A stretch of 64,000 nt of DNA from Phaeobacter italicus (GTDB lineage Bacteria > Pseudomonadota > Alphaproteobacteria > Rhodobacterales > Rhodobacteraceae). Location: contig NZ_CVRM01000011.1 of the NCBI RefSeq assembly GCF_001258055.1, positions 310,001 to 374,000 on the forward strand, in the 5' to 3' direction. Both the position numbers and the translations under genes were made by a program. Shown here piece by piece: positions 1 to 64,000 of the stretch (position 1 is its first letter; each line of letters begins with the position of its first letter). The notes under the pieces are model-generated. The model was given only the letters and a program-made list of their open reading frames with translations, was not told the origin of the DNA and ran no database searches.

Positions 1-386
1 ACGACGCCACCCTGATGGCGCATCTCCATGACGCCGTAGAGCAGGCCGAAGAGGGCAGCCTGACCTTCGCCAATTTCGTCGAGTTCGACAGCCTGTACGG
101 CCACCGCCGCGACATCTCGGGCTATGCTCGCGCGTTGGAGTGGTTTGACGCCGAGATTGCGGCGCTCTTGCCGAAGCTGCGCGATGGCGATCTCTTGGTT
201 CTTACTGCAGATCACGGCAATGATCCCTCTTGGCCGGGCACCGATCACACCCGTGAGCAGGTTCCTGTCCTGATGGCAGGCAGGGGCAGCGGGCCTTTGG
301 GACGTCTGGGTTTTGTCGATGTGGCCGCAACCGTTGCCGCGCATCTGGAGGTGCCGTCTGCCGGGCCTGGCCGTTCGGTGCTTTGA
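1..386 (+). CDS. deoB: Phosphopentomutase, C-terminal part (cut by window edge)
   Basis: Interconverts (deoxy)ribose 1-phosphate and 5-phosphate in nucleoside salvage, in the cytoplasm. The gene enters from the left edge; the readable frame starts at base 3 and stops at TGA 384-386, giving about 127 C-terminal residues. LTADHGNDP followed by GTDHTREQVPVL is the metal-binding Asp/His signature of phosphopentomutases within the alkaline-phosphatase-like fold. The missing N-terminus is a window effect, not a sign of decay. It lies 127 bp before upp on the same strand, so the two probably form part of a salvage operon. Confidence 0.95.
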   Translation, partial: DATLMAHLHDAVEQAEEGSLTFANFVEFDSLYGHRRDISGYARALEWFDAEIAALLPKLRDGDLLVLTADHGNDPSWPGTDHTREQVPVLMAGRGSGPLGRLGFVDVAATVAAHLEVPSAGPGRSVL

Positions 387-422
387 TCGGGCCTGACGCC
401 GCAGGTTTCCCCGCAGAGATCC

Positions 423-453
423 GCAGATTTGCCGAAAATTTCGGCAGATCTGC
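423..453. repeat. 31-bp near-perfect inverted repeat between deoB and upp
   Basis: Arms GCAGAT-T-TGCCGAAA and TTTCGGCA-G-ATCTGC flank a single central base, and the one unmatched pair would be G-U in RNA. No T-run follows on the plus strand, so it is not a standard terminator. It may be an operator, an mRNA-stability hairpin or a processing site between the two salvage genes. The symmetry is read directly; the function is unknown. Confidence 0.6.
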
Positions 454-513
454 CTTGCCCCTCTGTGGCCCCAAGGACTATGAGAGTTTGATTTTGCCTG
501 AAAGGAGCGCCCT

Positions 514-1146
514 ATGTCCGAACATCTGACCGTCGTTGATCATCCGCTGGTGCAGCACAAGCTGACCCTGATGCGCGACAAGGGCACATCGACTGCCGGG
601 TTCCGCCGTCTGCTGCGTGAAATCACCCAGCTGCTGGCCTATGAGATCACCCGCGAGATGCCGCTGACCACCACCACCATCGACACGCCGATGGAAGAAA
701 TGGAAGCGCCGATCCTGGCGGGCAAGAAGCTGGCTCTGGTTTCGATCCTGCGCGCAGGCAACGGTATGCTTGACGGCGTTCTGGAATTGATCCCGTCTGC
801 GCGTGTGGGCTTTGTGGGTCTGTACCGTGACGAGGAAACACTGCAGCCGGTTCAATACTACTTCAAGGCGCCTGAGGGTCTGAAGGATCGCACTGTCATC
901 GCTGTTGACCCGATGCTTGCCACCGGCAACAGCTCGGCCGCTGCGATTGATCTGCTGAAAGAGGCCGGCGCAAATGATATCCGCTTCCTCTGCTTGCTGG
1001 CGTCCCCTGAAGGTGTCGCGCTGATGAAAGAAAAGCACCCGGACGTGCCGATCGTGACGGCCTCTCTGGATCGTCAGCTGAACGAAAAGGGCTACATCCT
1101 GCCCGGTCTCGGCGACGCAGGCGACCGGATGTTCGGCACCAAGTAA
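514..1146 (+). CDS. upp: Uracil phosphoribosyltransferase
   Basis: Converts uracil and PRPP to UMP in the pyrimidine salvage pathway, in the cytoplasm. At 210 residues it has the usual family length. The PRPP-binding loop [10 protein letters not shown] lies at residues 131-140 and the uracil-binding C-terminus [18 protein letters not shown] at 193-210. The ATG at 514 is preceded by AAGGAG at good spacing. It follows deoB on the same strand, with an inverted repeat in the gap, and is followed by a long hairpin and then an intrinsic terminator. Confidence 0.97.
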
Positions 1147-1158
1147 TGCGGTGCCAGC

Positions 1159-1198
1159 GGTTCGCGGGACCTGCCGTTGGCCAACGGTGCCGCGAGCC
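1159..1198 (+). other. Nested palindromic stem-loop in the upp 3' region
   Basis: Thirteen bases after the upp stop there is a nested dyad. The inner part, CCGTTGGCCAACGG (1174-1187), is a perfect 14-bp palindrome. The outer arms are GGTTCGCGG (1159-1167) and CCGCGAGCC (1190-1198), complementary apart from one G-U pair. As RNA this would form a long hairpin upstream of the separate terminator at 1225-1252. A 3'-UTR stability element is the simplest reading. Confidence 0.5.
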
Positions 1199-1224
1199 AC
1201 TGATGCTCGGCATTTGATATTGCG

Positions 1225-1252
1225 GGCGCTCCGGTATCGGGGCGCCTTTTTT
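1225..1252 (+). terminator. Intrinsic terminator of upp
   Basis: Nine-base-pair stem GGCGCTCCG / CGGGGCGCC with a GTAT loop, followed by six T residues on the plus strand. Confidence 0.9.
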
Positions 1253-1411
1253 CGTGACGGGGCGTCCGGCAAACTGCCATCGCACCGGATGCGGGCCCTC
1301 GTCCGACAGCGTGCAGGATCCCACTGACTTCTTTCATAAATTCCCAGAGCGTCAGCTTTACTAAGAATTCGTTTTCGGGCATCATGCCGCCATATATTGT
1401 GGGGCCTTCTG

Positions 1412-2692
1412 ATGATGCTTACTAGAATTATTGCAAGTGCATTGCTCGCCGCAGCAGGATTTGCTGCATTTGGAGCGGGCTCTGCGGCGGCCCAGTCGGC
1501 CCGAGAAGCCGCCACTCCGGCAGAGTTCCCGCCTGCCTCCTTTTCCGGCAAACAATATGTCGATAGCCGTGGTTGCGTGTTTATTCGGGCAGGGATTGAC
1601 GGCAATGTCACGTGGATTCCGCGAGTGACGCGCAGTCGCAAGCAGCTCTGTGGGTTCCAGCCGACCCAGATTGCAGCCGATGACGCCGCGCCAAAGGCTG
1701 TGGTCCCACCAACCGCAGAGTTGATCACTCTGCCCGAGGGGCAGCGTGCCAATGATCCGGTCGTGGCTGATGGAGGCAGCGTTGCGCCGTCAGAACCCGT
1801 GCCAACGCCCACAGCACCCCGCGTGGTGACGACAACGAAGCCCCAGCGCGAACCGGCACGGGTGGCAAAACCCATTCCCGTCCGCACCGCAAAGGCAAGC
1901 CCGCGACGCCCACGCCCTGCCTATAACGACGCCTATCGCCGGGATGACGTGCCGCTGACGATCCTCACGCCGAACTGGTCGTCTGGCCCTTGCGAAGGCG
2001 CGTCTGAGCTGAGCCGTCAGTACATCAACCGCGGCAGCGGAGTCCGTTGTGGCCCGCAGGACGGTTTTGCTGGCGGGTATGGCGCGCTGGATGCGAACAC
2101 GCGCGTGATGCCCAAACATGTTTACGAAGAACGACAGCTGAGCCGTGGCCTGTCGGTGCCGGATGGCTACCGCAAGGTCTGGGAGGATGACCGCCTAAAT
2201 CCGCGCCGGGCAGAGATGTCTTTGCGCCAATTAGAGGTGCAATCAGGCCGTCAGGCGGTGGTTGTCGAGAACGGTGATGCTGTATCCGGCGCGTCCGGGC
2301 AAATCTGGACCCGCAGCGTTCCGCGCCAAGGCATAAAGCAACCCGTCAATCGCCCGGTGGTCCGTCTGTCCGAGAGCCGGGAAAGCGCGGGCGATCAGGA
2401 TCAGTTGGTCACCCGGCTTTCGACCCGCTCCTCTCCGGAGGACGGGCAGGCGCCGGTGGTTGTGCAGCAGAAATATGTGCGGGCTGCAACCGTCTCAGAT
2501 CGGGCCAAGGCAGAGGCCGTCGCGCAGTCGCTGCGCAAACATGGTCTGCCTGTCCGCCTGGGCCAGGTTGAACGTGCAGGCGTCACCCATCAGGTGGTGC
2601 TGGCGGGTCCCTTCGCCGGTCCTGCAGCAGCAGAGGCCGCGCTGGCGAAGGTCCGTTCTGCCGGATATGCGGGCGCACGGATCAGCAGGTGA
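1412..2692 (+). CDS. SPOR-domain envelope protein
   Basis: Secreted or envelope-associated protein of about 426 residues. A signal peptide (IIASALLAAAGFAAFGAG, cleavage near AAAQ) is followed by a small conserved region with YVDSRGCVFIRAG and a CGF motif, a Pro/Thr/Lys-rich linker, a middle region of unknown function and a C-terminal SPOR domain (roughly the last 75 residues, VRAATVSDRAKAEAV...). SPOR domains bind denuded peptidoglycan at division septa; that is family knowledge, not shown here. An in-frame TTG at 1397 also exists, but the ATG pair at 1412/1415 gives the more normal signal peptide. The ribosome-binding site is weak. Confidence 0.8.
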   Translation: MMLTRIIASALLAAAGFAAFGAGSAAAQSAREAATPAEFPPASFSGKQYVDSRGCVFIRAGIDGNVTWIPRVTRSRKQLCGFQPTQIAADDAAPKAVVPPTAELITLPEGQRANDPVVADGGSVAPSEPVPTPTAPRVVTTTKPQREPARVAKPIPVRTAKASPRRPRPAYNDAYRRDDVPLTILTPNWSSGPCEGASELSRQYINRGSGVRCGPQDGFAGGYGALDANTRVMPKHVYEERQLSRGLSVPDGYRKVWEDDRLNPRRAEMSLRQLEVQSGRQAVVVENGDAVSGASGQIWTRSVPRQGIKQPVNRPVVRLSESRESAGDQDQLVTRLSTRSSPEDGQAPVVVQQKYVRAATVSDRAKAEAVAQSLRKHGLPVRLGQVERAGVTHQVVLAGPFAGPAAAEAALAKVRSAGYAGARISR

Positions 2693-2724
2693 GCTCGTTC
2701 CTGTAAGGTGCCACGGATAAAATG

Positions 2725-2754
2725 AAAAACGCGCCATTCAGGGCGCGTTTTTTT
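2725..2754. terminator. Bidirectional intrinsic terminator between convergent genes
   Basis: ACGCGCC and GGCGCGT arms around ATTCAG, with an A-run on the left and a T-run on the right. It can end transcription of the SPOR gene (plus) and of the minus-strand gene that ends at 2773. Confidence 0.88.
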
Positions 2755-2772
2755 GTACAGAGATGAGGAGGT

Positions 2773-3783
2773 TCAGCTGCAGATATTTTGCAGTTGCACC
2801 CAATCACGATCATTTAGAACTGGCTCCAGATCTCGCCCCGCCATCGGATCCGCTTCGATCAGACCGAGGGTCGTCTCGCCTGTGATGTCCTGTGCATACG
2901 CATAGGGTGTCGAGGGGACAGCTGCGCGGCCGAATTCTTCCAGGATGGCCTCTTCGGTGGGCATGGGGCGCGGAGCGGTCACCACAGTTTCTGCGTATCG
3001 GTCAAGGGTGGCCCGGGTCATCTCGCCCGTGGTGAGCATCCGAAATGTCGCGCGAATACCGCCGGCAGAAAGGAGATCAGCAAGCGGATCCTGTTCAGCG
3101 GCGCGGACCCGTTCGACCAGAACCGCGCCGGCGGCAACAGCGGGGTCTTCGTGATCTTCCACGAAACTGCGGTTCAGTGCGACGATGCCACCGGGCAGAT
3201 ACAGGCTGCTTGCCACACCGCTGCGCAGGACAACAATCTGACGCACATCCAGGCGGTCCGCGAGGCGGGTCAGGATGGGGGCTGCTTCCGGCGTGTTGCA
3301 GGCTTGCCCTGACAGGCGCTCAATCCGCCCCAGAAGGGCCTGACCCAACGCCTTGCGCTTGATGTCTGGTACCACGTTGACGGTGTGCGACATCAGCGCG
3401 CCGGGCAGCCAAAAGACGGCGGCTGCGGCGAAAACGGCAAGGCCTGAGAGAAGTGTCGCGCTGCGCAGCCGTCCGGGGTGGGCGCGCGCGCGTGACAGCG
3501 CGGCCTGTAGCCTGTCGATCGCCTCCAGCATGGCGGTTTCATCTTCACCGATTTCCAGTGTTTCGTCGGGATCACCATAGGGGTGGAAAAGGGCAGGGTA
3601 GGCACCGGGGTTCTGCCGCTCCAGCGCGGCAAGAGACCAATGCGCGAGCGGGCGGTCATTCATGTCCGCAATGGTCAGCGTTGCATCGCCAACTGAAATG
3701 ATCACGTCGCGCCGTTGCGCATCCGGACCCGGCCGCCACAGCGCCGCTGCTTCAAGTCGTTGGTATTCCCGCAATGCCGTCAT
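2773..3783 (-). CDS. Membrane protein with a degenerate M48-metallopeptidase-like domain
   Basis: 336 residues of unknown function. An N-terminal cytoplasmic region of about 105 residues leads to one membrane segment (about 109-131, LLSGLAVFAAAAVFWLPGAL) and a C-terminal domain of about 200 residues. Part of this domain reads like an M48 peptidase: LYLPGGIVALNRSFVED, then DPAVAAGAVLVERVR. In M48 enzymes the second segment is the zinc helix with HExxH. Here the helix reads VLVERVR (221-227) and both zinc histidines are absent. I infer a catalytically dead peptidase fold acting as a scaffold or binding domain. The M48 relationship is my pattern reading and needs a profile search. Confidence 0.6.
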   Translation of the reverse strand: MTALREYQRLEAAALWRPGPDAQRRDVIISVGDATLTIADMNDRPLAHWSLAALERQNPGAYPALFHPYGDPDETLEIGEDETAMLEAIDRLQAALSRARAHPGRLRSATLLSGLAVFAAAAVFWLPGALMSHTVNVVPDIKRKALGQALLGRIERLSGQACNTPEAAPILTRLADRLDVRQIVVLRSGVASSLYLPGGIVALNRSFVEDHEDPAVAAGAVLVERVRAAEQDPLADLLSAGGIRATFRMLTTGEMTRATLDRYAETVVTAPRPMPTEEAILEEFGRAAVPSTPYAYAQDITGETTLGLIEADPMAGRDLEPVLNDRDWVQLQNICS

Positions 3784-3835
3784 CTATGAGAGGCGTCCTT
3801 ACCGTTCAGAGTACAGCGCCCAAATAGCACGCCAG

Positions 3836-3870
3836 ACCCGGCGTCAGCAATTGACTTCCGCCGGGTTTTT
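3836..3870 (+). terminator. Plus-facing terminator between two minus-strand genes
   Basis: ACCCGGCG (3836-3843) and CGCCGGGT (3859-3866) form an eight-base-pair stem followed by TTTTT on the plus strand. Both neighbouring genes are on the minus strand, so the T-run faces the wrong way to terminate the acyl-CoA ligase mRNA. It could end an antisense or small plus-strand transcript. Confidence 0.55.
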
Positions 3871-3896
3871 CGCGCGCTTCAATGCACTTGGAGCAT

Positions 3897-5525
3897 TTAT
3901 AGCTTGCGCGCGATGCTGCGCAGTTCAAATTTCTGGATTTTGCCGGTCGACGTCTTCGGAAGCTCTTGAAAGACGACCTTTTTCGGGGCTTTGAAACCTG
4001 CGAGGGTGTCGCGGCTGAATGCAATCAGCGCAGCTTCATCCACGTCTTCTCCCGGTTTCAGTTCGACAAAGGCGCAGGGGACTTCCCCCCATTTGTCGTC
4101 AGGTTTTGCAACAACTGCCGCCAGGTTGACGGCCGGATGCGCCATGAGAACGCCCTCAACCTCCACAGAGGAGATGTTTTCGCCGCCGGAAATGATGATG
4201 TCCTTCGCCCGGTCGGCAATCTGGATATAACCGTCGGGGTGCTGCACGGCGATATCACCTGAATGGAAATAACCGCCCTTGAACGCCTCTTGCGTTGCGT
4301 CGGGGTTCTTCAGGTAACCCTTCATCACCGAATTGCCCCGCATCACGATCTCACCTTGATCCTGACCGTTCATCGGGATCTGCGACATCGTTTCGTCCAT
4401 GACGGTGATATGATCCATCATTGGAAAGGCCACACCCTGCCGCGCCTTGATCGTTGCGCGCCCTTGCTGGTCAAGATTGTCCCAGCTGCCCCCTTTCCAG
4501 AGACATTCGGTGACGTGGCCATAGGTTTCCGTCAGCCCATAGACCTGCGTCACATGAAAGCCGAGTGCTTCGATCTTTTCCAGGGTGGCGGGCGCGGGCG
4601 GGGCGCCTGCGGTGAAGACTTCCACGGTGTGGTCGAAACTGCGTCGTTGGTCCTGTGGGGCGTTTACGATCATGTTGAGAACGATGGGCGCACCGCCGAA
4701 ATGGGTGACCCCTTCGTCTGCGATGGCATCGTAGATGGCAGGGGCCGTGATGTCGCGGCAGCACACCAGCGTGCCGCCAAGAACCGGCATCATCCAGGTG
4801 TGGTTCCAGCCGTTGCAATGGAACAGCGGAACGATCGCCAGGTACTTTGGCTGCATGACCATCCGCCATGAGATGACCGTTCCCATTGTCATCAGATAGG
4901 CGCCCCGGTGATGATAGACGACACCTTTGGGCCGTCCGGTTGTCCCGGAGGTATAATTCAGCGCAAGGCTTTCCCATTCGTCCTGCGGCATGATCCAGTC
5001 GAAATCATGAGACGCGGCAGACAGCACATCCTCATAGACCGGATGGCGGCCCGAAGCCGGATAACCGGCCTGCTCATCTGGTACTTCGATGATCAGGGGG
5101 CCTTTGCCCTCGCAGTCTTGTTTTGCCTGTTCTGCGAGCGACAGGAACTGGCTGTCGACCAGAACAATCTTTGCTTCGCCGTGGTCAAAGATATAGGCCA
5201 CCGTGCCCACATCGAGGCGCGTGTTGATCGTATTCAGAACGCCACCGCAGGCAGGCACACCGAAATGGGCCTCTGCCTGCGCTGGAAGGTTGGGAATCAA
5301 GGTTGCGACCACATCGCCAGGGCGAACCCCCATACCTGCGAGCGCTGATGCCAGCCGGGTGCAACGGTCATAGTAGGCGGCATAGGTCTTGCGGTGCGAG
5401 CCGTAGACAACGGCGGGCACATCGGCAAAGACATGCGCCGCGCGGCGCAGATGCGACAGTGGTGTCAGCGGCACATAGTTTGCAGCGGTCTTCTCCAGAC
5501 CCGTCTCATCTGCCATCCAGCCCAT
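3897..5525 (-). CDS. AMP-forming acyl-CoA ligase
   Basis: Activates a carboxylic acid to its CoA thioester with ATP. About 542 residues, the normal length for the ANL superfamily. The P-loop YTSGTTGRPKG, the LTETYG motif, the HSGD hinge region and the C-terminal catalytic lysine region PKTSTGKIQK are all intact. The start is taken at ATG 5525, where GGGAGGG lies just upstream; a TTG five codons earlier would sit on that ribosome-binding site. Sequence style (YHHRGAYL after the P-loop) fits the medium/long-chain and DmdB-like group. Roseobacters carry many paralogues, so the substrate cannot be read from sequence. It sits apart from the oxidation genes at 7.3-16 kb. Confidence 0.85.
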   Translation of the reverse strand: MGWMADETGLEKTAANYVPLTPLSHLRRAAHVFADVPAVVYGSHRKTYAAYYDRCTRLASALAGMGVRPGDVVATLIPNLPAQAEAHFGVPACGGVLNTINTRLDVGTVAYIFDHGEAKIVLVDSQFLSLAEQAKQDCEGKGPLIIEVPDEQAGYPASGRHPVYEDVLSAASHDFDWIMPQDEWESLALNYTSGTTGRPKGVVYHHRGAYLMTMGTVISWRMVMQPKYLAIVPLFHCNGWNHTWMMPVLGGTLVCCRDITAPAIYDAIADEGVTHFGGAPIVLNMIVNAPQDQRRSFDHTVEVFTAGAPPAPATLEKIEALGFHVTQVYGLTETYGHVTECLWKGGSWDNLDQQGRATIKARQGVAFPMMDHITVMDETMSQIPMNGQDQGEIVMRGNSVMKGYLKNPDATQEAFKGGYFHSGDIAVQHPDGYIQIADRAKDIIISGGENISSVEVEGVLMAHPAVNLAAVVAKPDDKWGEVPCAFVELKPGEDVDEAALIAFSRDTLAGFKAPKKVVFQELPKTSTGKIQKFELRSIARKL

Positions 5526-5662
5526 ATCCTGCCCTCCCAAGATGATTCATGCGCGTTTTGTCCAAGATATTGCGCAAAGTTGCGCGCATTGAAAGATCTA
5601 TGACATTATTGCAGCGCGAAGTCTCGGTTTTCATTGGTGGCAAAACCGCTTAGCTTGCGAAC

Positions 5663-6328
5663 ATGATCCTGTCGCCCGGCCGTTCCTATGTCTTTATTCA
5701 CATCCCCAAGACGGGTGGGACAGCAATGGCGCTTGCTTTGGAAGAGCGGGCGATGGCCGATGACATGATGCTTGGCGACACCCCAAAGGCGAGCAAACGG
5801 CGGCGGCGACTACAGGGCGCGCAGGCGCGTGGTCGGCTGTGGAAACATTCGACGCTGGCAGATCTGGAGGGCCTTGTGCCGCAATCCCGGATGGAACGGC
5901 TGTTTGCATTCACACTGGTGCGCAACCCTTGGGACCGTGTGCTGAGCCTCTATCATTGGCTGCGAAAACAGAGCTTTGATCATCCGTCGATCCCACTGGC
6001 AAAGGCGCTGACGTTTAACGAGTTCGCATCGCATCCGCGCATTTTGGCAAGCCTGCGTGCAACGCCCGCCGGGTCGTACATGCAGACCTCGCAGGGACAG
6101 GAGCGCTGCGATCTGTTTATCCGGCTGGAGCAGTTTTCGCGCGACGCGCAGCCGCTGTTCGATCATCTGGGGTTTGATCTGACCTTGCCCCGCGCCAATC
6201 AATCCGGCCGTCCGGCAGAGTGGCAGCCGCTCTATGACCAAAAGGCAAGAGACGCGGTTGCCGAGGCCTGCGCCGAAGATATCGCGCGATTTGAATACTC
6301 TTTTAACGATTCACCGATAGACCGGTAA
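5663..6328 (+). CDS. Sulfotransferase family 2 protein
   Basis: 221 residues. The 5'-phosphosulfate loop HIPKTGGT (13-20) and the 3'-phosphate motif VRNPWDRVLSLY (86-97) identify a PAPS-dependent sulfotransferase fold of the carbohydrate type. The acceptor is unknown; in marine bacteria such enzymes are often tied to surface or exopolysaccharide modification, which is inference. It stands alone, divergent from the acyl-CoA ligase, with about 137 bp between the two starts. Confidence 0.82.
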   Translation: MILSPGRSYVFIHIPKTGGTAMALALEERAMADDMMLGDTPKASKRRRRLQGAQARGRLWKHSTLADLEGLVPQSRMERLFAFTLVRNPWDRVLSLYHWLRKQSFDHPSIPLAKALTFNEFASHPRILASLRATPAGSYMQTSQGQERCDLFIRLEQFSRDAQPLFDHLGFDLTLPRANQSGRPAEWQPLYDQKARDAVAEACAEDIARFEYSFNDSPIDR

Positions 6329-6491
6329 GCGAGAGACGGAATCGCAGGGCAGACGGCGCATCGCCAAAACGGCCCATCGCCAGCCAATGCTGCGTATCCC
6401 TCTCCCGCATTTGGGCGTCAGGCCGATGTGCGGACGGGTAACTTGACGGGCTGCGCAGAAGGTGCAGCTGCCTTGGTGAAAGGGAAAACCG

Positions 6492-7181
6492 ATGCTGGAT
6501 TGGCTGCTGAAACGCAAGCTCTCTCCGATGGCCGAGGCTCTGGAAACAGAGTACCCGTTGGTCGCAGCCGGGCAGGGCGGTATCCTGTCAGGCACGCATG
6601 TGGCCTCGCATCTTGGCTGGCGCCCGATCGAGGCGCTGGCGGTTGGTGATCTTGCACTCACCTTTGACCACGGCATGCAGCCGATTGTCGAACTTCACCG
6701 CGAAACCCTGTTGCTGCGCCCGGGCCTTCCTGATCCGCTGCGCTGCCCCGTGTACATTCCACAGGATGCACTGAACAATCGCACCGCTCTTTGGGTCATG
6801 CCGGATCAGGGCGTCCTGATCGAAAGCGACATTGCCGACGTGGAGATGGGCGATCCCTTTGTTGTTGTTCCGGCCTGCGCACTGGAGGGGTATCGTGGCA
6901 TTGCCCGCGCTGAACCTGAAACAAAGCTGGACATCGTGGTGCCGCGGTTTGCCCAAGATGAGGTGATCTATCTTGAGGCAGGCATGCTTGGCCTGAGCGT
7001 GACACCACGCGATATCCTGGCCTTTGACACCACCGCCGAGAAAGAGCTTTATCCGATTTTGGATCCGCAGGTCGCGCGCGAGCTGGTCATTGACATGATC
7101 ACGGAAGAAACGGCCTGGGCCAGCAGCCTGCCAATGGGGCCGGGTGGGCATGGCGCTGCGGAATACGCCGTGATGATCTGA
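6492..7181 (+). CDS. Hint-domain protein lacking the catalytic cysteine
   Basis: 229 residues. Residues about 30-75 (GTHVASHLGWRPIEALAVGDLALTFDHG in two blocks) match the start of a Hedgehog/intein Hint_2 domain, followed by QGVLIESD and GDPFVVVPA. Where self-splicing Hint domains start with a nucleophilic Cys, this protein has GGILSGT, so autocatalysis is unlikely by that route. The family is common in roseobacters, often as a short stand-alone protein of unknown role. AAAGGGAAAA precedes the ATG and a terminator follows. Confidence 0.78.
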   Translation: MLDWLLKRKLSPMAEALETEYPLVAAGQGGILSGTHVASHLGWRPIEALAVGDLALTFDHGMQPIVELHRETLLLRPGLPDPLRCPVYIPQDALNNRTALWVMPDQGVLIESDIADVEMGDPFVVVPACALEGYRGIARAEPETKLDIVVPRFAQDEVIYLEAGMLGLSVTPRDILAFDTTAEKELYPILDPQVARELVIDMITEETAWASSLPMGPGGHGAAEYAVMI

Positions 7182-7206
7182 TCGCGCAAGCCAGATCCAG
7201 ATATGC

Positions 7207-7240
7207 AAACCGCTCGGATGTCTGGGCGGTTTTTCTTTTT
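7207..7240 (+). terminator. Terminator of the Hint-domain gene
   Basis: AACCGCTC / GGGCGGTT stem (one G-U pair) around GGATGTCT, followed by a T-rich run on the plus strand. Confidence 0.85.
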
Positions 7241-7280
7241 TGATGAGGTGCCTACCGTGCATTTCTCATGTTGGGGTGCG

Positions 7281-7307
7281 AAAAAAGCGACGCCCGCAGG
7301 CGCCGCT
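7281..7307 (-). terminator. Terminator of the fadB-type operon
   Basis: On the minus strand AGCGGCGCC, loop TGCG and GGCGTCGCT form a nine-base-pair stem with one G-U pair, followed by six T residues, 24 bp after the fadB-type stop. Confidence 0.88.
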
Positions 7308-7330
7308 TCCCCATGTCAGGTATCGCCGTT

Positions 7331-9532
7331 TCAGGCAGCTTTTTCCGCGCCAGGATTGAACCGGCCGTAGAAGGTTTGACCCTTTTCCGCCATCTCGCGC
7401 AGCAGCGGCGGGCAGGCAAATCGCTCGCCATATTTTTCGCTCAGCTGATCGCAGCGCTCGGCAGCATAAGGCGTGCCGATGATGTCCAGCCAGCTCAGCG
7501 GGCCACCGGACCACGGCGCAAAGCCCCAGGCCAGGATAGCGCCCACATCGCCCTCGCGGATGTCCATCAGAACGCCCTCTTCCAGCGCACGCACAGCTTC
7601 CAGAACCTGCGCAAACATCAGGCGTTCCTGGACCTCGATCAGGTCAGGCTGTTCATCGGCCAGAGGATATTTCTCCTGCATACCTTTCCAGTATCCCTGA
7701 CGCTTGCCCTTGTCGTCGTAGTCAAAGAACCCAGCGTTGGCCTTGCGGCCCAGACGGCCCTGTTCTTCCATCCAGAAGATCAGATCGTCAGCCGGGCTCT
7801 CAGGATAGGCATCCCCCATTGCGGCCTTGGTCGCGCGGGCGATCTTGGCGCCAAGATCAATGGACGTCTCGTCGGTCAGCTGGATCGGCCCAACCGGGAA
7901 ACCCAACTGGCGTGCGGCATTGTCGATCAGCGCCGGTGTCACGCCTTCGGTGATCATGCGTGCGCCTTCGTTCACGTAAGGGATGATGCAACGGTTGCAG
8001 TAGAAGAAGCGCGCGTCATTCACCACGATCGGGGTCTTGCGGATCTGGCGGACATAATCCAGCGCCTTGGCCACCGCACGGTCGCCGGTCTCTTTCCCCT
8101 TGATGATCTCGACAAGGAACATCTTTTCCACCGGCGAGAAGAAGTGAATGCCGATGAACTGCTCAGGGCGCACCGAGGCTTCGGCCAGGCCGGTGATCGG
8201 CAGGGTCGAGGTGTTGGAGGCAAAGATGCAGTCTTCAGGGATGATCGCCTCAACCTTCTTGGTCATCTCGGCCTTCACACCCGGGTCCTCGAACACCGCT
8301 TCGATGATCAGGTCGCAGCCTTTCAACTGTTCCAGATCGGGCGTCGCCGTGATGCGCGACAAGAGAGCGTCTTTCTTCTCTTCGGTCGCCTTTCCGCGCT
8401 TGATGCCTTTGTCCATGTAAGATGCGGAATAGGCCTTGCCCTTGTCGGCGGCGTCCTGATCACGGTCGATGAGAACGACCTCCATGCCCGCCTGTGCCGA
8501 AACCAGCGCGATGCCAGCACCCATCATGCCAGCACCCAGCACACCGATTTTCTTCACCGACTGATCTTCGATACCTGCAGGGCGAACCGCGCCCTTTTCC
8601 AGCGCTTCCTTGTTGAGGAAGAGCGAACGGATCATCGCCTCGGAGGAGGGGTTCATCAGAACATGGGTGAACCAACGCGCCTCGATCTTCAGTGCGGTGT
8701 CAAAAGGCACGATCGCGCCCTCGTAAACCGCGCTCAGCAGCGCCTTGGCAGCAGGGAATGCACCAAATGTCTTGCCGTGCACCATGGCAGCGGCACCGAG
8801 GAACGTCATGAAGCCCGACGGATGATAGGGCGCGCCACCTGGCATCTTGTAGCCCTTTTGATCCCAGGGTTTGACGATGTCTGCATCCTTGGCTTCCAGA
8901 ACCCAGGCACGGGCCGCGGCAAGCGGATCTTCGACCACCTCATCAATAAGCCCGGCAGCCTTTGCTTTCTTCGGATCAACCAGCTTACCTTCCAACAGGA
9001 AGGGAGCAGCGGCCATGGCGCCCAACTTCCGCACAAGACGGGTCGTGCCACCTGCGCCGGGGAAAATGCCGACCATGATTTCGGGCAGGCCGATCTTGGC
9101 CTTCGGGTTATCGGCCGCAAAAATACGGTGCGTGGACAGTGGCAGCTCCAGGCCAATTCCGACCGCCGTGCCGGGCAGGGCAGTGGCAATCGGCTTGCCG
9201 CCTTTATTGGTCTTCGCATCCATACCTGCCCGTTCGATCTTGCGCAGGCCCTCGTGCATTTTCATGATGCCTTCGAACAGACCGCGAGCCGGTTCGTCGC
9301 CTGCATCTTCTTTCATCTTCGCCAGCACGTTGAGGTCCATGCCACCGGCAAAGTCCTTCTTGCCAGAAGTGATCACGATGCCCTTGACCGCCTCGTCAGC
9401 AAGCGCGTCGTCGATCAGCCCGTCCAGATCCTGCATGGCCTGACCATTCAGGACGTTCATGGTTTTACCCGGGCAGTCCCAGGTGATGATTGCGACGCCG
9501 TCGGCGTCTTTTTTCATTGTGAAATCAGACAT
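7331..9532 (-). CDS. fadB: FadB-type multifunctional enoyl-CoA hydratase / 3-hydroxyacyl-CoA dehydrogenase
   Basis: 733 residues. The N-terminal crotonase half (GTAVGIGLELPLSTHRI, IMVGIFPGAGGTTRLVRKL) is followed by a Rossmann NAD domain (GVLGAGMMGAGIA, SNTSTLPITGLAEA, GIHFFSPVEKMFLVEI) and two C-terminal 3HCDH domains (PIVVNDARFFYCNRCIIPY, NAGFFDYDDKG). It carries out hydration and NAD-linked oxidation in fatty-acid beta-oxidation. The ATG at 9532 has GGAGAG just upstream; the open frame continues further 5' but overlaps the preceding thiolase gene. It lies 23 bp after the thiolase stop and forms the alpha partner of that thiolase. Confidence 0.94.
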   Translation of the reverse strand: MSDFTMKKDADGVAIITWDCPGKTMNVLNGQAMQDLDGLIDDALADEAVKGIVITSGKKDFAGGMDLNVLAKMKEDAGDEPARGLFEGIMKMHEGLRKIERAGMDAKTNKGGKPIATALPGTAVGIGLELPLSTHRIFAADNPKAKIGLPEIMVGIFPGAGGTTRLVRKLGAMAAAPFLLEGKLVDPKKAKAAGLIDEVVEDPLAAARAWVLEAKDADIVKPWDQKGYKMPGGAPYHPSGFMTFLGAAAMVHGKTFGAFPAAKALLSAVYEGAIVPFDTALKIEARWFTHVLMNPSSEAMIRSLFLNKEALEKGAVRPAGIEDQSVKKIGVLGAGMMGAGIALVSAQAGMEVVLIDRDQDAADKGKAYSASYMDKGIKRGKATEEKKDALLSRITATPDLEQLKGCDLIIEAVFEDPGVKAEMTKKVEAIIPEDCIFASNTSTLPITGLAEASVRPEQFIGIHFFSPVEKMFLVEIIKGKETGDRAVAKALDYVRQIRKTPIVVNDARFFYCNRCIIPYVNEGARMITEGVTPALIDNAARQLGFPVGPIQLTDETSIDLGAKIARATKAAMGDAYPESPADDLIFWMEEQGRLGRKANAGFFDYDDKGKRQGYWKGMQEKYPLADEQPDLIEVQERLMFAQVLEAVRALEEGVLMDIREGDVGAILAWGFAPWSGGPLSWLDIIGTPYAAERCDQLSEKYGERFACPPLLREMAEKGQTFYGRFNPGAEKAA

Positions 9533-9555
9533 ATCTTTCTCTCCAGGCGCCTTTG

Positions 9556-10767
9556 TTACACACGTTCGATGATGGTCGCGGCACCCATGCCGGAGCCGAT
9601 GCAAAGCGTCGCCAGACCGGTTTCACGGTCGCTGCGCTCCAGCTCGTCCAGCAGCGCGCCAAGGATCATTGCCCCGGTTGCCCCCAGCGGGTGACCCATC
9701 GCGATGGAACCGCCGTTCACATTGACCTTGTCATGATCCACGCCAAAGGCCTGCTCAAACCGCATCACGACGCTGGCAAAGGCTTCGTTGACCTCGAACA
9801 GATCAATGTCGCCAATCTCCATGCCGTTGTCGCGCAGGATCTTCTCCGTCACGGGGACCGGCCCGGTGAGCATGATGGTCGGATCTGTGCCGATCTTAGC
9901 GGTTGCCTTGATGCGCGCGCGCGGTTTCAGGCCCATCGCCTCGCCGAACTCCTTGTCGCCGATCAGGACCGCAGCGGCGCCATCCACGATCCCGGAAGAG
10001 TTGCCCGCGTGGTGGATATGGTTGATGCGCTCCAGATGCGGATATTTCAGCATCGCGATCTTGTCGAAACCGGGCATCTGTTCGCCCATCATCTGGAACG
10101 ACGGGTTCAGACCGCCCAGCGACTGCATGTCGGTGCCGGGGCGCATATATTCGTCGTGATCCAGAATGGTCAGCCCATTGATGTCGCGCACGGGCACGAT
10201 GCTGCGGGCAAAGCGGTTGTCGTCCCACGCCGCCTTGGCCCGGCGCTGGGATTCGACAGCCATCTCATCGGCGGCATCGCGCGAAAACCCGTATTCGGTT
10301 GCGATGATATCGGCAGAAATCCCTTGCGGAACAAAGTAGTTGTCGATCGCGATCGAGGGATCAACGGCGATTGCGCCCCCATCCATGCCCATGGGCACCC
10401 GGCTCATCGATTCCACGCCACCTGCGATATAGGCATGACCGGCCCGGCCACGGACCTGGTTGGCGGCCATGTTCACGGCTTCCAGGCCAGAGGCACAGAA
10501 CCGGTTGATCGACACGCCAGGGATCGATTCATCAAGATCAGAGGCCAGAACAGCGGTGCGCGCCAGGCAGGCGCCCTGTTCGCCAACCTGGGTCACATTT
10601 CCCCAGATAACGTCTTCGACAGCGTGACCTTCGAGGTTGTTGCGGTCTTTCAGAGCATTGAGTGCAACAGCCGACAGGCGGGCGGCAGTGACTTCATGAA
10701 GGGAGCCGTCCTTGCGGCCCTTGCCGCGCGGCGTGCGGACGGCGTCATAGATGTAAGCTTCGGTCAT
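9556..10767 (-). CDS. fadA: Acetyl-CoA C-acyltransferase (3-ketoacyl-CoA thiolase)
   Basis: 403 residues; cleaves 3-ketoacyl-CoA with CoA to release acetyl-CoA. The acyl-carrying Cys91 lies in NRFCASGLEAVN, His359 in GGSIAMGHPLGATGA and the second catalytic Cys389 in TLCIGSGMG; NEAFAS is also present. GAGGAG precedes the ATG at 10767. It sits between the GST gene (10-bp gap) and the fadB-type gene (23-bp gap), so the three are probably co-transcribed. FadA rather than a biosynthetic thiolase is inferred from the fadB partner. Confidence 0.94.
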   Translation of the reverse strand: MTEAYIYDAVRTPRGKGRKDGSLHEVTAARLSAVALNALKDRNNLEGHAVEDVIWGNVTQVGEQGACLARTAVLASDLDESIPGVSINRFCASGLEAVNMAANQVRGRAGHAYIAGGVESMSRVPMGMDGGAIAVDPSIAIDNYFVPQGISADIIATEYGFSRDAADEMAVESQRRAKAAWDDNRFARSIVPVRDINGLTILDHDEYMRPGTDMQSLGGLNPSFQMMGEQMPGFDKIAMLKYPHLERINHIHHAGNSSGIVDGAAAVLIGDKEFGEAMGLKPRARIKATAKIGTDPTIMLTGPVPVTEKILRDNGMEIGDIDLFEVNEAFASVVMRFEQAFGVDHDKVNVNGGSIAMGHPLGATGAMILGALLDELERSDRETGLATLCIGSGMGAATIIERV

Positions 10768-10777
10768 CGGGGTCTCC

Positions 10778-11416
10778 TCAGGCTCGGTCCGACGGGTTGC
10801 CGGGCATCAGATCGTAAGGGGCTTTCCAGCCCGGTTGCGCGCTCAGCCGTGACAGCCAGGCGTCGATATTGGGCCATTCGGCTCGTTCAAAGCCGAAGGG
10901 TTCTGGGTAATAGAGATAGGAACAGCAGGTCAGATCAGCGTTGCTGAGCGCATCGCCGACAATCCAGTCCCGTTTTTCAAGGTGTTTGTCCAAAATGGCA
11001 TAGGCAGCCTTCAGGCGCCCCTGCAGGAAGGCAATGACCTCCTGCGGGCGTTTGTCTTCGGGCAGGAAATTCATGAGAAAACGGCAAAGACCTGCGTTGG
11101 AGGACAGTTTGTGATTGTCCCACAGCTGCCAACGCAGAATCTCGCGCTTTTCTTCTGGGGTGGAGCCGCCAAAATGGCCGTAGGTGTCAGACAGGTACTG
11201 CTGGATGACACCGGATTGGCTCAGCGTGAGATCGCCGTCGACAAGAACAGGGCATTCCCCCATCTCGTTTACATCCGCACGGAAGGCATCACCTCGCGTT
11301 GTGCCGCTGAAAAAATCAACAAACACCGGCTCCCAAGCGATCCCTGCCAGTTCCAGCGCAAGGGCCACCTTGTAGGAATGGCCGCTCTCCCCAAAGCAAT
11401 AGAGTTGGAGTGTCAT
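10778..11416 (-). CDS. Glutathione S-transferase family protein
   Basis: 212 residues. The N-terminal thioredoxin-like domain starts MTLQLYCFGESGHSYKVALAL and includes the glutathione-contact segment ECPVLVDGDLTLSQSGVI; an all-helical C-terminal domain contains LSNADLTCCSYLYY. GSTs conjugate glutathione or act as glutathione-dependent isomerases or peroxidases; the substrate is unknown. AGAGGAAA precedes the ATG. It is the first gene of a probable GST-fadA-fadB operon, which hints at handling of an electrophilic acyl intermediate (inference). Confidence 0.88.
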   Translation of the reverse strand: MTLQLYCFGESGHSYKVALALELAGIAWEPVFVDFFSGTTRGDAFRADVNEMGECPVLVDGDLTLSQSGVIQQYLSDTYGHFGGSTPEEKREILRWQLWDNHKLSSNAGLCRFLMNFLPEDKRPQEVIAFLQGRLKAAYAILDKHLEKRDWIVGDALSNADLTCCSYLYYPEPFGFERAEWPNIDAWLSRLSAQPGWKAPYDLMPGNPSDRA

Positions 11417-11441
11417 ATTGTTTCCTCTTGCTCAAAACGGT

Positions 11442-11490
11442 GGGGGTTTCACACCCCCACACCCCCGTGGAGTATTTGTGGAAAGATGAC
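11442..11490 (-). repeat. Dispersed-type intergenic repeat, left copy with hairpin
   Basis: A hairpin GTGGGGGT-TTCAC-ACCCCCAC (11442-11462) is followed by CCCCGTGGAGTATTTGTGG and AAAGATGAC. The 22-bp part 11469-11490 is the inverse, with one mismatch, of 11626-11647. Hairpins of G/C runs followed by GGAGTATTT and AAAGATGA-like tails are, from memory, widespread between genes in Rhodobacterales; a genome search would confirm. It lies in the 277-bp gap before the GST gene. Confidence 0.6.
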
Positions 11491-11625
11491 GGAGCCTTCA
11501 CTCCGCATTAAGATAAATGAAGCGACGATATCGGTGCGGCACAGGCTGGAGAGCCGATGGCCGTGAAAGGTGACGGCGCGCTGGCCCATTAGGCGGAGAG
11601 CTCGAGGGTTGGCGCGTCGACGCCT

Positions 11626-11647
11626 GTCATCTTTCCCCAAATACTCC
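11626..11647 (+). repeat. Dispersed-type intergenic repeat, inverted right copy
   Basis: GTCATCTTTCCCCAAATAC plus TCC is the reverse complement of 11469-11490 with a single mismatch. The two copies face each other across 135 bp that contain no convincing gene. CGCCGGAGGCA follows, extending the usual repeat flank. Confidence 0.6.
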
Positions 11648-11693
11648 CGCCGGAGGCATCCTGGCCTTGCAGCATGGTATGCCAGCCTGTGCG

Positions 11694-12845
11694 TCACAGT
11701 GACCTCGCGATCAGTTCCTTCATGATCTCATTGGTGCCGCCATAGATCCGCTGGACACGGGCATCTGCCCACATCTCTGCAACGGCATATTCCTGCATGA
11801 AACCGTAGCCACCATGCAGCTGAACACATTCATCAAGCACTTCGCCCTGGGTGTCGGTGATCCAGTATTTCGCCATCGCGGCCTTCTCGACACTCAGCTT
11901 GCCCTGCAGGTGTTCAACCATGCATTCATCAAGAAAGGCGCGCGCCACTTTGGTTTTGGTCTGGCATTCGACCAGTTTGAAGCGGGTGTTCTGAAACTGT
12001 GTGAGCGGGCCGCCAAAGGCCTCTCGTTCCTTGCAGTAGGCGATGGTGCGCTCGACGGCGCCTTCCATGGCGCCCACGGCCCCACAGGCGATGATCAGCC
12101 GTTCCTGCGGCAGCTGCTGCATCATCTGATAGAAACCCTGGCCTTCGGCTCCGCCAAGGATGTTCTCTGGAGGAACGGCAATATTGTCAAAGAACAGCTC
12201 GGAGGTGTCGGCTGCATGCAGGCCGACCTTTTCCAGGTTGCGCCCACGGGTGAAACCGTCTGCGCCATCTGTTTCCAGGGCGACCAGCGATATGCCTTTC
12301 GAGCCTTCGCTCGGATCGGTCTTTGCGGCAACCAGGATCAGGTTGGCGTGCTGCCCGTTGGTGATGAAGGTTTTCTGTCCGGACAGGCGATACACATTGC
12401 CATCCTTGACGGCCTTGGTCTTGATCCGCTGCACATCCGAGCCGGTCGAGGGTTCGGTCATCGCCAGCGCGCCGACCAGCTCGCCGGTGATCATTTTTGG
12501 CAGCCAGCGCTGTTTCTGCTCTTCGGTGCCGTAGGCCAGAATGTAATGCGCGACGATGCCAGAGTGGATGCCGTGGCCCCAGCTTGCGAGATTTGCACGG
12601 CTGCCTTCGATCAGGATGGCGGCCTCGTGGCCGAAATCACCACCGACACCGCCGTATTCTTCAGGAACAGAAGGGCACAGCAGGCCCAGTTCACCGGCTT
12701 CCTGCCAGGTGGAGCGATCCATCATCCCCTGCTTGCGCCAGGTTTCGAACTTGGGTGCCCATTCGCGGGTGATGAACTGTGCTGTCATGTCGGCCAGCAT
12801 CTGGTGCTCGTCGGTCATCCAGCTGGATTTCTGCTCTGCGGTCAT
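11694..12845 (-). CDS. Acyl-CoA dehydrogenase (LCAD/IVD-like)
   Basis: 383 residues; FAD-dependent alpha,beta-dehydrogenation of an acyl-CoA. Signatures are [14 protein letters not shown], the FAD-binding [19 protein letters not shown] region and the C-terminal [15 protein letters not shown]. The YGGTNE motif has Gly where medium- and short-chain enzymes carry the catalytic Glu; in the long-chain and isovaleryl groups the base lies earlier, and AMEGAVERT after QERLIIAC fits that. Substrate specificity is not readable. It starts at ATG 12845 behind AAGGGAG, 63 bp after the 70-aa gene. Confidence 0.92.
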
Positions 12846-12908
12846 GGGCTCCCTTTCTGTGTGTGCCGGCTGGCTGTTGTTGGCTGTGCGTGGCCGTCTG
12901 ATGCGGCC

Positions 12909-13121
12909 TTAGCGTTTGCGTGCCTCTAGGTCGGAATTGAAGAGGCGCAGGCGGTGGCTGAGGTTTTCGTGGTTTGTCACGCTGTCGAAGTTCTCAAACA
13001 GAAAGGACAGGGCTTCTCCCTCGTCGAGCCCGGCCTCTTGGGCAAACCGGCGCAGGCGGCGGTAGCCGTCTTCGGTCATGGCGATCGGCAGACGACGGGT
13101 GAGGCGAAAGCGTTTGGGCAT
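12909..13121 (-). CDS. Small basic protein between two acyl-CoA dehydrogenase genes
   Basis: 70 residues, unrecognised. MPKRFRLTRRLPIAMTEDGY starts with a short basic strand-like segment, followed by a helical part (YRRLRRFAQEAGLDEGEALSFL). The layout resembles a ribbon-helix-helix or MetJ/Arc-type DNA-binding protein, but this is only a shape argument. It is real in my view because GAGGAG lies at correct spacing before ATG 13121 and because it is placed tightly between two acyl-CoA dehydrogenase genes on the same strand. Confidence 0.6.
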   Translation of the reverse strand: MPKRFRLTRRLPIAMTEDGYRRLRRFAQEAGLDEGEALSFLFENFDSVTNHENLSHRLRLFNSDLEARKR

Positions 13122-13202
13122 TGTCTCTCCTCATGTGCGGTGTGCATCGGCGCAAGACGGGAGCCCCGCAGGGCACCCGTCAGTTGTCTTGGGCAGCGTG
13201 CC

Positions 13203-14984
13203 TCAGAACTGGTCCGCGTCCAGCGCCATCACGGTGTCGGCACCGGTCTGGATGCGCGCGAGATGCAGCGCGGTCGCAGGCAGTCTGCGTGCCATGTAAT
13301 AGCGGCCGGTCGCGATTTTTGTCTCGTAGAACGCGGCGTCAGAGGACCCGGCGTCAAGCGCGGCTTGTGCGGCTTTGGCCATCTCGGCCCACATCAGGCC
13401 AAGGCAGACGTGGCCAAACATGTGCATGAAGTCATAGGAGCCTGCGAGCGCATGGTTGGGGTTCTTCATGCCGTTTTGCATGAAATACATCCCCGCAGCC
13501 TGCAGATCCTTCGATGCGGCCTTCAGAGGTTCGATGAATTCCTTGCTGTAAGCGTCGGAAATGTCGCCGTTTTCCTTGCAGAAATTCTTGATCATCTCGA
13601 AGAACGCCATGACGTGCTTGCCACCGTCCTGTGCCAGCTTGCGGCCGACCAGATCCAGCGCCTGGACGCCATTCGCGCCCTCGTAGATCATCGCGATGCG
13701 GGCGTCGCGGGTGTATTGGGACATGCCCCATTCTTCGATGTAGCCATGACCACCATAGACCTGCTGGGCCTGTACGGTCATGTCATAGCCCTGGTCAGTG
13801 AGGAAGCCCTTGATAACCGGGGTCAGCAGCGAAATGAGGCCGTCTGCGTCCTTGTCCTCGGAGCGGTGCGCCTGGTCGAGCATCTTGGCCCCCCACAGGA
13901 TGAAGGCCCGCGCGCCTTCGGCAAAGCTCTTCTGGTCCATCAGGTTGCGACGGATGTCAGGGTGCACGATCAGGGGATCTGCCGGGCCTTCCGGGTTTTT
14001 CGCGCCGGTCACGTCACGGCCCTGCAGACGGTCCTTGGCATATTCCAAAGCGTTCTGATAGGCGGCTTCGGCCTGTGCCAGACCCTGCATGCCAACGCCC
14101 AGACGGGCTTCGTTCATCATGGTGAACATGGCGCGCATGCCTTTGTGTTCGGTGCCGAGCAGGTAGCCGGTTGCGCTGTCGTAGTTCATCACACAGGTCG
14201 AATTGCCGTGGATGCCCATCTTTTCTTCGATCTTGCCAACCGAAACACCGTTACGGTCGCCAAGCGAGCCGTCGTCCTTCACGATGAACTTCGGCACGAT
14301 GAACAGCGACACACCTTTGATGCCATCGGGACCACCGGGGATCTTGGCGAGAACCAGATGGATGATGTTGTCGGCCATGTCATGGTCACCGGAAGAGATG
14401 AAGATCTTCTGTCCGGTGATCTTGTAGGAGCCGTCGTCCTGCGGCTCTGCCTTGGTGCGCATCAGGCCCAGATCGGTGCCGCAGTGGGGCTCTGTCAAGT
14501 TCATGGTGCCGGTCCACTCGCAGGACACCATTTTCGGCAGGAAGGTGTCTTTCTGCGCGTCGGTGCCATGGGCGAGGATGGCGGATGCCGCACCATGGGT
14601 CAGGCCCTGATACATGGTAAATGCCTGGTTGGCAGCAGAGAAGAACTCTCCCACGGCGGTGCCCATCACATACGGCATGTTCTGGCCGCCGTATTGTTCG
14701 GGCATATCAAGGCCGGTCCAGCCGCCTTCTTTTACCTGTTCAAAGGCCGCTTTGAAGCCGGTGGGGGTGTAGACCACGCCGTTTTCAAGGCGGCAGCCTT
14801 CGGTGTCACCGACAGTGTTCAGCGGGTGCAGAACTTCACCGGCGATTTTGCCTGCCTCTTCCAGAACGGCGGATGTGAACTCTGCTTCCAGCTCGTCATA
14901 GCCGGGGATCTGCGTTTCGGTGATCTTCAGCACGTCATGCAGGATGAACTGTGTGTCCTTGATCGGGGCGGAATAACTGGGCAT
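13203..14984 (-). CDS. Long acyl-CoA dehydrogenase with extra C-terminal domain (DmdC/FadE-like)
   Basis: 593 residues. [20 protein letters not shown] is the typical N-terminus of the long bacterial group that includes 3-methylmercaptopropionyl-CoA dehydrogenase Dmd[21 protein letters not shown] binds FAD and substrate, and [13 protein letters not shown] carries the catalytic Glu. The C-terminal helical domain (about 470-593) is characteristic. Several paralogues exist in each roseobacter genome, so DmdC function cannot be claimed. ATG 14984 is preceded by GAGG. It is the first structural gene after the MerR regulator at 15057-15464. Confidence 0.9.
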
Positions 14985-15056
14985 CGCGGTCCTCGCTGTG
15001 GTTCTGCGGTGTCTGTCTGAAAACCCGGCCACGACGGGCAGGGCGGGCGCTGCGGA

Positions 15057-15464
15057 TTACTCGGCAGCGTCCTTCTTTGCGGTCATGGAGGCGATCACGC
15101 GATCCCCCCACCGAAGCTGCTCCTTCAGGTCGTCAATGGCTTCGGTCAGCTCATCGCGCTGACGTTCCATGTCGGCCAGACGCTCACATGCGATCTCATA
15201 GGTGCGGGTCAGCTGGGTCAGCTGTTGATCACCCATGTGATACAGGTTCAGGAGTTGGCGGATCTCTTCCAGGCTGAAGCCAAAGCGCTTGCCGCGCAGG
15301 ATCAGCTTCAGTCGTGCCTGATCCCGTTTGGTGAACAGGCGTTTCTGACCCTCGCGGATCGGAAACAAGAGTTCCTTGGCCTCATAAAACCGCAATGTAC
15401 GTGGCGTGACGCCGAACTCATCGCACATCTCGCGGATGGTTTTGGTCTCTTCAGTCATCGTCAT
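15057..15464 (-). CDS. MerR-family regulator, probable fatty-acid oxidation regulator 1
   Basis: 135 residues. The N-terminal MerR helix-turn-helix and wing (IREMCDEFGVTPRTLRFYEAK) continues to KRFGFSLEEIRQLL and a C-terminal coiled coil (LTRTYEIACERLADMERQRD). There is no cysteine cluster for metal sensing. The type resembles LiuR-like regulators of acyl-CoA degradation known from other Proteobacteria. It lies 72 bp upstream of the 593-aa dehydrogenase on the same strand. ACGT-containing dyads lie 5' of its start, suggesting autoregulation. Confidence 0.87.
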   Translation of the reverse strand: MTMTEETKTIREMCDEFGVTPRTLRFYEAKELLFPIREGQKRLFTKRDQARLKLILRGKRFGFSLEEIRQLLNLYHMGDQQLTQLTRTYEIACERLADMERQRDELTEAIDDLKEQLRWGDRVIASMTAKKDAAE

Positions 15465-15526
15465 AACTCATAAACTGCTGTTGGTGAGCTTAAAGTGAGC
15501 AGCTTGCAGAGCGTTTACAACAAGAA

Positions 15527-15600
15527 CTTGACGTTGACGTAAGTTAGACGCTGCGTCACTTTCTGGGGTGACGTGGGGGCTGGCCGCGTGACGCAACGTC
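15527..15600. promoter_or_regulatory. Cluster of ACGT/GACG dyads, candidate MerR (LiuR-like) operator
   Basis: TTGACGTTGACGTAAG (15528-15543) contains two ACGT cores six bases apart, close to the TT(G/T)ACG-N-ACGTAA type described for LiuR-like MerR regulators of acyl-CoA catabolism (from memory). GACGCTGCGTC (15547-15557) is a perfect dyad and GACGCAACGTC (15590-15600) an imperfect one. They lie 63-136 bp 5' of the MerR start at 15464. Confidence 0.5.
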
Positions 15601-15660
15601 TTGGCGTGGAATTGTGGTTTTGTTTGGCTGGGTTGCGGCCTGACCTGCCTGTCAGAACAG

Positions 15661-15689
15661 CAATGCCCCGCCAGATCGGCAGGGCATTG
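15661..15689 (-). other. Hairpin after the second MerR gene
   Basis: CAATGCCC (15661-15668) and GGGCATTG (15682-15689) are perfectly complementary, with a further GCC/GGC inside. It lies 47 bp after the MerR stop at 15737 on the minus strand. The following minus-strand bases are only moderately T-rich, so a weak terminator is the likeliest role. Confidence 0.45.
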
Positions 15690-15736
15690 GAGTGGTTTTC
15701 ACAATGTGGTGAAAGGCCGGTGTCGGGGTGGCCAGG

Positions 15737-16114
15737 TCAGGCGTCTTGCCCCAAAAGGCCCAGCGTCGTGGCCCGCAGATCGGTCAGTTCCTGCATCGCT
15801 TCGTCGATCTGCTCGCGCTGTTTGCGCAGTTCTTCCATCTGGCGATCGGCCATTTCGACAAAGGCGCGGTTTTGGGCCTCATCGCCTTCGTTTTCATAGA
15901 TCAGCAGCCATTGGCGGATCTCTTCCAGCTGAAAGCCAAACTTGCGTCCCCGCATGATCAGTTTCATCCGGGCACGCTCGCGCGGACCATAATAACGCGA
16001 CCGGCCTTCGCGGTCCGGCTGCAGCAACTCAATATACTCGTAATAACGAAGTGTGCGCGGAGTTACGTCAAACTCGGCGCACATTTCCTTGAATGACAAT
16101 TTCTGTTCGGTCAT
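15737..16114 (-). CDS. MerR-family regulator, paralogue of the preceding one
   Basis: 125 residues. SFKEMCAEFDVTPRTLRYYEY, KFGFQLEEIRQWLLIYENEG and a C-terminal coiled coil (MADRQMEELRKQREQIDEAM) align closely with the MerR protein at 15057-15464, so the two are tandem paralogues. The ATG at 16114 is preceded by GAGGGAG; the open frame further upstream is ignored. It is divergent from the thioesterase pair at 16.2 kb, which it may also control (inference from position). Confidence 0.87.
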   Translation of the reverse strand: MTEQKLSFKEMCAEFDVTPRTLRYYEYIELLQPDREGRSRYYGPRERARMKLIMRGRKFGFQLEEIRQWLLIYENEGDEAQNRAFVEMADRQMEELRKQREQIDEAMQELTDLRATTLGLLGQDA

Positions 16115-16228
16115 CCGATTTCTCCCTCTCGGGCAGGTTATGCGCAAGGCGCGGAGGGTTCAACCGCAGGGTTGCTCTTCCACCAAGGTATGGCTGATAA
16201 AGAGTAAAACAATATGACGGGGGGCCGC

Positions 16229-16651
16229 ATGGCCGACAAGAAGCAACTTGCACGACAGTTCATCGAAGCGATCCCTCATGCGCGGGAGCTGGGGATGACC
16301 CTGACAGAGCTGGGAGATGGCTCGGCGCAGATCGTGATGCCTTATGATGAAAAGCTGATTGGTGATCCGGAAACGGGGGTCATTCACGGTGGGGCAGTCT
16401 CTGCCCTGATGGACACCTGCTGTGGTGCCGCGGTCATGTCACACCCCGCGGCCCCGGGGGGCACGGCAACCATCGACCTGCGGATCGACTACATGCGGGC
16501 GGCCACGCCGGGTCAGTCCATCGTAACTCGCGCGACCTGTCACCACATGACCCGCAACGTCGCCTTTGTGCGCGCTGTGGCGATGGATGACGATCAAGAC
16601 AACCCAGTTGCAACCGCCGTTGGCGCCTTTACCGTGGAGAGAAAGTTTTGA
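16229..16651 (+). CDS. PaaI-type hotdog thioesterase
   Basis: 140 residues from ATG 16229; an in-frame ATG at 16214 would add five residues and cannot be excluded. VIHGGAVSALMDTCCG (HGG at 53-55) is the active-site signature of the PaaI/4HBT hotdog family, which hydrolyses acyl-CoA thioesters. It overlaps the next gene (TTGA), so the two thioesterases are translated together. The location divergent to the beta-oxidation island suggests CoA recycling or removal of dead-end acyl-CoAs. Confidence 0.87.
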   Translation: MADKKQLARQFIEAIPHARELGMTLTELGDGSAQIVMPYDEKLIGDPETGVIHGGAVSALMDTCCGAAVMSHPAAPGGTATIDLRIDYMRAATPGQSIVTRATCHHMTRNVAFVRAVAMDDDQDNPVATAVGAFTVERKF

Positions 16652-17214
16652 GCCGTCCCCGTCCAGAACCCGTACAGGTGGTCAAGCAACGTCGCGATGC
16701 AGCTCTTGCCGCGCTTGTGGCCTCTGTCCCTTATGCTCGTTTCCTCAACATCACCTTTGATCGGCGCGGGGATGAGCTGACCGCGCAGCTGAACTTTGAT
16801 GAAAAACTGATCGGGAATCCGTTTTTGCCTGCGATCCACGGTGGCGTCACGGCCGCCTTTCTTGAGGTGACGGCCGTGATGACACTGACCTGGGCCAATC
16901 TGTGGGAACGGATCGAGAGCGGCAGTCTTGATGTCGATGAACTGGCGGCTGGAAAACTGCCGCGTCAGCCAAAGACCATCGACTTTACCGTGGATTACCT
17001 GCGGTCCGGCCTGCCGCGGGATGCCTATGCGCGCGCAACCGTTTCGCGGTCAGGACGGCGGTATGCCTCGGTGCATGTAGAGGCCTGGCAGGATCACAAG
17101 GACAAACTGTTTGCGCAGGCGACGGGGCATTTTCTGATGCCACAGGATGCGGCCAAGCAAAAAACCGCAGATCAGGATTTTGTGGCCCGCGAGGCGACGC
17201 CGCCCAAGGGGTAA
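16648..17214 (+). CDS. Second PaaI-type hotdog thioesterase
   Basis: 188 residues with a TTG start at 16648 overlapping the upstream stop; GGAGAG lies seven bases before it. AIHGGVTAAFLEVTAV carries the HGG motif with Glu in place of the Asp seen in its neighbour, and IDFTVDYLRSG is the conserved beta-strand region. The tandem may work as a hetero-oligomer or on different chain lengths. The C-terminal 30 residues are an extra hydrophilic tail. Confidence 0.83.
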   Translation: MSRPRPEPVQVVKQRRDAALAALVASVPYARFLNITFDRRGDELTAQLNFDEKLIGNPFLPAIHGGVTAAFLEVTAVMTLTWANLWERIESGSLDVDELAAGKLPRQPKTIDFTVDYLRSGLPRDAYARATVSRSGRRYASVHVEAWQDHKDKLFAQATGHFLMPQDAAKQKTADQDFVAREATPPKG

Positions 17215-17220
17215 CCAATC

Positions 17221-18552
17221 ATGTCAGACGCCAGCGCTACCGCGCCGCAGGAGATCAGCCACGCGCGCGTGCTGAAGATTGCGCTGCCCATTGTTCTTTC
17301 AAACGCAACCGTGCCCATTCTCGGGGCGGTGGACACGGGTGTTGTCGGGCAGATGGGAGAGGCGGCACCAATCGGCGCGGTTGGCATCGGGGCGGTGATC
17401 CTTGCCACGATCTACTGGATTTTTGGGTTTTTGCGGATGGGCACGACGGGCCTCGCGGCCCAGGCGCGGGGGGCAGGGGACTGGGGCGAGACCGGCGCGT
17501 TGCTGATGCGCGGCATCCTTCTGGCCTTTGCTGCGGGTGCGGTCTTCATCATCGCGCAGGCGGCTGTGTTCTGGGGGGCCTTTGCCCTTGCGCCTGCCAG
17601 CGCCGAGGTTGAGGGGCTTGCCAGAAGTTATCTGGAGATCCGGATCTGGGGCGCGCCCGCGACCATTGCGCTTTATGCGGTGACAGGTTGGCTGATTGCG
17701 GTGGAGCGGACCAGAGCGGTGTTCCTGCTGCAGGTCTGGATGAATGGTCTCAATATCGTGCTGGACCTGTGGTTTGTCCTCGGGCTCGGTTGGGGGGTCG
17801 AGGGCGTTGCCATAGCGACGCTGATGGCCGAATGGTCGGGGCTGGCACTGGGGCTTTGGTTCTGTCGCGATGCTTTTGCGGGCGATCAATGGCGTGATTG
17901 GGGGCGGGTGTTTGACCCTGCGCGCCTCAAGCGGATGATGCAGGTCAACGGGGACATCATGGTGCGCTCGGTTTTGCTGACCGGGTCATTCACCACGTTT
18001 CTGTTTATCGGAGCCGATCTGGGAGACGTCACGCTGGCGGCCAATCAGGTTTTGCTGCAGTTCGTCGAAATCACGGCCTTTGCGATGGATGGCTTTGCCT
18101 TCACGGCGGAGGCGATGGTGGGCAGCGCTGTTGGTGCGCGCTCACGCAGCCACATGCGTCAGGCCGCAATCCTGACCAGCCAGTGGGGCGTCGCGACAGC
18201 GGTCTTGCTGGGGTTGGTGTTCTGGATTGGTGGCGGCTGGTTGATTGATCTGATGTCGACATCACCCGAGGTGCGCGCGGCAGGGCGGGACTATTTGCTC
18301 TGGGCGGCTGCACTGCCGTTGTTGAGCGTCGCAAGCTATATGTTCGATGGGATCTTCATCGGTGCGACCTGGACCCGCGACATGCGCATCGCGATGATCC
18401 AGTCCGTTGCCTTGTACGTCGGAGCGCTGGTGATCCTGGTGCCGCTGATGGGCAATCACGGGCTTTGGGCGGCATTGGTGGTGTTGAACCTCGCACGCGG
18501 CGCAACGCTTGGGCTGCGTTATCCCCGTCTTGAGGCGCAGATCGACCGCTGA
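17221..18552 (+). CDS. MATE-family multidrug/cation efflux transporter (DinF-like)
   Basis: 443 residues with about 12 hydrophobic segments, the usual size for MATE transporters, which export organic cations or drugs against Na+ or H+. The N-terminal VLKIALPIVLSNATVPILGA and the VDTGVVGQMGEAAPIGAV motif are typical of the DinF branch, and the repeated half begins near MMQVNGDIMVRSVLL. It starts six bases after the thioesterase stop and is likely in the same transcript. The substrate is unknown. Confidence 0.9.
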   Translation: MSDASATAPQEISHARVLKIALPIVLSNATVPILGAVDTGVVGQMGEAAPIGAVGIGAVILATIYWIFGFLRMGTTGLAAQARGAGDWGETGALLMRGILLAFAAGAVFIIAQAAVFWGAFALAPASAEVEGLARSYLEIRIWGAPATIALYAVTGWLIAVERTRAVFLLQVWMNGLNIVLDLWFVLGLGWGVEGVAIATLMAEWSGLALGLWFCRDAFAGDQWRDWGRVFDPARLKRMMQVNGDIMVRSVLLTGSFTTFLFIGADLGDVTLAANQVLLQFVEITAFAMDGFAFTAEAMVGSAVGARSRSHMRQAAILTSQWGVATAVLLGLVFWIGGGWLIDLMSTSPEVRAAGRDYLLWAAALPLLSVASYMFDGIFIGATWTRDMRIAMIQSVALYVGALVILVPLMGNHGLWAALVVLNLARGATLGLRYPRLEAQIDR

Positions 18553-18562
18553 GCCGGAGGCG

Positions 18563-18904
18563 TCAAAGCAGGGTTTTGATTGCCTCAGTCGGGCGCCCAA
18601 TCGCGGCGGCATCATGGGTGATGGCGATAGGGCGTTCGATCAGGATCGGATGGGCAGCCATCGCCGCAACCAGCGCGGCGTCATCGTCCGTCTTGGTCAA
18701 ACCAAGCTCTTTGAACGTCTTTTCGCCTGTGCGCATCATGTCGATTGCACGCAGACCCAGTTTGGCCTGAACCTCGCGCAGCTCTTCCTCGTTTGGAATG
18801 TCCTTGAGATAAAGGCGCACTTGGACCTGCGCGCCGCAGTCTTCAAGCAGGGCGAGGCCCGCGCGAGATTTGGAACAACGCGGATTGTGCCAGTAGGTGA
18901 TCAA
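18563..18904 (-). CDS. arsC: ArsC/YfgD-family thioredoxin-fold reductase
   Basis: 113 residues. HNPRCSKSR places the catalytic cysteine at position 10, and IERPI plus IGRPTEAI follow the YfgD pattern. The fold is that of glutaredoxin-coupled arsenate reductases; no other ars genes are nearby, so arsenate reduction is annotation by family only. Its ATG overlaps the pyrD stop by four bases (ATGA), so it is translated from the pyrD mRNA. Confidence 0.85.
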
Positions 18905-19959
18905 AGCCAGTCTCCTCGTTTGCTGCCAACAGCCTGCGCCACATTGCCGAAACCATCCCTTGCCAGCAGGGCGTCGAGCCCCCTTGCGATTTCACCAGCC
19001 AGTGACAGGCCGCCATAGACCATTGCCGTGTAGAACTGGACAGCAGAGGCACCCGCGCAGATCTTTGCATAGGCTTGCTCGGCATTGGAGATCCCGCCAA
19101 CCCCAATCAGCGGAACGCGCCCATCCAGCAGCTCAGACAGCTGAGCCAGAACGCGGGTGGATTTTTCAAACAGCGGCGCCCCAGAGAGCCCGCCTGCTTC
19201 GTCCCTGTGTGCGCTTTGCAGACCGTCGCGGGCGAGGGTAGTATTGGTGGCGATCACAGCATCAATGCCGCATTCAACCGCAACTTCGGCAATATCTTCG
19301 ATCCCTGCACGGTCGAGATCCGGTGCAATCTTGAGGAACACGGGGACGCGGGTCGCCATCTCTTCACGAGTGGCGATGACACCGTTGAGCAAAGCAGACA
19401 ACGCCGCCTTGCCCTGAAGATCGCGCAGTTTCTCAGTGTTGGGGGAAGAGACATTCACCGTCGCAAAATCCAGATGCGCGCCGCAATGTGCGAGGACCTT
19501 GGCGAAATCCGCTGAGCGGTCTTCGCTGTCTTTGTTGGCACCAAGGTTGAGACCGATCACAGCGTCCTTGGGGCGGTTTGCCAGACGTGACGCGATGATC
19601 TCCATTCCTTCGTTGTTAAAGCCAAAGCGATTGATCGCGGCCTTGTCTTCGCTCAGGCGGAACAACCGGGGCTTGGGGTTGCCGGGCTGTGGGCGGGGCG
19701 TTGCGGCGCCGACCTCGATAAACCCGAATCCAGCGCGGCTCAGCGGCGCGAGCGCCTCGGCGTTCTTGTCAAAACCTGCAGCCAGACCCACAGGGTTGGG
19801 AAGGGCGATGCCTGCAACCTGGGTTGCGAGCCGAGCAGAGGTCACCGGGCCGGGTGTGGGTGCCAGCCCCATCTTCAGGGCCTTGATCGACAGGCCATGG
19901 GCGGTTTCGGGATCAAATCGGTGCAGGGCGCCAAGCCCAAGACGTTCAATCAGGCTCAC
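18901..19959 (-). CDS. pyrD: Dihydroorotate dehydrogenase (quinone), class 2
   Basis: 352 residues; oxidises dihydroorotate to orotate with quinone as acceptor at the inner membrane in pyrimidine synthesis. [29 protein letters not shown] (with the class-2 catalytic Ser region), [17 protein letters not shown] and [14 protein letters not shown] are all present. The GTG start at 19959 overlaps the DUF952 stop (GTGA) and has GGAGG upstream. Confidence 0.96.
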
Positions 19960-20294
19960 GCCATATCCTCCGGGAACTGGTGAACCCCATCAACGAGCGG
20001 CAGAGGGGTCGCCCAAGCCACATCCTGCATGGTCATGCTGCGATAGAGATGGGGAAATTCGGCGCCGCCGCGTGACACTTCCCATCGCAGATCATCACCA
20101 AGGGGTTTGGTTTCGACCGCGATCAACCAGAGGCCTTCTGCACCGGCGAAATGCTTGGCTGCCGTTTCGGCGGCCTGCGTTGCGGTTGAGAAATGAATAT
20201 AGCCATCGCTCAGGTCGATCGGTGCGCCAAGGGTCTCGCCCTCTGCCTGAAGGTGGTCCCATTCGTCGGAGCGGAAAATCTTGTAGATCAGCAT
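19956..20294 (-). CDS. DUF952-domain protein
   Basis: 112 residues from ATG 20294 ([15 protein letters not shown]); an upstream ATG at 20318 is also possible. [25 protein letters not shown] in two blocks and FPHLYRSM are the DUF952 signature. The fold is reported to resemble ADP-ribosyltransferases or glutathione-related folds, but no function is established. It is the first gene of a DUF952-pyrD-arsC operon with four-base overlaps. Confidence 0.83.
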
Positions 20295-20450
20295 GGCGGG
20301 GTGATGCCCTGCTGCCATGCCTTAATCAAGGGCGAATATCGCACAGGCTGACGCAAAGACAAAGGCGAGCGGCATTTTTTCCCCTTTGACTGTGGTGCGA
20401 TTTGCTATCACCATTTGGACAATACAAAAACAAGAGGGGAGTCTCTTCCG

Positions 20451-22028
20451 ATGTTCACACGTCTTTTGACGTCTGTTGCCGCGCTTGGCCTGACAGCCGG
20501 TGTCGCGGCAGCGGAATACCAGCTGACCATTCTTCACACCAACGATTTCCATTCCCGCTTTGAGCCGATCAGCAAATATGACAGCGGCTGCCGCGAGGGC
20601 GACAATGCCGAGGGCAAGTGCTTTGGCGGCTCCGCCCGTCTGGTGACCGCCCTTGCCGAGGCACGTGCCCGCAGCAACAACAGCATCCTCGTAGATGGTG
20701 GCGACCAGTTCCAGGGCTCGCTTTATTACACCTACTACAAGGGCAAGGTCGCAGCCGAGATGATGAACAAGCTCGGCTATGACGGCATGACAGTCGGCAA
20801 CCATGAATTCGACGATGGTCCCGAAGTGTTGCGTGGGTTCATGGATTCGGTCGAATTTCCGGTCCTGATGTCCAACGCCGATGTCAGCGCCGAGCCCGCG
20901 CTTGCGGATGTTCTGAAAAAATCCATCGTCATCGAACGTGGTGGTGAGAAGATCGGTCTGATCGGCCTGACGCCTGAAGACACCCCCGATCTGGCCAGCC
21001 CCGGCAAGAATATCACCTTCACCAACCCGGTTGATGCGGTTCAGGGCGAAGTCGACAAGCTGACCGCCGAAGGCGTGAACAAGATCATCGTCCTCAGCCA
21101 CTCCGGCTATGCCGTTGACCAGAAGGTTGCTGCCAACACCACCGGTGTCGATGTGATCGTCGGTGGCCACAGCAACACCTATCTGTCCAACGTCTCGGAT
21201 AAGGCTGCGGGCCCATACCCGACCATGGTCAATGATGTCGCGATCGTTCAGGCCTATGCTTACGGTAAATTTCTGGGCGAGCTGAACGTGACCTTTGACG
21301 ACGAAGGCAACGTGATCGAAGCCAAGGGCGAGCCGCTCATCATGGATGGCAACGTGGCAGAAGATGCCGAAACCGTTGCCCGCATCGCAGAGCTGGCAAA
21401 GCCGCTTGATGAAATCCGCACCAAGGTGGTTGCAGAGGCCTCCGCTGCTGTGGAAGGCGATCGCAGCATCTGCCGCGTGCAGGAATGCGAAATGGGCAAT
21501 CTCGTTGCGGACGCCATGCTGGACCGCGTGAAGGATCAGGGCGTGAGCATCGCGATCGCGAACTCTGGTGGTATTCGTGCGAGCCTGGAGCCCGGCGAAG
21601 TGACCATGGGCGAAGTCCTGACCATCCTGCCGTTCCAGAACACCCTGTCGACCTTTGAAATTTCAGGCGAAGGTGTTGTGGCTGCGCTGGAAAATGGCGT
21701 GAGCCAGGTCGAAGAGGTCAAAGGCCGCTTCCCGCAGGTGGCGGGTCTGAAGTTCACCTGGGATCCCTCTGTCGCGCCGAATGAGGGCCGCGTACAGGAG
21801 GTCATGGTTGCAGAGGGTGACGGCTATGTCGCGATTGACCCGGCCAAGACCTATGTGGTCGTGACCAACAACTACGTCCGCAATGGCGGTGACGGCTACA
21901 AGGTGTTCGCAGGCGACGACAAGAACGCCTACGACTTTGGCCCGGATCTGGCGGATGTGCTGGCCGAATACCTGGCAGAGCAGGGCCCCTATACGCCCTA
22001 CACCGATGGCCGTATCAGCCAGAAGTGA
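20451..22028 (+). CDS. Periplasmic 5'-nucleotidase / metallophosphatase
   Basis: 525 residues. A signal peptide (LLTSVAALGLTAGVAAAE) leads to a binuclear metallophosphatase domain: ILHTNDFHSRFEP, LVDGGDQFQGS, TVGNHEFDDG, VLSHSGYAVD and GGHSNTY supply the metal ligands. The C-terminal nucleotidase domain (IANSGGIRASLEPGEVT, TNNYVRNGGDGY) binds the nucleotide. It hydrolyses nucleotides outside the cytoplasm for phosphate or nucleoside uptake. The start at ATG 20451 is behind AGAGGGGAG. It is related to SoxB at 50.3 kb by fold, but lacks the Sox context. Confidence 0.92.
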   Translation: MFTRLLTSVAALGLTAGVAAAEYQLTILHTNDFHSRFEPISKYDSGCREGDNAEGKCFGGSARLVTALAEARARSNNSILVDGGDQFQGSLYYTYYKGKVAAEMMNKLGYDGMTVGNHEFDDGPEVLRGFMDSVEFPVLMSNADVSAEPALADVLKKSIVIERGGEKIGLIGLTPEDTPDLASPGKNITFTNPVDAVQGEVDKLTAEGVNKIIVLSHSGYAVDQKVAANTTGVDVIVGGHSNTYLSNVSDKAAGPYPTMVNDVAIVQAYAYGKFLGELNVTFDDEGNVIEAKGEPLIMDGNVAEDAETVARIAELAKPLDEIRTKVVAEASAAVEGDRSICRVQECEMGNLVADAMLDRVKDQGVSIAIANSGGIRASLEPGEVTMGEVLTILPFQNTLSTFEISGEGVVAALENGVSQVEEVKGRFPQVAGLKFTWDPSVAPNEGRVQEVMVAEGDGYVAIDPAKTYVVVTNNYVRNGGDGYKVFAGDDKNAYDFGPDLADVLAEYLAEQGPYTPYTDGRISQK

Positions 22029-22062
22029 TCTAGCCCGGCTGATTGGCTGAGCAGACTAATCC

Positions 22063-22098
22063 AGACCGCGCCGGATCTTCGGCGCGGTCTTTGTTTTT
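22063..22098 (+). terminator. Terminator of the 5'-nucleotidase gene
   Basis: Perfect 11-bp stem AGACCGCGCCG / CGGCGCGGTCT around GATCTT, followed by a T-rich run. Confidence 0.92.
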
Positions 22099-22124
22099 CC
22101 AGCTGGCTGGGGCATAGTCGGCCT

Positions 22125-22433
22125 ATGGACCATCCGCTGCTTGACCTCATCAACGCCCGCATCGAAAAGGCCGAGGCCGAAGGCGCCTTTGACAATCTGG
22201 CTGGGGCTGGAAAGCCTTTGCCAAAGGTCGACGACCCCGAAAACGAGCTGGTCAATCGGCTCGTGCGGGAAAGCGGAGGCGTGCCGGAATTTGTCAGCCT
22301 GTCGCGCACGATTACTGAACTGCGCCAGCAGCTCGCCGAGACTGGCGACCGGACCGAACGGCGGCAAATCATGAAAGAAATGTCGATGCTGGAAGCGCGC
22401 ATTGATCTCGCGCGCAAGGCCTACGCCAAATAG
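22125..22433 (+). CDS. DUF1992-domain protein
   Basis: 102 residues, cytoplasmic, helical. ARIEKAEAEGAFDNLAGAGKP followed by LP is the DUF1992 signature found in short DnaJ-related proteins and in YhdN-like proteins. The function is unknown. It stands alone between the 5'-nucleotidase terminator and the convergent MarR gene. Confidence 0.82.
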   Translation: MDHPLLDLINARIEKAEAEGAFDNLAGAGKPLPKVDDPENELVNRLVRESGGVPEFVSLSRTITELRQQLAETGDRTERRQIMKEMSMLEARIDLARKAYAK

Positions 22434-22506
22434 GGTGTGGGGTCAGCGATATGGCTCAGCGGCATAGTGCAGTTGGCGGCTGATCATTCCCCGGTCTTGT
22501 GGCCGC

Positions 22507-22977
22507 TCAGACGGGCTGTGCGGCGCTCTGCTCCATATCCTCGATGTCGCGCGTGGCCTTGGCCAGCAGACGGGTCATCTGGTCCTGCTCTTCCGTGCTC
22601 AGCCCTGCGAGGATTTTGGGCTGCAATGCGGCGGCAACGGGTATGGCCTGCGCAAGCAGCGTTTCGCCTGCGCGTGACAGGGCCACAAGACGCGCGCGCC
22701 GGTCCGACGGTGAAACCGTACGCAACACCAATCCCTTCAGCTCAAGCCGGTCGATCACTTTGCCAAGCGTGGCGCGGTCATAGGCGATACGGGCCGCAAT
22801 CGTGGCCTGGTCCACGCCCGGTTCGCGGGCGATGGCATCCATCGCCGAAAACTGGACCGGCGTCAGATCAATATTGTGGCGCGCCATATGTTCTGCAAAC
22901 AGCGCCACGGAAATCTGGTGCAACCGCCGGATCAGATGACCGGGGAATTGCATTGTATCAACATCACGTTCAGACAT
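22507..22977 (-). CDS. MarR-family transcriptional regulator
   Basis: 156 residues. The winged helix-turn-helix is in the middle (FSAMDAIAREPGVDQATIAARIAYDRATLGKVIDRLEL in adjacent blocks) with the wing LRTVSPSDRRARLVALS. The ligand and targets are unknown. It is divergent from mnmH; the 165-bp gap contains ATAGC-N9-GCTAT (around 23042-23060), a candidate operator that could cover both promoters. Confidence 0.88.
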   Translation of the reverse strand: MSERDVDTMQFPGHLIRRLHQISVALFAEHMARHNIDLTPVQFSAMDAIAREPGVDQATIAARIAYDRATLGKVIDRLELKGLVLRTVSPSDRRARLVALSRAGETLLAQAIPVAAALQPKILAGLSTEEQDQMTRLLAKATRDIEDMEQSAAQPV

Positions 22978-23142
22978 TATTCTGCCTCCCTACTGGTGCA
23001 GGAACCGATGAGCGCCCGAATGGCAAACCCACAAGCTGAAATAGCCTTTAAAGTGCTATCAATTTTCAATCCATAATAAATTGTGCGGCAATCAAAGGAA
23101 ATGCAGCTTTCGCTTGGTCTTGGCGCGCTGTAGATCAGTGGC

Positions 23143-24195
23143 ATGGCCATTTGTTTCTCATCGCTATCCGAAATATACGCGCAGCGATACGATTGTATTA
23201 TTGACGTGCGGAGTCCCGCCGAGTTCGCAGAGGATCATCTGCCTGGCGCCATCAATTTGCCTGTTCTCGATAATGAGGAACGGGCCAAGGTTGGGACGAT
23301 CTACGTTCAGGAAAGCCCGTTTCTGGCGCGCAAGATCGGTGCGGCGATGGTATTTCGCAATGCAGCGAATCATGTCGAACAACAGCTGAGCCACCATGAG
23401 GGCTCTTGGCGACCGCTCGTCTATTGCTGGCGCGGTGGCCAGCGATCGGGCAGTTTTACCTGGCTTCTTCAGCAGATCGGATGGCGGGCCGATGTGGTGC
23501 AGGGCGGTTATCAAAGCTACCGCCGTTTGGTACATGATTTTCTCTACAACGGAGAAATTCCGCACCGGCTGGTCGCCCTTGATGGTTATACTGGAACTGC
23601 AAAAACGGATATCTTGCAGAGGGTTGAAGCCCTCGGCGGTCAGGTTCTGGATCTTGAGGGGATGGCCCATCACCGCGGGTCTCTGCTGGGTGATTACCCG
23701 ACGCCACAGCCCAGCCAGAAGGCGTTTGAATCCCGGGTTGCGGGAAAGTTGGCGGCCATGGACCCCACCAAGCCGGTGTTGGTAGAGGCCGAATCCAGCA
23801 AGATCGGCAGTCGCATCATTCCCCCAACTGTCTGGACTGCTATGAAGCAGGCACCGCGGATTGAATTGCGGGCGCCGGTCTCGGCGCGTTGCCGGTATCT
23901 GCAGGCGGGCTACGACGATATTCTGTCTAACGGCGAAATGTTGCGCACGCGCTTGGATGGTTTGCGGGCTCATCGCTCGAACGCGGTGGTCGACGGCTGG
24001 CTGGAGCTGATCGCAGCCGGTGACAAGGCAGGCTTAACCGAGGCGTTGATGATTCAGCATTACGATCCGGCCTACGAAACCGCCCGCAAAGCGATTGGCG
24101 CAGAAGTGCGGATGACGCTGGAAACGCCGGATTTGCAGCCGGAAGACCTGGATCGAATTGCCGCAGATCTGCTGCGCGAACTGGACAAGTTTTAG
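23143..24195 (+). CDS. mnmH: tRNA 2-selenouridine synthase (MnmH/SelU)
   Basis: 350 residues; replaces sulfur by selenium at the 2-thiouridine of wobble U34 in some tRNAs, using selenophosphate. The N-terminal rhodanese domain has catalytic Cys95 in YCWRGGQRSGS. The C-terminal P-loop domain reads GYTGTAKT (148-155), with Ala at the usual Gly before Lys. It converges with selD, which supplies selenophosphate, with only 31 bp between the ends. No selA or selB is seen nearby, so selenouridine rather than selenocysteine is the local role (inference). Confidence 0.93.
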   Translation: MAICFSSLSEIYAQRYDCIIDVRSPAEFAEDHLPGAINLPVLDNEERAKVGTIYVQESPFLARKIGAAMVFRNAANHVEQQLSHHEGSWRPLVYCWRGGQRSGSFTWLLQQIGWRADVVQGGYQSYRRLVHDFLYNGEIPHRLVALDGYTGTAKTDILQRVEALGGQVLDLEGMAHHRGSLLGDYPTPQPSQKAFESRVAGKLAAMDPTKPVLVEAESSKIGSRIIPPTVWTAMKQAPRIELRAPVSARCRYLQAGYDDILSNGEMLRTRLDGLRAHRSNAVVDGWLELIAAGDKAGLTEALMIQHYDPAYETARKAIGAEVRMTLETPDLQPEDLDRIAADLLRELDKF

Positions 24196-24226
24196 GCCGA
24201 GATACCCCCGGAAACCCGCCAGAACA

Positions 24227-26386
24227 TCAGCTCAGGATGATGGATCCGGGCAGGTCACTGAGCCGCCCGATGACTGCCGTATGCGGGGCGTGTGATTTCA
24301 GTTTTTCAACCACCTTGGAGGCCTGATCAGCGGGCACGGCTGCCAGCAATCCGCCTGCGGTTTGTGGATCAAACAGGAGATCCTGGGCGCCTGCAGTCTG
24401 GATTTGCGGCAAAAGCGCTGCGTTATCCACAAAGAGCGAAGACCGGATACCTGTCGCTGCGAGCTCTTTGGCCCCCGTCAGGGTCGGGATCGCATCAAAC
24501 ACCAGCTCTGCCCCGGTTGTGGACGCGTCGCACATCCCCAACAGATGCCCAAGCAGGCCAAAGCCCGTGACATCGGTCATTGCATTGGCAACACGCAAAA
24601 CCTCAGCAGAGGCTGCCTGCGATTGGCTCATGCTTTCGAGGGCTTCTGCCACCCACGCGCCCTTTGCCTTGCCCTGCATTTCCGCCGCCATGATGACGCC
24701 AGTGCCCAATGGCTTGGTCAGGATCAATGCGTCCCCTGGCTTGCCGCCGGCCAGGGTTATCGGCGCATCATCACAAAGGCCCGTTACCGAAAAGCCAACC
24801 GTCATTTCTGCGCCAAGCGACGTGTGCCCACCGACAATTTCGGCTCCCGCATCGCGCATGACCTCTGTCGCAGCTGCCATCATTTCCCGCAGGGTTCGGG
24901 CCTGCAGGTTTGCGGACATCTTGGGCAGGATCAGAATGGCTGTCGCGGCCTGCGGGTTTGCCCCCATCGCCCAGATATCCCCCAAAGCATGCACCGCCGC
25001 GATCCGCGTCATGACAACCGGGTCGAGGGTAAAGGCACGCAGGTGGTCAGTGCTGAGCACTTGCTTCTTTCCACCTGTGGTGAGCAGCGCAGCATCGTCA
25101 CCGGGAAGGGGCGTGATATCTTCGCGGTAAGTGCCAGGAAGGCTGCGCAGGCTTTCCTTGAGCGCGCTGCCCCCAACCTTGGCGCCACAGCCTCCGCACA
25201 TCGGCTTGTCGCCAAGCGCGTCTGGCAGATCAGCAGTGTGTTCAGCCGGAAGCGTCGGACCGTCCATTTCGGGGAGATCGCGGAACTGGTCCATGAAGGT
25301 CTGGTCGATGTGGTCCTTCCAACGCCAGATCAGCCCGCCGGAAAACGTCTGGCCAAACCGCTCGCCAACGGCGGTCCTGCCGCCCATCGAGATCAGTTTC
25401 AGATAGTCCTTTTGCGGCCGGTAGGCCCGCATCGGATCGCCAGTCAGCCGGGCGCGGATGTTATGAAACAGAACCGGGGCCTGCCGCACAGCATAGACGC
25501 CGGCCTTGGGGCGCGGGGAGGGTGAAAACTCCGCGCAGTCACCGCTGGCAAATAGGTCAGCGGTGCTGGTTTGCAGATATTCGTCCACACGCAGGAACCC
25601 GTCATTGTGAGAGAGCCCGCTGGTTTCAAGCCACGAATAGGCCCGTGCCCCGGCCGCGCCGGTCGTAAAGTCCGAGCGAACCAGGCGCCCGTCTTCCAGT
25701 ACCACTTGGGTCGGCTCTAGCCGCGCAACTTTGGCCTGTTCAATCACGGTGACACCCAGCTCTGTCAGCGCGCGGCGCAGCCGGTCGCGGGCTTTTGATC
25801 CGGTATCAGAAAGGATCTCGCTGCGGTCGATCAGTGTCGCCTGCATGTCGCGCCCTGCATTGCGCAGGGCGTGGGCCATTGCCAGAACCAGTTCAACCCC
25901 CGCGACGCCGCCCCCCAGTACCGCGACATGGGCGGGGCCGCTTTGGCTGCGATAGCTGTCCCACTCGGCCGCAAATCGCCCCAGCGGTTTGGCAGGGATG
26001 GCGTGCTCGCGAAATCCGGCAAGATCGGGCATCGTCGAGGTGATCCCGACGTTGACCGCAGCGATGTCATAGGCGATCGGGGGGCGTCCAGGGACATGGA
26101 CAAGGCGACCAATGGGATCAATGTGTTCGACAGCCCCCAGCACAACCCGTGCCCCGGCAAACCGGGCCAGCTGGACCAGATCGATATCAAGCGCGTCGCG
26201 TCCATAGTGACCGGCAACAAAACCCGGCAGCATTCCGGAGTAGGGGGCTGTTGGTCCGGGATTGATCACCGTCAACCGGGCCCCAGCGAGAGGGCGCATC
26301 CCCCATTTGCGCAGAACCAGCGCATGGGTATGCCCGCCTCCGATCAGCACCACGTCTTTGGTGAGGGGGAGGGGGGATGGCTGCAT
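24227..26386 (-). CDS. selD: Selenide, water dikinase fused to an N-terminal FAD/NAD oxidoreductase
   Basis: 719 residues, about twice the length of plain SelD. Residues 1-370 are a pyridine-nucleotide-disulfide-type oxidoreductase: GGGHTHALVLRKWG, VAVLGGGVAGVEL and LFASGDCAEF bind FAD and NAD(P). From about 390, SelD begins with MCGGCGAKVGG; Cys400 and Lys403 match the catalytic Cys17 and Lys20 of E. coli SelD. DVTGFGLLGHLLGM and LLFDPQTAGGLLA follow. The fusion may reduce selenium species directly for the kinase domain (inference). The partner mnmH is convergent next to it. Confidence 0.93.
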   Translation of the reverse strand: MQPSPLPLTKDVVLIGGGHTHALVLRKWGMRPLAGARLTVINPGPTAPYSGMLPGFVAGHYGRDALDIDLVQLARFAGARVVLGAVEHIDPIGRLVHVPGRPPIAYDIAAVNVGITSTMPDLAGFREHAIPAKPLGRFAAEWDSYRSQSGPAHVAVLGGGVAGVELVLAMAHALRNAGRDMQATLIDRSEILSDTGSKARDRLRRALTELGVTVIEQAKVARLEPTQVVLEDGRLVRSDFTTGAAGARAYSWLETSGLSHNDGFLRVDEYLQTSTADLFASGDCAEFSPSPRPKAGVYAVRQAPVLFHNIRARLTGDPMRAYRPQKDYLKLISMGGRTAVGERFGQTFSGGLIWRWKDHIDQTFMDQFRDLPEMDGPTLPAEHTADLPDALGDKPMCGGCGAKVGGSALKESLRSLPGTYREDITPLPGDDAALLTTGGKKQVLSTDHLRAFTLDPVVMTRIAAVHALGDIWAMGANPQAATAILILPKMSANLQARTLREMMAAATEVMRDAGAEIVGGHTSLGAEMTVGFSVTGLCDDAPITLAGGKPGDALILTKPLGTGVIMAAEMQGKAKGAWVAEALESMSQSQAASAEVLRVANAMTDVTGFGLLGHLLGMCDASTTGAELVFDAIPTLTGAKELAATGIRSSLFVDNAALLPQIQTAGAQDLLFDPQTAGGLLAAVPADQASKVVEKLKSHAPHTAVIGRLSDLPGSIILS

Positions 26387-26433
26387 GGGAAAACTCGTGG
26401 CTGTTCAGAAATAGGGGCGCGCGGCGGAAACGG

Positions 26434-26458
26434 AAAACCCCCGCCGAGAGGCGGGGGC
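26434..26458 (-). terminator. Terminator of the mrp operon
   Basis: On the minus strand CCCCCGCC-TCTC-GGCGGGGG followed by TTTT, ten bases after the mrpG stop. Confidence 0.93.
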
Positions 26459-26467
26459 AAGAGTGGA

Positions 26468-26848
26468 TCAGACCTGCGGGCCGATCACTTCGTTTTCGGG
26501 CTTCTTGTGGGTTGCCCAGATCTTGTCCTCGCCCGGCTCTGGCAGGCTGTCAGGCGTGTCATGCCGATGGATGTGCACCTTGGCAATGAAATTCGCCGTG
26601 ATTGGGGCGGTCAGGAACAGGAAGAGGGTGATCATCAGCTCGTGGATCGAGACATATGTCTCAAAGAACGCCGCATGAGCCATCGAGGCAAGCAGGACGC
26701 CCCCAACACCCAACGTCGTGGCCTTGGTCGGGGCGTGCAGGCGGGACATGCGGTCATTCAGCTTGATAAGGCCAAAGGAGCCGACGATGCCGAAGATGCC
26801 CCCGATCACCAGAAATGCGGCAATGATGAGTTCAAAGAAGAATTCCAT
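26468..26848 (-). CDS. mrpG: Mrp cation/proton antiporter subunit G
   Basis: 126 residues with three membrane segments (FFFELIIAAFLVIGGIFGIVG, then TTLGVGGVLLASMAH and ELMITLFLFLTAPITAN). KLNDRMSRLHAPTKATTLGV is the MnhG/PhaG signature. ATG 26848 has GAGGA just upstream; the longer open frame overlaps mrpF. It is the last gene of the operon, directly before the terminator. The charged C-terminal tail is longer than in many MrpG proteins. Confidence 0.93.
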   Translation of the reverse strand: MEFFFELIIAAFLVIGGIFGIVGSFGLIKLNDRMSRLHAPTKATTLGVGGVLLASMAHAAFFETYVSIHELMITLFLFLTAPITANFIAKVHIHRHDTPDSLPEPGEDKIWATHKKPENEVIGPQV

Positions 26849-26855
26849 GTCGTCC

Positions 26856-27125
26856 TCACTCGATGATGTTGCCGCGCAGAATAAAGCGCGCATAGGCCAC
26901 GGTGGACACAAAGCCGAGCATCGCGATGATCATTGCGGCCTCAAAGAAGATGTCTGAGCCAAGTGCGAGCCCATAAAGCACCAGCAGCGCGATTGCGTTG
27001 ATGAACATCGTGTCGAGCGCCAGAATGCGGTCGGCCACATCCTCGGCCGTGACGACCTTCCACAAGTTCATGACCAGCCCAAGGGCAAAGCAGACGAAGG
27101 CAAAGATTGCAGCAGTTTCGATCAT
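26856..27125 (-). CDS. mrpF: Mrp cation/proton antiporter subunit F
   Basis: 89 residues, three membrane segments. The sequence VADRILALDTMFINAIALLV is the MnhF/PhaF signature. The start overlaps the mrpE stop by four bases (ATGA). Part of the seven-subunit complex that exchanges Na+ or K+ for H+ and supports growth in sea salt and at alkaline pH. Confidence 0.93.
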   Translation of the reverse strand: MIETAAIFAFVCFALGLVMNLWKVVTAEDVADRILALDTMFINAIALLVLYGLALGSDIFFEAAMIIAMLGFVSTVAYARFILRGNIIE

Positions 27126-27619
27126 TCGAAGATCTCCTTCAGACGGCTTTCGTAACGGACCTTGATCTCGTCGCGCACGGCGTCGGGGTCAGGTGCGTCA
27201 AGGCAGTGAACCAGCAGGGCATGACCTTCCGCAGACAGATCCGCTGAAACGGTGCCGGGCGTCATGGTGATGGTCCCTGCGAGCAGGGTGATCGCCTCGG
27301 GGGTGCGCAGGTCCAGCGGGATGGTCACCCAGGCCGGGTGACGTTTGGCGTTGGATTTGAACAACACGATCTTGGCAACGATCACATTGGCGACAACGAT
27401 GTCGTAAAGCACGACGCCAATATAGGCGAGGATCTTGCCCGGGTGCTTCATCTTGGATTGTTGCGGCCAGTAGGGCTGGGTCAGGAAGGGGATCAGAACC
27501 CCCAACATGAAGCCGAACACAAGAGAGTTCAAAGACCAGCCATTGACCAGCAGCAACCAGGTCACCGTCAGGACGACGGTCAGGATCGGGTGTGGGAAAA
27601 TGCGGCGCATCAGCTTCAT
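27122..27619 (-). CDS. mrpE: Mrp cation/proton antiporter subunit E
   Basis: 165 residues. Two N-terminal hydrophobic segments (LTVVLTVTWLLLVNGWSLNSL, SLVFGFMLGVLIPFL) are followed by YDIVVANVIVAKIVL and a soluble C-terminal domain with TITMTPGTVSADLS, the MnhE signature. The ATG overlaps the mrpD stop by four bases. The gene is needed for assembly or full activity of the Mrp complex in studied systems. Confidence 0.93.
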   Translation of the reverse strand: MKLMRRIFPHPILTVVLTVTWLLLVNGWSLNSLVFGFMLGVLIPFLTQPYWPQQSKMKHPGKILAYIGVVLYDIVVANVIVAKIVLFKSNAKRHPAWVTIPLDLRTPEAITLLAGTITMTPGTVSADLSAEGHALLVHCLDAPDPDAVRDEIKVRYESRLKEIFE

Positions 27620-29184
27620 TTCTGGCCCCCTCCAAGAACGGTTTCGATATAGGCGGTCGGCGTGAACAGCTGATCTGCTGTGGCGTCAGCGTAGCGCGTC
27701 AGTGGACCCGCAAAGACGGTCAGCAGCACAATCGCGCCGATCAAGCCAAAGCAGACCACCAGCGGCAAAGCAGAGGGCGCTGCCTGGGCCGCATGGGCCT
27801 GAGACGTTCCGTCCAGCAGGTCTTCACTGTCATCCACCACTACGGCCTGATCTGCAGTGTCTTGCAGGCCGTGGCTCTTCCAGAAGATCAATGTGCCCGC
27901 TCGTGCCAGACCAATGATCGTGACGAGAGAGCCAATCAGGATGACGGCCCAGATCCACCAGACCAGATCATGGTCCCGCGCGGCATCCATAACCAGCAGT
28001 TTTCCAACGAATCCCGACAGAGGCGGCATGCCCGCCATCGCGATCGCGGCGACAAAGAACAGCACGGACAACAGGCCGCTTTGCTGCATGACAGGTCGCG
28101 CTGCAATGCGGCCTCCCTGACGTTCCATGACCTGATCGGCAATCAGGAACATCAGCGCTGTCGCAAGTGTCGAATGCACGATGTAATAGAGCGCGGCTCC
28201 CGCGGATGCGGGTGTGAACAGCGCGATGGCGATCAGCAAAGTCCCCATCGAGGTGATCGCTGCAAATGCCACCATGCGCCCGATCTCGCGCGAGCCGAGG
28301 ACGCCAATGGCGCCGACTGCGAGGGTGATCATGGCGGCGGGCAACAGCCAATCGCCAGCAAGCCCGGCCGTGACCTCGACATCCGGGCCAAAGATCAGCG
28401 TGTAGACCCGCAGGATGGCGTATGCACCAACCTTGGTCATGATCGCAAACAAGGCGGCGACGGGCAGGGGGGCGTTGCTGTAGGAGGCAGGCAACCAGAA
28501 ATGCAGCGGCAGAACCGCAGCTTTGATTGCGAAAACCAGCAGCAGCATGACCGCACCCACACGCAGAAGTGCAGTTTCTTCGGCAGGCATCTCTGCCACC
28601 CGGACTGCAAGGTCAGCCATGTTCAACGTGCCGGTCACCGCATAAAGCGTGCCAAGCGCAAACAGGAACAGGGTGGAGCCAAGGAGGTTATAGACCACAT
28701 ATTGCACGCCCGCCTGAAAACGCTTTGCGCCGCCAGCGTGGATCATCAGACCATAGGAGGCGATCAACAGCACTTCGAAGAATACGAACAGGTTGAAGGC
28801 ATCGCCGGTCAGGAAGGCACCGATGATGCCCATGATCTGGAACTGGAACAGGGCGTGGAAGTTTGCGCCGCGTTCGTCCCAGCCGGTGCCAATGGCATAA
28901 AGCACTACGGCAAGCGCCAAAACAGAGGTCAAAACGATCATCATCGCCGACAGCCGGTCCAGCACGAGGACGATACCAAAGGGCGCAGGCCAATCGCCAA
29001 GCTCATAGACCTGAACAGTGCCGTCAGCAGCCTGCACGCCAAGCGCGATGGTGATCGCCAGGATCAAAAGTGTGCTGGCAACAGAAAAGATCCGCTGCAG
29101 GTCCATGTGATAGCGCAGGACCATGATGATAAAGGGGGCGACGAGTGCAGGCAGCACGATCGGCGCAATGACGAGGTGGTTCAT
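27616..29184 (-). CDS. mrpD: Mrp cation/proton antiporter subunit D
   Basis: 522 residues, about 14 membrane segments, homologous to the NuoL/M/N proton-pumping subunits of complex I. FFEVLLIASYGLMIHAG contains the conserved membrane Glu, and AIKAAVLPLHFWLPASYSNA carries the conserved Lys. The ATG overlaps the mrpC stop (ATGA). With MrpA it forms the ion-translocating core. Confidence 0.95.
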   Translation of the reverse strand: MNHLVIAPIVLPALVAPFIIMVLRYHMDLQRIFSVASTLLILAITIALGVQAADGTVQVYELGDWPAPFGIVLVLDRLSAMMIVLTSVLALAVVLYAIGTGWDERGANFHALFQFQIMGIIGAFLTGDAFNLFVFFEVLLIASYGLMIHAGGAKRFQAGVQYVVYNLLGSTLFLFALGTLYAVTGTLNMADLAVRVAEMPAEETALLRVGAVMLLLVFAIKAAVLPLHFWLPASYSNAPLPVAALFAIMTKVGAYAILRVYTLIFGPDVEVTAGLAGDWLLPAAMITLAVGAIGVLGSREIGRMVAFAAITSMGTLLIAIALFTPASAGAALYYIVHSTLATALMFLIADQVMERQGGRIAARPVMQQSGLLSVLFFVAAIAMAGMPPLSGFVGKLLVMDAARDHDLVWWIWAVILIGSLVTIIGLARAGTLIFWKSHGLQDTADQAVVVDDSEDLLDGTSQAHAAQAAPSALPLVVCFGLIGAIVLLTVFAGPLTRYADATADQLFTPTAYIETVLGGGQK

Positions 29185-29534
29185 GCGTCATCTCCTGCGG
29201 CGGTGCCGTCTTCGCTCAGGTTGATGCTGTCGTCACGCGAGGACAGGAATGCCCCCAGCGCGATCATGACGACCACGGCCGTCATACCAAAAGAGATCAC
29301 GATCGCCGTCAGCACCAGCGCCTGGGGCAGGGGGTCGGTATAGGCGACCTCTTCGTATTTGTTCAGGATCGGTGGAGCGCCTGACATCAGGCGCCCGGTG
29401 GCGAACAGGAACACGTTCACAGCATAGGACAGCAGCGACAGTCCCAGGATGACGGGAAAGCTGCGGCGGCGCAGGATCAGATAGATGCCGGCTGCGGTCA
29501 GAACGCCCACAGCAGAGGCGACTAGGATTTCCAT
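29181..29534 (-). CDS. mrpC: Mrp cation/proton antiporter subunit C (NuoK-like)
   Basis: 117 residues with three membrane segments (LVASAVGVLTAAGIYLILRR, FPVILGLSLLSYAVNVFLFA, ALVLTAIVISFGMTAVVVMI). The pattern is that of NuoK/MnhC. It begins two bases after the mrpAB stop and overlaps mrpD at its end, so it is translationally linked to both. Confidence 0.94.
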   Translation of the reverse strand: MEILVASAVGVLTAAGIYLILRRRSFPVILGLSLLSYAVNVFLFATGRLMSGAPPILNKYEEVAYTDPLPQALVLTAIVISFGMTAVVVMIALGAFLSSRDDSINLSEDGTAAGDDA

Positions 29535-29536
29535 AC

Positions 29537-32398
29537 TCAGCCCTCGTTTTCAGTCTTGGCCACGTCGTCGCGGGCCGGGTTGATATCCATGGCGTGGTCG
29601 GTGTTGGCTCCCGGCTGCCAGGCAAAGCGCGACAGGCTTTCCAGCGCCAGCAGCACGGCCCCGACAACCGCTAGGAACACGCCGAGATCAAACAGCGCAG
29701 CGGTCGCCCATTCGAACTCTTCCAGCGGCGCCCAGTGGATGTAGCCAAAGGCGCTTGTCAGGAAGGGCGTGCCGCTGAACCACGACCCAAGGCCGGTTGC
29801 GGCAGCAATCAGCACACCAGAGCCGATGATGGCGTGGTACGGGTAGCGCTGCCGCTCGGTTGCCCAGGCAAAGCCGGATGCCATGTATTGCATGATGATC
29901 GCGATTGCAGCGATGAGGCCTGCAATAAATCCGCCACCCGGCAGGTTGTGACCGCGGAAGAAGATGTAGGCTGCAACCATCAGCGCGAGTGGCATCATCA
30001 CCCGCGTTGCCACAACCATCATCATCGGATGAGAGTCACCTGCCTGCGGCAGATCTGGTTTGCGGTTCAACAGGTAGGCGCGCACGCGCGTGCCAAGGAC
30101 CGCTTCGGTCAGGGCAAAGATGACCAGCGCCGCGATGCCCAGAACGATGATCTCGCCAAAGGTATCAAAGCCCCGGAAATCGACCAGGATGACGTTCACC
30201 ACATTGGTGCCGCCGCCGCCCTTGTACGAGTTTTCGAGGTGGAAGCCAGAGATCGTCTCGCCAATGAAATCACGTGTCATCAGCGCATAGATCAGACCAC
30301 CCACGCCCAGACCTGCAACGCTCGCGATGGAGATGTCGCGCAGGCGCGCGCCTGCGCTGCTCTCGATCGGGGTTTCCTTGGGCATGAAATTCAGCGCAAG
30401 GAGCATCAGAATGATGGTGACCACTTCGACCGAAATCTGTGTCAGCGCAAGGTCGGGTGCGGACAGGTAGTTGAAGCCCATCGACACGACCAGACCAACC
30501 ACACCGATCAACACCAGTGCCAGCAGGCGGTTGCGATGCATTGCCACCATAAAGCCCGTGGCGATCAACAGGCTGGCCCAGCCAAGGATCGGGATCAGCC
30601 CGACATCCTGCAACGTGCGCGTAGGTGCCGCCAGTGTGCCGGATTGGTAGGCATAGAATGACAGCGCGACGGTAAAGGCGATCATGATCGCCGCGTAGCG
30701 CGGCATTGCCCCGTTGTGCAGACCATCGGTGATCGTGCGAGCAAGCCGGGTCAGCGCTGCGATCAGCGCCTCAAAGATTACCTTTGCCTCGGGCCGGGGC
30801 GCGTTGTCCCACATCCGGGCAAGGGGCTTGTGCAGCATCAGGAGAACTGCGCCCCCGGCAACGGCCACGATCGACATATAGAGCGCAGGTGTAAACCCGT
30901 GCCACAGTTTGAGGGAGTAATACGGCAGCTTCTCCCCTCCGATCACCGCACCGGCCGCAGTGGCAACCAGCGGGCCGACGATCTTGGCAGAGAACAGCCC
31001 GATCAGGATCACCAGCCCCACGAGGAAGGCCGGAGCCAGCCACATTCCAACGCCCGGATCATGCGGTTTGGCAGGATAGTCGCTCCGCTTGGGGCCAAGG
31101 AAAACATGCACGATATAGCGGAAGGAATAGGCCGCGGAAAACAGCGCACCAATCAGAGCAAGCCCCGGCACAAGATAGGCTGAGCCACCCCAGGCGGTGT
31201 GGACTGTCTCTTCCAGCATCATTTCCTTTGACAGGAAGCCGTTGAATGGCGGGATACCAGCCATGGACAGCGCCGCAACGGTCGCAATGGCAAAGGTAAT
31301 CGGCATCAGATGACGCAGACCGCCGAGGCGTTTGATGTCTCGGGTGTGTGCCTCGTGATCGACGATGCCTGCGCTCATGAACAGGGCCGCCTTAAAGGTC
31401 GCATGGTTGATGATGTGAAAAACCGCTGCAACGGCCGCGAACTTTGTCCCGAAACCCAACAGCATGGTGATCAGGCCAAGGTGGCTGACGGTGGAAAACG
31501 CCAGCAGCGCCTTCAGATCATCCTTGAACAGGGCGATGATGGCGCCGAGAACCATGGTGATCAGACCGGTGGTGGCCACGATGTAGAACCATTCAGGCGT
31601 GCCTGCGAGAACCGGCCACAGTCGGGCCAGCAGGAACAAACCTGCCTTCACCATCGTTGCGGAGTGCAGATAGGCCGACACAGGGGTCGGTGCCGCCATC
31701 GCATGCGGCAGCCAGAAGTGAAACGGGAATTGCGCCGACTTTGTAAAGGCACCAATCAGGATCAGGATCAGAGCGGGCAAATAAAGCGGGGATGCCTGAA
31801 TGGCCTCTTTGGACGAAAGGATCACGGTGAGATCATAAGATCCCGCGATATTGCCGAGGATCAACATGCCCCCGATCATGGCAAGCCCGCCCGCACCCGT
31901 GACGGTAAGGGCCATGCGCGCGCCTTGTCGGCCCTCTGGCAGATGTTTCCAGAACCCGATCAGCAAGAACGAGCTAAGCGACGTCAGTTCCCAGAAGATC
32001 AACAACAACAGGATGTTGTCGGATGTAACGATCCCCACCATCGCGCCCTGAAACAGCAGCAGATAGGTGTAGAAATTGCCCATCGGATCTTCTCGCGAGA
32101 GATAGAAACGCGCGTAAAGAATGATGAGCAAGCCAATGCCAAGGATCAGGCTTGCAAACAGAAAACCGAGCCCATCGAGAAAGAAATTCGCGTTGAGCCC
32201 CAGTCCGGGAAGCCAGTCGAATTGGGCCTGGATCACGTCACCGCGCAAAACAGCTGGGGCGTGAAGCATCAGGCCGACAAAGGCCAAAAGGGTCGTCAAC
32301 CCGGCTGCCGAAGCCGAGGCGTTGCGGCCGGCGCGGATCAATAGCGCGGGAAACACCGCGCCTAGAAAGGGCAGGGCTGCAATCAGGAACAGGGACAC
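29537..32398 (-). CDS. mrpA: Fused Mrp antiporter subunits A and B
   Basis: 953 residues. The NuoL-like N-terminal half includes LLIFWELTSLSSFLLIGFW (conserved Glu) and KSAQFPFHFWLPHAMAAPTP (conserved Lys); a MrpA C-terminal extension follows, then an MnhB domain (MPLALMVAAYIFFRGHNLPGG, GGFIAGLIAAIAIIMQYMAS). Fusion of A and B is the rule in alphaproteobacteria (PhaAB). I place the start at GTG 32398 because GGAGGAGAA lies six bases before it; the open frame extends 25 codons further without a better signal. It leads the operon AB-C-D-E-F-G. Confidence 0.94.
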   Translation of the reverse strand: MSLFLIAALPFLGAVFPALLIRAGRNASASAAGLTTLLAFVGLMLHAPAVLRGDVIQAQFDWLPGLGLNANFFLDGLGFLFASLILGIGLLIILYARFYLSREDPMGNFYTYLLLFQGAMVGIVTSDNILLLLIFWELTSLSSFLLIGFWKHLPEGRQGARMALTVTGAGGLAMIGGMLILGNIAGSYDLTVILSSKEAIQASPLYLPALILILIGAFTKSAQFPFHFWLPHAMAAPTPVSAYLHSATMVKAGLFLLARLWPVLAGTPEWFYIVATTGLITMVLGAIIALFKDDLKALLAFSTVSHLGLITMLLGFGTKFAAVAAVFHIINHATFKAALFMSAGIVDHEAHTRDIKRLGGLRHLMPITFAIATVAALSMAGIPPFNGFLSKEMMLEETVHTAWGGSAYLVPGLALIGALFSAAYSFRYIVHVFLGPKRSDYPAKPHDPGVGMWLAPAFLVGLVILIGLFSAKIVGPLVATAAGAVIGGEKLPYYSLKLWHGFTPALYMSIVAVAGGAVLLMLHKPLARMWDNAPRPEAKVIFEALIAALTRLARTITDGLHNGAMPRYAAIMIAFTVALSFYAYQSGTLAAPTRTLQDVGLIPILGWASLLIATGFMVAMHRNRLLALVLIGVVGLVVSMGFNYLSAPDLALTQISVEVVTIILMLLALNFMPKETPIESSAGARLRDISIASVAGLGVGGLIYALMTRDFIGETISGFHLENSYKGGGGTNVVNVILVDFRGFDTFGEIIVLGIAALVIFALTEAVLGTRVRAYLLNRKPDLPQAGDSHPMMMVVATRVMMPLALMVAAYIFFRGHNLPGGGFIAGLIAAIAIIMQYMASGFAWATERQRYPYHAIIGSGVLIAAATGLGSWFSGTPFLTSAFGYIHWAPLEEFEWATAALFDLGVFLAVVGAVLLALESLSRFAWQPGANTDHAMDINPARDDVAKTENEG

Positions 32399-32662
32399 GT
32401 GCGCTTCTCCTCCATGCACAGGGCCAGATGTTGTGGTGCCTAAGCAATTTTTCGCAACAGTGCCAGCCCCCACTGCGCCTGCAAACCCTGCAAAAGCGGC
32501 GGTGGGGTTAGATTTTCCTATGCCGTCCCCGATGGGGGCAGCTTGGTGTCAGGTTGACAAGAACTTGATCACCGTCTGGGGTATCGCATGCTGAACACTA
32601 GACAGGAACCTGCTAGGACTTGGCGGATATAGGAACGAAATTGCCCCCTTGGGAGAGGCCGA

Positions 32663-33217
32663 ATGCCGCAATCTCGATCAAAATCGTCAACTAGGACGGA
32701 AAATGCTGCGGAAAAGGGCAACATGCGCCCAAATGATGAGCAGTCCGCAGTTCAACCGCTTTTGGGACGGCGTCGTTTTCTCTTTGGCGCAGCTGGATTG
32801 GCGGCGGTTTCAACTGGTGGCTATCTTTGGTGGCGTCGGCAGGCGCCCGATCATGATCATCCCCGCCTCGGCGTTGCCGAGGCCTTTGCAAAGGCGCAGG
32901 CTGGTGAGATTTACCTGATTGACATCAGAACGCCGCGGGAATGGCGCGCCTCTGGGGTGCCGGTTGGTAGCCATCAGATTGACATGCGCAGGGATGATTT
33001 TCTCACAGCCTTGAACGAGGTCACAGGTGGCAGCCAGGCTGCGGCCATTGCCCTTATCTGTGCACGGGGTGTGCGGTCTGCGCGGGTGACCTTGGCGCTG
33101 GCTGAAGCGGGCTACACGAATGTGATCGATGTCCCGGAAGGCATGCTTGGCTCGGCTGCGGGGCCCGGTTGGCTGCGGAGCAACCTGCCTGTGGCCCGGT
33201 GGGAGGGGCAGGCATGA
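32663..33217 (+). CDS. Rhodanese-domain protein with N-terminal membrane or Tat-like segment
   Basis: 184 residues. LLGRRRFLFGAAGLAAVSTGG (about 33-53) looks like a Tat or membrane-anchor signal, so the domain is probably periplasmic. The rhodanese domain has YLIDIRTPREW and the active-site loop ICARGVRSA with Cys133. Rhodaneses move sulfane sulfur, for example from thiosulfate. The ATG at 32663 has GGGAGAGG upstream; an internal ATG at 32723 would still include the signal. Its stop overlaps the next ATG (ATGA). Confidence 0.82.
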   Translation: MPQSRSKSSTRTENAAEKGNMRPNDEQSAVQPLLGRRRFLFGAAGLAAVSTGGYLWWRRQAPDHDHPRLGVAEAFAKAQAGEIYLIDIRTPREWRASGVPVGSHQIDMRRDDFLTALNEVTGGSQAAAIALICARGVRSARVTLALAEAGYTNVIDVPEGMLGSAAGPGWLRSNLPVARWEGQA

Positions 33218-34077
33218 GGATCGCCCTGACCCGCAGCATCACCCAAGGGGTTGCCGGCATGGCTTTGTTGGCCGCAGGGGCAATTTCAGCAAGCCCAGTC
33301 TGGGCCGATTGCGGCACGGTTGATGCCGCTTGCGAGATCGAAAGCGGCACCTATCACATTGCGCTCCCCGAGCGCGCAGGCCGCGCCCGGATCCCGGCAG
33401 TCATGTTTCTGCATGGCTATGGTAGCTCTGGCGCAGCAGTTCTGCGCAACGAGACGATGATATCTGAGCTGACGGATCGCGGTTATGCGGTGATCGCGCC
33501 CACGGCACTCCCTCGGGAGGAAGACGGCCCCCGATCCTGGGCGTTCTTGTCCAGTTTTGGCCGACGGGACGAAGGTGCGTTTTTTGAAGACGTGATGGAG
33601 GACGTTGCCGGACGGTTCAATGTCGATCAAGAAGATGTTGTTCTTGCGGGGTTTTCGGCGGGTGGCTTCATGACGGTCTATCTGGCCTGCGCGCATCCGG
33701 ACCAATTTCGTGCCTACGCTCCTGTCTCTGGTGGGTTTTGGCGCCCGCAACCCGAAAGCTGTGCGGGCCCCGTCCGGTTGCTGCACACGCATGGCTGGGC
33801 CGATCAGGTCGTACCGCTGGAAGGGCGCTACATCGGTGGCGGTCGCTTCCAGCAGGGCGATATTTTCGCTGGTCTGGAATTGTGGCGACAGACGAACGAA
33901 TGCACGACCCACGCGCCAGACCGGCGATGGAAGACCGGCGACCAGCTACGCCGTGCCTGGGACTGCGGAGAAGGTCGGGACATTGAACTGATTTTGGTCC
34001 CGGGCGGCCACAGTGTCCCCAAAGGGTGGGGAAATTGGATGCTGGACTGGTACGAAGGCAGCGATCTATCCCAGTAG
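33214..34077 (+). CDS. Secreted alpha/beta-hydrolase esterase (LpqC / PHB-depolymerase-like)
   Basis: 287 residues. A signal peptide (VAGMALLAAGAISASPVWA) precedes an alpha/beta hydrolase of the COG3509 type: VMFLHGYGSSGA (oxyanion loop), nucleophile Ser148 in AGFSAGGFM, THGWADQVVP (acid) and LVPGGHSVPKG (histidine). Likely a periplasmic esterase acting on polyester, feruloyl or acetyl substrates; the exact substrate is unknown. The ATG overlaps the rhodanese stop, so the two are co-translated, with no obvious functional link. Confidence 0.84.
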   Translation: MRIALTRSITQGVAGMALLAAGAISASPVWADCGTVDAACEIESGTYHIALPERAGRARIPAVMFLHGYGSSGAAVLRNETMISELTDRGYAVIAPTALPREEDGPRSWAFLSSFGRRDEGAFFEDVMEDVAGRFNVDQEDVVLAGFSAGGFMTVYLACAHPDQFRAYAPVSGGFWRPQPESCAGPVRLLHTHGWADQVVPLEGRYIGGGRFQQGDIFAGLELWRQTNECTTHAPDRRWKTGDQLRRAWDCGEGRDIELILVPGGHSVPKGWGNWMLDWYEGSDLSQ

Positions 34078-34167
34078 AACGCTGCCTTTGCTTGTCTAAT
34101 GTATTCGTGAAGTTCCGGGATTTCCTCTGTTGAGCGGACGTGATTTCACAAATAGAACAATTGCCGA

Positions 34168-36072
34168 TTATTCCGCTGCGGTGCGGCGGGCGGCTGCGGT
34201 TTCCAGTGCCAGCCGCAGGGTTTGACGGCGGGCTCTGGCCAATCTCGTGATCCGTGGTTCTGCATAAACCTCTCGCGTCGCCAGGAGGGCTTTTGCGTAG
34301 CGTTGCAAGGGGACACCCGAAAGAGCAGACAGCGGGATTGCCAGAACCAGTGAAATCGCAATCGGCAACAACCAGAGGGAAACGACCCCTGCGATGATCC
34401 CGGCCCAGAGGATAAGCCCGCTCACCGTTTCGAGCGCGTGGCACGTGGCAAGGGTGCGCCAGGAATAGCTGCCGCCATCGCGGGCCTGCGGGGACCAGCC
34501 TTTTTGCAGGCCAAGTGCCGTGCGAAAGACTGCGATCATCTGCTGCACCATCAAGATGGGGGCATAGAGGATCGCGAGAAGGATCTCTGCCATGAGCGAC
34601 AGGGAGAATCGCCCGCCACCGCCATACTCAGAAAACCGCGCCCCGGTCATGGGTAGGGCGGCCACTGCCAGCAGCTTTGGCGCCAGCAGCATTGCGTAGA
34701 TCAGCAAAATGACCAGCACATGGCGCGGCTCTGACATATCAGGCCAGGACGGCATGGTGGGGTTTGCTTCGCTGAAATAGGTCAGGACAGATGTGTCCTC
34801 TCCTGTGCCGATCAGCGCCCAGATCACCAAGAGAGCAAACCAGACAGGTGCCATCAGATACCCGATCGCACCATGCAGAAGATGGAAGCGGGACAGGGCG
34901 CGAAAGCCCTTGGCGTTCAAAAGATTCAGGTGCTGCAGATTGCCCTGGCACCAGCGGCGGTCCCGCAGGACGTGATCGACTAGCGTCTGTGGGGTTTCCT
35001 CGTAAGACCCGCGGATGCGCGGCAGGAATTTCACGCTCCACCCGGCGCGACGCAGCAGACCGGCTTCGACAAAGTCGTGGCTCATGATCAGCTTTTCGCC
35101 ACCAAAGGCAGATCTAAGCGGGGGCAAGCCCGCGCAAGTCGCAAAGGCCCGGGTGCGGATGATCGCGTTGTGACCCCAGTAGTTGCCTTCGTGACCGGCC
35201 CAGCGAGCAAGCCCTTCAGCCAAGGCAAGGCCGTAAACACCATTGGCGAACTGCTGCATCCGGCCAAACACCGATTGCGCACCGATGAGCTGCGGATAGC
35301 TCTGGATCAGCCCTGCCCCGGGATCGCGTGACAACGCATCCGCCAGATGAGCAATGGCGCGCCCGGTCATCAGACTGTCTGCATCCAGAACCAGCATCGC
35401 GTCCCAGCCAGCGCCCCAGCGGCGGACCCAGTCGGTGATGTTGCCGACCTTGCGGCCCTGATTGTCGGGGCGACGGCGATAGTAGAGCTGTGCGCCATCC
35501 GGCAGCATCGCCCGCAGCGCTTCGACACTGGCGCGCTCTTGCTCCGCAATTGCATCATCGCGAGTGTCAGAGAGGATGAACATTGCGTACTGATGTGCGC
35601 CGCCGCGTTCCTGCAGTTCTTCCAGCATGGAATGCGCATTGCCCAGCACATACCAGGGGACCTCGTTGTAGACCGGCACAAGAAGGGCCACTTTCATCGG
35701 TTCCGTGCGTCCGCGTCCACGGGCCCGTGGGCGGCGTGACAGCCCCCAAAGGCCAAGCAAGACGGTCGAGACAGAGAAGCTGATCCAGAAGAAATTGAAG
35801 GCGATCAGCACCAACAGGACAACTTCCAGCGCAGAAAACCCGTCTGCAGCAAACCAGTCCTTCATGCCCCAGGTCAGCAGCCCAGTTGCTGCCATTGCCG
35901 GCGAAAAGGCCAGGATCCGCCAAATCGCCACATTGCGTGCGTTTCCGTCCGTCGCACCGGCCGGGGCTGCGCTGTCCTGAAAGCGCACCGCGAAATCCTG
36001 CTCTGGCATGGCAAGCGGTTGCTCGGGCGGGGTCAGTGCCGCAGAGGCAGTGAAAGGGTCGGTTGGGGTCAT
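34168..36072 (-). CDS. opgH: Glucans biosynthesis glucosyltransferase H
   Basis: 634 residues. Inner-membrane glycosyltransferase family 2 enzyme that builds the beta-glucan backbone of osmoregulated periplasmic glucans. N-terminal membrane segments precede the catalytic region: VPVYNEVPWYVLGN, VLDADSLMTG (metal-binding DxD type) and LRDRRWCQGNLQHLNL (QxxRW-like). Further membrane segments follow. The start is taken at ATG 36072, which overlaps the opgG stop (ATGA); an in-frame ATG at 36093 is less likely. Last gene of TPR-opgC-opgG-opgH. Confidence 0.94.
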   Translation of the reverse strand: MTPTDPFTASAALTPPEQPLAMPEQDFAVRFQDSAAPAGATDGNARNVAIWRILAFSPAMAATGLLTWGMKDWFAADGFSALEVVLLVLIAFNFFWISFSVSTVLLGLWGLSRRPRARGRGRTEPMKVALLVPVYNEVPWYVLGNAHSMLEELQERGGAHQYAMFILSDTRDDAIAEQERASVEALRAMLPDGAQLYYRRRPDNQGRKVGNITDWVRRWGAGWDAMLVLDADSLMTGRAIAHLADALSRDPGAGLIQSYPQLIGAQSVFGRMQQFANGVYGLALAEGLARWAGHEGNYWGHNAIIRTRAFATCAGLPPLRSAFGGEKLIMSHDFVEAGLLRRAGWSVKFLPRIRGSYEETPQTLVDHVLRDRRWCQGNLQHLNLLNAKGFRALSRFHLLHGAIGYLMAPVWFALLVIWALIGTGEDTSVLTYFSEANPTMPSWPDMSEPRHVLVILLIYAMLLAPKLLAVAALPMTGARFSEYGGGGRFSLSLMAEILLAILYAPILMVQQMIAVFRTALGLQKGWSPQARDGGSYSWRTLATCHALETVSGLILWAGIIAGVVSLWLLPIAISLVLAIPLSALSGVPLQRYAKALLATREVYAEPRITRLARARRQTLRLALETAAARRTAAE

Positions 36073-37592
36073 CTGGTCCACCGGTATAGCCAAACTTCGG
36101 ACGCCGGTTCTCCGTCCTTGCGCAGTTCCGCGCGCAGTTCGACGTGATCTCGTTCACCGGGGTCGAAGGAGAACGCAAGCCGGACACCGCCCGTTTCAGG
36201 GTTGTCTTGCAATACACCGGCAGATGTTTCCACATGCGGTGAGCTGACATGGGCCGTCAGCATGTCGGCCCCATCGGCAAACAAAGGATGCGCTGCAAAA
36301 TCGATGGTCATGATCCGCCCCGGATCGCCAAAGATCCGCGCGCCGGAGGCGGTGTTGATGACCCGTGGAGCTGCCAGTTCGGGATCCGCGCCCCACGTCA
36401 GACGGTAGGCTATCGAAATCTCGGACCCCGGCGCATAGGTGTCGCGCGGCCGCCAGTAAGCTACGATATTGTCGTAGATTTCCTTGTCAGCGGGGATTTC
36501 GACCAAGGTCACCGACCCTTTGCCCCAGTCGCCCTTGGGCTCTACCCAAAGCGAGGGGCGTTTGTGGTAATGGGCTTCGAAGTCTTCGTAGTCCGACAAC
36601 AGGCGTGGCCGCTGCATCAGGCCAAACCCGCGGGGGTTCTCGTCCACAAAGGACGACAGCTGGAGCTTGGTCGGGTTTGCAAGCGGCCGCCACAGGGTTT
36701 CGCCGTTGCCGTTGACGACCAAGAGGCCGTCGCTGTCGTGCACCGCAGGGCGGAAATCGTCGAACCGGTCCCGGTTTGTCTGATCGTAAAGGAACATGGA
36801 CGTCAAAGGCCCCAGCCCGATATTGTCCAGTTCTTCACGTGCAAACAGGGTGGCCTCGACCTCCATCACCGTGTCTTGGCCCGGCAGAATGTCAAAGCGA
36901 TAAGCTCCCGTCACAGAGGGAGAGTCCATCAGTGCATGGACGACCATGTTTTTCTGTCCGGGTACCGGGGCTTCCAGCCAGAACTTGGTGAACTCGGGGA
37001 ACTCCTCGCCAGCGGGATCTGCTGTTTTCACAGCAAGACCACGTGCAGACAGGCCATAGTTGTTGTTTGATCCAATTGCGCGGAAATAGCTGGCGCCCTG
37101 AAAGACGCAGAATTCGTTTTTCTTGCCCGGCTCTTTCAGCTCGGTGCGAAGACGAAAGCCGGAATAACCAAGGGTGTCGTCAAGGCTGAGATCGGGGGCC
37201 ATGTCTGTTTTGTCAAACAGCGACAGATCAAAGGCGACATTCTCTGCGACGCCATCAATCACTGTGTTGATTTCAATCGGGCGCGGGAAATAGAGCCCCG
37301 GCAGGAAGAAATCGACGTTGTAGCTGCGCGGGGTTTTGGACCACAGGGCGTCATGGCTGCGGAACCAGCGTGTTTGGTATTCCTCATAGGTGAGGTTGAG
37401 CCAATCCTGGGGCACGCTTGGCCGTGGGGTGTAGTCCTGGCCAGCCAGGTCACGGGCCATGGCAACGACCATATCCTGTGAAAACGCGGGAAGACCTGTG
37501 GCGCGGGCAGGTGCCGCAAAGGCGCCAAGCGCAATGGGTGCGGTGCTTGCCAGGGCCATCGTCAAAAAAGCGCGTCGCGTTACTGTGCTCAT
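36069..37592 (-). CDS. opgG: Periplasmic glucan biosynthesis protein G
   Basis: 507 residues. A Tat-type signal (TRRAFLTMALASTAPIALG) sends it to the periplasm, where OpgG-family proteins act on nascent glucan; recent work on the family describes glucanase activity. Conserved stretches include LTYEEYQTRWFRSHDALW, YSGFRLRTELKEPGKK, GFGLMQRPRLLSDYEDFEAH and PRVINTASGARIFG. ATG 37592 has GGAAG upstream and overlaps the opgC stop by four bases. Its C-terminal end overlaps opgH. Confidence 0.95.
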   Translation of the reverse strand: MSTVTRRAFLTMALASTAPIALGAFAAPARATGLPAFSQDMVVAMARDLAGQDYTPRPSVPQDWLNLTYEEYQTRWFRSHDALWSKTPRSYNVDFFLPGLYFPRPIEINTVIDGVAENVAFDLSLFDKTDMAPDLSLDDTLGYSGFRLRTELKEPGKKNEFCVFQGASYFRAIGSNNNYGLSARGLAVKTADPAGEEFPEFTKFWLEAPVPGQKNMVVHALMDSPSVTGAYRFDILPGQDTVMEVEATLFAREELDNIGLGPLTSMFLYDQTNRDRFDDFRPAVHDSDGLLVVNGNGETLWRPLANPTKLQLSSFVDENPRGFGLMQRPRLLSDYEDFEAHYHKRPSLWVEPKGDWGKGSVTLVEIPADKEIYDNIVAYWRPRDTYAPGSEISIAYRLTWGADPELAAPRVINTASGARIFGDPGRIMTIDFAAHPLFADGADMLTAHVSSPHVETSAGVLQDNPETGGVRLAFSFDPGERDHVELRAELRKDGEPASEVWLYRWTR

Positions 37593-38860
37593 TTTTTGGT
37601 CTTCCAAGGGTGTGATTTGAACCAGGCGGCGGTATAGGCGCAGCCGATGATCAGGGCAAAACCGAGAAGGTTGAAAAAGGCGGTGGTCAGCACCGACCGG
37701 TTGGTGAGATCAAGCCCGAGCCCCAGCAGACGGGCCAGTGCCATCGAGAAAACAAAAACCGCGAGCGATTGCTGGCCAACCTTGGAAATAATCCGCAAAA
37801 GACCTGCCCAGATCCGCGCAGCCAGGCTGTGGCCGGTCGCGATCAGGTGTTTGCCTCCTTCTCCTGCCGCCACCCACGCCAGATAGGCGAGCGCCAGGAA
37901 GTGGCCATAGCGCAGCAAGCCGAAATCTGTTTTTTCGCGCCATTCAGACGTCACTGCCCATGTGGGGCGGATAAGATCACCCAAGGCAGGCATGGCGGCG
38001 TCCACCCACAGGAACACCTTCCAGGATCCGAAGGGGGCAAGCAGAACCAGATAGGCTGCGCTCAGTCCAATGAGCCATTTGGAAACCGGCGGAGCAGGCA
38101 GCCAGCCTGCCATAAAGGCAAAGCCGGTAAAAAACAGCAACTGCCAGCCGAAGGGGTTGAAGAACCACTCGCGCTGCGACCAGGGCTCGGCGGAAAGGCC
38201 AATGCCGTCGGGGCCAAAGCCGGCCATATAGGGATTGGCAAGGAGCCAGATGCCGATGGACGCAGCGGCCACAGCCCAAAAACCGATCCGCTCGAGCCCC
38301 ATCATGACAGGCATCAACCCAAGCACCACCAGATACATTGGCAGAATGTCAAAATAGTTGGGCACATAGGCCAGTGTCATCAGGCCAACGAGCTGGGGGA
38401 CGGGGTTTTCAAAAAAAGGTTTGAGATTGAGCGAGCCGATATAGCTCTTGTCGAAGCCGCCGTAGAGATCGAGTGCCGCCATCGTCGTTGCGATGAAAAC
38501 AAACAGCCCGATATGGGCCCAGTAAACTTGCCAGCAGCGGAAGATGACGCGCGCCGTGCCAATCAGCCAGCCGCGGCGTGCAAAGGTGCTGCCAAAGGCA
38601 ACGGCCGAAGCCATTCCCGAGCAGAAAACAAAGATCTCTGTGGCGTCAGAAAAGCCGAACCGGGCGGGGATCCAGCCGGTCCAGCGGTTGCCGGGGATGT
38701 GGGCGCACAGAATGATGAACATCGCAATGCCGCGAAAGAAATCCAGTCGCGGGTCGCGTGCCCGACGCTGAGGCGCCGGAACCTGAGGAGGTGCCAAGCG
38801 ATTGGCAACCTCTGTTGCATCGCCACTTTGATTGGCGGGGAAGGGCGAGATGTTCGCCAT
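37589..38860 (-). CDS. opgC: OpgC membrane acyltransferase of periplasmic glucans
   Basis: About 423 residues with some ten membrane segments. RDPRLDFFRGIAMFIILCAH and GFSDATEIFVFCSGMASA match the OpgC family, which in Rhodobacter sphaeroides succinylates the glucans and gives them negative charge. The start is placed at ATG 38860; the open frame reaches further upstream into the TPR gene. It ends with an ATGA overlap on opgG. Its place upstream of opgG and opgH makes substitution part of the same transcript as synthesis. Confidence 0.9.
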   Translation of the reverse strand: MANISPFPANQSGDATEVANRLAPPQVPAPQRRARDPRLDFFRGIAMFIILCAHIPGNRWTGWIPARFGFSDATEIFVFCSGMASAVAFGSTFARRGWLIGTARVIFRCWQVYWAHIGLFVFIATTMAALDLYGGFDKSYIGSLNLKPFFENPVPQLVGLMTLAYVPNYFDILPMYLVVLGLMPVMMGLERIGFWAVAAASIGIWLLANPYMAGFGPDGIGLSAEPWSQREWFFNPFGWQLLFFTGFAFMAGWLPAPPVSKWLIGLSAAYLVLLAPFGSWKVFLWVDAAMPALGDLIRPTWAVTSEWREKTDFGLLRYGHFLALAYLAWVAAGEGGKHLIATGHSLAARIWAGLLRIISKVGQQSLAVFVFSMALARLLGLGLDLTNRSVLTTAFFNLLGFALIIGCAYTAAWFKSHPWKTKK

Positions 38861-38882
38861 CTGTGTCCGTGTCCTTACTTGG

Positions 38883-40247
38883 TTATTCGGCTGGAACGCT
38901 TTGGGCGGTGGAGGACCCACGGCCTTCTGCGATCAGCGCGCGGCGGGCGAGGGCAAAGCTGTCTTCGGCGCCTCCGCGTTGGGTGCGGCGGTCGTTCAAG
39001 ATGGCTTCGACCGCATCCAGGCGGCCCGCCCGCAGGCCCGCATCAATGGTGACGCGCTCAAAGACATCACGCTGGGCGTGGCTGCCACCTGCCAGCTGCA
39101 GGCTGGAACGACCGTGAGAGAGATGGATGAAGGCGTCTTTGTAGTCCCCTTCGCCAAAGGCTTCGAGCCCAAGTGCGAGGCTGCAGCCGGGGGTTGCCAT
39201 GCGCCCATCGCTCTCGCTGGCGCCGCGGCGGGCATCTGCGTGGATGCGTTGGACCAGTTTGCCTGTGTCCGCCTTGCGATTGTCACCAACCAGCGCCAGG
39301 AGGTAATGCAGATCGGCAAAGATCAGACAGCCATCCTCGGTCCGGTTGGCGCAAAGTTCAGCCAGCTCTTCCCAGCGGTCGCCGATGGCGACCCCCTCAA
39401 GCTCCAGCCGCATCAAGAGTGATGTCGCGTTGGAAATGTCGCGATAGTCATCGGTTTTGTCCTGGCGAATTTCCCGATCATAAAGCGCGAGCACCTCGTC
39501 GGTCTGGCCCTGATCGAGATGCATCAACGCCTTGTGCCACCAGACGTGGTAGCGGAAGTTGTTGCAATGTGCCCAGGCCTCCTCGCGACCGGACAACCAA
39601 TCAAGCCCAGCTTTGGAGTTGCCCGTCATGTCATGGACATGGGCGACAGCATGCAGTCCCCAGGCATCGTCTGGCGCCATCCAAAGGGCCTGGCGACCTG
39701 TGGCCTCTGCCAGTTCATATGCGCCGGTCTCTTCCAAGGCGAAGGCGTGACAGCCAAGCAGGTAACCACGTCCCTTGTGGGCCGGGTCATAAGAGGGCAG
39801 CACACGTTCGATCGACCGACGCATGCCTGCGCTGTCACCCAGAATAAACCGGATCGCGTGGCTCATCTTCATGGCGAGAGAGTCCTGAGGGTGCTTGGCC
39901 AGCACGGCCTCCATTTCGGCAATTGCGGCAGAGGGGCGGCCATCAAGCCATGCACCCAGCGCCGCAATGAAATGGCGCTCGCGCGGCAAAGCGGCTTCCT
40001 CTGTTGCCTTGGCTGCGGCATACGCTTCATGGGCCGTCGGGATCAGTTCGGACCGGCCCAACAGCAGAAGGAACATGCCTTTTGCTGCCTGTGCCATGGC
40101 AAATTCTGGTTCGGCTTCCAGAAGAGCACCCAAATGCTGGGGCGCGGCGGCGGAATGCGCCAGAACAGCCATCTGCACGCCGTTCCAACTTTCCAGCGCG
40201 GCCGCGGTCTTGAGGCTGGTCTCCTGGCCAAAAATATCTTGCATCAT
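38883..40247 (-). CDS. TTC38-like tetratricopeptide repeat protein
   Basis: 454 residues, cytoplasmic, all-helical. Degenerate TPR units run through the sequence (e.g. AIAEMEAVLAKHPQDSLAMK, ALEETGAYELAEATGRQALW, DDAWGLHAVAHVHDMTG). WGLHAVAHVHDMTG and FRYHVWWHKALMHLD are hallmarks of the TTC38 group, whose molecular role is unclear. It ends 22 bp before opgC and may be its operon leader; a link to glucan synthesis is only positional. Confidence 0.85.
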   Translation of the reverse strand: MMQDIFGQETSLKTAAALESWNGVQMAVLAHSAAAPQHLGALLEAEPEFAMAQAAKGMFLLLLGRSELIPTAHEAYAAAKATEEAALPRERHFIAALGAWLDGRPSAAIAEMEAVLAKHPQDSLAMKMSHAIRFILGDSAGMRRSIERVLPSYDPAHKGRGYLLGCHAFALEETGAYELAEATGRQALWMAPDDAWGLHAVAHVHDMTGNSKAGLDWLSGREEAWAHCNNFRYHVWWHKALMHLDQGQTDEVLALYDREIRQDKTDDYRDISNATSLLMRLELEGVAIGDRWEELAELCANRTEDGCLIFADLHYLLALVGDNRKADTGKLVQRIHADARRGASESDGRMATPGCSLALGLEAFGEGDYKDAFIHLSHGRSSLQLAGGSHAQRDVFERVTIDAGLRAGRLDAVEAILNDRRTQRGGAEDSFALARRALIAEGRGSSTAQSVPAE

Positions 40248-40620
40248 CGTCTGTCCGATCCGTGTAAAAAACGAAAGCAGGGGTGCTTTGATCCGAGGTT
40301 AAAGCACGAAATAGCCTCTCGCGATGCCCGCTCGCGGTTTGGTGATGTGCCGTGTGTGAAATAGCGGTTTTCAGCCACTAACTGTGACAATTTCGGGCGA
40401 TTTCCTGCATTTTTGACGTTCTGGCAAGGGGGTATCGCAGGCGTTTGGCCAAAGCCTGCCTGTTTCTGTAACACTCGGCCAAAAGTCGCCGGTTAAATGC
40501 ATGATTTCAGGGGGATAGCACGACGTTTTCTGAAACATTCGGGCGCCGCAAATGCAAAACAGCGACCCAGGGGTCGCTGCTGCGTTTGCTGTTCGAATCT
40601 TTGTCCGGGTTCTGTCGTTG
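40248..40620. other. 373-bp gap between the TPR gene and the CoA-transferase gene
   Basis: Both flanking genes are on the minus strand. The right end holds the CoA-transferase terminator (40555-40580). The remainder should contain the promoter of the TPR-opg transcript; I see no convincing gene, RNA or palindrome in it. Confidence 0.6.
40555..40580 (-). terminator. Terminator of the ThDP/CoA-transferase operon
   Basis: On the minus strand CAGCGACCC / GGGTCGCTG around a short loop followed by TTTTG, about 40 bp after the CoA-transferase stop. Confidence 0.85.
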
Positions 40621-41823
40621 TCACAGCGCATCAAACGGGTCGCCGTCTTGCTCCAGAACGTCAGTGCTGCTGCCACATGTCGGCGGTGCATGACGATAGG
40701 TTACGGGGGTGCGGGACAGTTTGAGCGGGTTGCCAAGCAATTGGACCGGGCCAGCCTCGGACTGCATTTCAATCGCCATTTTGCGGGCCGCCACCTGGTC
40801 GGAGGCAAAGACCTGGTCCAGCGTTTGCACTGGGCCTGCTGGCACTTTTCTCTCTTCCATTGCGGCGATTACCGCGTCGGTCGTGTGCTGGCGGATCGCA
40901 GGCACGATGATGTCCGCCAGGGCGTCGCGGTGCTCCAGTCTGGCCGGGTTGGTGGCAAAACGAGGATCCCGGGCCAGTCCCTCCAGACCGAGAAACTGCA
41001 GAAAGCGGCCGAACTGGGAGTCGTTGCCGACGGCGAGGATCACATGACCATCAGCGGTCTCATAAAGCCCATAGGGCACAATGCTGGGATGCTCGTTGCC
41101 GCGCCGCTTGGGGGCACTGCCAGTGTTCAGCGTTGCCACCCCTTCGTTGATCAGCCAGGCGATCTGGGCATCGACGAGGGCAATGTCGACCTGCTGACCT
41201 TCACCTGTCTGCTCCTTGTGGCGCAGGGCGGCGAGGATGCCGACACAGGCATACATTCCGCACATGACATCTGCGATGCCAACGCCAACCTTCATGGGGC
41301 GGCCATCAGGTTCACCGGTCAGGGACATGATGCCGCCGTATCCTTGGGCCATCAAATCATAGCCGGGCTTATGGGCGTTGGGGCCGGTCTGGCCGTATCC
41401 GGAGATCGACCCATAAACCAGATGCGGAAAATCCTTGCGCAGGCTGTCATAGTCGAGGCCGTATTTTCGCAGACCACCCGGCTTGAAGTTCTCCAGAAGA
41501 ATATCGGCATGGGCGGCAAGACGGCGGATCGTGGCTTGGCCGTCAGAGGTGGTGATGTCGACTTCGACCGAACGCTTGTTGCGGTTTGCGGACATGAAAT
41601 AAGCGGACAGGTCTGATTGATTGCCCTTGGCATCGACAACATAGGGCGGGCCCCATTGACGGGTGTCATCCCCTCCGCTGCGCGGGTTTTCGATCTTCAG
41701 GACCGTGGCGCCGAGATCCCCCAGCATCTGGGTACAGGTGGGCCCCGCAAGAATGCGCGACAGATCCAGGACCTTCACCCCGCTCAGGGGGCCATGAGGG
41801 AGGGTATCAGATGAGGCCATCAT
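40621..41823 (-). CDS. CaiB/BaiF (family III) CoA-transferase
   Basis: 400 residues; transfers CoA between carboxylic acids through a covalent Asp intermediate. VLDLSRILAGPTCTQMLGDL at the N-terminus, VLKIENPRSGGDDTR for CoA binding, and KPGYDLMAQGYGG with the predicted catalytic Asp156 are typical. ATG 41823 has GGGAGG upstream and overlaps the ThDP enzyme gene by 17 bp, so the pair is coupled. The substrate is unknown. Its length and motifs fit alpha-methylacyl/formyl-CoA-type enzymes, but no residue decides between them. Confidence 0.88.
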   Translation of the reverse strand: MMASSDTLPHGPLSGVKVLDLSRILAGPTCTQMLGDLGATVLKIENPRSGGDDTRQWGPPYVVDAKGNQSDLSAYFMSANRNKRSVEVDITTSDGQATIRRLAAHADILLENFKPGGLRKYGLDYDSLRKDFPHLVYGSISGYGQTGPNAHKPGYDLMAQGYGGIMSLTGEPDGRPMKVGVGIADVMCGMYACVGILAALRHKEQTGEGQQVDIALVDAQIAWLINEGVATLNTGSAPKRRGNEHPSIVPYGLYETADGHVILAVGNDSQFGRFLQFLGLEGLARDPRFATNPARLEHRDALADIIVPAIRQHTTDAVIAAMEERKVPAGPVQTLDQVFASDQVAARKMAIEMQSEAGPVQLLGNPLKLSRTPVTYRHAPPTCGSSTDVLEQDGDPFDAL

Positions 41824-43471
41824 ATGCCTCCCGGTCAAATTCCGCGGCAATCACGGTGAAACGATCTGCTTTTTGGGCTGCGGCAAGGGCCGATCGCAGG
41901 CTGTCGCGGTCGCGGACACGGACGCCGTGACCACCAAAGGCGGCGCCAATGGATGCAAAATCATGTTGGCCAAAGTCAACTCCTGCATTGTCCAGCTTGC
42001 GCTGGCGTTGCTTGAGATCGATGAGCGCAAGGCTGGCGTCGACAAAAACCACGAAGATCGGCGCAACGCCAAGTTCAGCAGCGGTCGACAATTCACCTGC
42101 CACCATCAGGAAACCTGCGTCACCCGAAAAGCTGACAACCGGGCGGTCTGGCTGTGCGAGTTTGCGCCCGATCGCCATGGGAACGGCACAGCCCATGGTG
42201 CAAAGACCGGAAGATTGGATCAATGCCCGTGGCTCGTGGCAGTGCCACATCTGCGACAGCAGGATCCGATGGGCGCCGCTGTCTGCTGTTGCAAGCGTGT
42301 TTGCGGGCAGCGCCTTTTGGCATTCATCGATGATGGCAGCCGGGCCCCATGCCTGATCGCGCGCAAACGCTGCCGCAAGGCCAGCGCGTGCCTTGGCAAT
42401 CTGTCCGTCGGGCCAGCGGTCAGGGGTAGCATCTGGTTGATCAGCGAGTTGTGCGCCAACCGTCAGAGCCCGCAACGTGGGGGCGAGACCTGCAACCACT
42501 GTGAGGGTGGCATCGTGCATGTAGTGCGTGTTGTCCTCAGCCGCGATATCGATCACACGCTGCTGGCCGCAATCCCAGGCATTTCGCCAGCCGGGGCGCA
42601 TTTCGATGGGGTCGTAACCGAGGGCGAGGATCAGATCGGCGTCCTGCACAAGCGGCAGCAAATGCCGGTCGGCGAGGGGAGACAACCCGGCCCCACCCAG
42701 ACACAAAGGATGGTCCTCTGGCAGAATGCCCTTGGCTTTGTACGTCGTGACAAACGGGATCTGGTGGTGTTCCAGAAATGCCTGCAGCGCGGGACCGGCG
42801 TTTTGGGTCAGCGCATCGAGGCCGACGATCGCGAGCGGGCGCTCTGCCTCTTCCAGCCAGCCGCGCGCCTGCGCAAGGTCTGCGGGCGCTGCCTGCGTCG
42901 CTCTTGCAGGCGCGATGCGGGGGCGGTGGCTGCCTGCGGGGGTGTCGGCGACAGAGATCGGCACGTCAATATGCACCGGGCCGTTGCGCTCGGCTGTTGC
43001 GATGCGCAGGGCCTTGTCTGCAATGACCCCGGCCGCCTCTGCATCCAGGCGAAAACTGGCCTTGGTGATGGCAGAAAAAACCGCCTGATGATCAAGCACC
43101 TGATGGGTATAGGTTGCGGCTTCGGCGGCATCGACACACCCTGTCAGCACCACCATCGGCACCCGGTCCTGATGGGCATTTGCAACCACATTCACACCGT
43201 TGAGCGCACCCGGCCCGAGGGTTGCGACAAGAATGGCCGGGGCCCCGTCGCTGTGATGCACACCTTCGCCCATGAAACCTGCACTGTTTTCGTGCTTTGC
43301 CAGATGAAAGGTGATCCCGGCCTTTGTCAGTGCATCCACCAATGTCAGCACTTCTCCGCCGGGCATGCCAAACGCATGGCGGCACCCCGCATCATAAAGG
43401 CGCTGTGCCAGCACATCGGCGGCACGCAATGGAGCGGTGTCACCGCCATCGGTGGTGGTGGTTTCAGTCAT
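41807..43471 (-). CDS. ThDP-dependent enzyme, acetolactate-synthase-like
   Basis: 554 residues with the three-domain layout of acetolactate synthases. FGMPGGEVLTLVDAL and KHENSAGFMGEG carry the cofactor-activating Glu61; IPFVTTYKAKGILPEDHPL lies in the central domain; the ThDP/Mg motif is SGDAGFLM...VVFVDASLAL, that is GDA instead of GDG and D-A-S where many enzymes have N-N or N-D. It is probably not the housekeeping IlvB, since no small subunit follows. Coupling to a CoA-transferase suggests a 2-keto or 2-hydroxy-acid pathway. Confidence 0.85.
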   Translation of the reverse strand: MTETTTTDGGDTAPLRAADVLAQRLYDAGCRHAFGMPGGEVLTLVDALTKAGITFHLAKHENSAGFMGEGVHHSDGAPAILVATLGPGALNGVNVVANAHQDRVPMVVLTGCVDAAEAATYTHQVLDHQAVFSAITKASFRLDAEAAGVIADKALRIATAERNGPVHIDVPISVADTPAGSHRPRIAPARATQAAPADLAQARGWLEEAERPLAIVGLDALTQNAGPALQAFLEHHQIPFVTTYKAKGILPEDHPLCLGGAGLSPLADRHLLPLVQDADLILALGYDPIEMRPGWRNAWDCGQQRVIDIAAEDNTHYMHDATLTVVAGLAPTLRALTVGAQLADQPDATPDRWPDGQIAKARAGLAAAFARDQAWGPAAIIDECQKALPANTLATADSGAHRILLSQMWHCHEPRALIQSSGLCTMGCAVPMAIGRKLAQPDRPVVSFSGDAGFLMVAGELSTAAELGVAPIFVVFVDASLALIDLKQRQRKLDNAGVDFGQHDFASIGAAFGGHGVRVRDRDSLRSALAAAQKADRFTVIAAEFDREAYDGLI

Positions 43472-43578
43472 CTGGGAAAACCCCTTGTGGTCGCGTCGTG
43501 GTCAATCTGATGGGGCCAAATTGCCGGAACCCTGTGTAAGTGCAAGGCTTCTCACGCGGGTGTGAGGATTTGCGCGCA

Positions 43579-44175
43579 TCAAGGCCGAGTTGTTACAGAT
43601 TTTTGCGCAATTGCTGCAAGATAGCGGTCCAGTTCCGCTGCTATGTCAGCGAGCTCAGCGCCGCCGTCGTCGAAGTAGGGGGCAAAGACGTGGGTGGCGG
43701 TCTTGTAGGAAAGTGTTGCGCTTCCGTCGGTGTTTTCGGTGACATAGAGCCGGACAGGTGCTTCGATCATGGCTGGGGTCGAATGCGCCAAGATCCGCAC
43801 GGCAAAGTCATTGTTGAAAACGCCAATGACCCGATTTCCGGGGATGGTGATACCACGGGCCGCTGCTGCCTTGGTCGGGCCTGCCTGTGTTACAACAATC
43901 AGACCCTCTTCCTTGGTTGCCGCGATCACGTCCTGGACGAGGGTTGGGAAATCCTTGGCCGATGGATGCACCGCCCACCCCTGTCGCGCCGCCATGTCAC
44001 CACCATGGGCGAGACGGGGCAGGGCGACCAGCAGCAAAAGCGCGCAAACACCGCATAGCGCGGCCAGTGTCAGGTGAGACCCGTTGCCGCGATCTGCAGT
44101 GATGGCGCGCGCCTGATGACCCGAGCGCCCCATTGGGACAGGTCGTTCTGCATTGGGCCGAACATCATGGAACAT
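43579..44175 (-). CDS. DUF302-domain protein with N-terminal membrane anchor
   Basis: 198 residues (or 184 from ATG 44133). The hydrophobic segment LTLAALCGVCALLLLVALPRL (about 35-55) would anchor or secrete it, leaving the DUF302 domain outside: DFPTLVQDVIAATKEEGLIVV, VIGVFNNDFAVRIL, IEAPVRLYVTENTDG. DUF302 proteins often occur in gene neighbourhoods for sulfur oxidation; the function is unknown. Here it sits 103 bp beyond the soxT stop on the same strand and might be read through from soxT. Confidence 0.78.
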   Translation of the reverse strand: MFHDVRPNAERPVPMGRSGHQARAITADRGNGSHLTLAALCGVCALLLLVALPRLAHGGDMAARQGWAVHPSAKDFPTLVQDVIAATKEEGLIVVTQAGPTKAAAARGITIPGNRVIGVFNNDFAVRILAHSTPAMIEAPVRLYVTENTDGSATLSYKTATHVFAPYFDDGGAELADIAAELDRYLAAIAQKSVTTRP

Positions 44176-44278
44176 CGCTAAACTCCGCCTGCCGCCGTGT
44201 ATGCCTGTATCAAACTTAGCTGGTTTGCGGTTGGGGCAAAATCACATTGCCGTTTGCGCGCGCGGGCAGGCCGGTTTG

Positions 44279-45352
44279 TCACGCGGCGCGGCGAAAGCCC
44301 TCGATCAGCTGTCGCAAGCCGATGGCCGCTCCGACCAGAATGGCCACAAATGTCACGGGGGCCGAGACAGCCAACAGTGAAAATGCGCTCAGGCCTTGCC
44401 CGACTGTGCAACCCATTGCAATGACGGCGCCCGCCCCCATGATCGCGGCCCCTATGATCTGGCGGCGCAGTTCGCGGGGGTCATCACAGGCTTCCCACCT
44501 GAAATGCCCCTTGAGGAGCGATCCGATAAAGGCGCCGAACCAGACACCAGCTACCGACCCCACGGCAAAGCTGAGTGGGCGCAGGCTCCCGGTCATTGTC
44601 CAAAGAATGGTTTCGCCAAGGGGGGCGGAAAAGGAGTGTGACACAACGGGGATCGCATCAAACCCGGTGCGGGCGATGTAGGAGGTGCCAGCCCAGCCAC
44701 TTATCACGGCAAGGGCAACCAGCGCGGCCCAGCCGATAGAGGATGGGGTTGCGATGACTTCACGGCTTTTGGCAGAGAAAGCCAGGATGAGCGCACCGAT
44801 TATCAGACCGACGGCGGGAACGGACAGGCCTGTGATTGCTGACAGCTGTTGCGCAATCCCCTGGGCGGTGTGGCTGGTGATTTCTTCCTGATGAAAGACC
44901 GCATCCCTTAGCGGCGCAAGCGGGCCCGTCAGAACCACATAGGTGGACACACCCATCACCAGTACGATCACAAAACTGCGCAGATCCCCCCCGCCCAGTC
45001 GGGCAATCGCGCCATAGCCGCACATGCCGGACAGCGCCATGCCATAGCCAAACATCAATCCGCCCAGAATGGACGCCATGGGCATCCAGCGGACCGCGAG
45101 ATATTGCGACTGCACGGGATCCAGCCAGCCAAATGCGATCAGGGAGAAACTGCCGAGAATGGACAGGCCGATGGCCATGCCCCAGGTGCGCATGCGCAGG
45201 CTGCTTCCGCCGTACAACAGGTCTTCGATCGCGCCTAAGGTGCAGAACCGGCCAAGCCGGGCAGCGAGCCCCAGCAGAATGCCTCCGAATAGACCGACAA
45301 GCGCCGTAAGATGCGCATCACTAAGGTGGTCTGTTGCAAAGGCAGGTATCAC
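44279..45352 (-). CDS. soxT: YeeE/YedE-family transporter, SoxT
   Basis: 357 residues with about nine to ten membrane segments. Conserved cysteine motifs ARLGRFCTLGAIEDLL, GYGMALSGMCGYGAI and GAVIAMGCTVGQGLSAF are those used by YeeE to pass thiosulfate through the membrane. SoxT-type proteins next to soxR supply sulfur signal or thiosulfate to the cytoplasm in Paracoccus and relatives (family knowledge). It follows soxR by five bases on the minus strand. Confidence 0.9.
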   Translation of the reverse strand: MIPAFATDHLSDAHLTALVGLFGGILLGLAARLGRFCTLGAIEDLLYGGSSLRMRTWGMAIGLSILGSFSLIAFGWLDPVQSQYLAVRWMPMASILGGLMFGYGMALSGMCGYGAIARLGGGDLRSFVIVLVMGVSTYVVLTGPLAPLRDAVFHQEEITSHTAQGIAQQLSAITGLSVPAVGLIIGALILAFSAKSREVIATPSSIGWAALVALAVISGWAGTSYIARTGFDAIPVVSHSFSAPLGETILWTMTGSLRPLSFAVGSVAGVWFGAFIGSLLKGHFRWEACDDPRELRRQIIGAAIMGAGAVIAMGCTVGQGLSAFSLLAVSAPVTFVAILVGAAIGLRQLIEGFRRAA

Positions 45353-45357
45353 GTTTC

Positions 45358-45693
45358 TCAGCTGTCTTTGCAGAACAATTCGTAGACAACTTCGAGAATG
45401 CGGCGTGGGCGGTCATCGGCAAGTCGGTAGTAAATTGCCTTGCCCTCGCGGCGGGGGATGACGAGCCCCTCCAGGCGCAAGCGCGACAATTGTTGCGACA
45501 CCGCAGCCTGACGCGCTGACAGCAGCTCTTCCAGCTCGGTCACCGATTTCTCGCCCGAGACCAAGTGGCACAAGATCATCAATCGTCCCTCATGGCTGAT
45601 GGCCTTGAGAAAGTTGGATGCGCGGGTGGCGTTGTCCACCATCGTGTCGAGATCTTCGGGTGCCATGTCGGCTGAGAACTGAGGCAGGGCCAT
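45358..45693 (-). CDS. soxR: SoxR, ArsR-family repressor of the SqrR/BigR type
   Basis: 111 residues from ATG 45693, which has AGGAAAG upstream; longer starts overlap soxS. The winged helix has SVTELEELLSARQAAVSQQL as recognition region and VIPRREGKAIYYRL as wing. Two cysteines, Cys42 (MILCHL) and Cys108 (ELFCKDS), lie at exactly the positions of the persulfide-sensing pair in BigR. This is not the MerR-type redox SoxR of enterobacteria. It should repress sox genes until sulfane sulfur modifies the Cys pair. Predicted operators are listed at 46318, 47886, 50292 and 52066. Confidence 0.92.
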   Translation of the reverse strand: MALPQFSADMAPEDLDTMVDNATRASNFLKAISHEGRLMILCHLVSGEKSVTELEELLSARQAAVSQQLSRLRLEGLVIPRREGKAIYYRLADDRPRRILEVVYELFCKDS

Positions 45694-45712
45694 GTCGTTT
45701 GTCTTTCCTGGT

Positions 45713-46153
45713 TCAACCATTGTGGTCAGCGGCAGTATCGGGCGCAGGCGTCGGGCGCTGGGCCGTCTCCGGGTCAAAGCTGGTGTGCTGCTGTAGCAGC
45801 TGTGTCAGCAGGGGCCAAAAGAAATCTTCGCCCGGGTAGCCTTCCAGTCTGGCCATCTCACGTCCCTGATCCACGATCAAGAAGGTTGGCGTAAATGTGA
45901 CCCGCCGTGACAAGGCGACATCATCGGGCAGGGCCCGCAGATCCGCCCGGCGCAGTGGAGCAAAGGCGCCTTCGGCTGTCTTGGGGTAGATCGGGGCGAT
46001 TTCCTCGTTCCATCGGGCGCACCAGGAACAGCCGGGTTGCTCAACCATCAAAAGCTCTGCGGCCCACACCGGTGCCGTTCCCCCGATCGTTGCGCACAAG
46101 ACCGCAGCAGCAGTGGCCAGGCGGCGCGCGGTCTTGCGAAGCGGGTGAAACAT
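45713..46153 (-). CDS. soxS: SoxS, periplasmic thioredoxin
   Basis: 146 residues. A signal peptide (RRLATAAAVLCATIGGTAPVWA) leads to a thioredoxin fold with redox motif CSWC (42-45) in MVEQPGCSWCARWNEEI and the cis-Pro segment TFTPTFLIVD. In Paracoccus SoxS keeps SoxY reactivated by reducing it. First gene of the soxS-soxR-soxT transcript, divergent from soxV; its 3' end slightly overlaps possible longer soxR starts. Confidence 0.92.
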   Translation of the reverse strand: MFHPLRKTARRLATAAAVLCATIGGTAPVWAAELLMVEQPGCSWCARWNEEIAPIYPKTAEGAFAPLRRADLRALPDDVALSRRVTFTPTFLIVDQGREMARLEGYPGEDFFWPLLTQLLQQHTSFDPETAQRPTPAPDTAADHNG

Positions 46154-46317
46154 CTTGAGCTGACCTCTTGCAAGGTTACGGTTTTGGGCGGCTTGAATGG
46201 CCGCCGACTGCTAAAAGACATAGACCATTGCCGCCCAGAAGGTACGTTGATGACACAGCTACCAATCCAGATGGTCGTTGACGATGATCTTATCGCTGTG
46301 CCTATATGTACTACAAA

Positions 46318-46357
46318 ATTTGAATATGTGAATAGTGAAGCGTTTTTCACAGTGTGA
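46318..46357. promoter_or_regulatory. Candidate SoxR operator in the soxS-soxV gap plus TCACA-G-TGTGA dyad
   Basis: ATTTG-AATATG-TGAAT (46318-46333) matches ATTCA-N6-TGAAT at the right half and three of five bases on the left (ATTC-N8-GAAT with one mismatch). It lies midway between soxS (start 46153) and soxV (start 46418), where SoxR is known to bind in a related alphaproteobacterium. TCACAGTGTGA (46347-46357) is a separate perfect five-base dyad around one base. Confidence 0.55.
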
Positions 46358-46417
46358 GATCGCGGATTTGTTACAGTGGTGTCCGGGCAGCGGAAGGCGA
46401 GAGAGGGCAAGAGGGTC

Positions 46418-47155
46418 ATGCTGGAAATTTCCCTTGCGGGGGCGCTCTTTGCTGGGTTGCTGAGCTTTTTCACACCCTGCGTCCTGCCGATGGTGCCTTT
46501 CTATCTTTCCTACATGGGTGGCTTGTCGATGGCAGAGCTGCGCGGCAAGGCCGTGATAGCCCCCGGTGCCCAACGCAGGCTTGTGCTGGCGTCCCTTGTT
46601 TTTGCCGCCGGGGTGACGACGGTTTTCGTGCTGATGGGGATGGGTGCGACTGCGCTTGGTCAGCTTTTTGGTCAGTATATGGACGTGCTCTCCTATGTGG
46701 CGGCGGTCATCTTGCTGGCATTTGGGCTGCATTTTCTCGGCGTTGTCCGCATTCCCCTGCTGTACCGTGAGGCCCGGATCGACAGTACCGCAGAGCCGTC
46801 GACATTGGCGGGTGCCTATTTGATGGGGCTTGCATTTGGGTTTGGCTGGACCCCCTGTGTCGGGCCGGCGCTTGCGTCGATCCTGATGATTGCGTCGGGG
46901 ATGGGGGATGTTTGGCGCGGCGGGGTGTTGCTGTTTGTCTATGGTGCTGCGATGACGACGCCGTTTGTTGTGGCGGCTTTGTTTGCAGGGCCATTCTTAT
47001 CGTTCGTTTCGCGTCACCGGGCGGCCTTTGTGTGGGTGGAAAAGGGGATGGGCGTTATGCTGATCCTGTTTGCAGTGCTCATTGCCACAGGCGGCGTGCG
47101 TTACATTGCCGAGGCAATGATCCGCTGGTTTCCCGGATTTGCAGCCATCGGCTGA
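46418..47155 (+). CDS. soxV: SoxV, CcdA-family thiol-disulfide transporter
   Basis: 245 residues, six membrane segments. Conserved cysteines Cys21 (FFTPCVLPMVPFYLSYMGG) and Cys147 (FGWTPCVGPALASIL) pass electrons from cytoplasmic thioredoxin to the periplasm. In sox systems SoxV feeds SoxW and SoxS. ATG 46418 follows AGAGGG. The open frame extends 14 codons upstream without a better start. It is the first plus-strand gene of the sox operon. Confidence 0.94.
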   Translation: MLEISLAGALFAGLLSFFTPCVLPMVPFYLSYMGGLSMAELRGKAVIAPGAQRRLVLASLVFAAGVTTVFVLMGMGATALGQLFGQYMDVLSYVAAVILLAFGLHFLGVVRIPLLYREARIDSTAEPSTLAGAYLMGLAFGFGWTPCVGPALASILMIASGMGDVWRGGVLLFVYGAAMTTPFVVAALFAGPFLSFVSRHRAAFVWVEKGMGVMLILFAVLIATGGVRYIAEAMIRWFPGFAAIG

Positions 47156-47194
47156 GGTCTATTGATCCGCGAAAAGCTGAGAGGAGTTGATCAG

Positions 47195-47800
47195 ATGAAG
47201 CATATCTTTGCAGCAATTGTTGGCGCAGCCCTGGCTTTGCCCTTGCTTGGGCTGGTGGGCGACAGCGGGCGCGTTGTGGCGGCGGAACTGGGGGACGATG
47301 GCCTGCACAAGGCGCCTTGGATGCGCGAGACGTTCAAGGACCTGCGGGAAGACCTGGAAGAAGCCAATAGCGAGGGCAAGCGACTTGCCCTGTTCTTTGA
47401 ACAACGCGGCTGTGTCTACTGCACGAAGATGCACGAAACAGTGTTTCCGCATCCCGATGTTGCCAGCTACATCACCGAGAATTTCTTTGTCGTGCAGCTG
47501 AACCTTTATGGCGATGTCGAGGTCACGGATTTTGACGGAGAGACGCTCTCGGAAAAGGACATGGCGCGCAAGTGGGGCGTTCTGTTCACCCCGACGATCC
47601 TGTTTCTGCCACAGGAGGTAGGTGATGTTCCGGCCCCTCAGGCTGCGGTCGCTACAATGCCTGGGGCCTTTGGCGTGGGGACGACACTTGATATGTTCAC
47701 CTGGGTGAACGAAGAGCGGTATGCGATTGATAACGGTGAAGATTTCCAGCGTTATCATGCCCGCCGAATTCAAGAGCGGGACAACGGATCGACGGATTGA
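47195..47800 (+). CDS. soxW: SoxW, periplasmic thioredoxin
   Basis: 201 residues. A signal peptide (FAAIVGAALALPLLGLVG) precedes a thioredoxin-like domain with RGCVYCTKMHETVF (Cys73, Cys76) and the cis-Pro segment LFTPTILFLPQ. SoxW is reduced by SoxV in Paracoccus. ATG 47195 is preceded by GAGGAG. It lies 39 bp after soxV and 188 bp before soxX, a gap that contains the best-formed short SoxR site. Confidence 0.93.
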   Translation: MKHIFAAIVGAALALPLLGLVGDSGRVVAAELGDDGLHKAPWMRETFKDLREDLEEANSEGKRLALFFEQRGCVYCTKMHETVFPHPDVASYITENFFVVQLNLYGDVEVTDFDGETLSEKDMARKWGVLFTPTILFLPQEVGDVPAPQAAVATMPGAFGVGTTLDMFTWVNEERYAIDNGEDFQRYHARRIQERDNGSTD

Positions 47801-47885
47801 CGTAGACCCAAAGTGGTGATCGTTGCCCCGGTTGATGGCGGGGTGGGACGCGCGCGTCAGGGGATTGTCGTGGGGAGAAATAAAA

Positions 47886-47901
47886 ATTCAAATTAATGAA
47901 T
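47886..47901. promoter_or_regulatory. SoxR operator before soxX (ATTCA-N6-TGAAT)
   Basis: ATTCA-AATTAA-TGAAT is a perfect palindrome of the ATTC-N8-GAAT type, with further A/T symmetry outside. It lies 87 bp before the soxX ATG. The soxW-soxX gap is the second place where SoxR is known to bind in Pseudaminobacter (recalled literature). The motif is read directly; binding is inference. Confidence 0.7.
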
Positions 47902-47988
47902 TTGATGTTGCGTTGCGCAGCGTGCCTCGCCTAGGGTAAGGGGCAGCGAAGCACGCCGACAGCGCGTGAAAAGCCAATGGGAGGAAAC

Positions 47989-48465
47989 ATGAAGCATATA
48001 TCTCTGACACTGGCGGCGTGCCTTGTCGGCACGGTTGCGCTGGCGGGCGAGACCGCGCCCAAAGAGGTTGTCTACGATGAGTATGGCGCCGTTGAGACCT
48101 CGCTCAGCGGGGTGGCAGGTGATGCCGCAAGTGGTGCGCTGCTGGTTGGCGACAAGTCCAAAGGAAACTGTGTGGCCTGCCATCAGGTGAGCGCGCTGGC
48201 CGATGTGCCGTTCCACGGCGAGATCGGCCCGTCGCTTGACGGGGCTGCCGATCGCTGGAACGAAGCAGAGCTGCGCGGACTGGTTGCCAACGCAAAGAAG
48301 ACCTTTGAGGGCACCATGATGCCCGCATTCTACAAGGTCGATGGCTATATCCGCCCGGGCGATGCCTATACCGGCAAAGCAGGTGCGGAACCGCTGCCGC
48401 CCATTTTGACGGCGCAGGAAATCGAAGATGTGGTCGCGTTTCTGGCGACCCTCAAGGAAGACTGA
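47989..48465 (+). CDS. soxX: SoxX, c-type cytochrome subunit of SoxXA
   Basis: 158 residues. A signal peptide (LTLAACLVGTVALAG) precedes one heme site, GNCVACHQV (Cys61-His65), with a Met-rich distal segment GTMMPAFYK. With SoxA it forms the periplasmic enzyme that couples thiosulfate to the SoxY cysteine. ATG 47989 has GGGAGGAAAC upstream. Start of the soxXYZABCD catalytic block. Confidence 0.96.
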   Translation: MKHISLTLAACLVGTVALAGETAPKEVVYDEYGAVETSLSGVAGDAASGALLVGDKSKGNCVACHQVSALADVPFHGEIGPSLDGAADRWNEAELRGLVANAKKTFEGTMMPAFYKVDGYIRPGDAYTGKAGAEPLPPILTAQEIEDVVAFLATLKED

Positions 48466-48517
48466 CGCTTAGGGTCATTGCATCCCCAAGCGCCATCAAC
48501 GTCAAAGGAGACATAAG

Positions 48518-48934
48518 ATGGAGTTCTCTCGTCGCGACACGCTTGGCCTGGGCCTGGGCGCCGTTGCCCTGACCATGCTGCCGATGCCGGTGGTCGCTGC
48601 TGCGGACGACCGCATTGCCGAGTTTACCGGTGGTGCGGATATGGCTGACAGCGGTCTGACCCTGACAGCGCCGGAAATCGCCGAAAACGGCAATACCGTT
48701 CCGATCGAGGTGAGCGCACCGGGCGCAACTGCGATCCTCGTGCTGGCAACCGGCAACCCGGAGCCGGGCGTGGCGACCTTCAACTTTGGTCCGCTCGCAG
48801 CGGTTCAGGCGGCTTCGACCCGTATCCGTCTGGCAGGCACGCAGGACGTTGTTGCTGTGGCAAAGATGGCGGACGGCAGCTTTGCCAAGGCCAGCGCAAC
48901 GGTAAAAGTGACCATCGGCGGCTGCGGCGGCTAA
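48518..48934 (+). CDS. soxY: SoxY, sulfur-carrier subunit
   Basis: 138 residues. A Tat signal (FSRRDTLGLGLGAVALTML) exports it, folded with SoxZ, to the periplasm. The C-terminal swinging arm TIGGCGG ends the protein and its Cys136 carries all intermediates of thiosulfate oxidation as S-sulfonate, persulfide or sulfane chains. AAAGGAGAC precedes the ATG. SoxZ follows 48 bp later. Confidence 0.97.
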   Translation: MEFSRRDTLGLGLGAVALTMLPMPVVAAADDRIAEFTGGADMADSGLTLTAPEIAENGNTVPIEVSAPGATAILVLATGNPEPGVATFNFGPLAAVQAASTRIRLAGTQDVVAVAKMADGSFAKASATVKVTIGGCGG

Positions 48935-48982
48935 GCGCGAGCCGGTTTCAGGTTCGCCCCAATCAATTCAGGAGTTCACGAC

Positions 48983-49312
48983 ATGGCATCCGGTGTAAAA
49001 CCCCGCGTCAAAGTCCCCAAGAAAGCCGCAGCCGGTGAGGCGGTCACTATCAAGACCCTCATCAGCCACAAGATGGAAAGCGGTCAGCGTAAGGACAAGG
49101 AAGGCAACGTCATTCCGCGTTCGATCATCAACCGCTTCACCTGCGAGTTCAACGGCGAGAGCGTGGTCGATGTGACCATGGAGCCCGCGATTTCGACCAA
49201 CCCGTATTTCCAGTTCGAAGCCACAGTCCCCGAAGCAGGTGACTTTGTCTTTACCTGGTACGACGATGACGGGTCCGTCTACACAGAGCAAAAGTCGATC
49301 GCGATCGGCTGA
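48983..49312 (+). CDS. soxZ: SoxZ, partner of SoxY
   Basis: 109 residues, no signal peptide of its own, so it probably travels with SoxY through Tat. PRSIINRFTCEFNGESVVD, ISTNPYFQFEATVPEAGDFV and FTWYDDDGS match the SoxZ immunoglobulin-like fold. It forms the SoxYZ heterodimer. It is the usual length for the family, with no anomalies. Confidence 0.97.
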   Translation: MASGVKPRVKVPKKAAAGEAVTIKTLISHKMESGQRKDKEGNVIPRSIINRFTCEFNGESVVDVTMEPAISTNPYFQFEATVPEAGDFVFTWYDDDGSVYTEQKSIAIG

Positions 49313-49388
49313 TCCCTTCCGGATCCATAGGCAAGCGCCCGGTCCGGCCATTGGTCGGGTAGGGCGACCACCCAAGGGAGGAAACATC

Positions 49389-50240
49389 ATGAACAATAAG
49401 GCAATCACAGCAATTGCCATGGCGCTGGCCTTGCCCGTCGCCGCCTACGCAGAGGCGGATGACGACACGCTGGTCGTCAATGAAGAGATCGAAATGGTCA
49501 CCAAGGCGGCGGCGCCAGCCCATCTTGCGGACACTCTGGATGAGGTGATGTCTGGTTGGCATTTCCGCTCTGATGAGACCCAGGCGTTGCAGATGGATGA
49601 CTTTGACAATCCGGCGATGGTCTTTGTTGATCAGGCAATGGACACCTGGACCACGGTAGAGGGCAGCGCAGAAAAATCCTGTGCCTCTTGCCATGACGAT
49701 GTCGAAGACAGCATGGCCGGTGTGCGCGCGGTCTATCCCAAGTGGAACGAAGCCGCAGGTGAGGTGCGGACCCTCGCCATGCAGATCAATGACTGCCGTG
49801 AAAACCAGATGGGCGCGGAAAAGTGGAAATACACCGGCGGCAAGATGTCTGCGATGGAGGCGCTGATTTCGGTGCAGTCGCGCGGGATGCCCGTCAACGT
49901 GGCTATTGACGGGCCGGTCCAATCCACCTGGGAGCAGGGCAAGGAGCTCTACTATACCCGGACCGGTCAGCTGGAGCTTTCCTGTGCCAATTGCCACGAA
50001 GACAACTATGGCAACATGATCCGTGCGGACCATCTCAGTCAGGGTCAGATCAATGGCTTTCCGGTGTACCGTCTGAAAAACACCAAGCTGAACACCGCGC
50101 ATGCCCGCTTCAAGGGCTGCGTGCGCGACACTCGGGCCGAAACCTACAGCCCGGGTTCGGCAGAATTCGTTGCGCTGGAGCTTTACGTTGCGTCCCGCGG
50201 GAACGGTCTGTCGGTCGAGGCACCGTCTGTTCGCAACTGA
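49389..50240 (+). CDS. soxA: SoxA, diheme c-type cytochrome subunit of SoxXA
   Basis: 283 residues. A signal peptide (AITAIAMALALPVAAYAE) is followed by two heme sites: SCASCHDD (Cys98-His102) and SCANCHED (Cys199-His203). FKGCVRDTRAE supplies Cys244, the persulfide-type ligand and active-site residue of the second heme in SoxA. Two hemes put it with the Paracoccus/Rhodovulum type. ATG 49389 has GGGAGGAAAC upstream; an open frame running back into soxZ is ignored. Confidence 0.97.
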   Translation: MNNKAITAIAMALALPVAAYAEADDDTLVVNEEIEMVTKAAAPAHLADTLDEVMSGWHFRSDETQALQMDDFDNPAMVFVDQAMDTWTTVEGSAEKSCASCHDDVEDSMAGVRAVYPKWNEAAGEVRTLAMQINDCRENQMGAEKWKYTGGKMSAMEALISVQSRGMPVNVAIDGPVQSTWEQGKELYYTRTGQLELSCANCHEDNYGNMIRADHLSQGQINGFPVYRLKNTKLNTAHARFKGCVRDTRAETYSPGSAEFVALELYVASRGNGLSVEAPSVRN

Positions 50241-50291
50241 TTTTCGTGGCCCCGCGTCAGGCATGATGCGGGGCGCGCTTCCCTCTATTTC

Positions 50292-50307
50292 ATTCAAACA
50301 TGCGAAT
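50292..50307. promoter_or_regulatory. SoxR-like site before soxB (ATTCA-N6-CGAAT)
   Basis: ATTCA-AACATG-CGAAT keeps ATTC-N8-GAAT exactly, with one mismatch in the inner pair compared with the soxX and soxC sites. It lies 31 bp before the soxB ATG at 50339, in the 98-bp soxA-soxB gap. Confidence 0.55.
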
Positions 50308-50338
50308 ATATCGCGTGAAGCAGCAGAAAGAACAACCC

Positions 50339-52036
50339 ATGATTTCGCGGCGTGATTTCTTGCAGGTCTCAATGGCGGCCTCCGCTCTTGTTGGGGCCTC
50401 TGGTTTTGGCAACTGGGCGCGGCTGGCAGCGCAGCAAAAACTGACACAGGATCAGCTCTTGCAGTTTGACACCTATGGCAACATCAGCCTGATCCATGTG
50501 ACCGACATTCATGCGCAGCTGAAACCGATCTATTTCCGCGAACCATCCATCAATCTGGGGGTCGGTGCGAACAAAGGTCATGTGCCGCACATCACCGGCG
50601 CAGACTTTCGCAAGGCCTATGGCATCGCTGATGGCAGCCCGTCCGCCTATGCGCTGACCTATAACGATTTTGCGTCCCTTGCCGAAGGCTATGGCCGGGT
50701 GGGTGGGCTTGACCGGGTCTCCACCATAATCAACGCGATCCGCGCCGATCGGCCTGATGCGCTTTTGCTGGATGGCGGTGACACCTGGCATGGGTCCTAC
50801 ACCTGCCATCACACCGAAGGCCAGGACATGGTCAATGTGATGAACGCGCTAAAACCGGATGCGATGACCTTTCACTGGGAATTCACGCTGGGGTCGGACC
50901 GGGTGAACGAGATCGTCGAAGGGCTGCCTTTTGCGGCTCTTGGCCAGAATATTTTCGATGCGGAATGGGATGAACCGGCCGAGCTGTTCAAACCTTACAA
51001 GTTCTTCGACCGTGGCGGCGCAAAGGTTGCGGTGATCGGCCAGGCGTTCCCGTACATGCCGATTGCAAACCCCGGCTGGATGTTCCCGGAATACTCCTTC
51101 GGGATCCGTGATGAGCATATGCAGGACATGGTTGACGAAGTGCGCGCCGCTGGCGCGGATGTTGTCGTGGTTCTGTCTCACAACGGGTTTGACGTCGACA
51201 AGAAGATGGCCGGTGTGGTCAGCGGTATCGACGTGATCCTGTCCGGTCATACCCATGATGCGTTGCCCGAACCGGTTCTGGTGGGAAAGACGCATATCAT
51301 CGCATCCGGCTCCAACGGCAAATTCGTCTCTCGGGTGGATCTGGACGTGCGCGACAGCCAGCTGAGGGGGCTGCGGCACAAGCTGATCCCGGTGTTTGCG
51401 GACGTAATCGCGCCCGACCCGGTGATTTCCAAACTGATAGATGAACAGCGCGCGCCGTATGAGGCAGAGCTGGCAGAGGTGATTGGCCAGACGGATGAGC
51501 TGCTTTATCGGCGTGGCAATTTCAACGGCACCTGGGATGATCTCATCTGCGACGCGCTGCTGAGCGAGCGAGAGGCTGATATTGCCCTGTCGCCCGGTGT
51601 ACGCTGGGGGCCATCCTTGCTGCCGGGCGATGACATCACCCGCGAAGATATCTGGAACGTCACCTCCATGAGCTACGGTGCGGCCTATCGCAATGAAATG
51701 ACAGGCGAGTTCCTGAAGGTCGTGATGGAAGACGTGGCCGACAACATCTTTAACCCCGACCCCTATTACCAGCAGGGCGGTGACATGGTGCGGGTCGGTG
51801 GCATGGGCTACCATATCGACATCACCAAGCCGCAGGGCGAACGGATCAGCAATATGACATTGCTGAAGACCGGAGAGGCGATTGATCCGGCCAAGACCTA
51901 TACCGTGGCTGGCTGGGCCAGTGTGAATGAAGGGACCGAAGGTCCGCAGATCTGGGATGTGGTCGAAAGCCACATTCGCAAGATGGGCACTGTCACTCTT
52001 TCCCCGAACAATTCCGTGCAGGTGTCGGGCGCATAA
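50339..52036 (+). CDS. soxB: SoxB, dimanganese thiosulfohydrolase
   Basis: 565 residues. A Tat signal (SRRDFLQVSMAASALVGA) exports it. It hydrolyses the sulfonate from SoxY-bound S-thiosulfonate. Metallophosphatase-type ligands are seen in HVTDIHAQLKP, LLDGGDTWHGS, FHWEFTLGSDRV, VLSHNGFDVDKK and SGHTHDALP, followed by the 5'-nucleotidase C-terminal domain. The ATG at 50339 is chosen because the Tat motif starts there; its ribosome-binding site is weak. Standard marker gene for thiosulfate oxidation. Confidence 0.97.
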   Translation: MISRRDFLQVSMAASALVGASGFGNWARLAAQQKLTQDQLLQFDTYGNISLIHVTDIHAQLKPIYFREPSINLGVGANKGHVPHITGADFRKAYGIADGSPSAYALTYNDFASLAEGYGRVGGLDRVSTIINAIRADRPDALLLDGGDTWHGSYTCHHTEGQDMVNVMNALKPDAMTFHWEFTLGSDRVNEIVEGLPFAALGQNIFDAEWDEPAELFKPYKFFDRGGAKVAVIGQAFPYMPIANPGWMFPEYSFGIRDEHMQDMVDEVRAAGADVVVVLSHNGFDVDKKMAGVVSGIDVILSGHTHDALPEPVLVGKTHIIASGSNGKFVSRVDLDVRDSQLRGLRHKLIPVFADVIAPDPVISKLIDEQRAPYEAELAEVIGQTDELLYRRGNFNGTWDDLICDALLSEREADIALSPGVRWGPSLLPGDDITREDIWNVTSMSYGAAYRNEMTGEFLKVVMEDVADNIFNPDPYYQQGGDMVRVGGMGYHIDITKPQGERISNMTLLKTGEAIDPAKTYTVAGWASVNEGTEGPQIWDVVESHIRKMGTVTLSPNNSVQVSGA

Positions 52037-52065
52037 GCCCGGCACTCGCCAAAAATTTTTGCGCT

Positions 52066-52091
52066 GAAAAATTCATGAAAGTGAATTTTTC
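52066..52091. promoter_or_regulatory. SoxR operator before soxC, perfect 10-bp arms
   Basis: GAAAAATTCA and TGAATTTTTC are perfect reverse complements around TGAAAG, containing ATTCA-N6-TGAAT (52071-52086), the same core and spacing as before soxX. It lies 21 bp before the soxC ATG, just upstream of the ribosome-binding site. It is the longest symmetric copy in the window. Confidence 0.7.
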
Positions 52092-52112
52092 GATGTAAGG
52101 AGACGATCAGAA

Positions 52113-53384
52113 ATGACTGATAAGACACATGACGCCAAACCGTCGCGCCGCCAGTTTCTGGCCGGTGCTGCTGCGGTTGGGGCAGGGGCGGTGGCGGGCG
52201 GCTCTGCTTCGGCTGCCACGCCCGACCCGCTGATTACGCAGGTGCAGGACTGGGCCTCTGGTCTGGGGGACGGGGTAGATGCGACCCCCTATGGCCTGCC
52301 GATCCAATACGAAAGCGATGTGGTGCGTCGCAATGTGGAATGGCTGACGGCGGACACGATCAGTTCGATCAATTTCACGCCGATCCATGCGCTGGATGGC
52401 ACCATCACACCGCAGGGCTGTGCGTTCGAACGCCACCATTCTGGCGCGATTGAACTGCGCAAGGAAGACTATAGGCTGATGATCAACGGCCTGGTCGACA
52501 CCCCATTGGTGTTCACCTATGCGGATCTGGAACGCTTCCCGCGCGAAAACCGCGTCTATTTCTGCGAATGCGCGGCGAATTCCGGCATGGAATGGGCTGG
52601 TGCGCAGCTGAATGGCGCGCAGTTCACCCACGGCATGATCCACAACATGGAATATTCCGGTGTGTCCCTTCGGACCCTGCTGGAGGAGGCAGGCGTCAAA
52701 CCTGAGGGCAAATGGGTCTACGTGGAAGGCGCGGATGCGTCCTCTAACGGGCGGTCGATCCCGCTGGAAAAAGCGATGGATGACGTGCTGGTCGCCTTCA
52801 AGGCCAATGGCGAGGCGCTGCGCAAGGAACACGGCTATCCCGTTCGTCTGGTGGTGCCCGGTTGGGAGGGCAACATGTGGGTCAAATGGCTGCGCCGGGT
52901 TGAGGTCATGGACCAGCCGGTCGAAAGCCGCGAGGAGACATCGAAATACACCGACACACTCGCCAATGGGGTCAGCCGCAAATGGACCTGGGAGATGGAT
53001 GCAAAATCCGTCGTCACCAGCCCCAGCCCACAGGCGCCGATCACTCATGGCCCAGGGCCCTTGGTCATCACTGGGCTGGCATGGTCCGGTCGCGGCGCGA
53101 TCGCTGGCGTTGATGTTTCGCTGGACGGTGGCAAGAACTGGCAGGAGGCGCGGCTGGCGGCGCCCGGTACTGACAAGGCGCTGACCCGGTTTTACCTCGA
53201 CATCAATTGGGATGGCTCCGAGATGCTGCTGCAAAGCCGCGCGCGCGACACGTCGGGCTATGTGCAGCCCACCAAGGCACAGTTGCGCGAGGTGCGTGGG
53301 TTGAATTCCATCTATCACAACAACGCCATCCAGACCTGGTGGGTCAAGGCAAACGGGGAGGCGGAAAATGTCGAGGTTTCTTGA
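52113..53384 (+). CDS. soxC: SoxC, molybdenum subunit of sulfane dehydrogenase
   Basis: 423 residues. A Tat signal (SRRQFLAGAAAVGAGAVAGG) exports the cofactor-loaded protein. The sulfite-oxidase-type domain has VYFCECAANSGMEW with the molybdenum-ligating cysteine, then a C-terminal dimerisation domain (ALTRFYLDINWDGSEMLLQS). With SoxD it oxidises the sulfane sulfur on SoxY, giving eight electrons per thiosulfate. Presence of soxCD implies full oxidation to sulfate without sulfur globules. AAGGAG precedes the ATG. Confidence 0.97.
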   Translation: MTDKTHDAKPSRRQFLAGAAAVGAGAVAGGSASAATPDPLITQVQDWASGLGDGVDATPYGLPIQYESDVVRRNVEWLTADTISSINFTPIHALDGTITPQGCAFERHHSGAIELRKEDYRLMINGLVDTPLVFTYADLERFPRENRVYFCECAANSGMEWAGAQLNGAQFTHGMIHNMEYSGVSLRTLLEEAGVKPEGKWVYVEGADASSNGRSIPLEKAMDDVLVAFKANGEALRKEHGYPVRLVVPGWEGNMWVKWLRRVEVMDQPVESREETSKYTDTLANGVSRKWTWEMDAKSVVTSPSPQAPITHGPGPLVITGLAWSGRGAIAGVDVSLDGGKNWQEARLAAPGTDKALTRFYLDINWDGSEMLLQSRARDTSGYVQPTKAQLREVRGLNSIYHNNAIQTWWVKANGEAENVEVS

Positions 53385-54465
53385 AGTGTTGACGATACCC
53401 ACTGAGAGCAGGCGGAACGTTGTTGCAGCGGCTGTTTTATCTATGGCGGTTGCCTCGCCCGTTGCCGCAGAGAAATTCGGCCTCGGCCGTCCCGCCTTGC
53501 CGGAGGAAATCGCGGCTTGGGATCTGGACGTGGCGCCGGATGGCACCGGCTTGCCTGCGGGCTCGGGTGATGTGTTCACCGGCGAAGAGGTCTTTGCCGA
53601 GAAATGCGCGGTCTGCCATGGCGATTTTGCCGAGGGCGTGGGCAATTGGCCCAAACTCGCGGGCGGGCAGGGCACGTTGGACCACGAGGACCCGCTGAAG
53701 ACAGTGGGCAGCTACTGGCCTTATCTGTCGACCACCTGGGACTATGTGAACCGCTCCATGCCGTTTGGCGATGCGCAGTCGCTGACGCCGGATGAGGTTT
53801 ATGCCATCGTGGCCTACATCCTTTATTCCAACGATCTGGTGGATGACGACTTCGTGCTGTCGGATGCGACGTTTGCCGAAATTCAGCTGCCCAATGCAGA
53901 TGGGTTCATTCTGGACGACCGTCTGCAAGCCGAGAAGCATTTCTGGACAGACAGCCCCTGCATGGAAAACTGCAAAGACAACGTTGAGATCACGATGCGC
54001 GCACGTGTTCTGGACGTCACGCCGCAGGAGGCCACAGCCGACGAACCGCCAGCCGAGACCGGTGACGACGTTTTACTCGCCAGTGCAGAGACAGAGGCAG
54101 AACCCGAGGCCACGCCGGAGCAACCCGAGGTCGTTGCGCTGGATCCGGAGCTGGTTGCGAAGGGGGAAAAAACCTTCAAGAAATGCAAGGCCTGCCATCA
54201 GGTGGGTGAGGGGGCAAAGTCCAAAACAGGTCCGGTTCTGAATGGCATTATCGGGGCCCAGGCCGGGGCGGCAGAGGGCTTTCGCTATTCCAAGGCGATG
54301 GTGACCGCAGGTGATGCCGGTCTGGTCTGGAACGAAGAAGAACTGGCAGCGTTCCTTGCCAAACCCAAAGCCTACATGAAGGGCACCAAGATGGCCTTTG
54401 CCGGGCTGAAGAAGGACGCGGATATCGAGGCAATCATCGCCTATCTGCAGTCTCACTCGCAGTAG
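53368..54465 (+). CDS. soxD: SoxD, diheme c-type cytochrome subunit
   Basis: 365 residues. A signal segment (VVAAAVLSMAVASPVAA) is followed by heme 1, KCAVCHGDF (Cys80-His84), an acidic Pro/Glu-rich linker (about 215-255) and heme 2, KCKACHQVGEG, with YMKGTKMAF as distal Met region. It accepts electrons from SoxC. Its start overlaps the soxC end by 17 bp, so the pair is coupled. Last sox gene here; no soxEFGH follows. Confidence 0.96.
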   Translation: MSRFLEVLTIPTESRRNVVAAAVLSMAVASPVAAEKFGLGRPALPEEIAAWDLDVAPDGTGLPAGSGDVFTGEEVFAEKCAVCHGDFAEGVGNWPKLAGGQGTLDHEDPLKTVGSYWPYLSTTWDYVNRSMPFGDAQSLTPDEVYAIVAYILYSNDLVDDDFVLSDATFAEIQLPNADGFILDDRLQAEKHFWTDSPCMENCKDNVEITMRARVLDVTPQEATADEPPAETGDDVLLASAETEAEPEATPEQPEVVALDPELVAKGEKTFKKCKACHQVGEGAKSKTGPVLNGIIGAQAGAAEGFRYSKAMVTAGDAGLVWNEEELAAFLAKPKAYMKGTKMAFAGLKKDADIEAIIAYLQSHSQ

Positions 54466-54483
54466 CGGTAGACAACGCCGTTG

Positions 54484-54514
54484 GCCCCTCGGTCTGCGAC
54501 CGGGGGGCTGTTTT
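54484..54514 (+). terminator. Terminator of the sox operon
   Basis: GCCCCTCGGTC / GACCGGGGGGC, an 11-bp stem with one G-U pair and a TGC loop, followed by TGTTTT. Confidence 0.88.
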
Positions 54515-54602
54515 ATGTCTTTGACCTTTTGCTCTTGTTTCTGTTCAGGCCATCGGATAGCCACGTCGTCCTTCTTTTGGCGGATTTGTAGCAGGTGCCT
54601 TC

Positions 54603-55853
54603 ATGACTTCTCCCAATACGCTTGGTATCGACTTTGGCACCTCCAACTCCGCTGCTGGGGTGGCGGTCAACGGCGCAGCTTGGCTGATTGAGGTGGAGCC
54701 GGGCGAAACCACTTTGCCCACAGCTGTTTTCTTTGATGTGGACACGCACAAGATGGTGATCGGACGGCGGGCAACGCGCGCGCTGATCAACGGCGATGAA
54801 GGACGTTTCATGCGCGCATTGAAGAGCCTGCTGGGCACGCCTTTGATGCGGGAAAAACGCCGTCTGGGTGGCGAGTTGGTGGATTTCATCACTGTTGTCG
54901 CCCGATTTCTGGGCGATCTGAAATCCCGCGCCGAGGCCGCAACCGGCCAGACCTTCACCCATGCGTTGTCGGGGCGACCGGTTTTGTTTCATAGCAAGGA
55001 TGCAGACCGCAATGCGCAGGCAGAAGTGGATTTGCGGGCCTGCTATCTTGCGGCAGGTTTTGAAGACGTGCGGTTCATGCTAGAGCCGGAAGCCGCATTG
55101 CGTTCGGCGCAGGTCCACCCGGGCATTGGTTTGATCGTCGACATCGGCGGCGGCACCTCGGACTTTACGGCCTTTGACCAAAAACCGGATGGGTCCACTC
55201 GCATTCTTGCCTCACATGGTGTGCGACTGGGCGGGACCGATTTTGACCGACAGCTGAGCATCGATCATGTCATGCCGCTGTTGGGGCGCGGAACGGCGAT
55301 CCGGAACACATTTGGCGATGGCGCATTGCCTGCCCCAAACCGTATCTTCAACGACCTCGCGACCTGGCAGATGATCCCCTTTCTCTACGCCGCTGACAGC
55401 CGCCGTGCGGCTGCGGATCTGCTGAAGAACGCTGTCGAGCCAGAGAAGCTTTCGCGTCTTGTTGCGGTGCTGGAAGATGAACTGGGCCATGACCTCGCAT
55501 TTGCGGTTGAACGCGGGAAAATCGCCGCCAATCAACCTGATAGGGAGGCTGCGGTCATTGATCTCAAGGTTCTGGAACGGGGGCTGTCTGTCCCGCTGAG
55601 CAAACCCGATATGATGGGCAGCCTTGCAGATGACGTGGCTGCGATCGGTGCATGTGCGGAAGAAACGCTGTCGCGCGCCGGTCTTGCGCCCTCGCAAGTG
55701 GAGCAGATCGTTTTGGTCGGCGGCTCTGCTCTTTTGGGGGCGGTGCAGTCGCAGATGCGGTTACTCTGCCCCTATGCAGATTTGCGCTGCGACAATGCCA
55801 TGACTGCGGTTGCCGATGGCCTGGCGCTCGCTGCAGCAGAGGCGTTTGCCTGA
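54603..55853 (+). CDS. YegD-type Hsp70 family protein (ATPase domain only)
   Basis: 416 residues. Actin/Hsp70 ATP-binding motifs: LGIDFGTSNSAAGVAV (phosphate 1), LIVDIGGGTSDFTAFD (phosphate 2) and QIVLVGGSALLGAVQ (adenosine). No substrate-binding domain follows, so it is not DnaK but the short YegD group. The client is unknown. It sits after the sox terminator and has its own transcript. The ATG at 54603 has only a weak ribosome-binding site. Confidence 0.88.
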   Translation: MTSPNTLGIDFGTSNSAAGVAVNGAAWLIEVEPGETTLPTAVFFDVDTHKMVIGRRATRALINGDEGRFMRALKSLLGTPLMREKRRLGGELVDFITVVARFLGDLKSRAEAATGQTFTHALSGRPVLFHSKDADRNAQAEVDLRACYLAAGFEDVRFMLEPEAALRSAQVHPGIGLIVDIGGGTSDFTAFDQKPDGSTRILASHGVRLGGTDFDRQLSIDHVMPLLGRGTAIRNTFGDGALPAPNRIFNDLATWQMIPFLYAADSRRAAADLLKNAVEPEKLSRLVAVLEDELGHDLAFAVERGKIAANQPDREAAVIDLKVLERGLSVPLSKPDMMGSLADDVAAIGACAEETLSRAGLAPSQVEQIVLVGGSALLGAVQSQMRLLCPYADLRCDNAMTAVADGLALAAAEAFA

Positions 55854-55897
55854 TCTGGGCCTTCCAGCGGGGTCCCTGTGCGCGCAACGCGCCCCTT

Positions 55898-56905
55898 TCA
55901 GTTCCACCCCTTGCGGAAGAAATGCGGGCTGGCGCCGAACTTGCGCTTGAACTGGCGGGAGAAATGCGTGGCAGAGTTGAACCCTGATGCGAGCGCGATC
56001 TCTGTCACTGACATGGAGGTTTCGTTCATCAGGGCAAAAGCGTGGCTGAGCCGCATGTCGAAGTACACATGCATCGGGCTTTGGTTCAGATAGCGCGAGA
56101 ACAGGCGTTCCAGCTGGCGTCTGGAAATATCGAGGCGGTCGCAAAGCTCAGCGATGGACAGCGGTTCTTCGATTGATTCCTGCATCAGCTGCAGCGCGTT
56201 CAGCAGTCGCTGATTGCGGCTACCGATTGCCACGGCATAGTTGGATTTCTGCGGCGTGCTTTGGCCGCCATTGCGGACATGCAGGCACATGTCGGCCACG
56301 ATAATGGCCAGCTGCTTGCCGTGCTGTTCTTCGATCAGGTTCAGCATCATGTCGGTTGCCGCATTGCCGCCGCCACATGTCATCAGCTTGTTGCTGATCT
56401 CAAAAATCCGGGGAGAGGGCAGGAGATCGGGGAACCGTTCGACAAACCCCGGTTGGTTTTCCCAATGCAGCGTAAACCGTTCCTGTCCAAGAAGCCCGGC
56501 TTGGGCGAGCGCAAAAGCCCCGGTACAGATCCCGCCGATGGAGCGACCAAATCGGCGTTCCCGTCTGAGCCAGTTCAAAACCGATTCATTTGCTGCATTC
56601 TGGGGCTCGACCCCTGCGCAAACAAAGGCTGAGGCTTCTGCCGGTAGCGAGCCCATCGGCAGGTCCGGTGTGATCGTCATCCCGTTTGAGCAGCGGATGG
56701 GCGCGCCATCGGGTGTCATCACATACCAGCGATAGAGCTGTGAGTTGGTCACCTGATTTGCAATGCGCAGCGGTTCAACCGCCGCAGCAACGGGCAACAT
56801 GGTCGCCTTGGGCAGCAACAGGAAATAGAAGTCCTGCGTCTTGCCATGGAATGGGACATTCAGCTTGGCTGATGCCCCCTTCTGCACGAAATAGTTGTCG
56901 GTCAT
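55898..56905 (-). CDS. GlxA-family AraC-type regulator with DJ-1/PfpI domain
   Basis: 335 residues. The N-terminal class-I amidotransferase-like domain includes SIGGICTGAFALAQAGLL (nucleophile-elbow cysteine) and the C-terminal AraC domain has two helix-turn-helix motifs (SIAELCDRLDISRRQLERLF; SVTEIALASGFNSATHFSRQ). The family controls uptake and breakdown of betaine, carnitine, amino acids and related compounds; the ligand here is unknown. Its promoter region is shared with clpP and contains two palindromes. Confidence 0.88.
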   Translation of the reverse strand: MTDNYFVQKGASAKLNVPFHGKTQDFYFLLLPKATMLPVAAAVEPLRIANQVTNSQLYRWYVMTPDGAPIRCSNGMTITPDLPMGSLPAEASAFVCAGVEPQNAANESVLNWLRRERRFGRSIGGICTGAFALAQAGLLGQERFTLHWENQPGFVERFPDLLPSPRIFEISNKLMTCGGGNAATDMMLNLIEEQHGKQLAIIVADMCLHVRNGGQSTPQKSNYAVAIGSRNQRLLNALQLMQESIEEPLSIAELCDRLDISRRQLERLFSRYLNQSPMHVYFDMRLSHAFALMNETSMSVTEIALASGFNSATHFSRQFKRKFGASPHFFRKGWN

Positions 56906-57212
56906 GTCAGGAGCCCGAAACAGGCCTGCTGGGGCAGGGGATCATTGATTTTCGACAAGTAAACCCTAGGGCCGCAGGTCAGCCAACAAATTGCGACCGC
57001 AAACCGACGTATTTCGACAGAAAGCGGGGCTGAACCACGGGCCCTGCGCAGGGCGCGCGAAATTTTGCGCAAATTTTAACTGGTCTGTTGCCTGCAGGTC
57101 AGGATGGGGCAAATTCATTCGGCCCCCTTGCAGCCCAAATGTGGCGGCACTAAGACTCAGGTAACACCTAGTCGGCTATGGTGCCGACGTATTTGAAAGC
57201 AGGCAGGTCAAA
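56906..57212. promoter_or_regulatory. 307-bp divergent gap between the GlxA-type gene and clpP, with two palindromes
   Basis: GCCCTGCGCAGGGC (57041-57054) is a perfect 14-bp palindrome. Six bases on, AAATTTTGCGCAAATTTT (57060-57077) is symmetric at 16 of 18 positions with core TTTGCGCAAA. A weak promoter for clpP may be TTGCAG (57128-57133), 17 bp, TAAGAC (57151-57156). The palindromes lie between the two start codons and could bind the GlxA-type regulator. Confidence 0.5.
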
Positions 57213-57845
57213 ATGGTCGATCCAAGAGAAACATACATGAACACGCTGGTGCCGATGGTGGTTGAGCAGACCAGCCGCGGTGAACGCGCCTATGACATCT
57301 TTTCGCGCCTGCTGAAGGAGCGGATCATCTTCCTGAACGGTCCGGTTCATGACGGGATGTCCTCTCTGATCGTGGCGCAGCTGCTGCACCTTGAGGCGGA
57401 AAACCCGTCCAAGGAAATCTCCATGTACATCAACAGCCCGGGTGGTGTGGTGACGTCTGGTCTGTCGATCTACGACACCATGCAGTACATCAAACCCAAG
57501 GTTTCCACCCTGGTGATTGGTCAGGCGGCTTCGATGGGGTCGCTGCTGCTGACCGCGGGTGAGCCTGGCATGCGTTTCTCGCTGCCGAACTCTCGTGTGA
57601 TGGTGCACCAGCCCTCCGGCGGCTTCCAGGGGCAGGCCACCGACATCATGATCCACGCCGAAGAGACCCTGAAGCTCAAGAAGCGTCTGAACGAGATCTA
57701 CGTCAAACACACCGGCCAGGATTATGACAGCATTGTCAACGCGCTAGAGCGTGACAACTTCATGTCTCCGGAAGAAGCCAAGGAATTTGGCCTCATCGAC
57801 GAGATCGTCGAGAACCGCAGCAAGCTGGACAGCGACGACAGCTGA
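57213..57845 (+). CDS. clpP: ATP-dependent Clp protease proteolytic subunit
   Basis: 210 residues. The catalytic triad is Ser107 ([11 protein letters not shown]), His132 (VMVHQPSGG) and Asp181 ([11 protein letters not shown]). [17 protein letters not shown] is the conserved N-terminal region. It forms the tetradecameric chamber that degrades proteins unfolded by ClpX or ClpA. ClpX follows 138 bp downstream, with a hairpin between them. Confidence 0.97.
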
Positions 57846-57863
57846 TAGGCGGTGCGAACTAGG

Positions 57864-57890
57864 GTGTGCCCTCCGGGCGTCAGGGCACAC
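57864..57890 (+). other. Hairpin between clpP and clpX
   Basis: GTGTGCCCT and AGGGCACAC are perfect nine-base arms around CCGGGCGTC, followed by only TTT. It may be a partial terminator or attenuator setting the clpP to clpX ratio, or an mRNA-stability element. Confidence 0.6.
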
Positions 57891-57983
57891 TTTGCGATTG
57901 TGGCGGCTGTGCCGGTGGCATAAGCTGTCAAGAATACGGGTGGCGCAGGAGGCGCATGCACGCCCCGGACGGAAAGGTAGACC

Positions 57984-59252
<1,269 letters not shown>

Positions 59253-59280
59253 TTTCTCTCAAGAATTTTAGAGACATGGA

Positions 59281-59311
59281 AAACGGCATGGGATATTCCC
59301 GTGCCGTTTTT
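59281..59311 (+). terminator. Terminator of clpX
   Basis: AACGGCATGGG / CCCGTGCCGTT with one G-U pair, followed by TTT. A possible upstream GTG for the next gene (59301) lies inside this stem, which argues against that start. Confidence 0.88.
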
Positions 59312-59330
59312 CGTTGGAAAGGACGAACAG

Positions 59331-59696
59331 GTGATCAAACGTATTTCTTCAGGCGGTGAGTTTGAGGCCAAGATCGGCTATTGCCGTGCGGTTGTTGCTG
59401 GCGGCTTTGTGCATGTGGCGGGAACCGTGGGGCAGGGCGACGATGTGGTGGCGCAATGCAAGTCGGCGCTCGAAACCATCGGGGCGGCCCTGGAAAAGGC
59501 CGGCGCGAGCTTTGCGGATGTGGTGCGCGTTAACTACTATCTGCCGGATGCTGCCGAATTTGAGCCCTGCTGGCCCATTCTGGCAGAAACCTTTGGTGAC
59601 AACCCGCCTGCGGCAACCATGATCGCATGCGATCTGATCGATCCCAAGTTCCGGATCGAGATCGAAGTGACAGCACTGGCACCGGCCAATGACTGA
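59331..59696 (+). CDS. RidA-family protein
   Basis: 121 residues from GTG 59331, preceded by GGAAAGG. The N-terminus (M)IKRISSGGEFEAKIGY is typical; ALEKAGASFADVVRVNYYL and AATMIACDLIDPKFRIEIEV are YjgF/YER057c signatures. RidA proteins hydrolyse reactive enamine/imine intermediates, and the Arg of classic RidA seems replaced in this subgroup (no GRCAR-like motif seen), so activity is uncertain. It is monocistronic between two terminators or gene ends. Confidence 0.85.
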   Translation: MIKRISSGGEFEAKIGYCRAVVAGGFVHVAGTVGQGDDVVAQCKSALETIGAALEKAGASFADVVRVNYYLPDAAEFEPCWPILAETFGDNPPAATMIACDLIDPKFRIEIEVTALAPAND

Positions 59697-59728
59697 ATAG
59701 CTGTGCGATGGGCGTGACGTGCTGGGGA

Positions 59729-60016
59729 TCAGAACTTTAGCACGTCAGTTTTCTGGGTATCTTCCCGGCGTTGCTTCATCAGCTGCTGCAGCGGGCTCAG
59801 CTGTGGTTCAGGTGACAGCCCGATGACTGAGCGCACAGCATCCACAGTCTCACTTGCAGCTCTTGCGATAGGGTGGCGATCGGCTTGACTGTTGCGCACC
59901 AGTTTCACCCCGTTGGTGTCGTACCTATGGGTGACAACACGGTCGGTGCTATCGATCAGGTCGAGAACGGCGATGGACAGGGCCATCATTGAAACAAGCA
60001 GCGCTAGTGTACGCAT
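59729..60016 (-). CDS. Small exported or membrane-anchored protein of unknown function
   Basis: 95 residues from ATG 60016. MRTLALLVSMMALSIAVLDL is a signal peptide or anchor; the rest is hydrophilic (ARAASETVDAVRSVIGLSP, QQLMKQRREDTQKTDV). No family recognised. A longer start at 60028 adds four residues. It is convergent with RidA and divergent from the NDUFA12 gene. The coding bias and signal peptide favour a real gene. Confidence 0.6.
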   Translation of the reverse strand: MRTLALLVSMMALSIAVLDLIDSTDRVVTHRYDTNGVKLVRNSQADRHPIARAASETVDAVRSVIGLSPEPQLSPLQQLMKQRREDTQKTDVLKF

Positions 60017-60184
60017 GGGGCAGCTCAATCGTCATTTAATGAATTGCCAAGACTATGGCGCATGAATGTGGCCAGAATGTGTAATTGGCCAGAAGTTTTG
60101 CCAGTTCTTGCTCCCAGGGCGCAGGGTGTCTGGACCTTGGGATGAAATTGCGCCATATCAGAAGCGAAATTTTCGGAGGAACCG

Positions 60185-60571
60185 ATGGGAATCCTGAACT
60201 CTATCCTGGGTGCCGTGACCTGGTGGAATGGCGCAACCCTGAACACACGTATCTTCACCGCCCGCAAGGGTATCAAAGTGGGTGAGGACGATCAGGGCAA
60301 TGTGTTCTATCGCAACCACGATGACAGCCGTCGCTGGGTCATGTTCAACGGTGAGGTCGAGGCCTCGCGCATCAGCGCTGATTGGCACGGCTGGCTGCAC
60401 CGCACTTTTGACGAGCTGCCAAGCGAGAAGCCGCTGGCCCATAAATCCTGGGAAAAGCCGCATCAGGAAAACCTGACCGGCACCATGATGGCCTATGCGC
60501 CTGCTGGCTCCATCCGCGCAGGTGGTGCCCCGAAAGAGCGCAGCGACTACGAGGCATGGTCGCCGGAATAA
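60185..60571 (+). CDS. NDUFA12-family complex I accessory subunit
   Basis: 128 residues. The core [20 protein letters not shown], then [22 protein letters not shown] is the B17.2/NDUFA12 signature. In alphaproteobacteria this is one of few supernumerary complex I subunits shared with mitochondria; it sits at the peripheral arm. TCGGAGGAACC precedes the ATG. The other nuo genes are not in the window. Confidence 0.92.
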
Positions 60572-60592
60572 GCTCCGGACGACCACAGTTTG

Positions 60593-60618
60593 CGGCGCCA
60601 GTATTGAGGCGCCGTTTT
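60593..60618 (+). terminator. Terminator of the NDUFA12 gene
   Basis: CGGCGCC / GGCGCCG around AGTATTGA, followed by TTTT. Confidence 0.87.
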
Positions 60619-60664
60619 CCTGTCCGTAGCGGCAGGGTGATCTTCGCACAGAGGCAGAAGCGGC

Positions 60665-61117
60665 ATGTCACACAATACCACTGAGGTTCTCGCAGGCGGT
60701 TTGGTTCTGGCCGCCGCCATCGGTTTTGCCGTTTACGCAGGGCAGGCTGCTGGTATTTCCAGCGGAGGGAGCTCTTATGAGCTGAACGCCTCTTTCCGCT
60801 CGCTCGAAGGGGTGAGCGTCGGCACGGATGTGCGGCTGGCGGGCGTGAAGATCGGGACTGTCACAGGCGTAGATCTGAACCCGCAGACCTTTCGTGCAGA
60901 TACGCGGTTTTCCGTTCAAGACGGGATCGAAATCCCGGATGATAGTGCCATCGTGATCTCCTCCGAGGGGCTTCTGGGCGGCAACTTTGTCGAGGTGATG
61001 CCTGGTGGCTCTCCCTTCGCGTTTGAGCCTGGTGATGCGATCGAGGACACGCAGGGCGCGGTCAGCTTGATATCTCTTCTGGTGAAATTCGTGGCCGGTA
61101 GCGGGGACGAATCCTGA
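60665..61117 (+). CDS. mlaD: MlaD, outer-membrane lipid asymmetry substrate-binding subunit
   Basis: 150 residues. One N-terminal membrane segment (VLAGGLVLAAAIGFAVYAG) anchors an MCE domain in the periplasm: SVGTDVRLAGVKIGTVTGV and LGGNFVEVMPGG. MlaD hexamers carry phospholipids between membranes. The permease and ATPase genes are not adjacent here, and the next gene (one-base overlap, TGATG) is a DUF2155 protein, which is the usual roseobacter arrangement. Confidence 0.9.
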   Translation: MSHNTTEVLAGGLVLAAAIGFAVYAGQAAGISSGGSSYELNASFRSLEGVSVGTDVRLAGVKIGTVTGVDLNPQTFRADTRFSVQDGIEIPDDSAIVISSEGLLGGNFVEVMPGGSPFAFEPGDAIEDTQGAVSLISLLVKFVAGSGDES

Positions 61118-61485
61118 TGCGTCGGCTGCTTGCCTGTTTTGCGGCCCTTGCACTGGGGGCAAGTGCGGCCCTCTCCCAGCAGGGGGATGCGGTGCAGGGT
61201 CAATCGGCCATTCTGCGTGGCCTGGATAAGGTGAACGGGCAGACGCAGGATCTTGAGGTCCCGGTCGGCAGCAGCGCGGAAATCTTTGGCGTCATCGTGA
61301 ATGTGATGGACTGTCGCTACCCTGCGGACAACCCGACCGGCGATGCCTTTGCCTATCTCACAGTGCGCGATCCCAATGACGGCACCGTGTTTTTTGATGG
61401 CTGGATGATCGCCTCAAGCCCGGCGCTGAACGCTCTTGATCACAGTCGCTATGATATCTGGGTCATGCGCTGCACCAGCGCCTGA
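61117..61485 (+). CDS. DUF2155-domain secreted protein
   Basis: 122 residues. Signal peptide LLACFAALALGASAALSQ, then AILRGLDKVNGQTQDLEVPV, VMDCRYPADNPTGDAFAYL and FDGWMIASSPALNALDHSRYD in DUF2155 order, ending in WVMRCTSA. Unknown function. Coupled to mlaD by a one-base overlap and overlapping aat tail to tail by 37 bp, so both mRNAs share a complementary 3' end. Confidence 0.87.
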   Translation: MRRLLACFAALALGASAALSQQGDAVQGQSAILRGLDKVNGQTQDLEVPVGSSAEIFGVIVNVMDCRYPADNPTGDAFAYLTVRDPNDGTVFFDGWMIASSPALNALDHSRYDIWVMRCTSA

Positions 61486-62084
61486 GGGCTCGGCACTGCT
61501 GCGGCGGTGAAATCGGCTTCAACTTCAAGCGCAGACGCAAGCTGGCGGCGATAGCTGGCACGGCTGATTTCCACAGCGCCGAGGGACGCCAGATGGGCTG
61601 TCAGGAACTGTGTGTCACACAGGATAAAGCCTGAGATCTCCAGCCGGTCGAGAAGATAGGCCAGGGCAATCTTTGATGCGTCACGCCGCCTGGAAAACAT
61701 GCTCTCGCCAAAGAATGCACCTGCCAGTGACACGCCATAGACGCCGCCGCTCAGATCTCCGTCGTGATAGATTTCCACTGAATGCGCATTTCCCTGCTCG
61801 TGCAGATCGATGTAACGGTCGCGGATTTCAGGGTTGATCCAGGTCTCTTCGCGGTCTGCACAGCCATCAACCACGGCGGCGAAATCGTGGTTCACTCTGA
61901 CTTCATAGTCGCCCTTGCGGATGGTTTTGGCCAATGAGCGTGAAAGGCGAAATCCACCAATCGGAAACACGCCACGGCGTTTGGGGTCCACCCAGAACAC
62001 CTCTGGATCGTCCCGGCTTTCTGCCATGGGGAAGACGCCGACAGAATAGGCGTGCAGCAGCAGGTCTGGGGTCAGGGTCATCAT
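61449..62084 (-). CDS. aat: Leucyl/phenylalanyl-tRNA--protein transferase
   Basis: 211 residues; attaches Leu or Phe to N-terminal Arg/Lys of proteins, marking them for ClpS/ClpAP. The start LLLHAYSVGVFPMAES, VFWVDPKRRGVFPI, EQGNAHSVEIYHDGDLSGGVYGV (two blocks), GAFFGESMFSRRRDASK and LCDTQFLTAHLASLGAVEI are the family pattern. The ATG at 62084 or 62081 cannot be told apart. Lies behind the accC terminator. Confidence 0.95.
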   Translation of the reverse strand: MMTLTPDLLLHAYSVGVFPMAESRDDPEVFWVDPKRRGVFPIGGFRLSRSLAKTIRKGDYEVRVNHDFAAVVDGCADREETWINPEIRDRYIDLHEQGNAHSVEIYHDGDLSGGVYGVSLAGAFFGESMFSRRRDASKIALAYLLDRLEISGFILCDTQFLTAHLASLGAVEISRASYRRQLASALEVEADFTAAAVPSPQALVQRMTQIS

Positions 62085-62132
62085 GGCGATAGGGAGTGGT
62101 CAGACGTTGTTGGGGCTGAGCATGGGTCAATA

Positions 62133-62166
62133 AGAAACGGGGCAGCCCAGTGGGCCGCCCCGTCAT
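62133..62166 (-). terminator. Terminator of the accBC operon
   Basis: ACGGGGC / GCCCCGT outer arms and GCCCA / TGGGC inner arms with one mismatch; on the minus strand the stem is followed by a TTTCTTATT run, 17 bp after the accC stop. Confidence 0.83.
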
Positions 62167-62179
62167 GCTAGTCAATTCC

Positions 62180-63532
62180 TCAGCTATTGCCGAGGTTGCT
62201 TTCCAGCCATTTCTCAAGCCAGTGAATGTTGTATTCACCGGTATGGATGTCTTTCTCTTCCAGCAGCGCGTGAAACAGCGGCACAGTGGTGTCGATACCA
62301 TCCACGATCAGCTCACCCAATGCGCGGCTCAGACGGGCCAGCGCCTCGGGGCGGTCGCGCCCGTGCACGATCAGCTTGCCGATCAGGCTGTCGTAGTAGG
62401 GCGGGATCGAATAGCCATCATACAGCGCGGAATCCATCCGAACACCCAGGCCGCCGGGGGCGTGATACTGGGTAATCTTGCCGGGGCAGGGCGCAAAGTT
62501 CGGCAGCTTTTCCGCGTTGATCCGGACCTCGATGGAGTGGCCGTTGATGACCAGATCATCCTGGCCAAAAGACATCGGCAGACCGGCGGCAACACGGATC
62601 TGTTCGCGCACGAGATCGACACCAAAGATGCCTTCGGTCACAGGGTGTTCCACCTGCAGACGTGTGTTCATCTCGATGAAATAGAACTCGCCGTTTTCAT
62701 AGAGGAACTCGATGGTGCCTGCGCCGATGTAGTTGATCTTGGCAACCGCATCCGCACAGATCTTGCCGATACGGGCGCGCTCTTCCTCGGTGATGCAGGG
62801 GCCCGGTGCCTCTTCGAACACCTTCTGGTGACGGCGCTGCAGAGAACAGTCGCGCTCACCCAGATGAACCGCCTTGCCCTTACCGTCACCAAAGACCTGA
62901 ATCTCGATGTGGCGGGGGGTGGTCAGGTATTTTTCGATATAGACTTCGTCGTTGCCAAAGGCGGCCTTGCCCTCGGCCCGGGCGGTCATGAAGGCCTGTT
63001 CCATGTCGGCAGCGGTCTTCGCCACCTTCATGCCGCGGCCACCACCACCGGCTGTTGCCTTGATGATGACCGGATAGCCGATCTCTTCGCCGATCTTCTT
63101 GGCAGCAGCCAGATCAGGAACGCCGCCATCAGAGCCGGGAACGCAGGGCACGCCCAGTTCCTTCATGGTGTCTTTCGCGGTGATCTTGTCGCCCATGATG
63201 CGGATATGTTCCGCGGTCGGGCCGATGAAGGTCAGGCCGTGATCTTCGACGATCTGCACAAAGTTCGCGTTCTCGGACAGGAAGCCATAGCCGGGGTGGA
63301 TCGCCTGCGCGCCAGTGATTTCACAAGCCGAGATGATCGCCGGAATCGACAGGTAGCTTTGCGTCCCGGAAGGCGGGCCGATGCAGACGGATTCATCGGC
63401 CATGCGCACGTGCATCGCGTCTGCATCCGCAGTGGAGTGGACCGCAACCGACTGGATGCCCATCTCGCGACAGGCGCGGATCACGCGCAGCGCGATCTCA
63501 CCACGGTTGGCAATCAGGATCTTGTCAAACAT
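62180..63532 (-). CDS. accC: Acetyl-CoA carboxylase, biotin carboxylase subunit
   Basis: 450 residues. N-terminal [23 protein letters not shown]-grasp glycine-rich loop [36 protein letters not shown], and [17 protein letters not shown] with metal-binding Glu residues. It carboxylates biotin on AccB using ATP and bicarbonate, the first step of fatty-acid synthesis. It begins nine bases after the accB stop. Confidence 0.97.
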
Positions 63533-63541
63533 GGCGGATCC

Positions 63542-64000
63542 TTACTCGATGATAACCAGCGGAGATCCAAATTCGACCGCTGCGCCGTCTTCCACGAGGA
63601 TACGCTTGATCGTGCCAGCCTTGGGGGCCGGGATGTGGTTCATGGTCTTCATCGCTTCGACGATCAGCAGGGTATCGCCTTCAGCAACCTGGTCGCCCAC
63701 TTTGACAAAAGTCGGTGCGCCGGGTTCGGGCTGGGTGTAGACGGTGCCAACCATCGGCGAGGTCACTGCGCCAGGGTGGCTTGCCGGGTCATCCGATGCC
63801 GCGGGCGCGGCAGCAGGTGCAGCAGCGGGGGCAGGTGCAGCAGCGGGGGCCGCGGCAGGCGCAGCATAGGCCTGAACGGGGGCGGCCGGAGCAGCCATGA
63901 TCTGGCGCGAGACGCGCACGTTCAGGCTGTCATCTTCGCCGTAGTCACGTTTTACCTGCAGCTCGGTCAGGTCGTTGTCGCGCAGAAGCTCCGCCAGTGC
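63542..64000 (-). CDS. accB: Acetyl-CoA carboxylase, biotin carboxyl carrier protein (cut by right edge)
   Basis: 152 residues are visible and the N-terminus lies beyond the window. [20 protein letters not shown] precedes a long Ala/Pro linker, and the biotinyl domain ends with [16 protein letters not shown], where the Lys carries biotin. The linker contains a tandem 18-bp repeat at DNA level. A GTG at 63919 within the frame is not a real start because the family sequence continues upstream to the edge. Confidence 0.95.
63813..63848. repeat. Two perfect tandem 18-bp repeats in the accB linker
   Basis: The unit GCAGGTGCAGCAGCGGGG occurs twice head to tail and encodes six residues of the Ala/Pro linker each time. 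It keeps frame, so copy number could vary without loss of function. Confidence 0.8.

Follow-up and report, generated by a model that had tools for sequence, protein, structure and literature searches.

Candidate SoxR operators inside, as well as at the start of, the sox operon of Phaeobacter italicus, with a possible link to heme supply

The usual picture of the sox operon is of a single SoxR-controlled unit. According to the available sections of the published account, sulfane sulfur bridges the two cysteines of SoxR in Hyphomicrobium denitrificans, and the protein bound probes covering the soxA–soxY and soxT1A–shdrR regions and two more intergenic regions (PMC10451225). The site of SqrR is given as ATTC-N8-GAAT in the accessible part of another report (PMC9774250). 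In some type strains of Sulfitobacter, a 5-aminolevulinate synthase gene is described, in the portion of the study available, as lying inside the sox cluster, between soxF and soxH (PMC11034169).

The window (the whole 64,000-nucleotide stretch of Phaeobacter italicus DNA analysed) carries a sox locus (Table 1) whose genes run T R S V W X Y Z A B C D, an arrangement also found complete in 150 of the 188 distinct sox loci fetched with soxB as the query. The start of soxB was taken as 50339 (MISRRDF...); the ORF caller opens this frame at 50300, inside the predicted soxB operator.

Table 1. Genes and predicted regulatory features of the sox locus (positions in the window)
Feature	Position	Strand	Remarks
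soxT, YeeE/YedE-type sulfur transporter	44279-45352	-	Pfam PF04143 Sulf_transp 4e-59; TsuA-like NCBIfam models below cut-off
soxR, ArsR-family repressor of SqrR/BigR/SoxR clade	45358-45693	-	PF01022 HTH_5
soxS, thioredoxin-like	45713-46153	-	PF13098 slightly under gathering score
soxS–soxV regulatory block	46303-46335	.	TGAAT direct repeat type; site of the earlier note ATTTGAATATGTGAAT, 46318-46333
soxV, CcdA/DsbD-type membrane protein	46418-47155	+	PF02683
soxW, thioredoxin-like	47195-47800	+	PF13098
Predicted SoxR operator 5' of soxX	47886-47901	.	ATTCAAATTAATGAAT, exact ATTCA-N6-TGAAT
Promoter-like conserved block	47902-47939	+	TTGATGTTGCGT ... CTAGGGT, immediately 3' of soxX operator
soxX, c-type cytochrome	47989-48465	+	TIGR04485 above cut-off
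soxY	48518-48934	+	TIGR04488 above cut-off
soxZ	48983-49312	+	TIGR04490 above cut-off
soxA, c-type cytochrome	49389-50240	+	TIGR04484 above cut-off
GC-rich hairpin directly 3' of soxA	50249-50274	+	terminator-like stem; T tract weak in window genome
Predicted SoxR operator 5' of soxB	50292-50307	.	ATTCAAACATGCGAAT, ATTCA-N6-CGAAT; second weak dyad overlaps
soxB	50339-52036	+	Metallophos and 5_nucleotid_C domains
Hairpin spanning soxB stop codon, then AAAAATTTTT tract	52018-52060	+	terminator-like; -21.8 kcal/mol; conserved in genus
Predicted SoxR operator 5' of soxC	52071-52086	.	ATTCATGAAAGTGAAT, exact ATTCA-N6-TGAAT; arms reach 52066-52091
soxC, molybdenum subunit	52113-53384	+	TIGR04555 above cut-off
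soxD, cytochrome subunit	53368-54465	+	cytochrome c family matches all below cut-off; overlaps soxC; order in relatives

An earlier note on this DNA described four palindromes with a common core and spacing that fit ATTC-N8-GAAT, with perfect 10-bp arms at soxC. The coordinates of all four are correct, and the sites upstream of soxX, soxB and soxC share the core and spacing and match ATTC-N8-GAAT exactly. The soxS–soxV copy does neither, its left half not being ATTC, and the perfect arms at soxC are confined to the window genome, the five others of the genus each having two of the five outer positions mismatched as DNA; the ATTCA/TGAAT core is invariant across the genus genomes. The soxS–soxV block is a conserved island in a gap that is otherwise little conserved in six genus genomes. 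Its reading as a normal ATTCA-N6-TGAAT operator was rejected, as an arrangement scan of relatives showed TGAAT direct repeats and TGAAT-N1-ATTCA recurring at this place and, judged by its letters, it is outside the motif class of the other three sites. The note also made its proposal depend on the motif being scarce elsewhere, and this is the case: genus genomes hold two to five exact copies of ATTCA-N6-TGAAT each, two of them being the soxX and soxC sites in 6 of the 6 soxB-positive genomes (and the sole copies in G005), and the window's own genome has 30 copies of ATTC-N8-GAAT in 4.05 Mb, 27 of them outside the window. Within the window, two exact ATTCA-N6-TGAAT copies were found against 0.05 expected (at least two in 1 of 100 shuffles), and three ATTC-N8-GAAT copies against 0.84 expected (three reached in 1 of 100 shuffles); with the density of the 27 sites outside it, the Poisson probability of three within 4.2 kb is about 4e-6. 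Another window match, at 62233 (9/10), falls within an ORF of 450 codons.

Sites in the other loci were scored by their matches out of the 10 motif letters, with thresholds of 9 or more and 8 or more. The higher threshold was reached in the soxX (WX) gap of 142 of 171 loci, the soxB (AB) gap of 61 of 186, the soxC (BC) gap of 34 of 174 and the soxS–soxV gap of 15 of 176, and in none of the control gaps (0/115 VW, 0/180 XY, 0/182 YZ, 0/183 ZA and 0/79 CD). Control motifs with wrong spacings or a reversed motif appeared in at most four loci in WX, AB or BC, and a swapped-arm motif in seven, three and three loci, respectively. The conservation of the internal sites in related operons, whose lack the earlier note would have taken as a refutation, was borne out, the soxB site scoring 8 or more in 143 of 186 loci and the soxC site 9 or more in 34 of 174, with a soxC site in all six soxB-positive genus genomes; 140 of the 174 loci, however, have no soxC site at the higher threshold, among them the closest named relative (L016), which scores 7 there. 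The soxC operator is more frequent in loci missing the soxB operator; a soxB site at 8 or more nevertheless accompanies it in 19 of its 34 loci. These counts support, at the level of DNA sequence, the presence of SoxR operators inside the sox operon as well as at its start, and SoxR would be expected to bind at soxX, soxB and soxC, with an affinity that, going by the match scores, would fall from soxX through soxC to soxB. The columns of the block next to the soxX operator are conserved in 142 loci and in the genus; this block, which is absent from the matches of a sigma-70 scan, may act as a promoter.

Hairpins stand upstream of both internal operators, with T tracts that vary and are weak in the window genome. 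A hairpin at least as strong as -12 kcal/mol lies no more than 75 nt from the soxA stop in 186 of 186 loci, its stem mostly kept within the genus, and a strong hairpin with a run of at least three T was found in 80 of 186 AB gaps versus 3–12 loci in the VW, XY, YZ, ZA and WX gaps. In the BC gap, a hairpin with such a run occurs in 26 of 174 loci, that is, in 19 of 34 with the soxC operator versus 7 of 140 without it (independent tree pairs 6.5:0.3, median p 0.03), a comparison confounded because loci without the soxC site mostly have short gaps. The soxB operator went with a difference in graded T score (p 3e-5); its association with the T tract was not significant on the tree (pairs 6.0:2.0, median p 0.29), nor was that with the number of loci with a run of T (64/143 versus 16/43, p 0.48). 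It is possible, but unlikely, that the soxB and soxC sites, when bound by SoxR, serve as roadblocks or boosters of one long soxX transcript, with no internal promoters. Such a role would suit the distance from operator end to start codon (median 29 bp, 10–90% range 18–40, for soxB; median 26 bp, 21–30, for soxC), the results of the sigma-70 consensus scan, in which no promoter was found at either internal site (one match elsewhere, 2.2 expected), the column consensus of the loci, which has no conserved -35/-10 pair around these sites, and the terminator scan, whose 12 matches do not include the soxA hairpin or the soxB hairpin of the window genome; however, the hairpins of relatives, many with T runs, lie just 5' of the operators and tend to be found together with the soxC one, and without a restart they would depress the expression of B and CD. 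Internal transcription starts, with termination at the soxA and soxB hairpins, are the reading preferred here, and the levels of XYZA, B and CD might then be set separately, the hairpin and T-tract evidence being mixed.

The regulator encoded in the window has an ArsR-type winged helix, two conserved cysteines and a soxSRT neighbourhood beside sox genes, as is typical of its clade. Its best PDB matches are an ArsR regulator (13ct/6o8l, 1.4e-36) and BigR (3pqj), and its recognition helix shares the identical stretch RQAAVSQQL with a SqrR-like match, the PDB entries in this comparison being, we assume, SqrR. Against the NCBIfam BigR equivalog model the regulator scores 94.7, short of the cut-off of 155, so it is a relative within the clade rather than a BigR equivalog. 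Both cysteines are present, and they are kept in 170 and 169 of the 171 SoxR sequences of the set; by analogy, they may sense sulfane sulfur. The first helix residue is S or T in 4 of 137 loci with good soxX sites versus 11 of 26 with poor ones, which was not taken as proof because the SoxR proteins of the poor-site loci also diverge more (median identity 0.64 versus 0.78). Another ArsR/SqrR-type regulator could bind some of the sites, leaving SoxR just those at soxX and soxS–soxV. Proteins resembling SoxR (E 1e-15 or better) occur in 28 of 39 soxB-negative genomes, which shows that regulators of this kind also occur independently of sox, and a second dyad overlaps the soxB site, the inner dyad there (ACATGCGCATGTGT type) having at best weak symmetry covariation; but the window genome has one close SoxR, its sole other match being 25% identical (E 6e-4), and we consider this division of the sites quite improbable.

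It is still less probable that the palindromes are RNA hairpins involved in mRNA processing or stability rather than DNA operators. The outer pairs at soxC do covary (columns -1/16: A-T 21, C-G 7 of 33), its arms are perfect in the window genome, and those of the other five genus genomes pair as RNA save one mismatch and one G-U, the latter being one of the two outer DNA mismatches. The core letters are fixed, though, and not merely paired, the commonest soxB right half (CGCAT) breaks the pairing with its letters constant, and identical letters reappear upstream of hemA and the SoxH-like gene. Chance or base composition is a negligible explanation: the window has no motif excess at up to two mismatches (18 versus 21.7 expected), so loose matches alone carry no meaning, but the positions are conserved across the 188 loci, in which the control gaps contain no copies and the control spacings hardly any.

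The regulon looks, from the distribution of the motif, wider than first proposed, with the addition of hemA, encoding 5-aminolevulinate synthase, and of a gene for a SoxH-like hydrolase, which has a conserved near-copy of the motif. The motif lies upstream of hemA in 31 of 64 soxB-positive versus 3 of 39 soxB-negative genomes (14/64 versus 3/39, p 0.10, not significant, when perfect 10/10 sites alone are counted), and in 0 of 10 genomes with another 5-aminolevulinate synthase gene beside sox. On the tree, the tests had too little power to settle the association with soxB (about 1.4:0.1 pairs) or that with a sox-linked synthase (0:3 pairs). As the motif precedes hemA in many relatives, Sox enzymes and heme supply may be switched together. 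The gene context of 12 of the 27 sites outside the window was viewed, and seven of these lie inside likely genes. A copy upstream of an Lrp-type gene was rejected as a chance occurrence, not being conserved in five alignable genus genomes.

We consider it probable that the three palindromes are SoxR operators, that modules XYZA, B and CD have their own starts and that hemA is co-induced. Without oxidisable sulfur, reduced SoxR dimers would occupy the ATTCA-N6-TGAAT sites upstream of soxX, soxB and soxC, repression being the presumed direction of the effect. The hairpins downstream of soxA and soxB, whose T tracts differ in strength, would reduce read-through, so that the operon would act as three modules (XYZA, B and CD), in each of which transcription would begin close to the operator from a separate start under SoxR control. 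A sulfane sulfur bridge between the two cysteines would then release SoxR everywhere and all modules would start; release of the hemA operator would simultaneously provide more 5-aminolevulinate, and hence heme, for the Sox cytochromes. With somewhat more reserve, we lean towards a broader proposal, in which SoxR ties the supply of heme to the oxidation of thiosulfate. In it, a SoxR operator at the distant housekeeping hemA and a second 5-aminolevulinate synthase gene beside sox would be alternative ways of placing the initial enzyme of heme synthesis under sulfur control, and the second SoxR start would shift between soxB and soxC in evolution.

The new elements here are the hairpins upstream of both internal operators, the soxC operator favoured where that of soxB is missing, and the hemA motif. 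If real, internal operators with hairpins would explain differing levels of the carrier SoxYZ, the cytochromes, SoxB and SoxCD, and a module boundary that depends on lineage. The hemA link, if true, would indicate how enough heme is supplied once a cytochrome pathway is induced; a response of hemA to thiosulfate would then be expected in genomes that carry the site, but not where a second synthase adjoins sox. The organisms concerned are marine bacteria using thiosulfate for energy.

The predicted site is of the ATTC-N8-GAAT type described for SqrR of Rhodobacter capsulatus and YgaV of E. coli, which differ, in the available text, in having other target genes and no sox operon architecture (PMC9774250). 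The soxSRT arrangement and a SoxR-regulated soxS–soxV region, presumed for the present locus, are shared with Pseudaminobacter salicylatoxidans and Paracoccus pantotrophus, for which the available portions of the sources mention no soxB or soxC operator (PMC10451225, PMC11582611, PMC5748708). In Sulfitobacter, as far as the accessible text goes, 5-aminolevulinate synthase is tied to sox by gene position, whereas the tie in the window genome would be a predicted operator at a distant hemA (PMC11034169). The closest likeness in the sections available is to SoxR of Hyphomicrobium denitrificans, an ArsR-type sulfane-sulfur sox repressor with two conserved cysteines and several intergenic targets (PMC10451225); unlike there, the predicted sites of the present locus recur inside one co-directional sox operon, at soxB and soxC, and at hemA.

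The four ATTCA-N6-TGAAT-type palindromes that the earlier note had reported around the sox genes were all found in the window where it had placed them (see table), and operators at soxX, soxB and soxC are very likely. The exact form occurs twice in the window (0.05 expected), and three of the four sites carry an exact ATTC-N8-GAAT (0.84 expected in the window), the deduced SqrR site (PMC9774250); a pattern with two mismatches showed no excess over expectation in the window. The whole genome (GCF_001258055.1, 4.05 Mb) contains 30 copies of ATTC-N8-GAAT, and the scan of motif density proposed in the note bore out the clustering: at the density outside the window, three copies in 4.2 kb have a probability of about 4e-6. 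Seven genomes of the genus have 2–5 copies of the exact form each. All six that carry soxB share those at soxX and soxC (in G005, they are the sole exact copies), and the soxX, soxB and soxC cores are unchanged across six genomes. The perfect 10-bp arms described for soxC held in part: the core is invariant in the genus, the perfect outer arms are not. As RNA, most of the pairing between these arms would survive in the other genomes of the genus, which raises the likelihood of the rival explanation, that the palindromes are RNA hairpins, to a level that we would still call very low.

Location of genes and sites (window positions unless a contig or comparison locus is given)
Feature	Position	Strand
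soxT-R-S	window	-
soxV-W-X-Y-Z-A-B-C-D	window	+
DUF302 protein gene adjoining soxT	43579-44175	-
Palindrome between soxS and soxV	46318-46333	
Predicted operator, soxX	47886-47901	
Predicted operator, soxB	50292-50307	
Second dyad, ACATGCGCATGTGT type	50297-50311	
Predicted operator, soxC	52071-52086	
Site before hemA	C33:184156-184171 (L096:4157-4172)	
Site before SoxH-like gene	C11:101253-101268 (L099:3754-3769)	

When compared with known structures, the window SoxR matched the 13ct/6o8l set (1.4e-36 to an ArsR-family chain, presumably SqrR of Rhodobacter capsulatus) and also BigR. The stretch RQAAVSQQL is identical in SoxR and the matched chain, both cysteines are aligned, and no second close SoxR copy was found in the same genome. 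DUF302 genes, one of which adjoins soxT, have been reported in Sulfitobacter sox clusters (PMC11034169).

Comparison loci were assembled in two sets, the best 80 of 584 confirmed SoxB loci from named species and a further 120, made up of five genus members and 115 family matches picked from the top of their list, these 115 omitting some contig-end loci and many of the most distant matches. With the window, this made 201 loci, reduced to 188 by dropping 13 with soxB DNA at least 99% identical to another. Matches of at least 9/10 were found between soxW and soxX in 142 of 171 delimitable gaps, between soxA and soxB in 61/186 (143/186 at 8 or more), between soxB and soxC in 34/174 and between soxS and soxV in 15/176, so the internal sites are conserved in related operons, as the note's reading required. 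None reached 9 in the VW (0/115), XY (0/180), YZ (0/182), ZA (0/183) or CD (0/79) gaps. Control spacings (4, 5, 7, 8) or a reversed motif reached 9 in at most four loci of the WX, AB or BC gaps, and swapped arms in seven, three and three, respectively. In the first set alone, 58, 24 and 8 loci reached 9 in these gaps, versus 0.76, 0.76 and 0.14 expected from dinucleotide shuffles. The most frequent soxB form, ATTCA-N6-CGCAT, is perhaps a weaker site, and a conserved block directly after the soxX site, TTGTTGTTGCGT and CTACGGTA, looks like a promoter. Between soxS and soxV, controls equal or exceed the motif (spacing 8 in 15 loci, swapped arms in 30); the arrangements favoured there at 8 or more are TGAAT repeats 3 apart (127/173) or 1 apart (111/173) and TGAAT-N1-ATTCA (99/173), versus 7.5–12 in mononucleotide shuffles. 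A second dyad overlaps the soxB operator in the window and in the AB gap of relatives; in several loci, purines and pyrimidines alternate along it.

In all 186 loci, the 75 nt behind soxA contain a hairpin at least as strong as -12 kcal/mol, and a second measure gave a median of -19.6 there versus -6 to -9 in other gaps. Strong hairpins followed by a run of three or more T were found in AB (80/186), BC (26/174), WX (12/171), YZ (11/182), ZA (8/183), XY (4/180) and VW (3/115). In BC, they accompany 19 of 34 soxC operators versus 7 of 140 gaps without one (p 6e-11), operator-less gaps being mostly short, a confounder. On a quick SoxB+SoxC tree of 173 loci, independent pairs agreed in direction (6.5:0.3, median p 0.03). 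The soxC operator tends to accompany absence of the soxB operator (both 19, soxB only 118, soxC only 15, neither 21; p 6e-4; tree pairs 0.6 same, 6.7 opposite, median p 0.04). For the soxB operator and the T tract, the tree gave 6:2 (p 0.29), the run count p 0.48 and a graded score p 3e-5. In the internal gaps, a hairpin would be followed by an operator and then by a restart of transcription; restart and partial termination are both likely. A consensus promoter scan of the window found none at the internal sites. The reading as a whole, with SoxR operators before soxX, soxB and soxC, hairpin-bounded modules XYZA, B and CD, and hemA under the same control, is held with fair confidence, reduced because a terminator scan of the window included neither the soxA nor the soxB hairpin among its hits.

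Outside the sox operon, hemA and a SoxH-like gene are likely members of the regulon. An exact copy lies 51 bp upstream of hemA, encoding ALA synthase (5-aminolevulinate synthase; TIGR01821 above cut-off), and ATTCGGTAACGTGAAT is found 50–51 bp before hemA in 5/5 other soxB-positive genus genomes. ATTCC(A/C/T)ATGTGTGAAT, of the form ATTCC-N6-TGAAT, precedes a metallohydrolase gene on the same contig as sox, distant from it (best NCBIfam models SoxH-related, 1.2e-37, below their cut-offs), and is kept in the same five genomes. In the soxB-negative genus member G006, hemA has no site (best 6/10), no DNA match was found at the SoxH-like gene site, and a SoxR-like protein is retained (80%). Its locus L365 retains soxR and, on inspection of the ORFs by eye, the neighbouring DUF302 gene, a pattern that would fit loss of an adjoining sox operon.

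The hemA survey covered 103 genomes, taken in HemA match-list order rather than at random: 64 soxB-positive and 39 in which no SoxB match reached E 1e-100, most called negative from absence in the SoxB match list. Within 200 bp upstream of hemA, the motif reached 9 in 31/64 versus 3/39 (p 1.1e-5, genomes treated as independent, the tree-controlled test having too few supported pairs) and 8 in 36/64 versus 5/39; at 10/10, the difference was not significant (14/64 versus 3/39, p 0.10). Control patterns reached 9 in 0–1 genomes. The three exceptions (G262, G097, G093) encode SoxR/SqrR-like proteins 53, 83 and 61% identical, which explain little because 25 of the 36 remaining soxB-negative genomes also carry such proteins (E 1e-15).

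In the first set, at least 21 of 80 loci, some being cut by contig ends, have a second ALA synthase gene on the downstream side of soxB: L020, L033, L039, L041, L050, L052, L055, L059, L060, L063, L065, L066 (in two pieces), L068, L069, L071, L074, L075, L076, L080 and L094, with 56–61% identity to hemA, and L048 (85%). Nineteen of the first 20 named, compared mutually, are at least 68% identical. In L094, the gene is directly behind soxB, and a further paralogue type, about 66–74% identical to the sox-side type, occurs elsewhere in many genomes. Some Sulfitobacter have an ALA synthase gene between soxF and soxH (PMC11034169). Synthases at least 76% identical to that of L076, a cut chosen after the list was seen, occur in 17/64 soxB-positive and 2/39 soxB-negative genomes (G124; G269 in part). 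By coordinates, they lie within about 8 kb of soxB in 10 genomes, none with a hemA site at 9 or more, versus 31 of 53 others (p 9e-4; G271, with soxB at a contig end and a hemA score of 7, set aside); tree pairs (0:3) were in the expected direction, not significant. All six genomes with this type away from sox have the hemA site.

Among the open-access matches listed, none described thiosulfate oxidisers with SoxR sites upstream of soxB, soxC or hemA; the single title naming soxB and soxC promoters (PMC4941409) is on sarcosine oxidase. Of five probes tested with Hyphomicrobium SoxR, four were bound, and binding was lost after polysulfide treatment, accompanied by sulfur bridging (PMC10451225). 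Every sox gene was thiosulfate-induced in a Roseobacter-group strain (PMC10090131). In Bradyrhizobium, induction was about 4500-fold for soxY1 and 50-fold for soxV, both near 1 in a soxR mutant (PMC5748708), and SoxR targets thus differ in strength.
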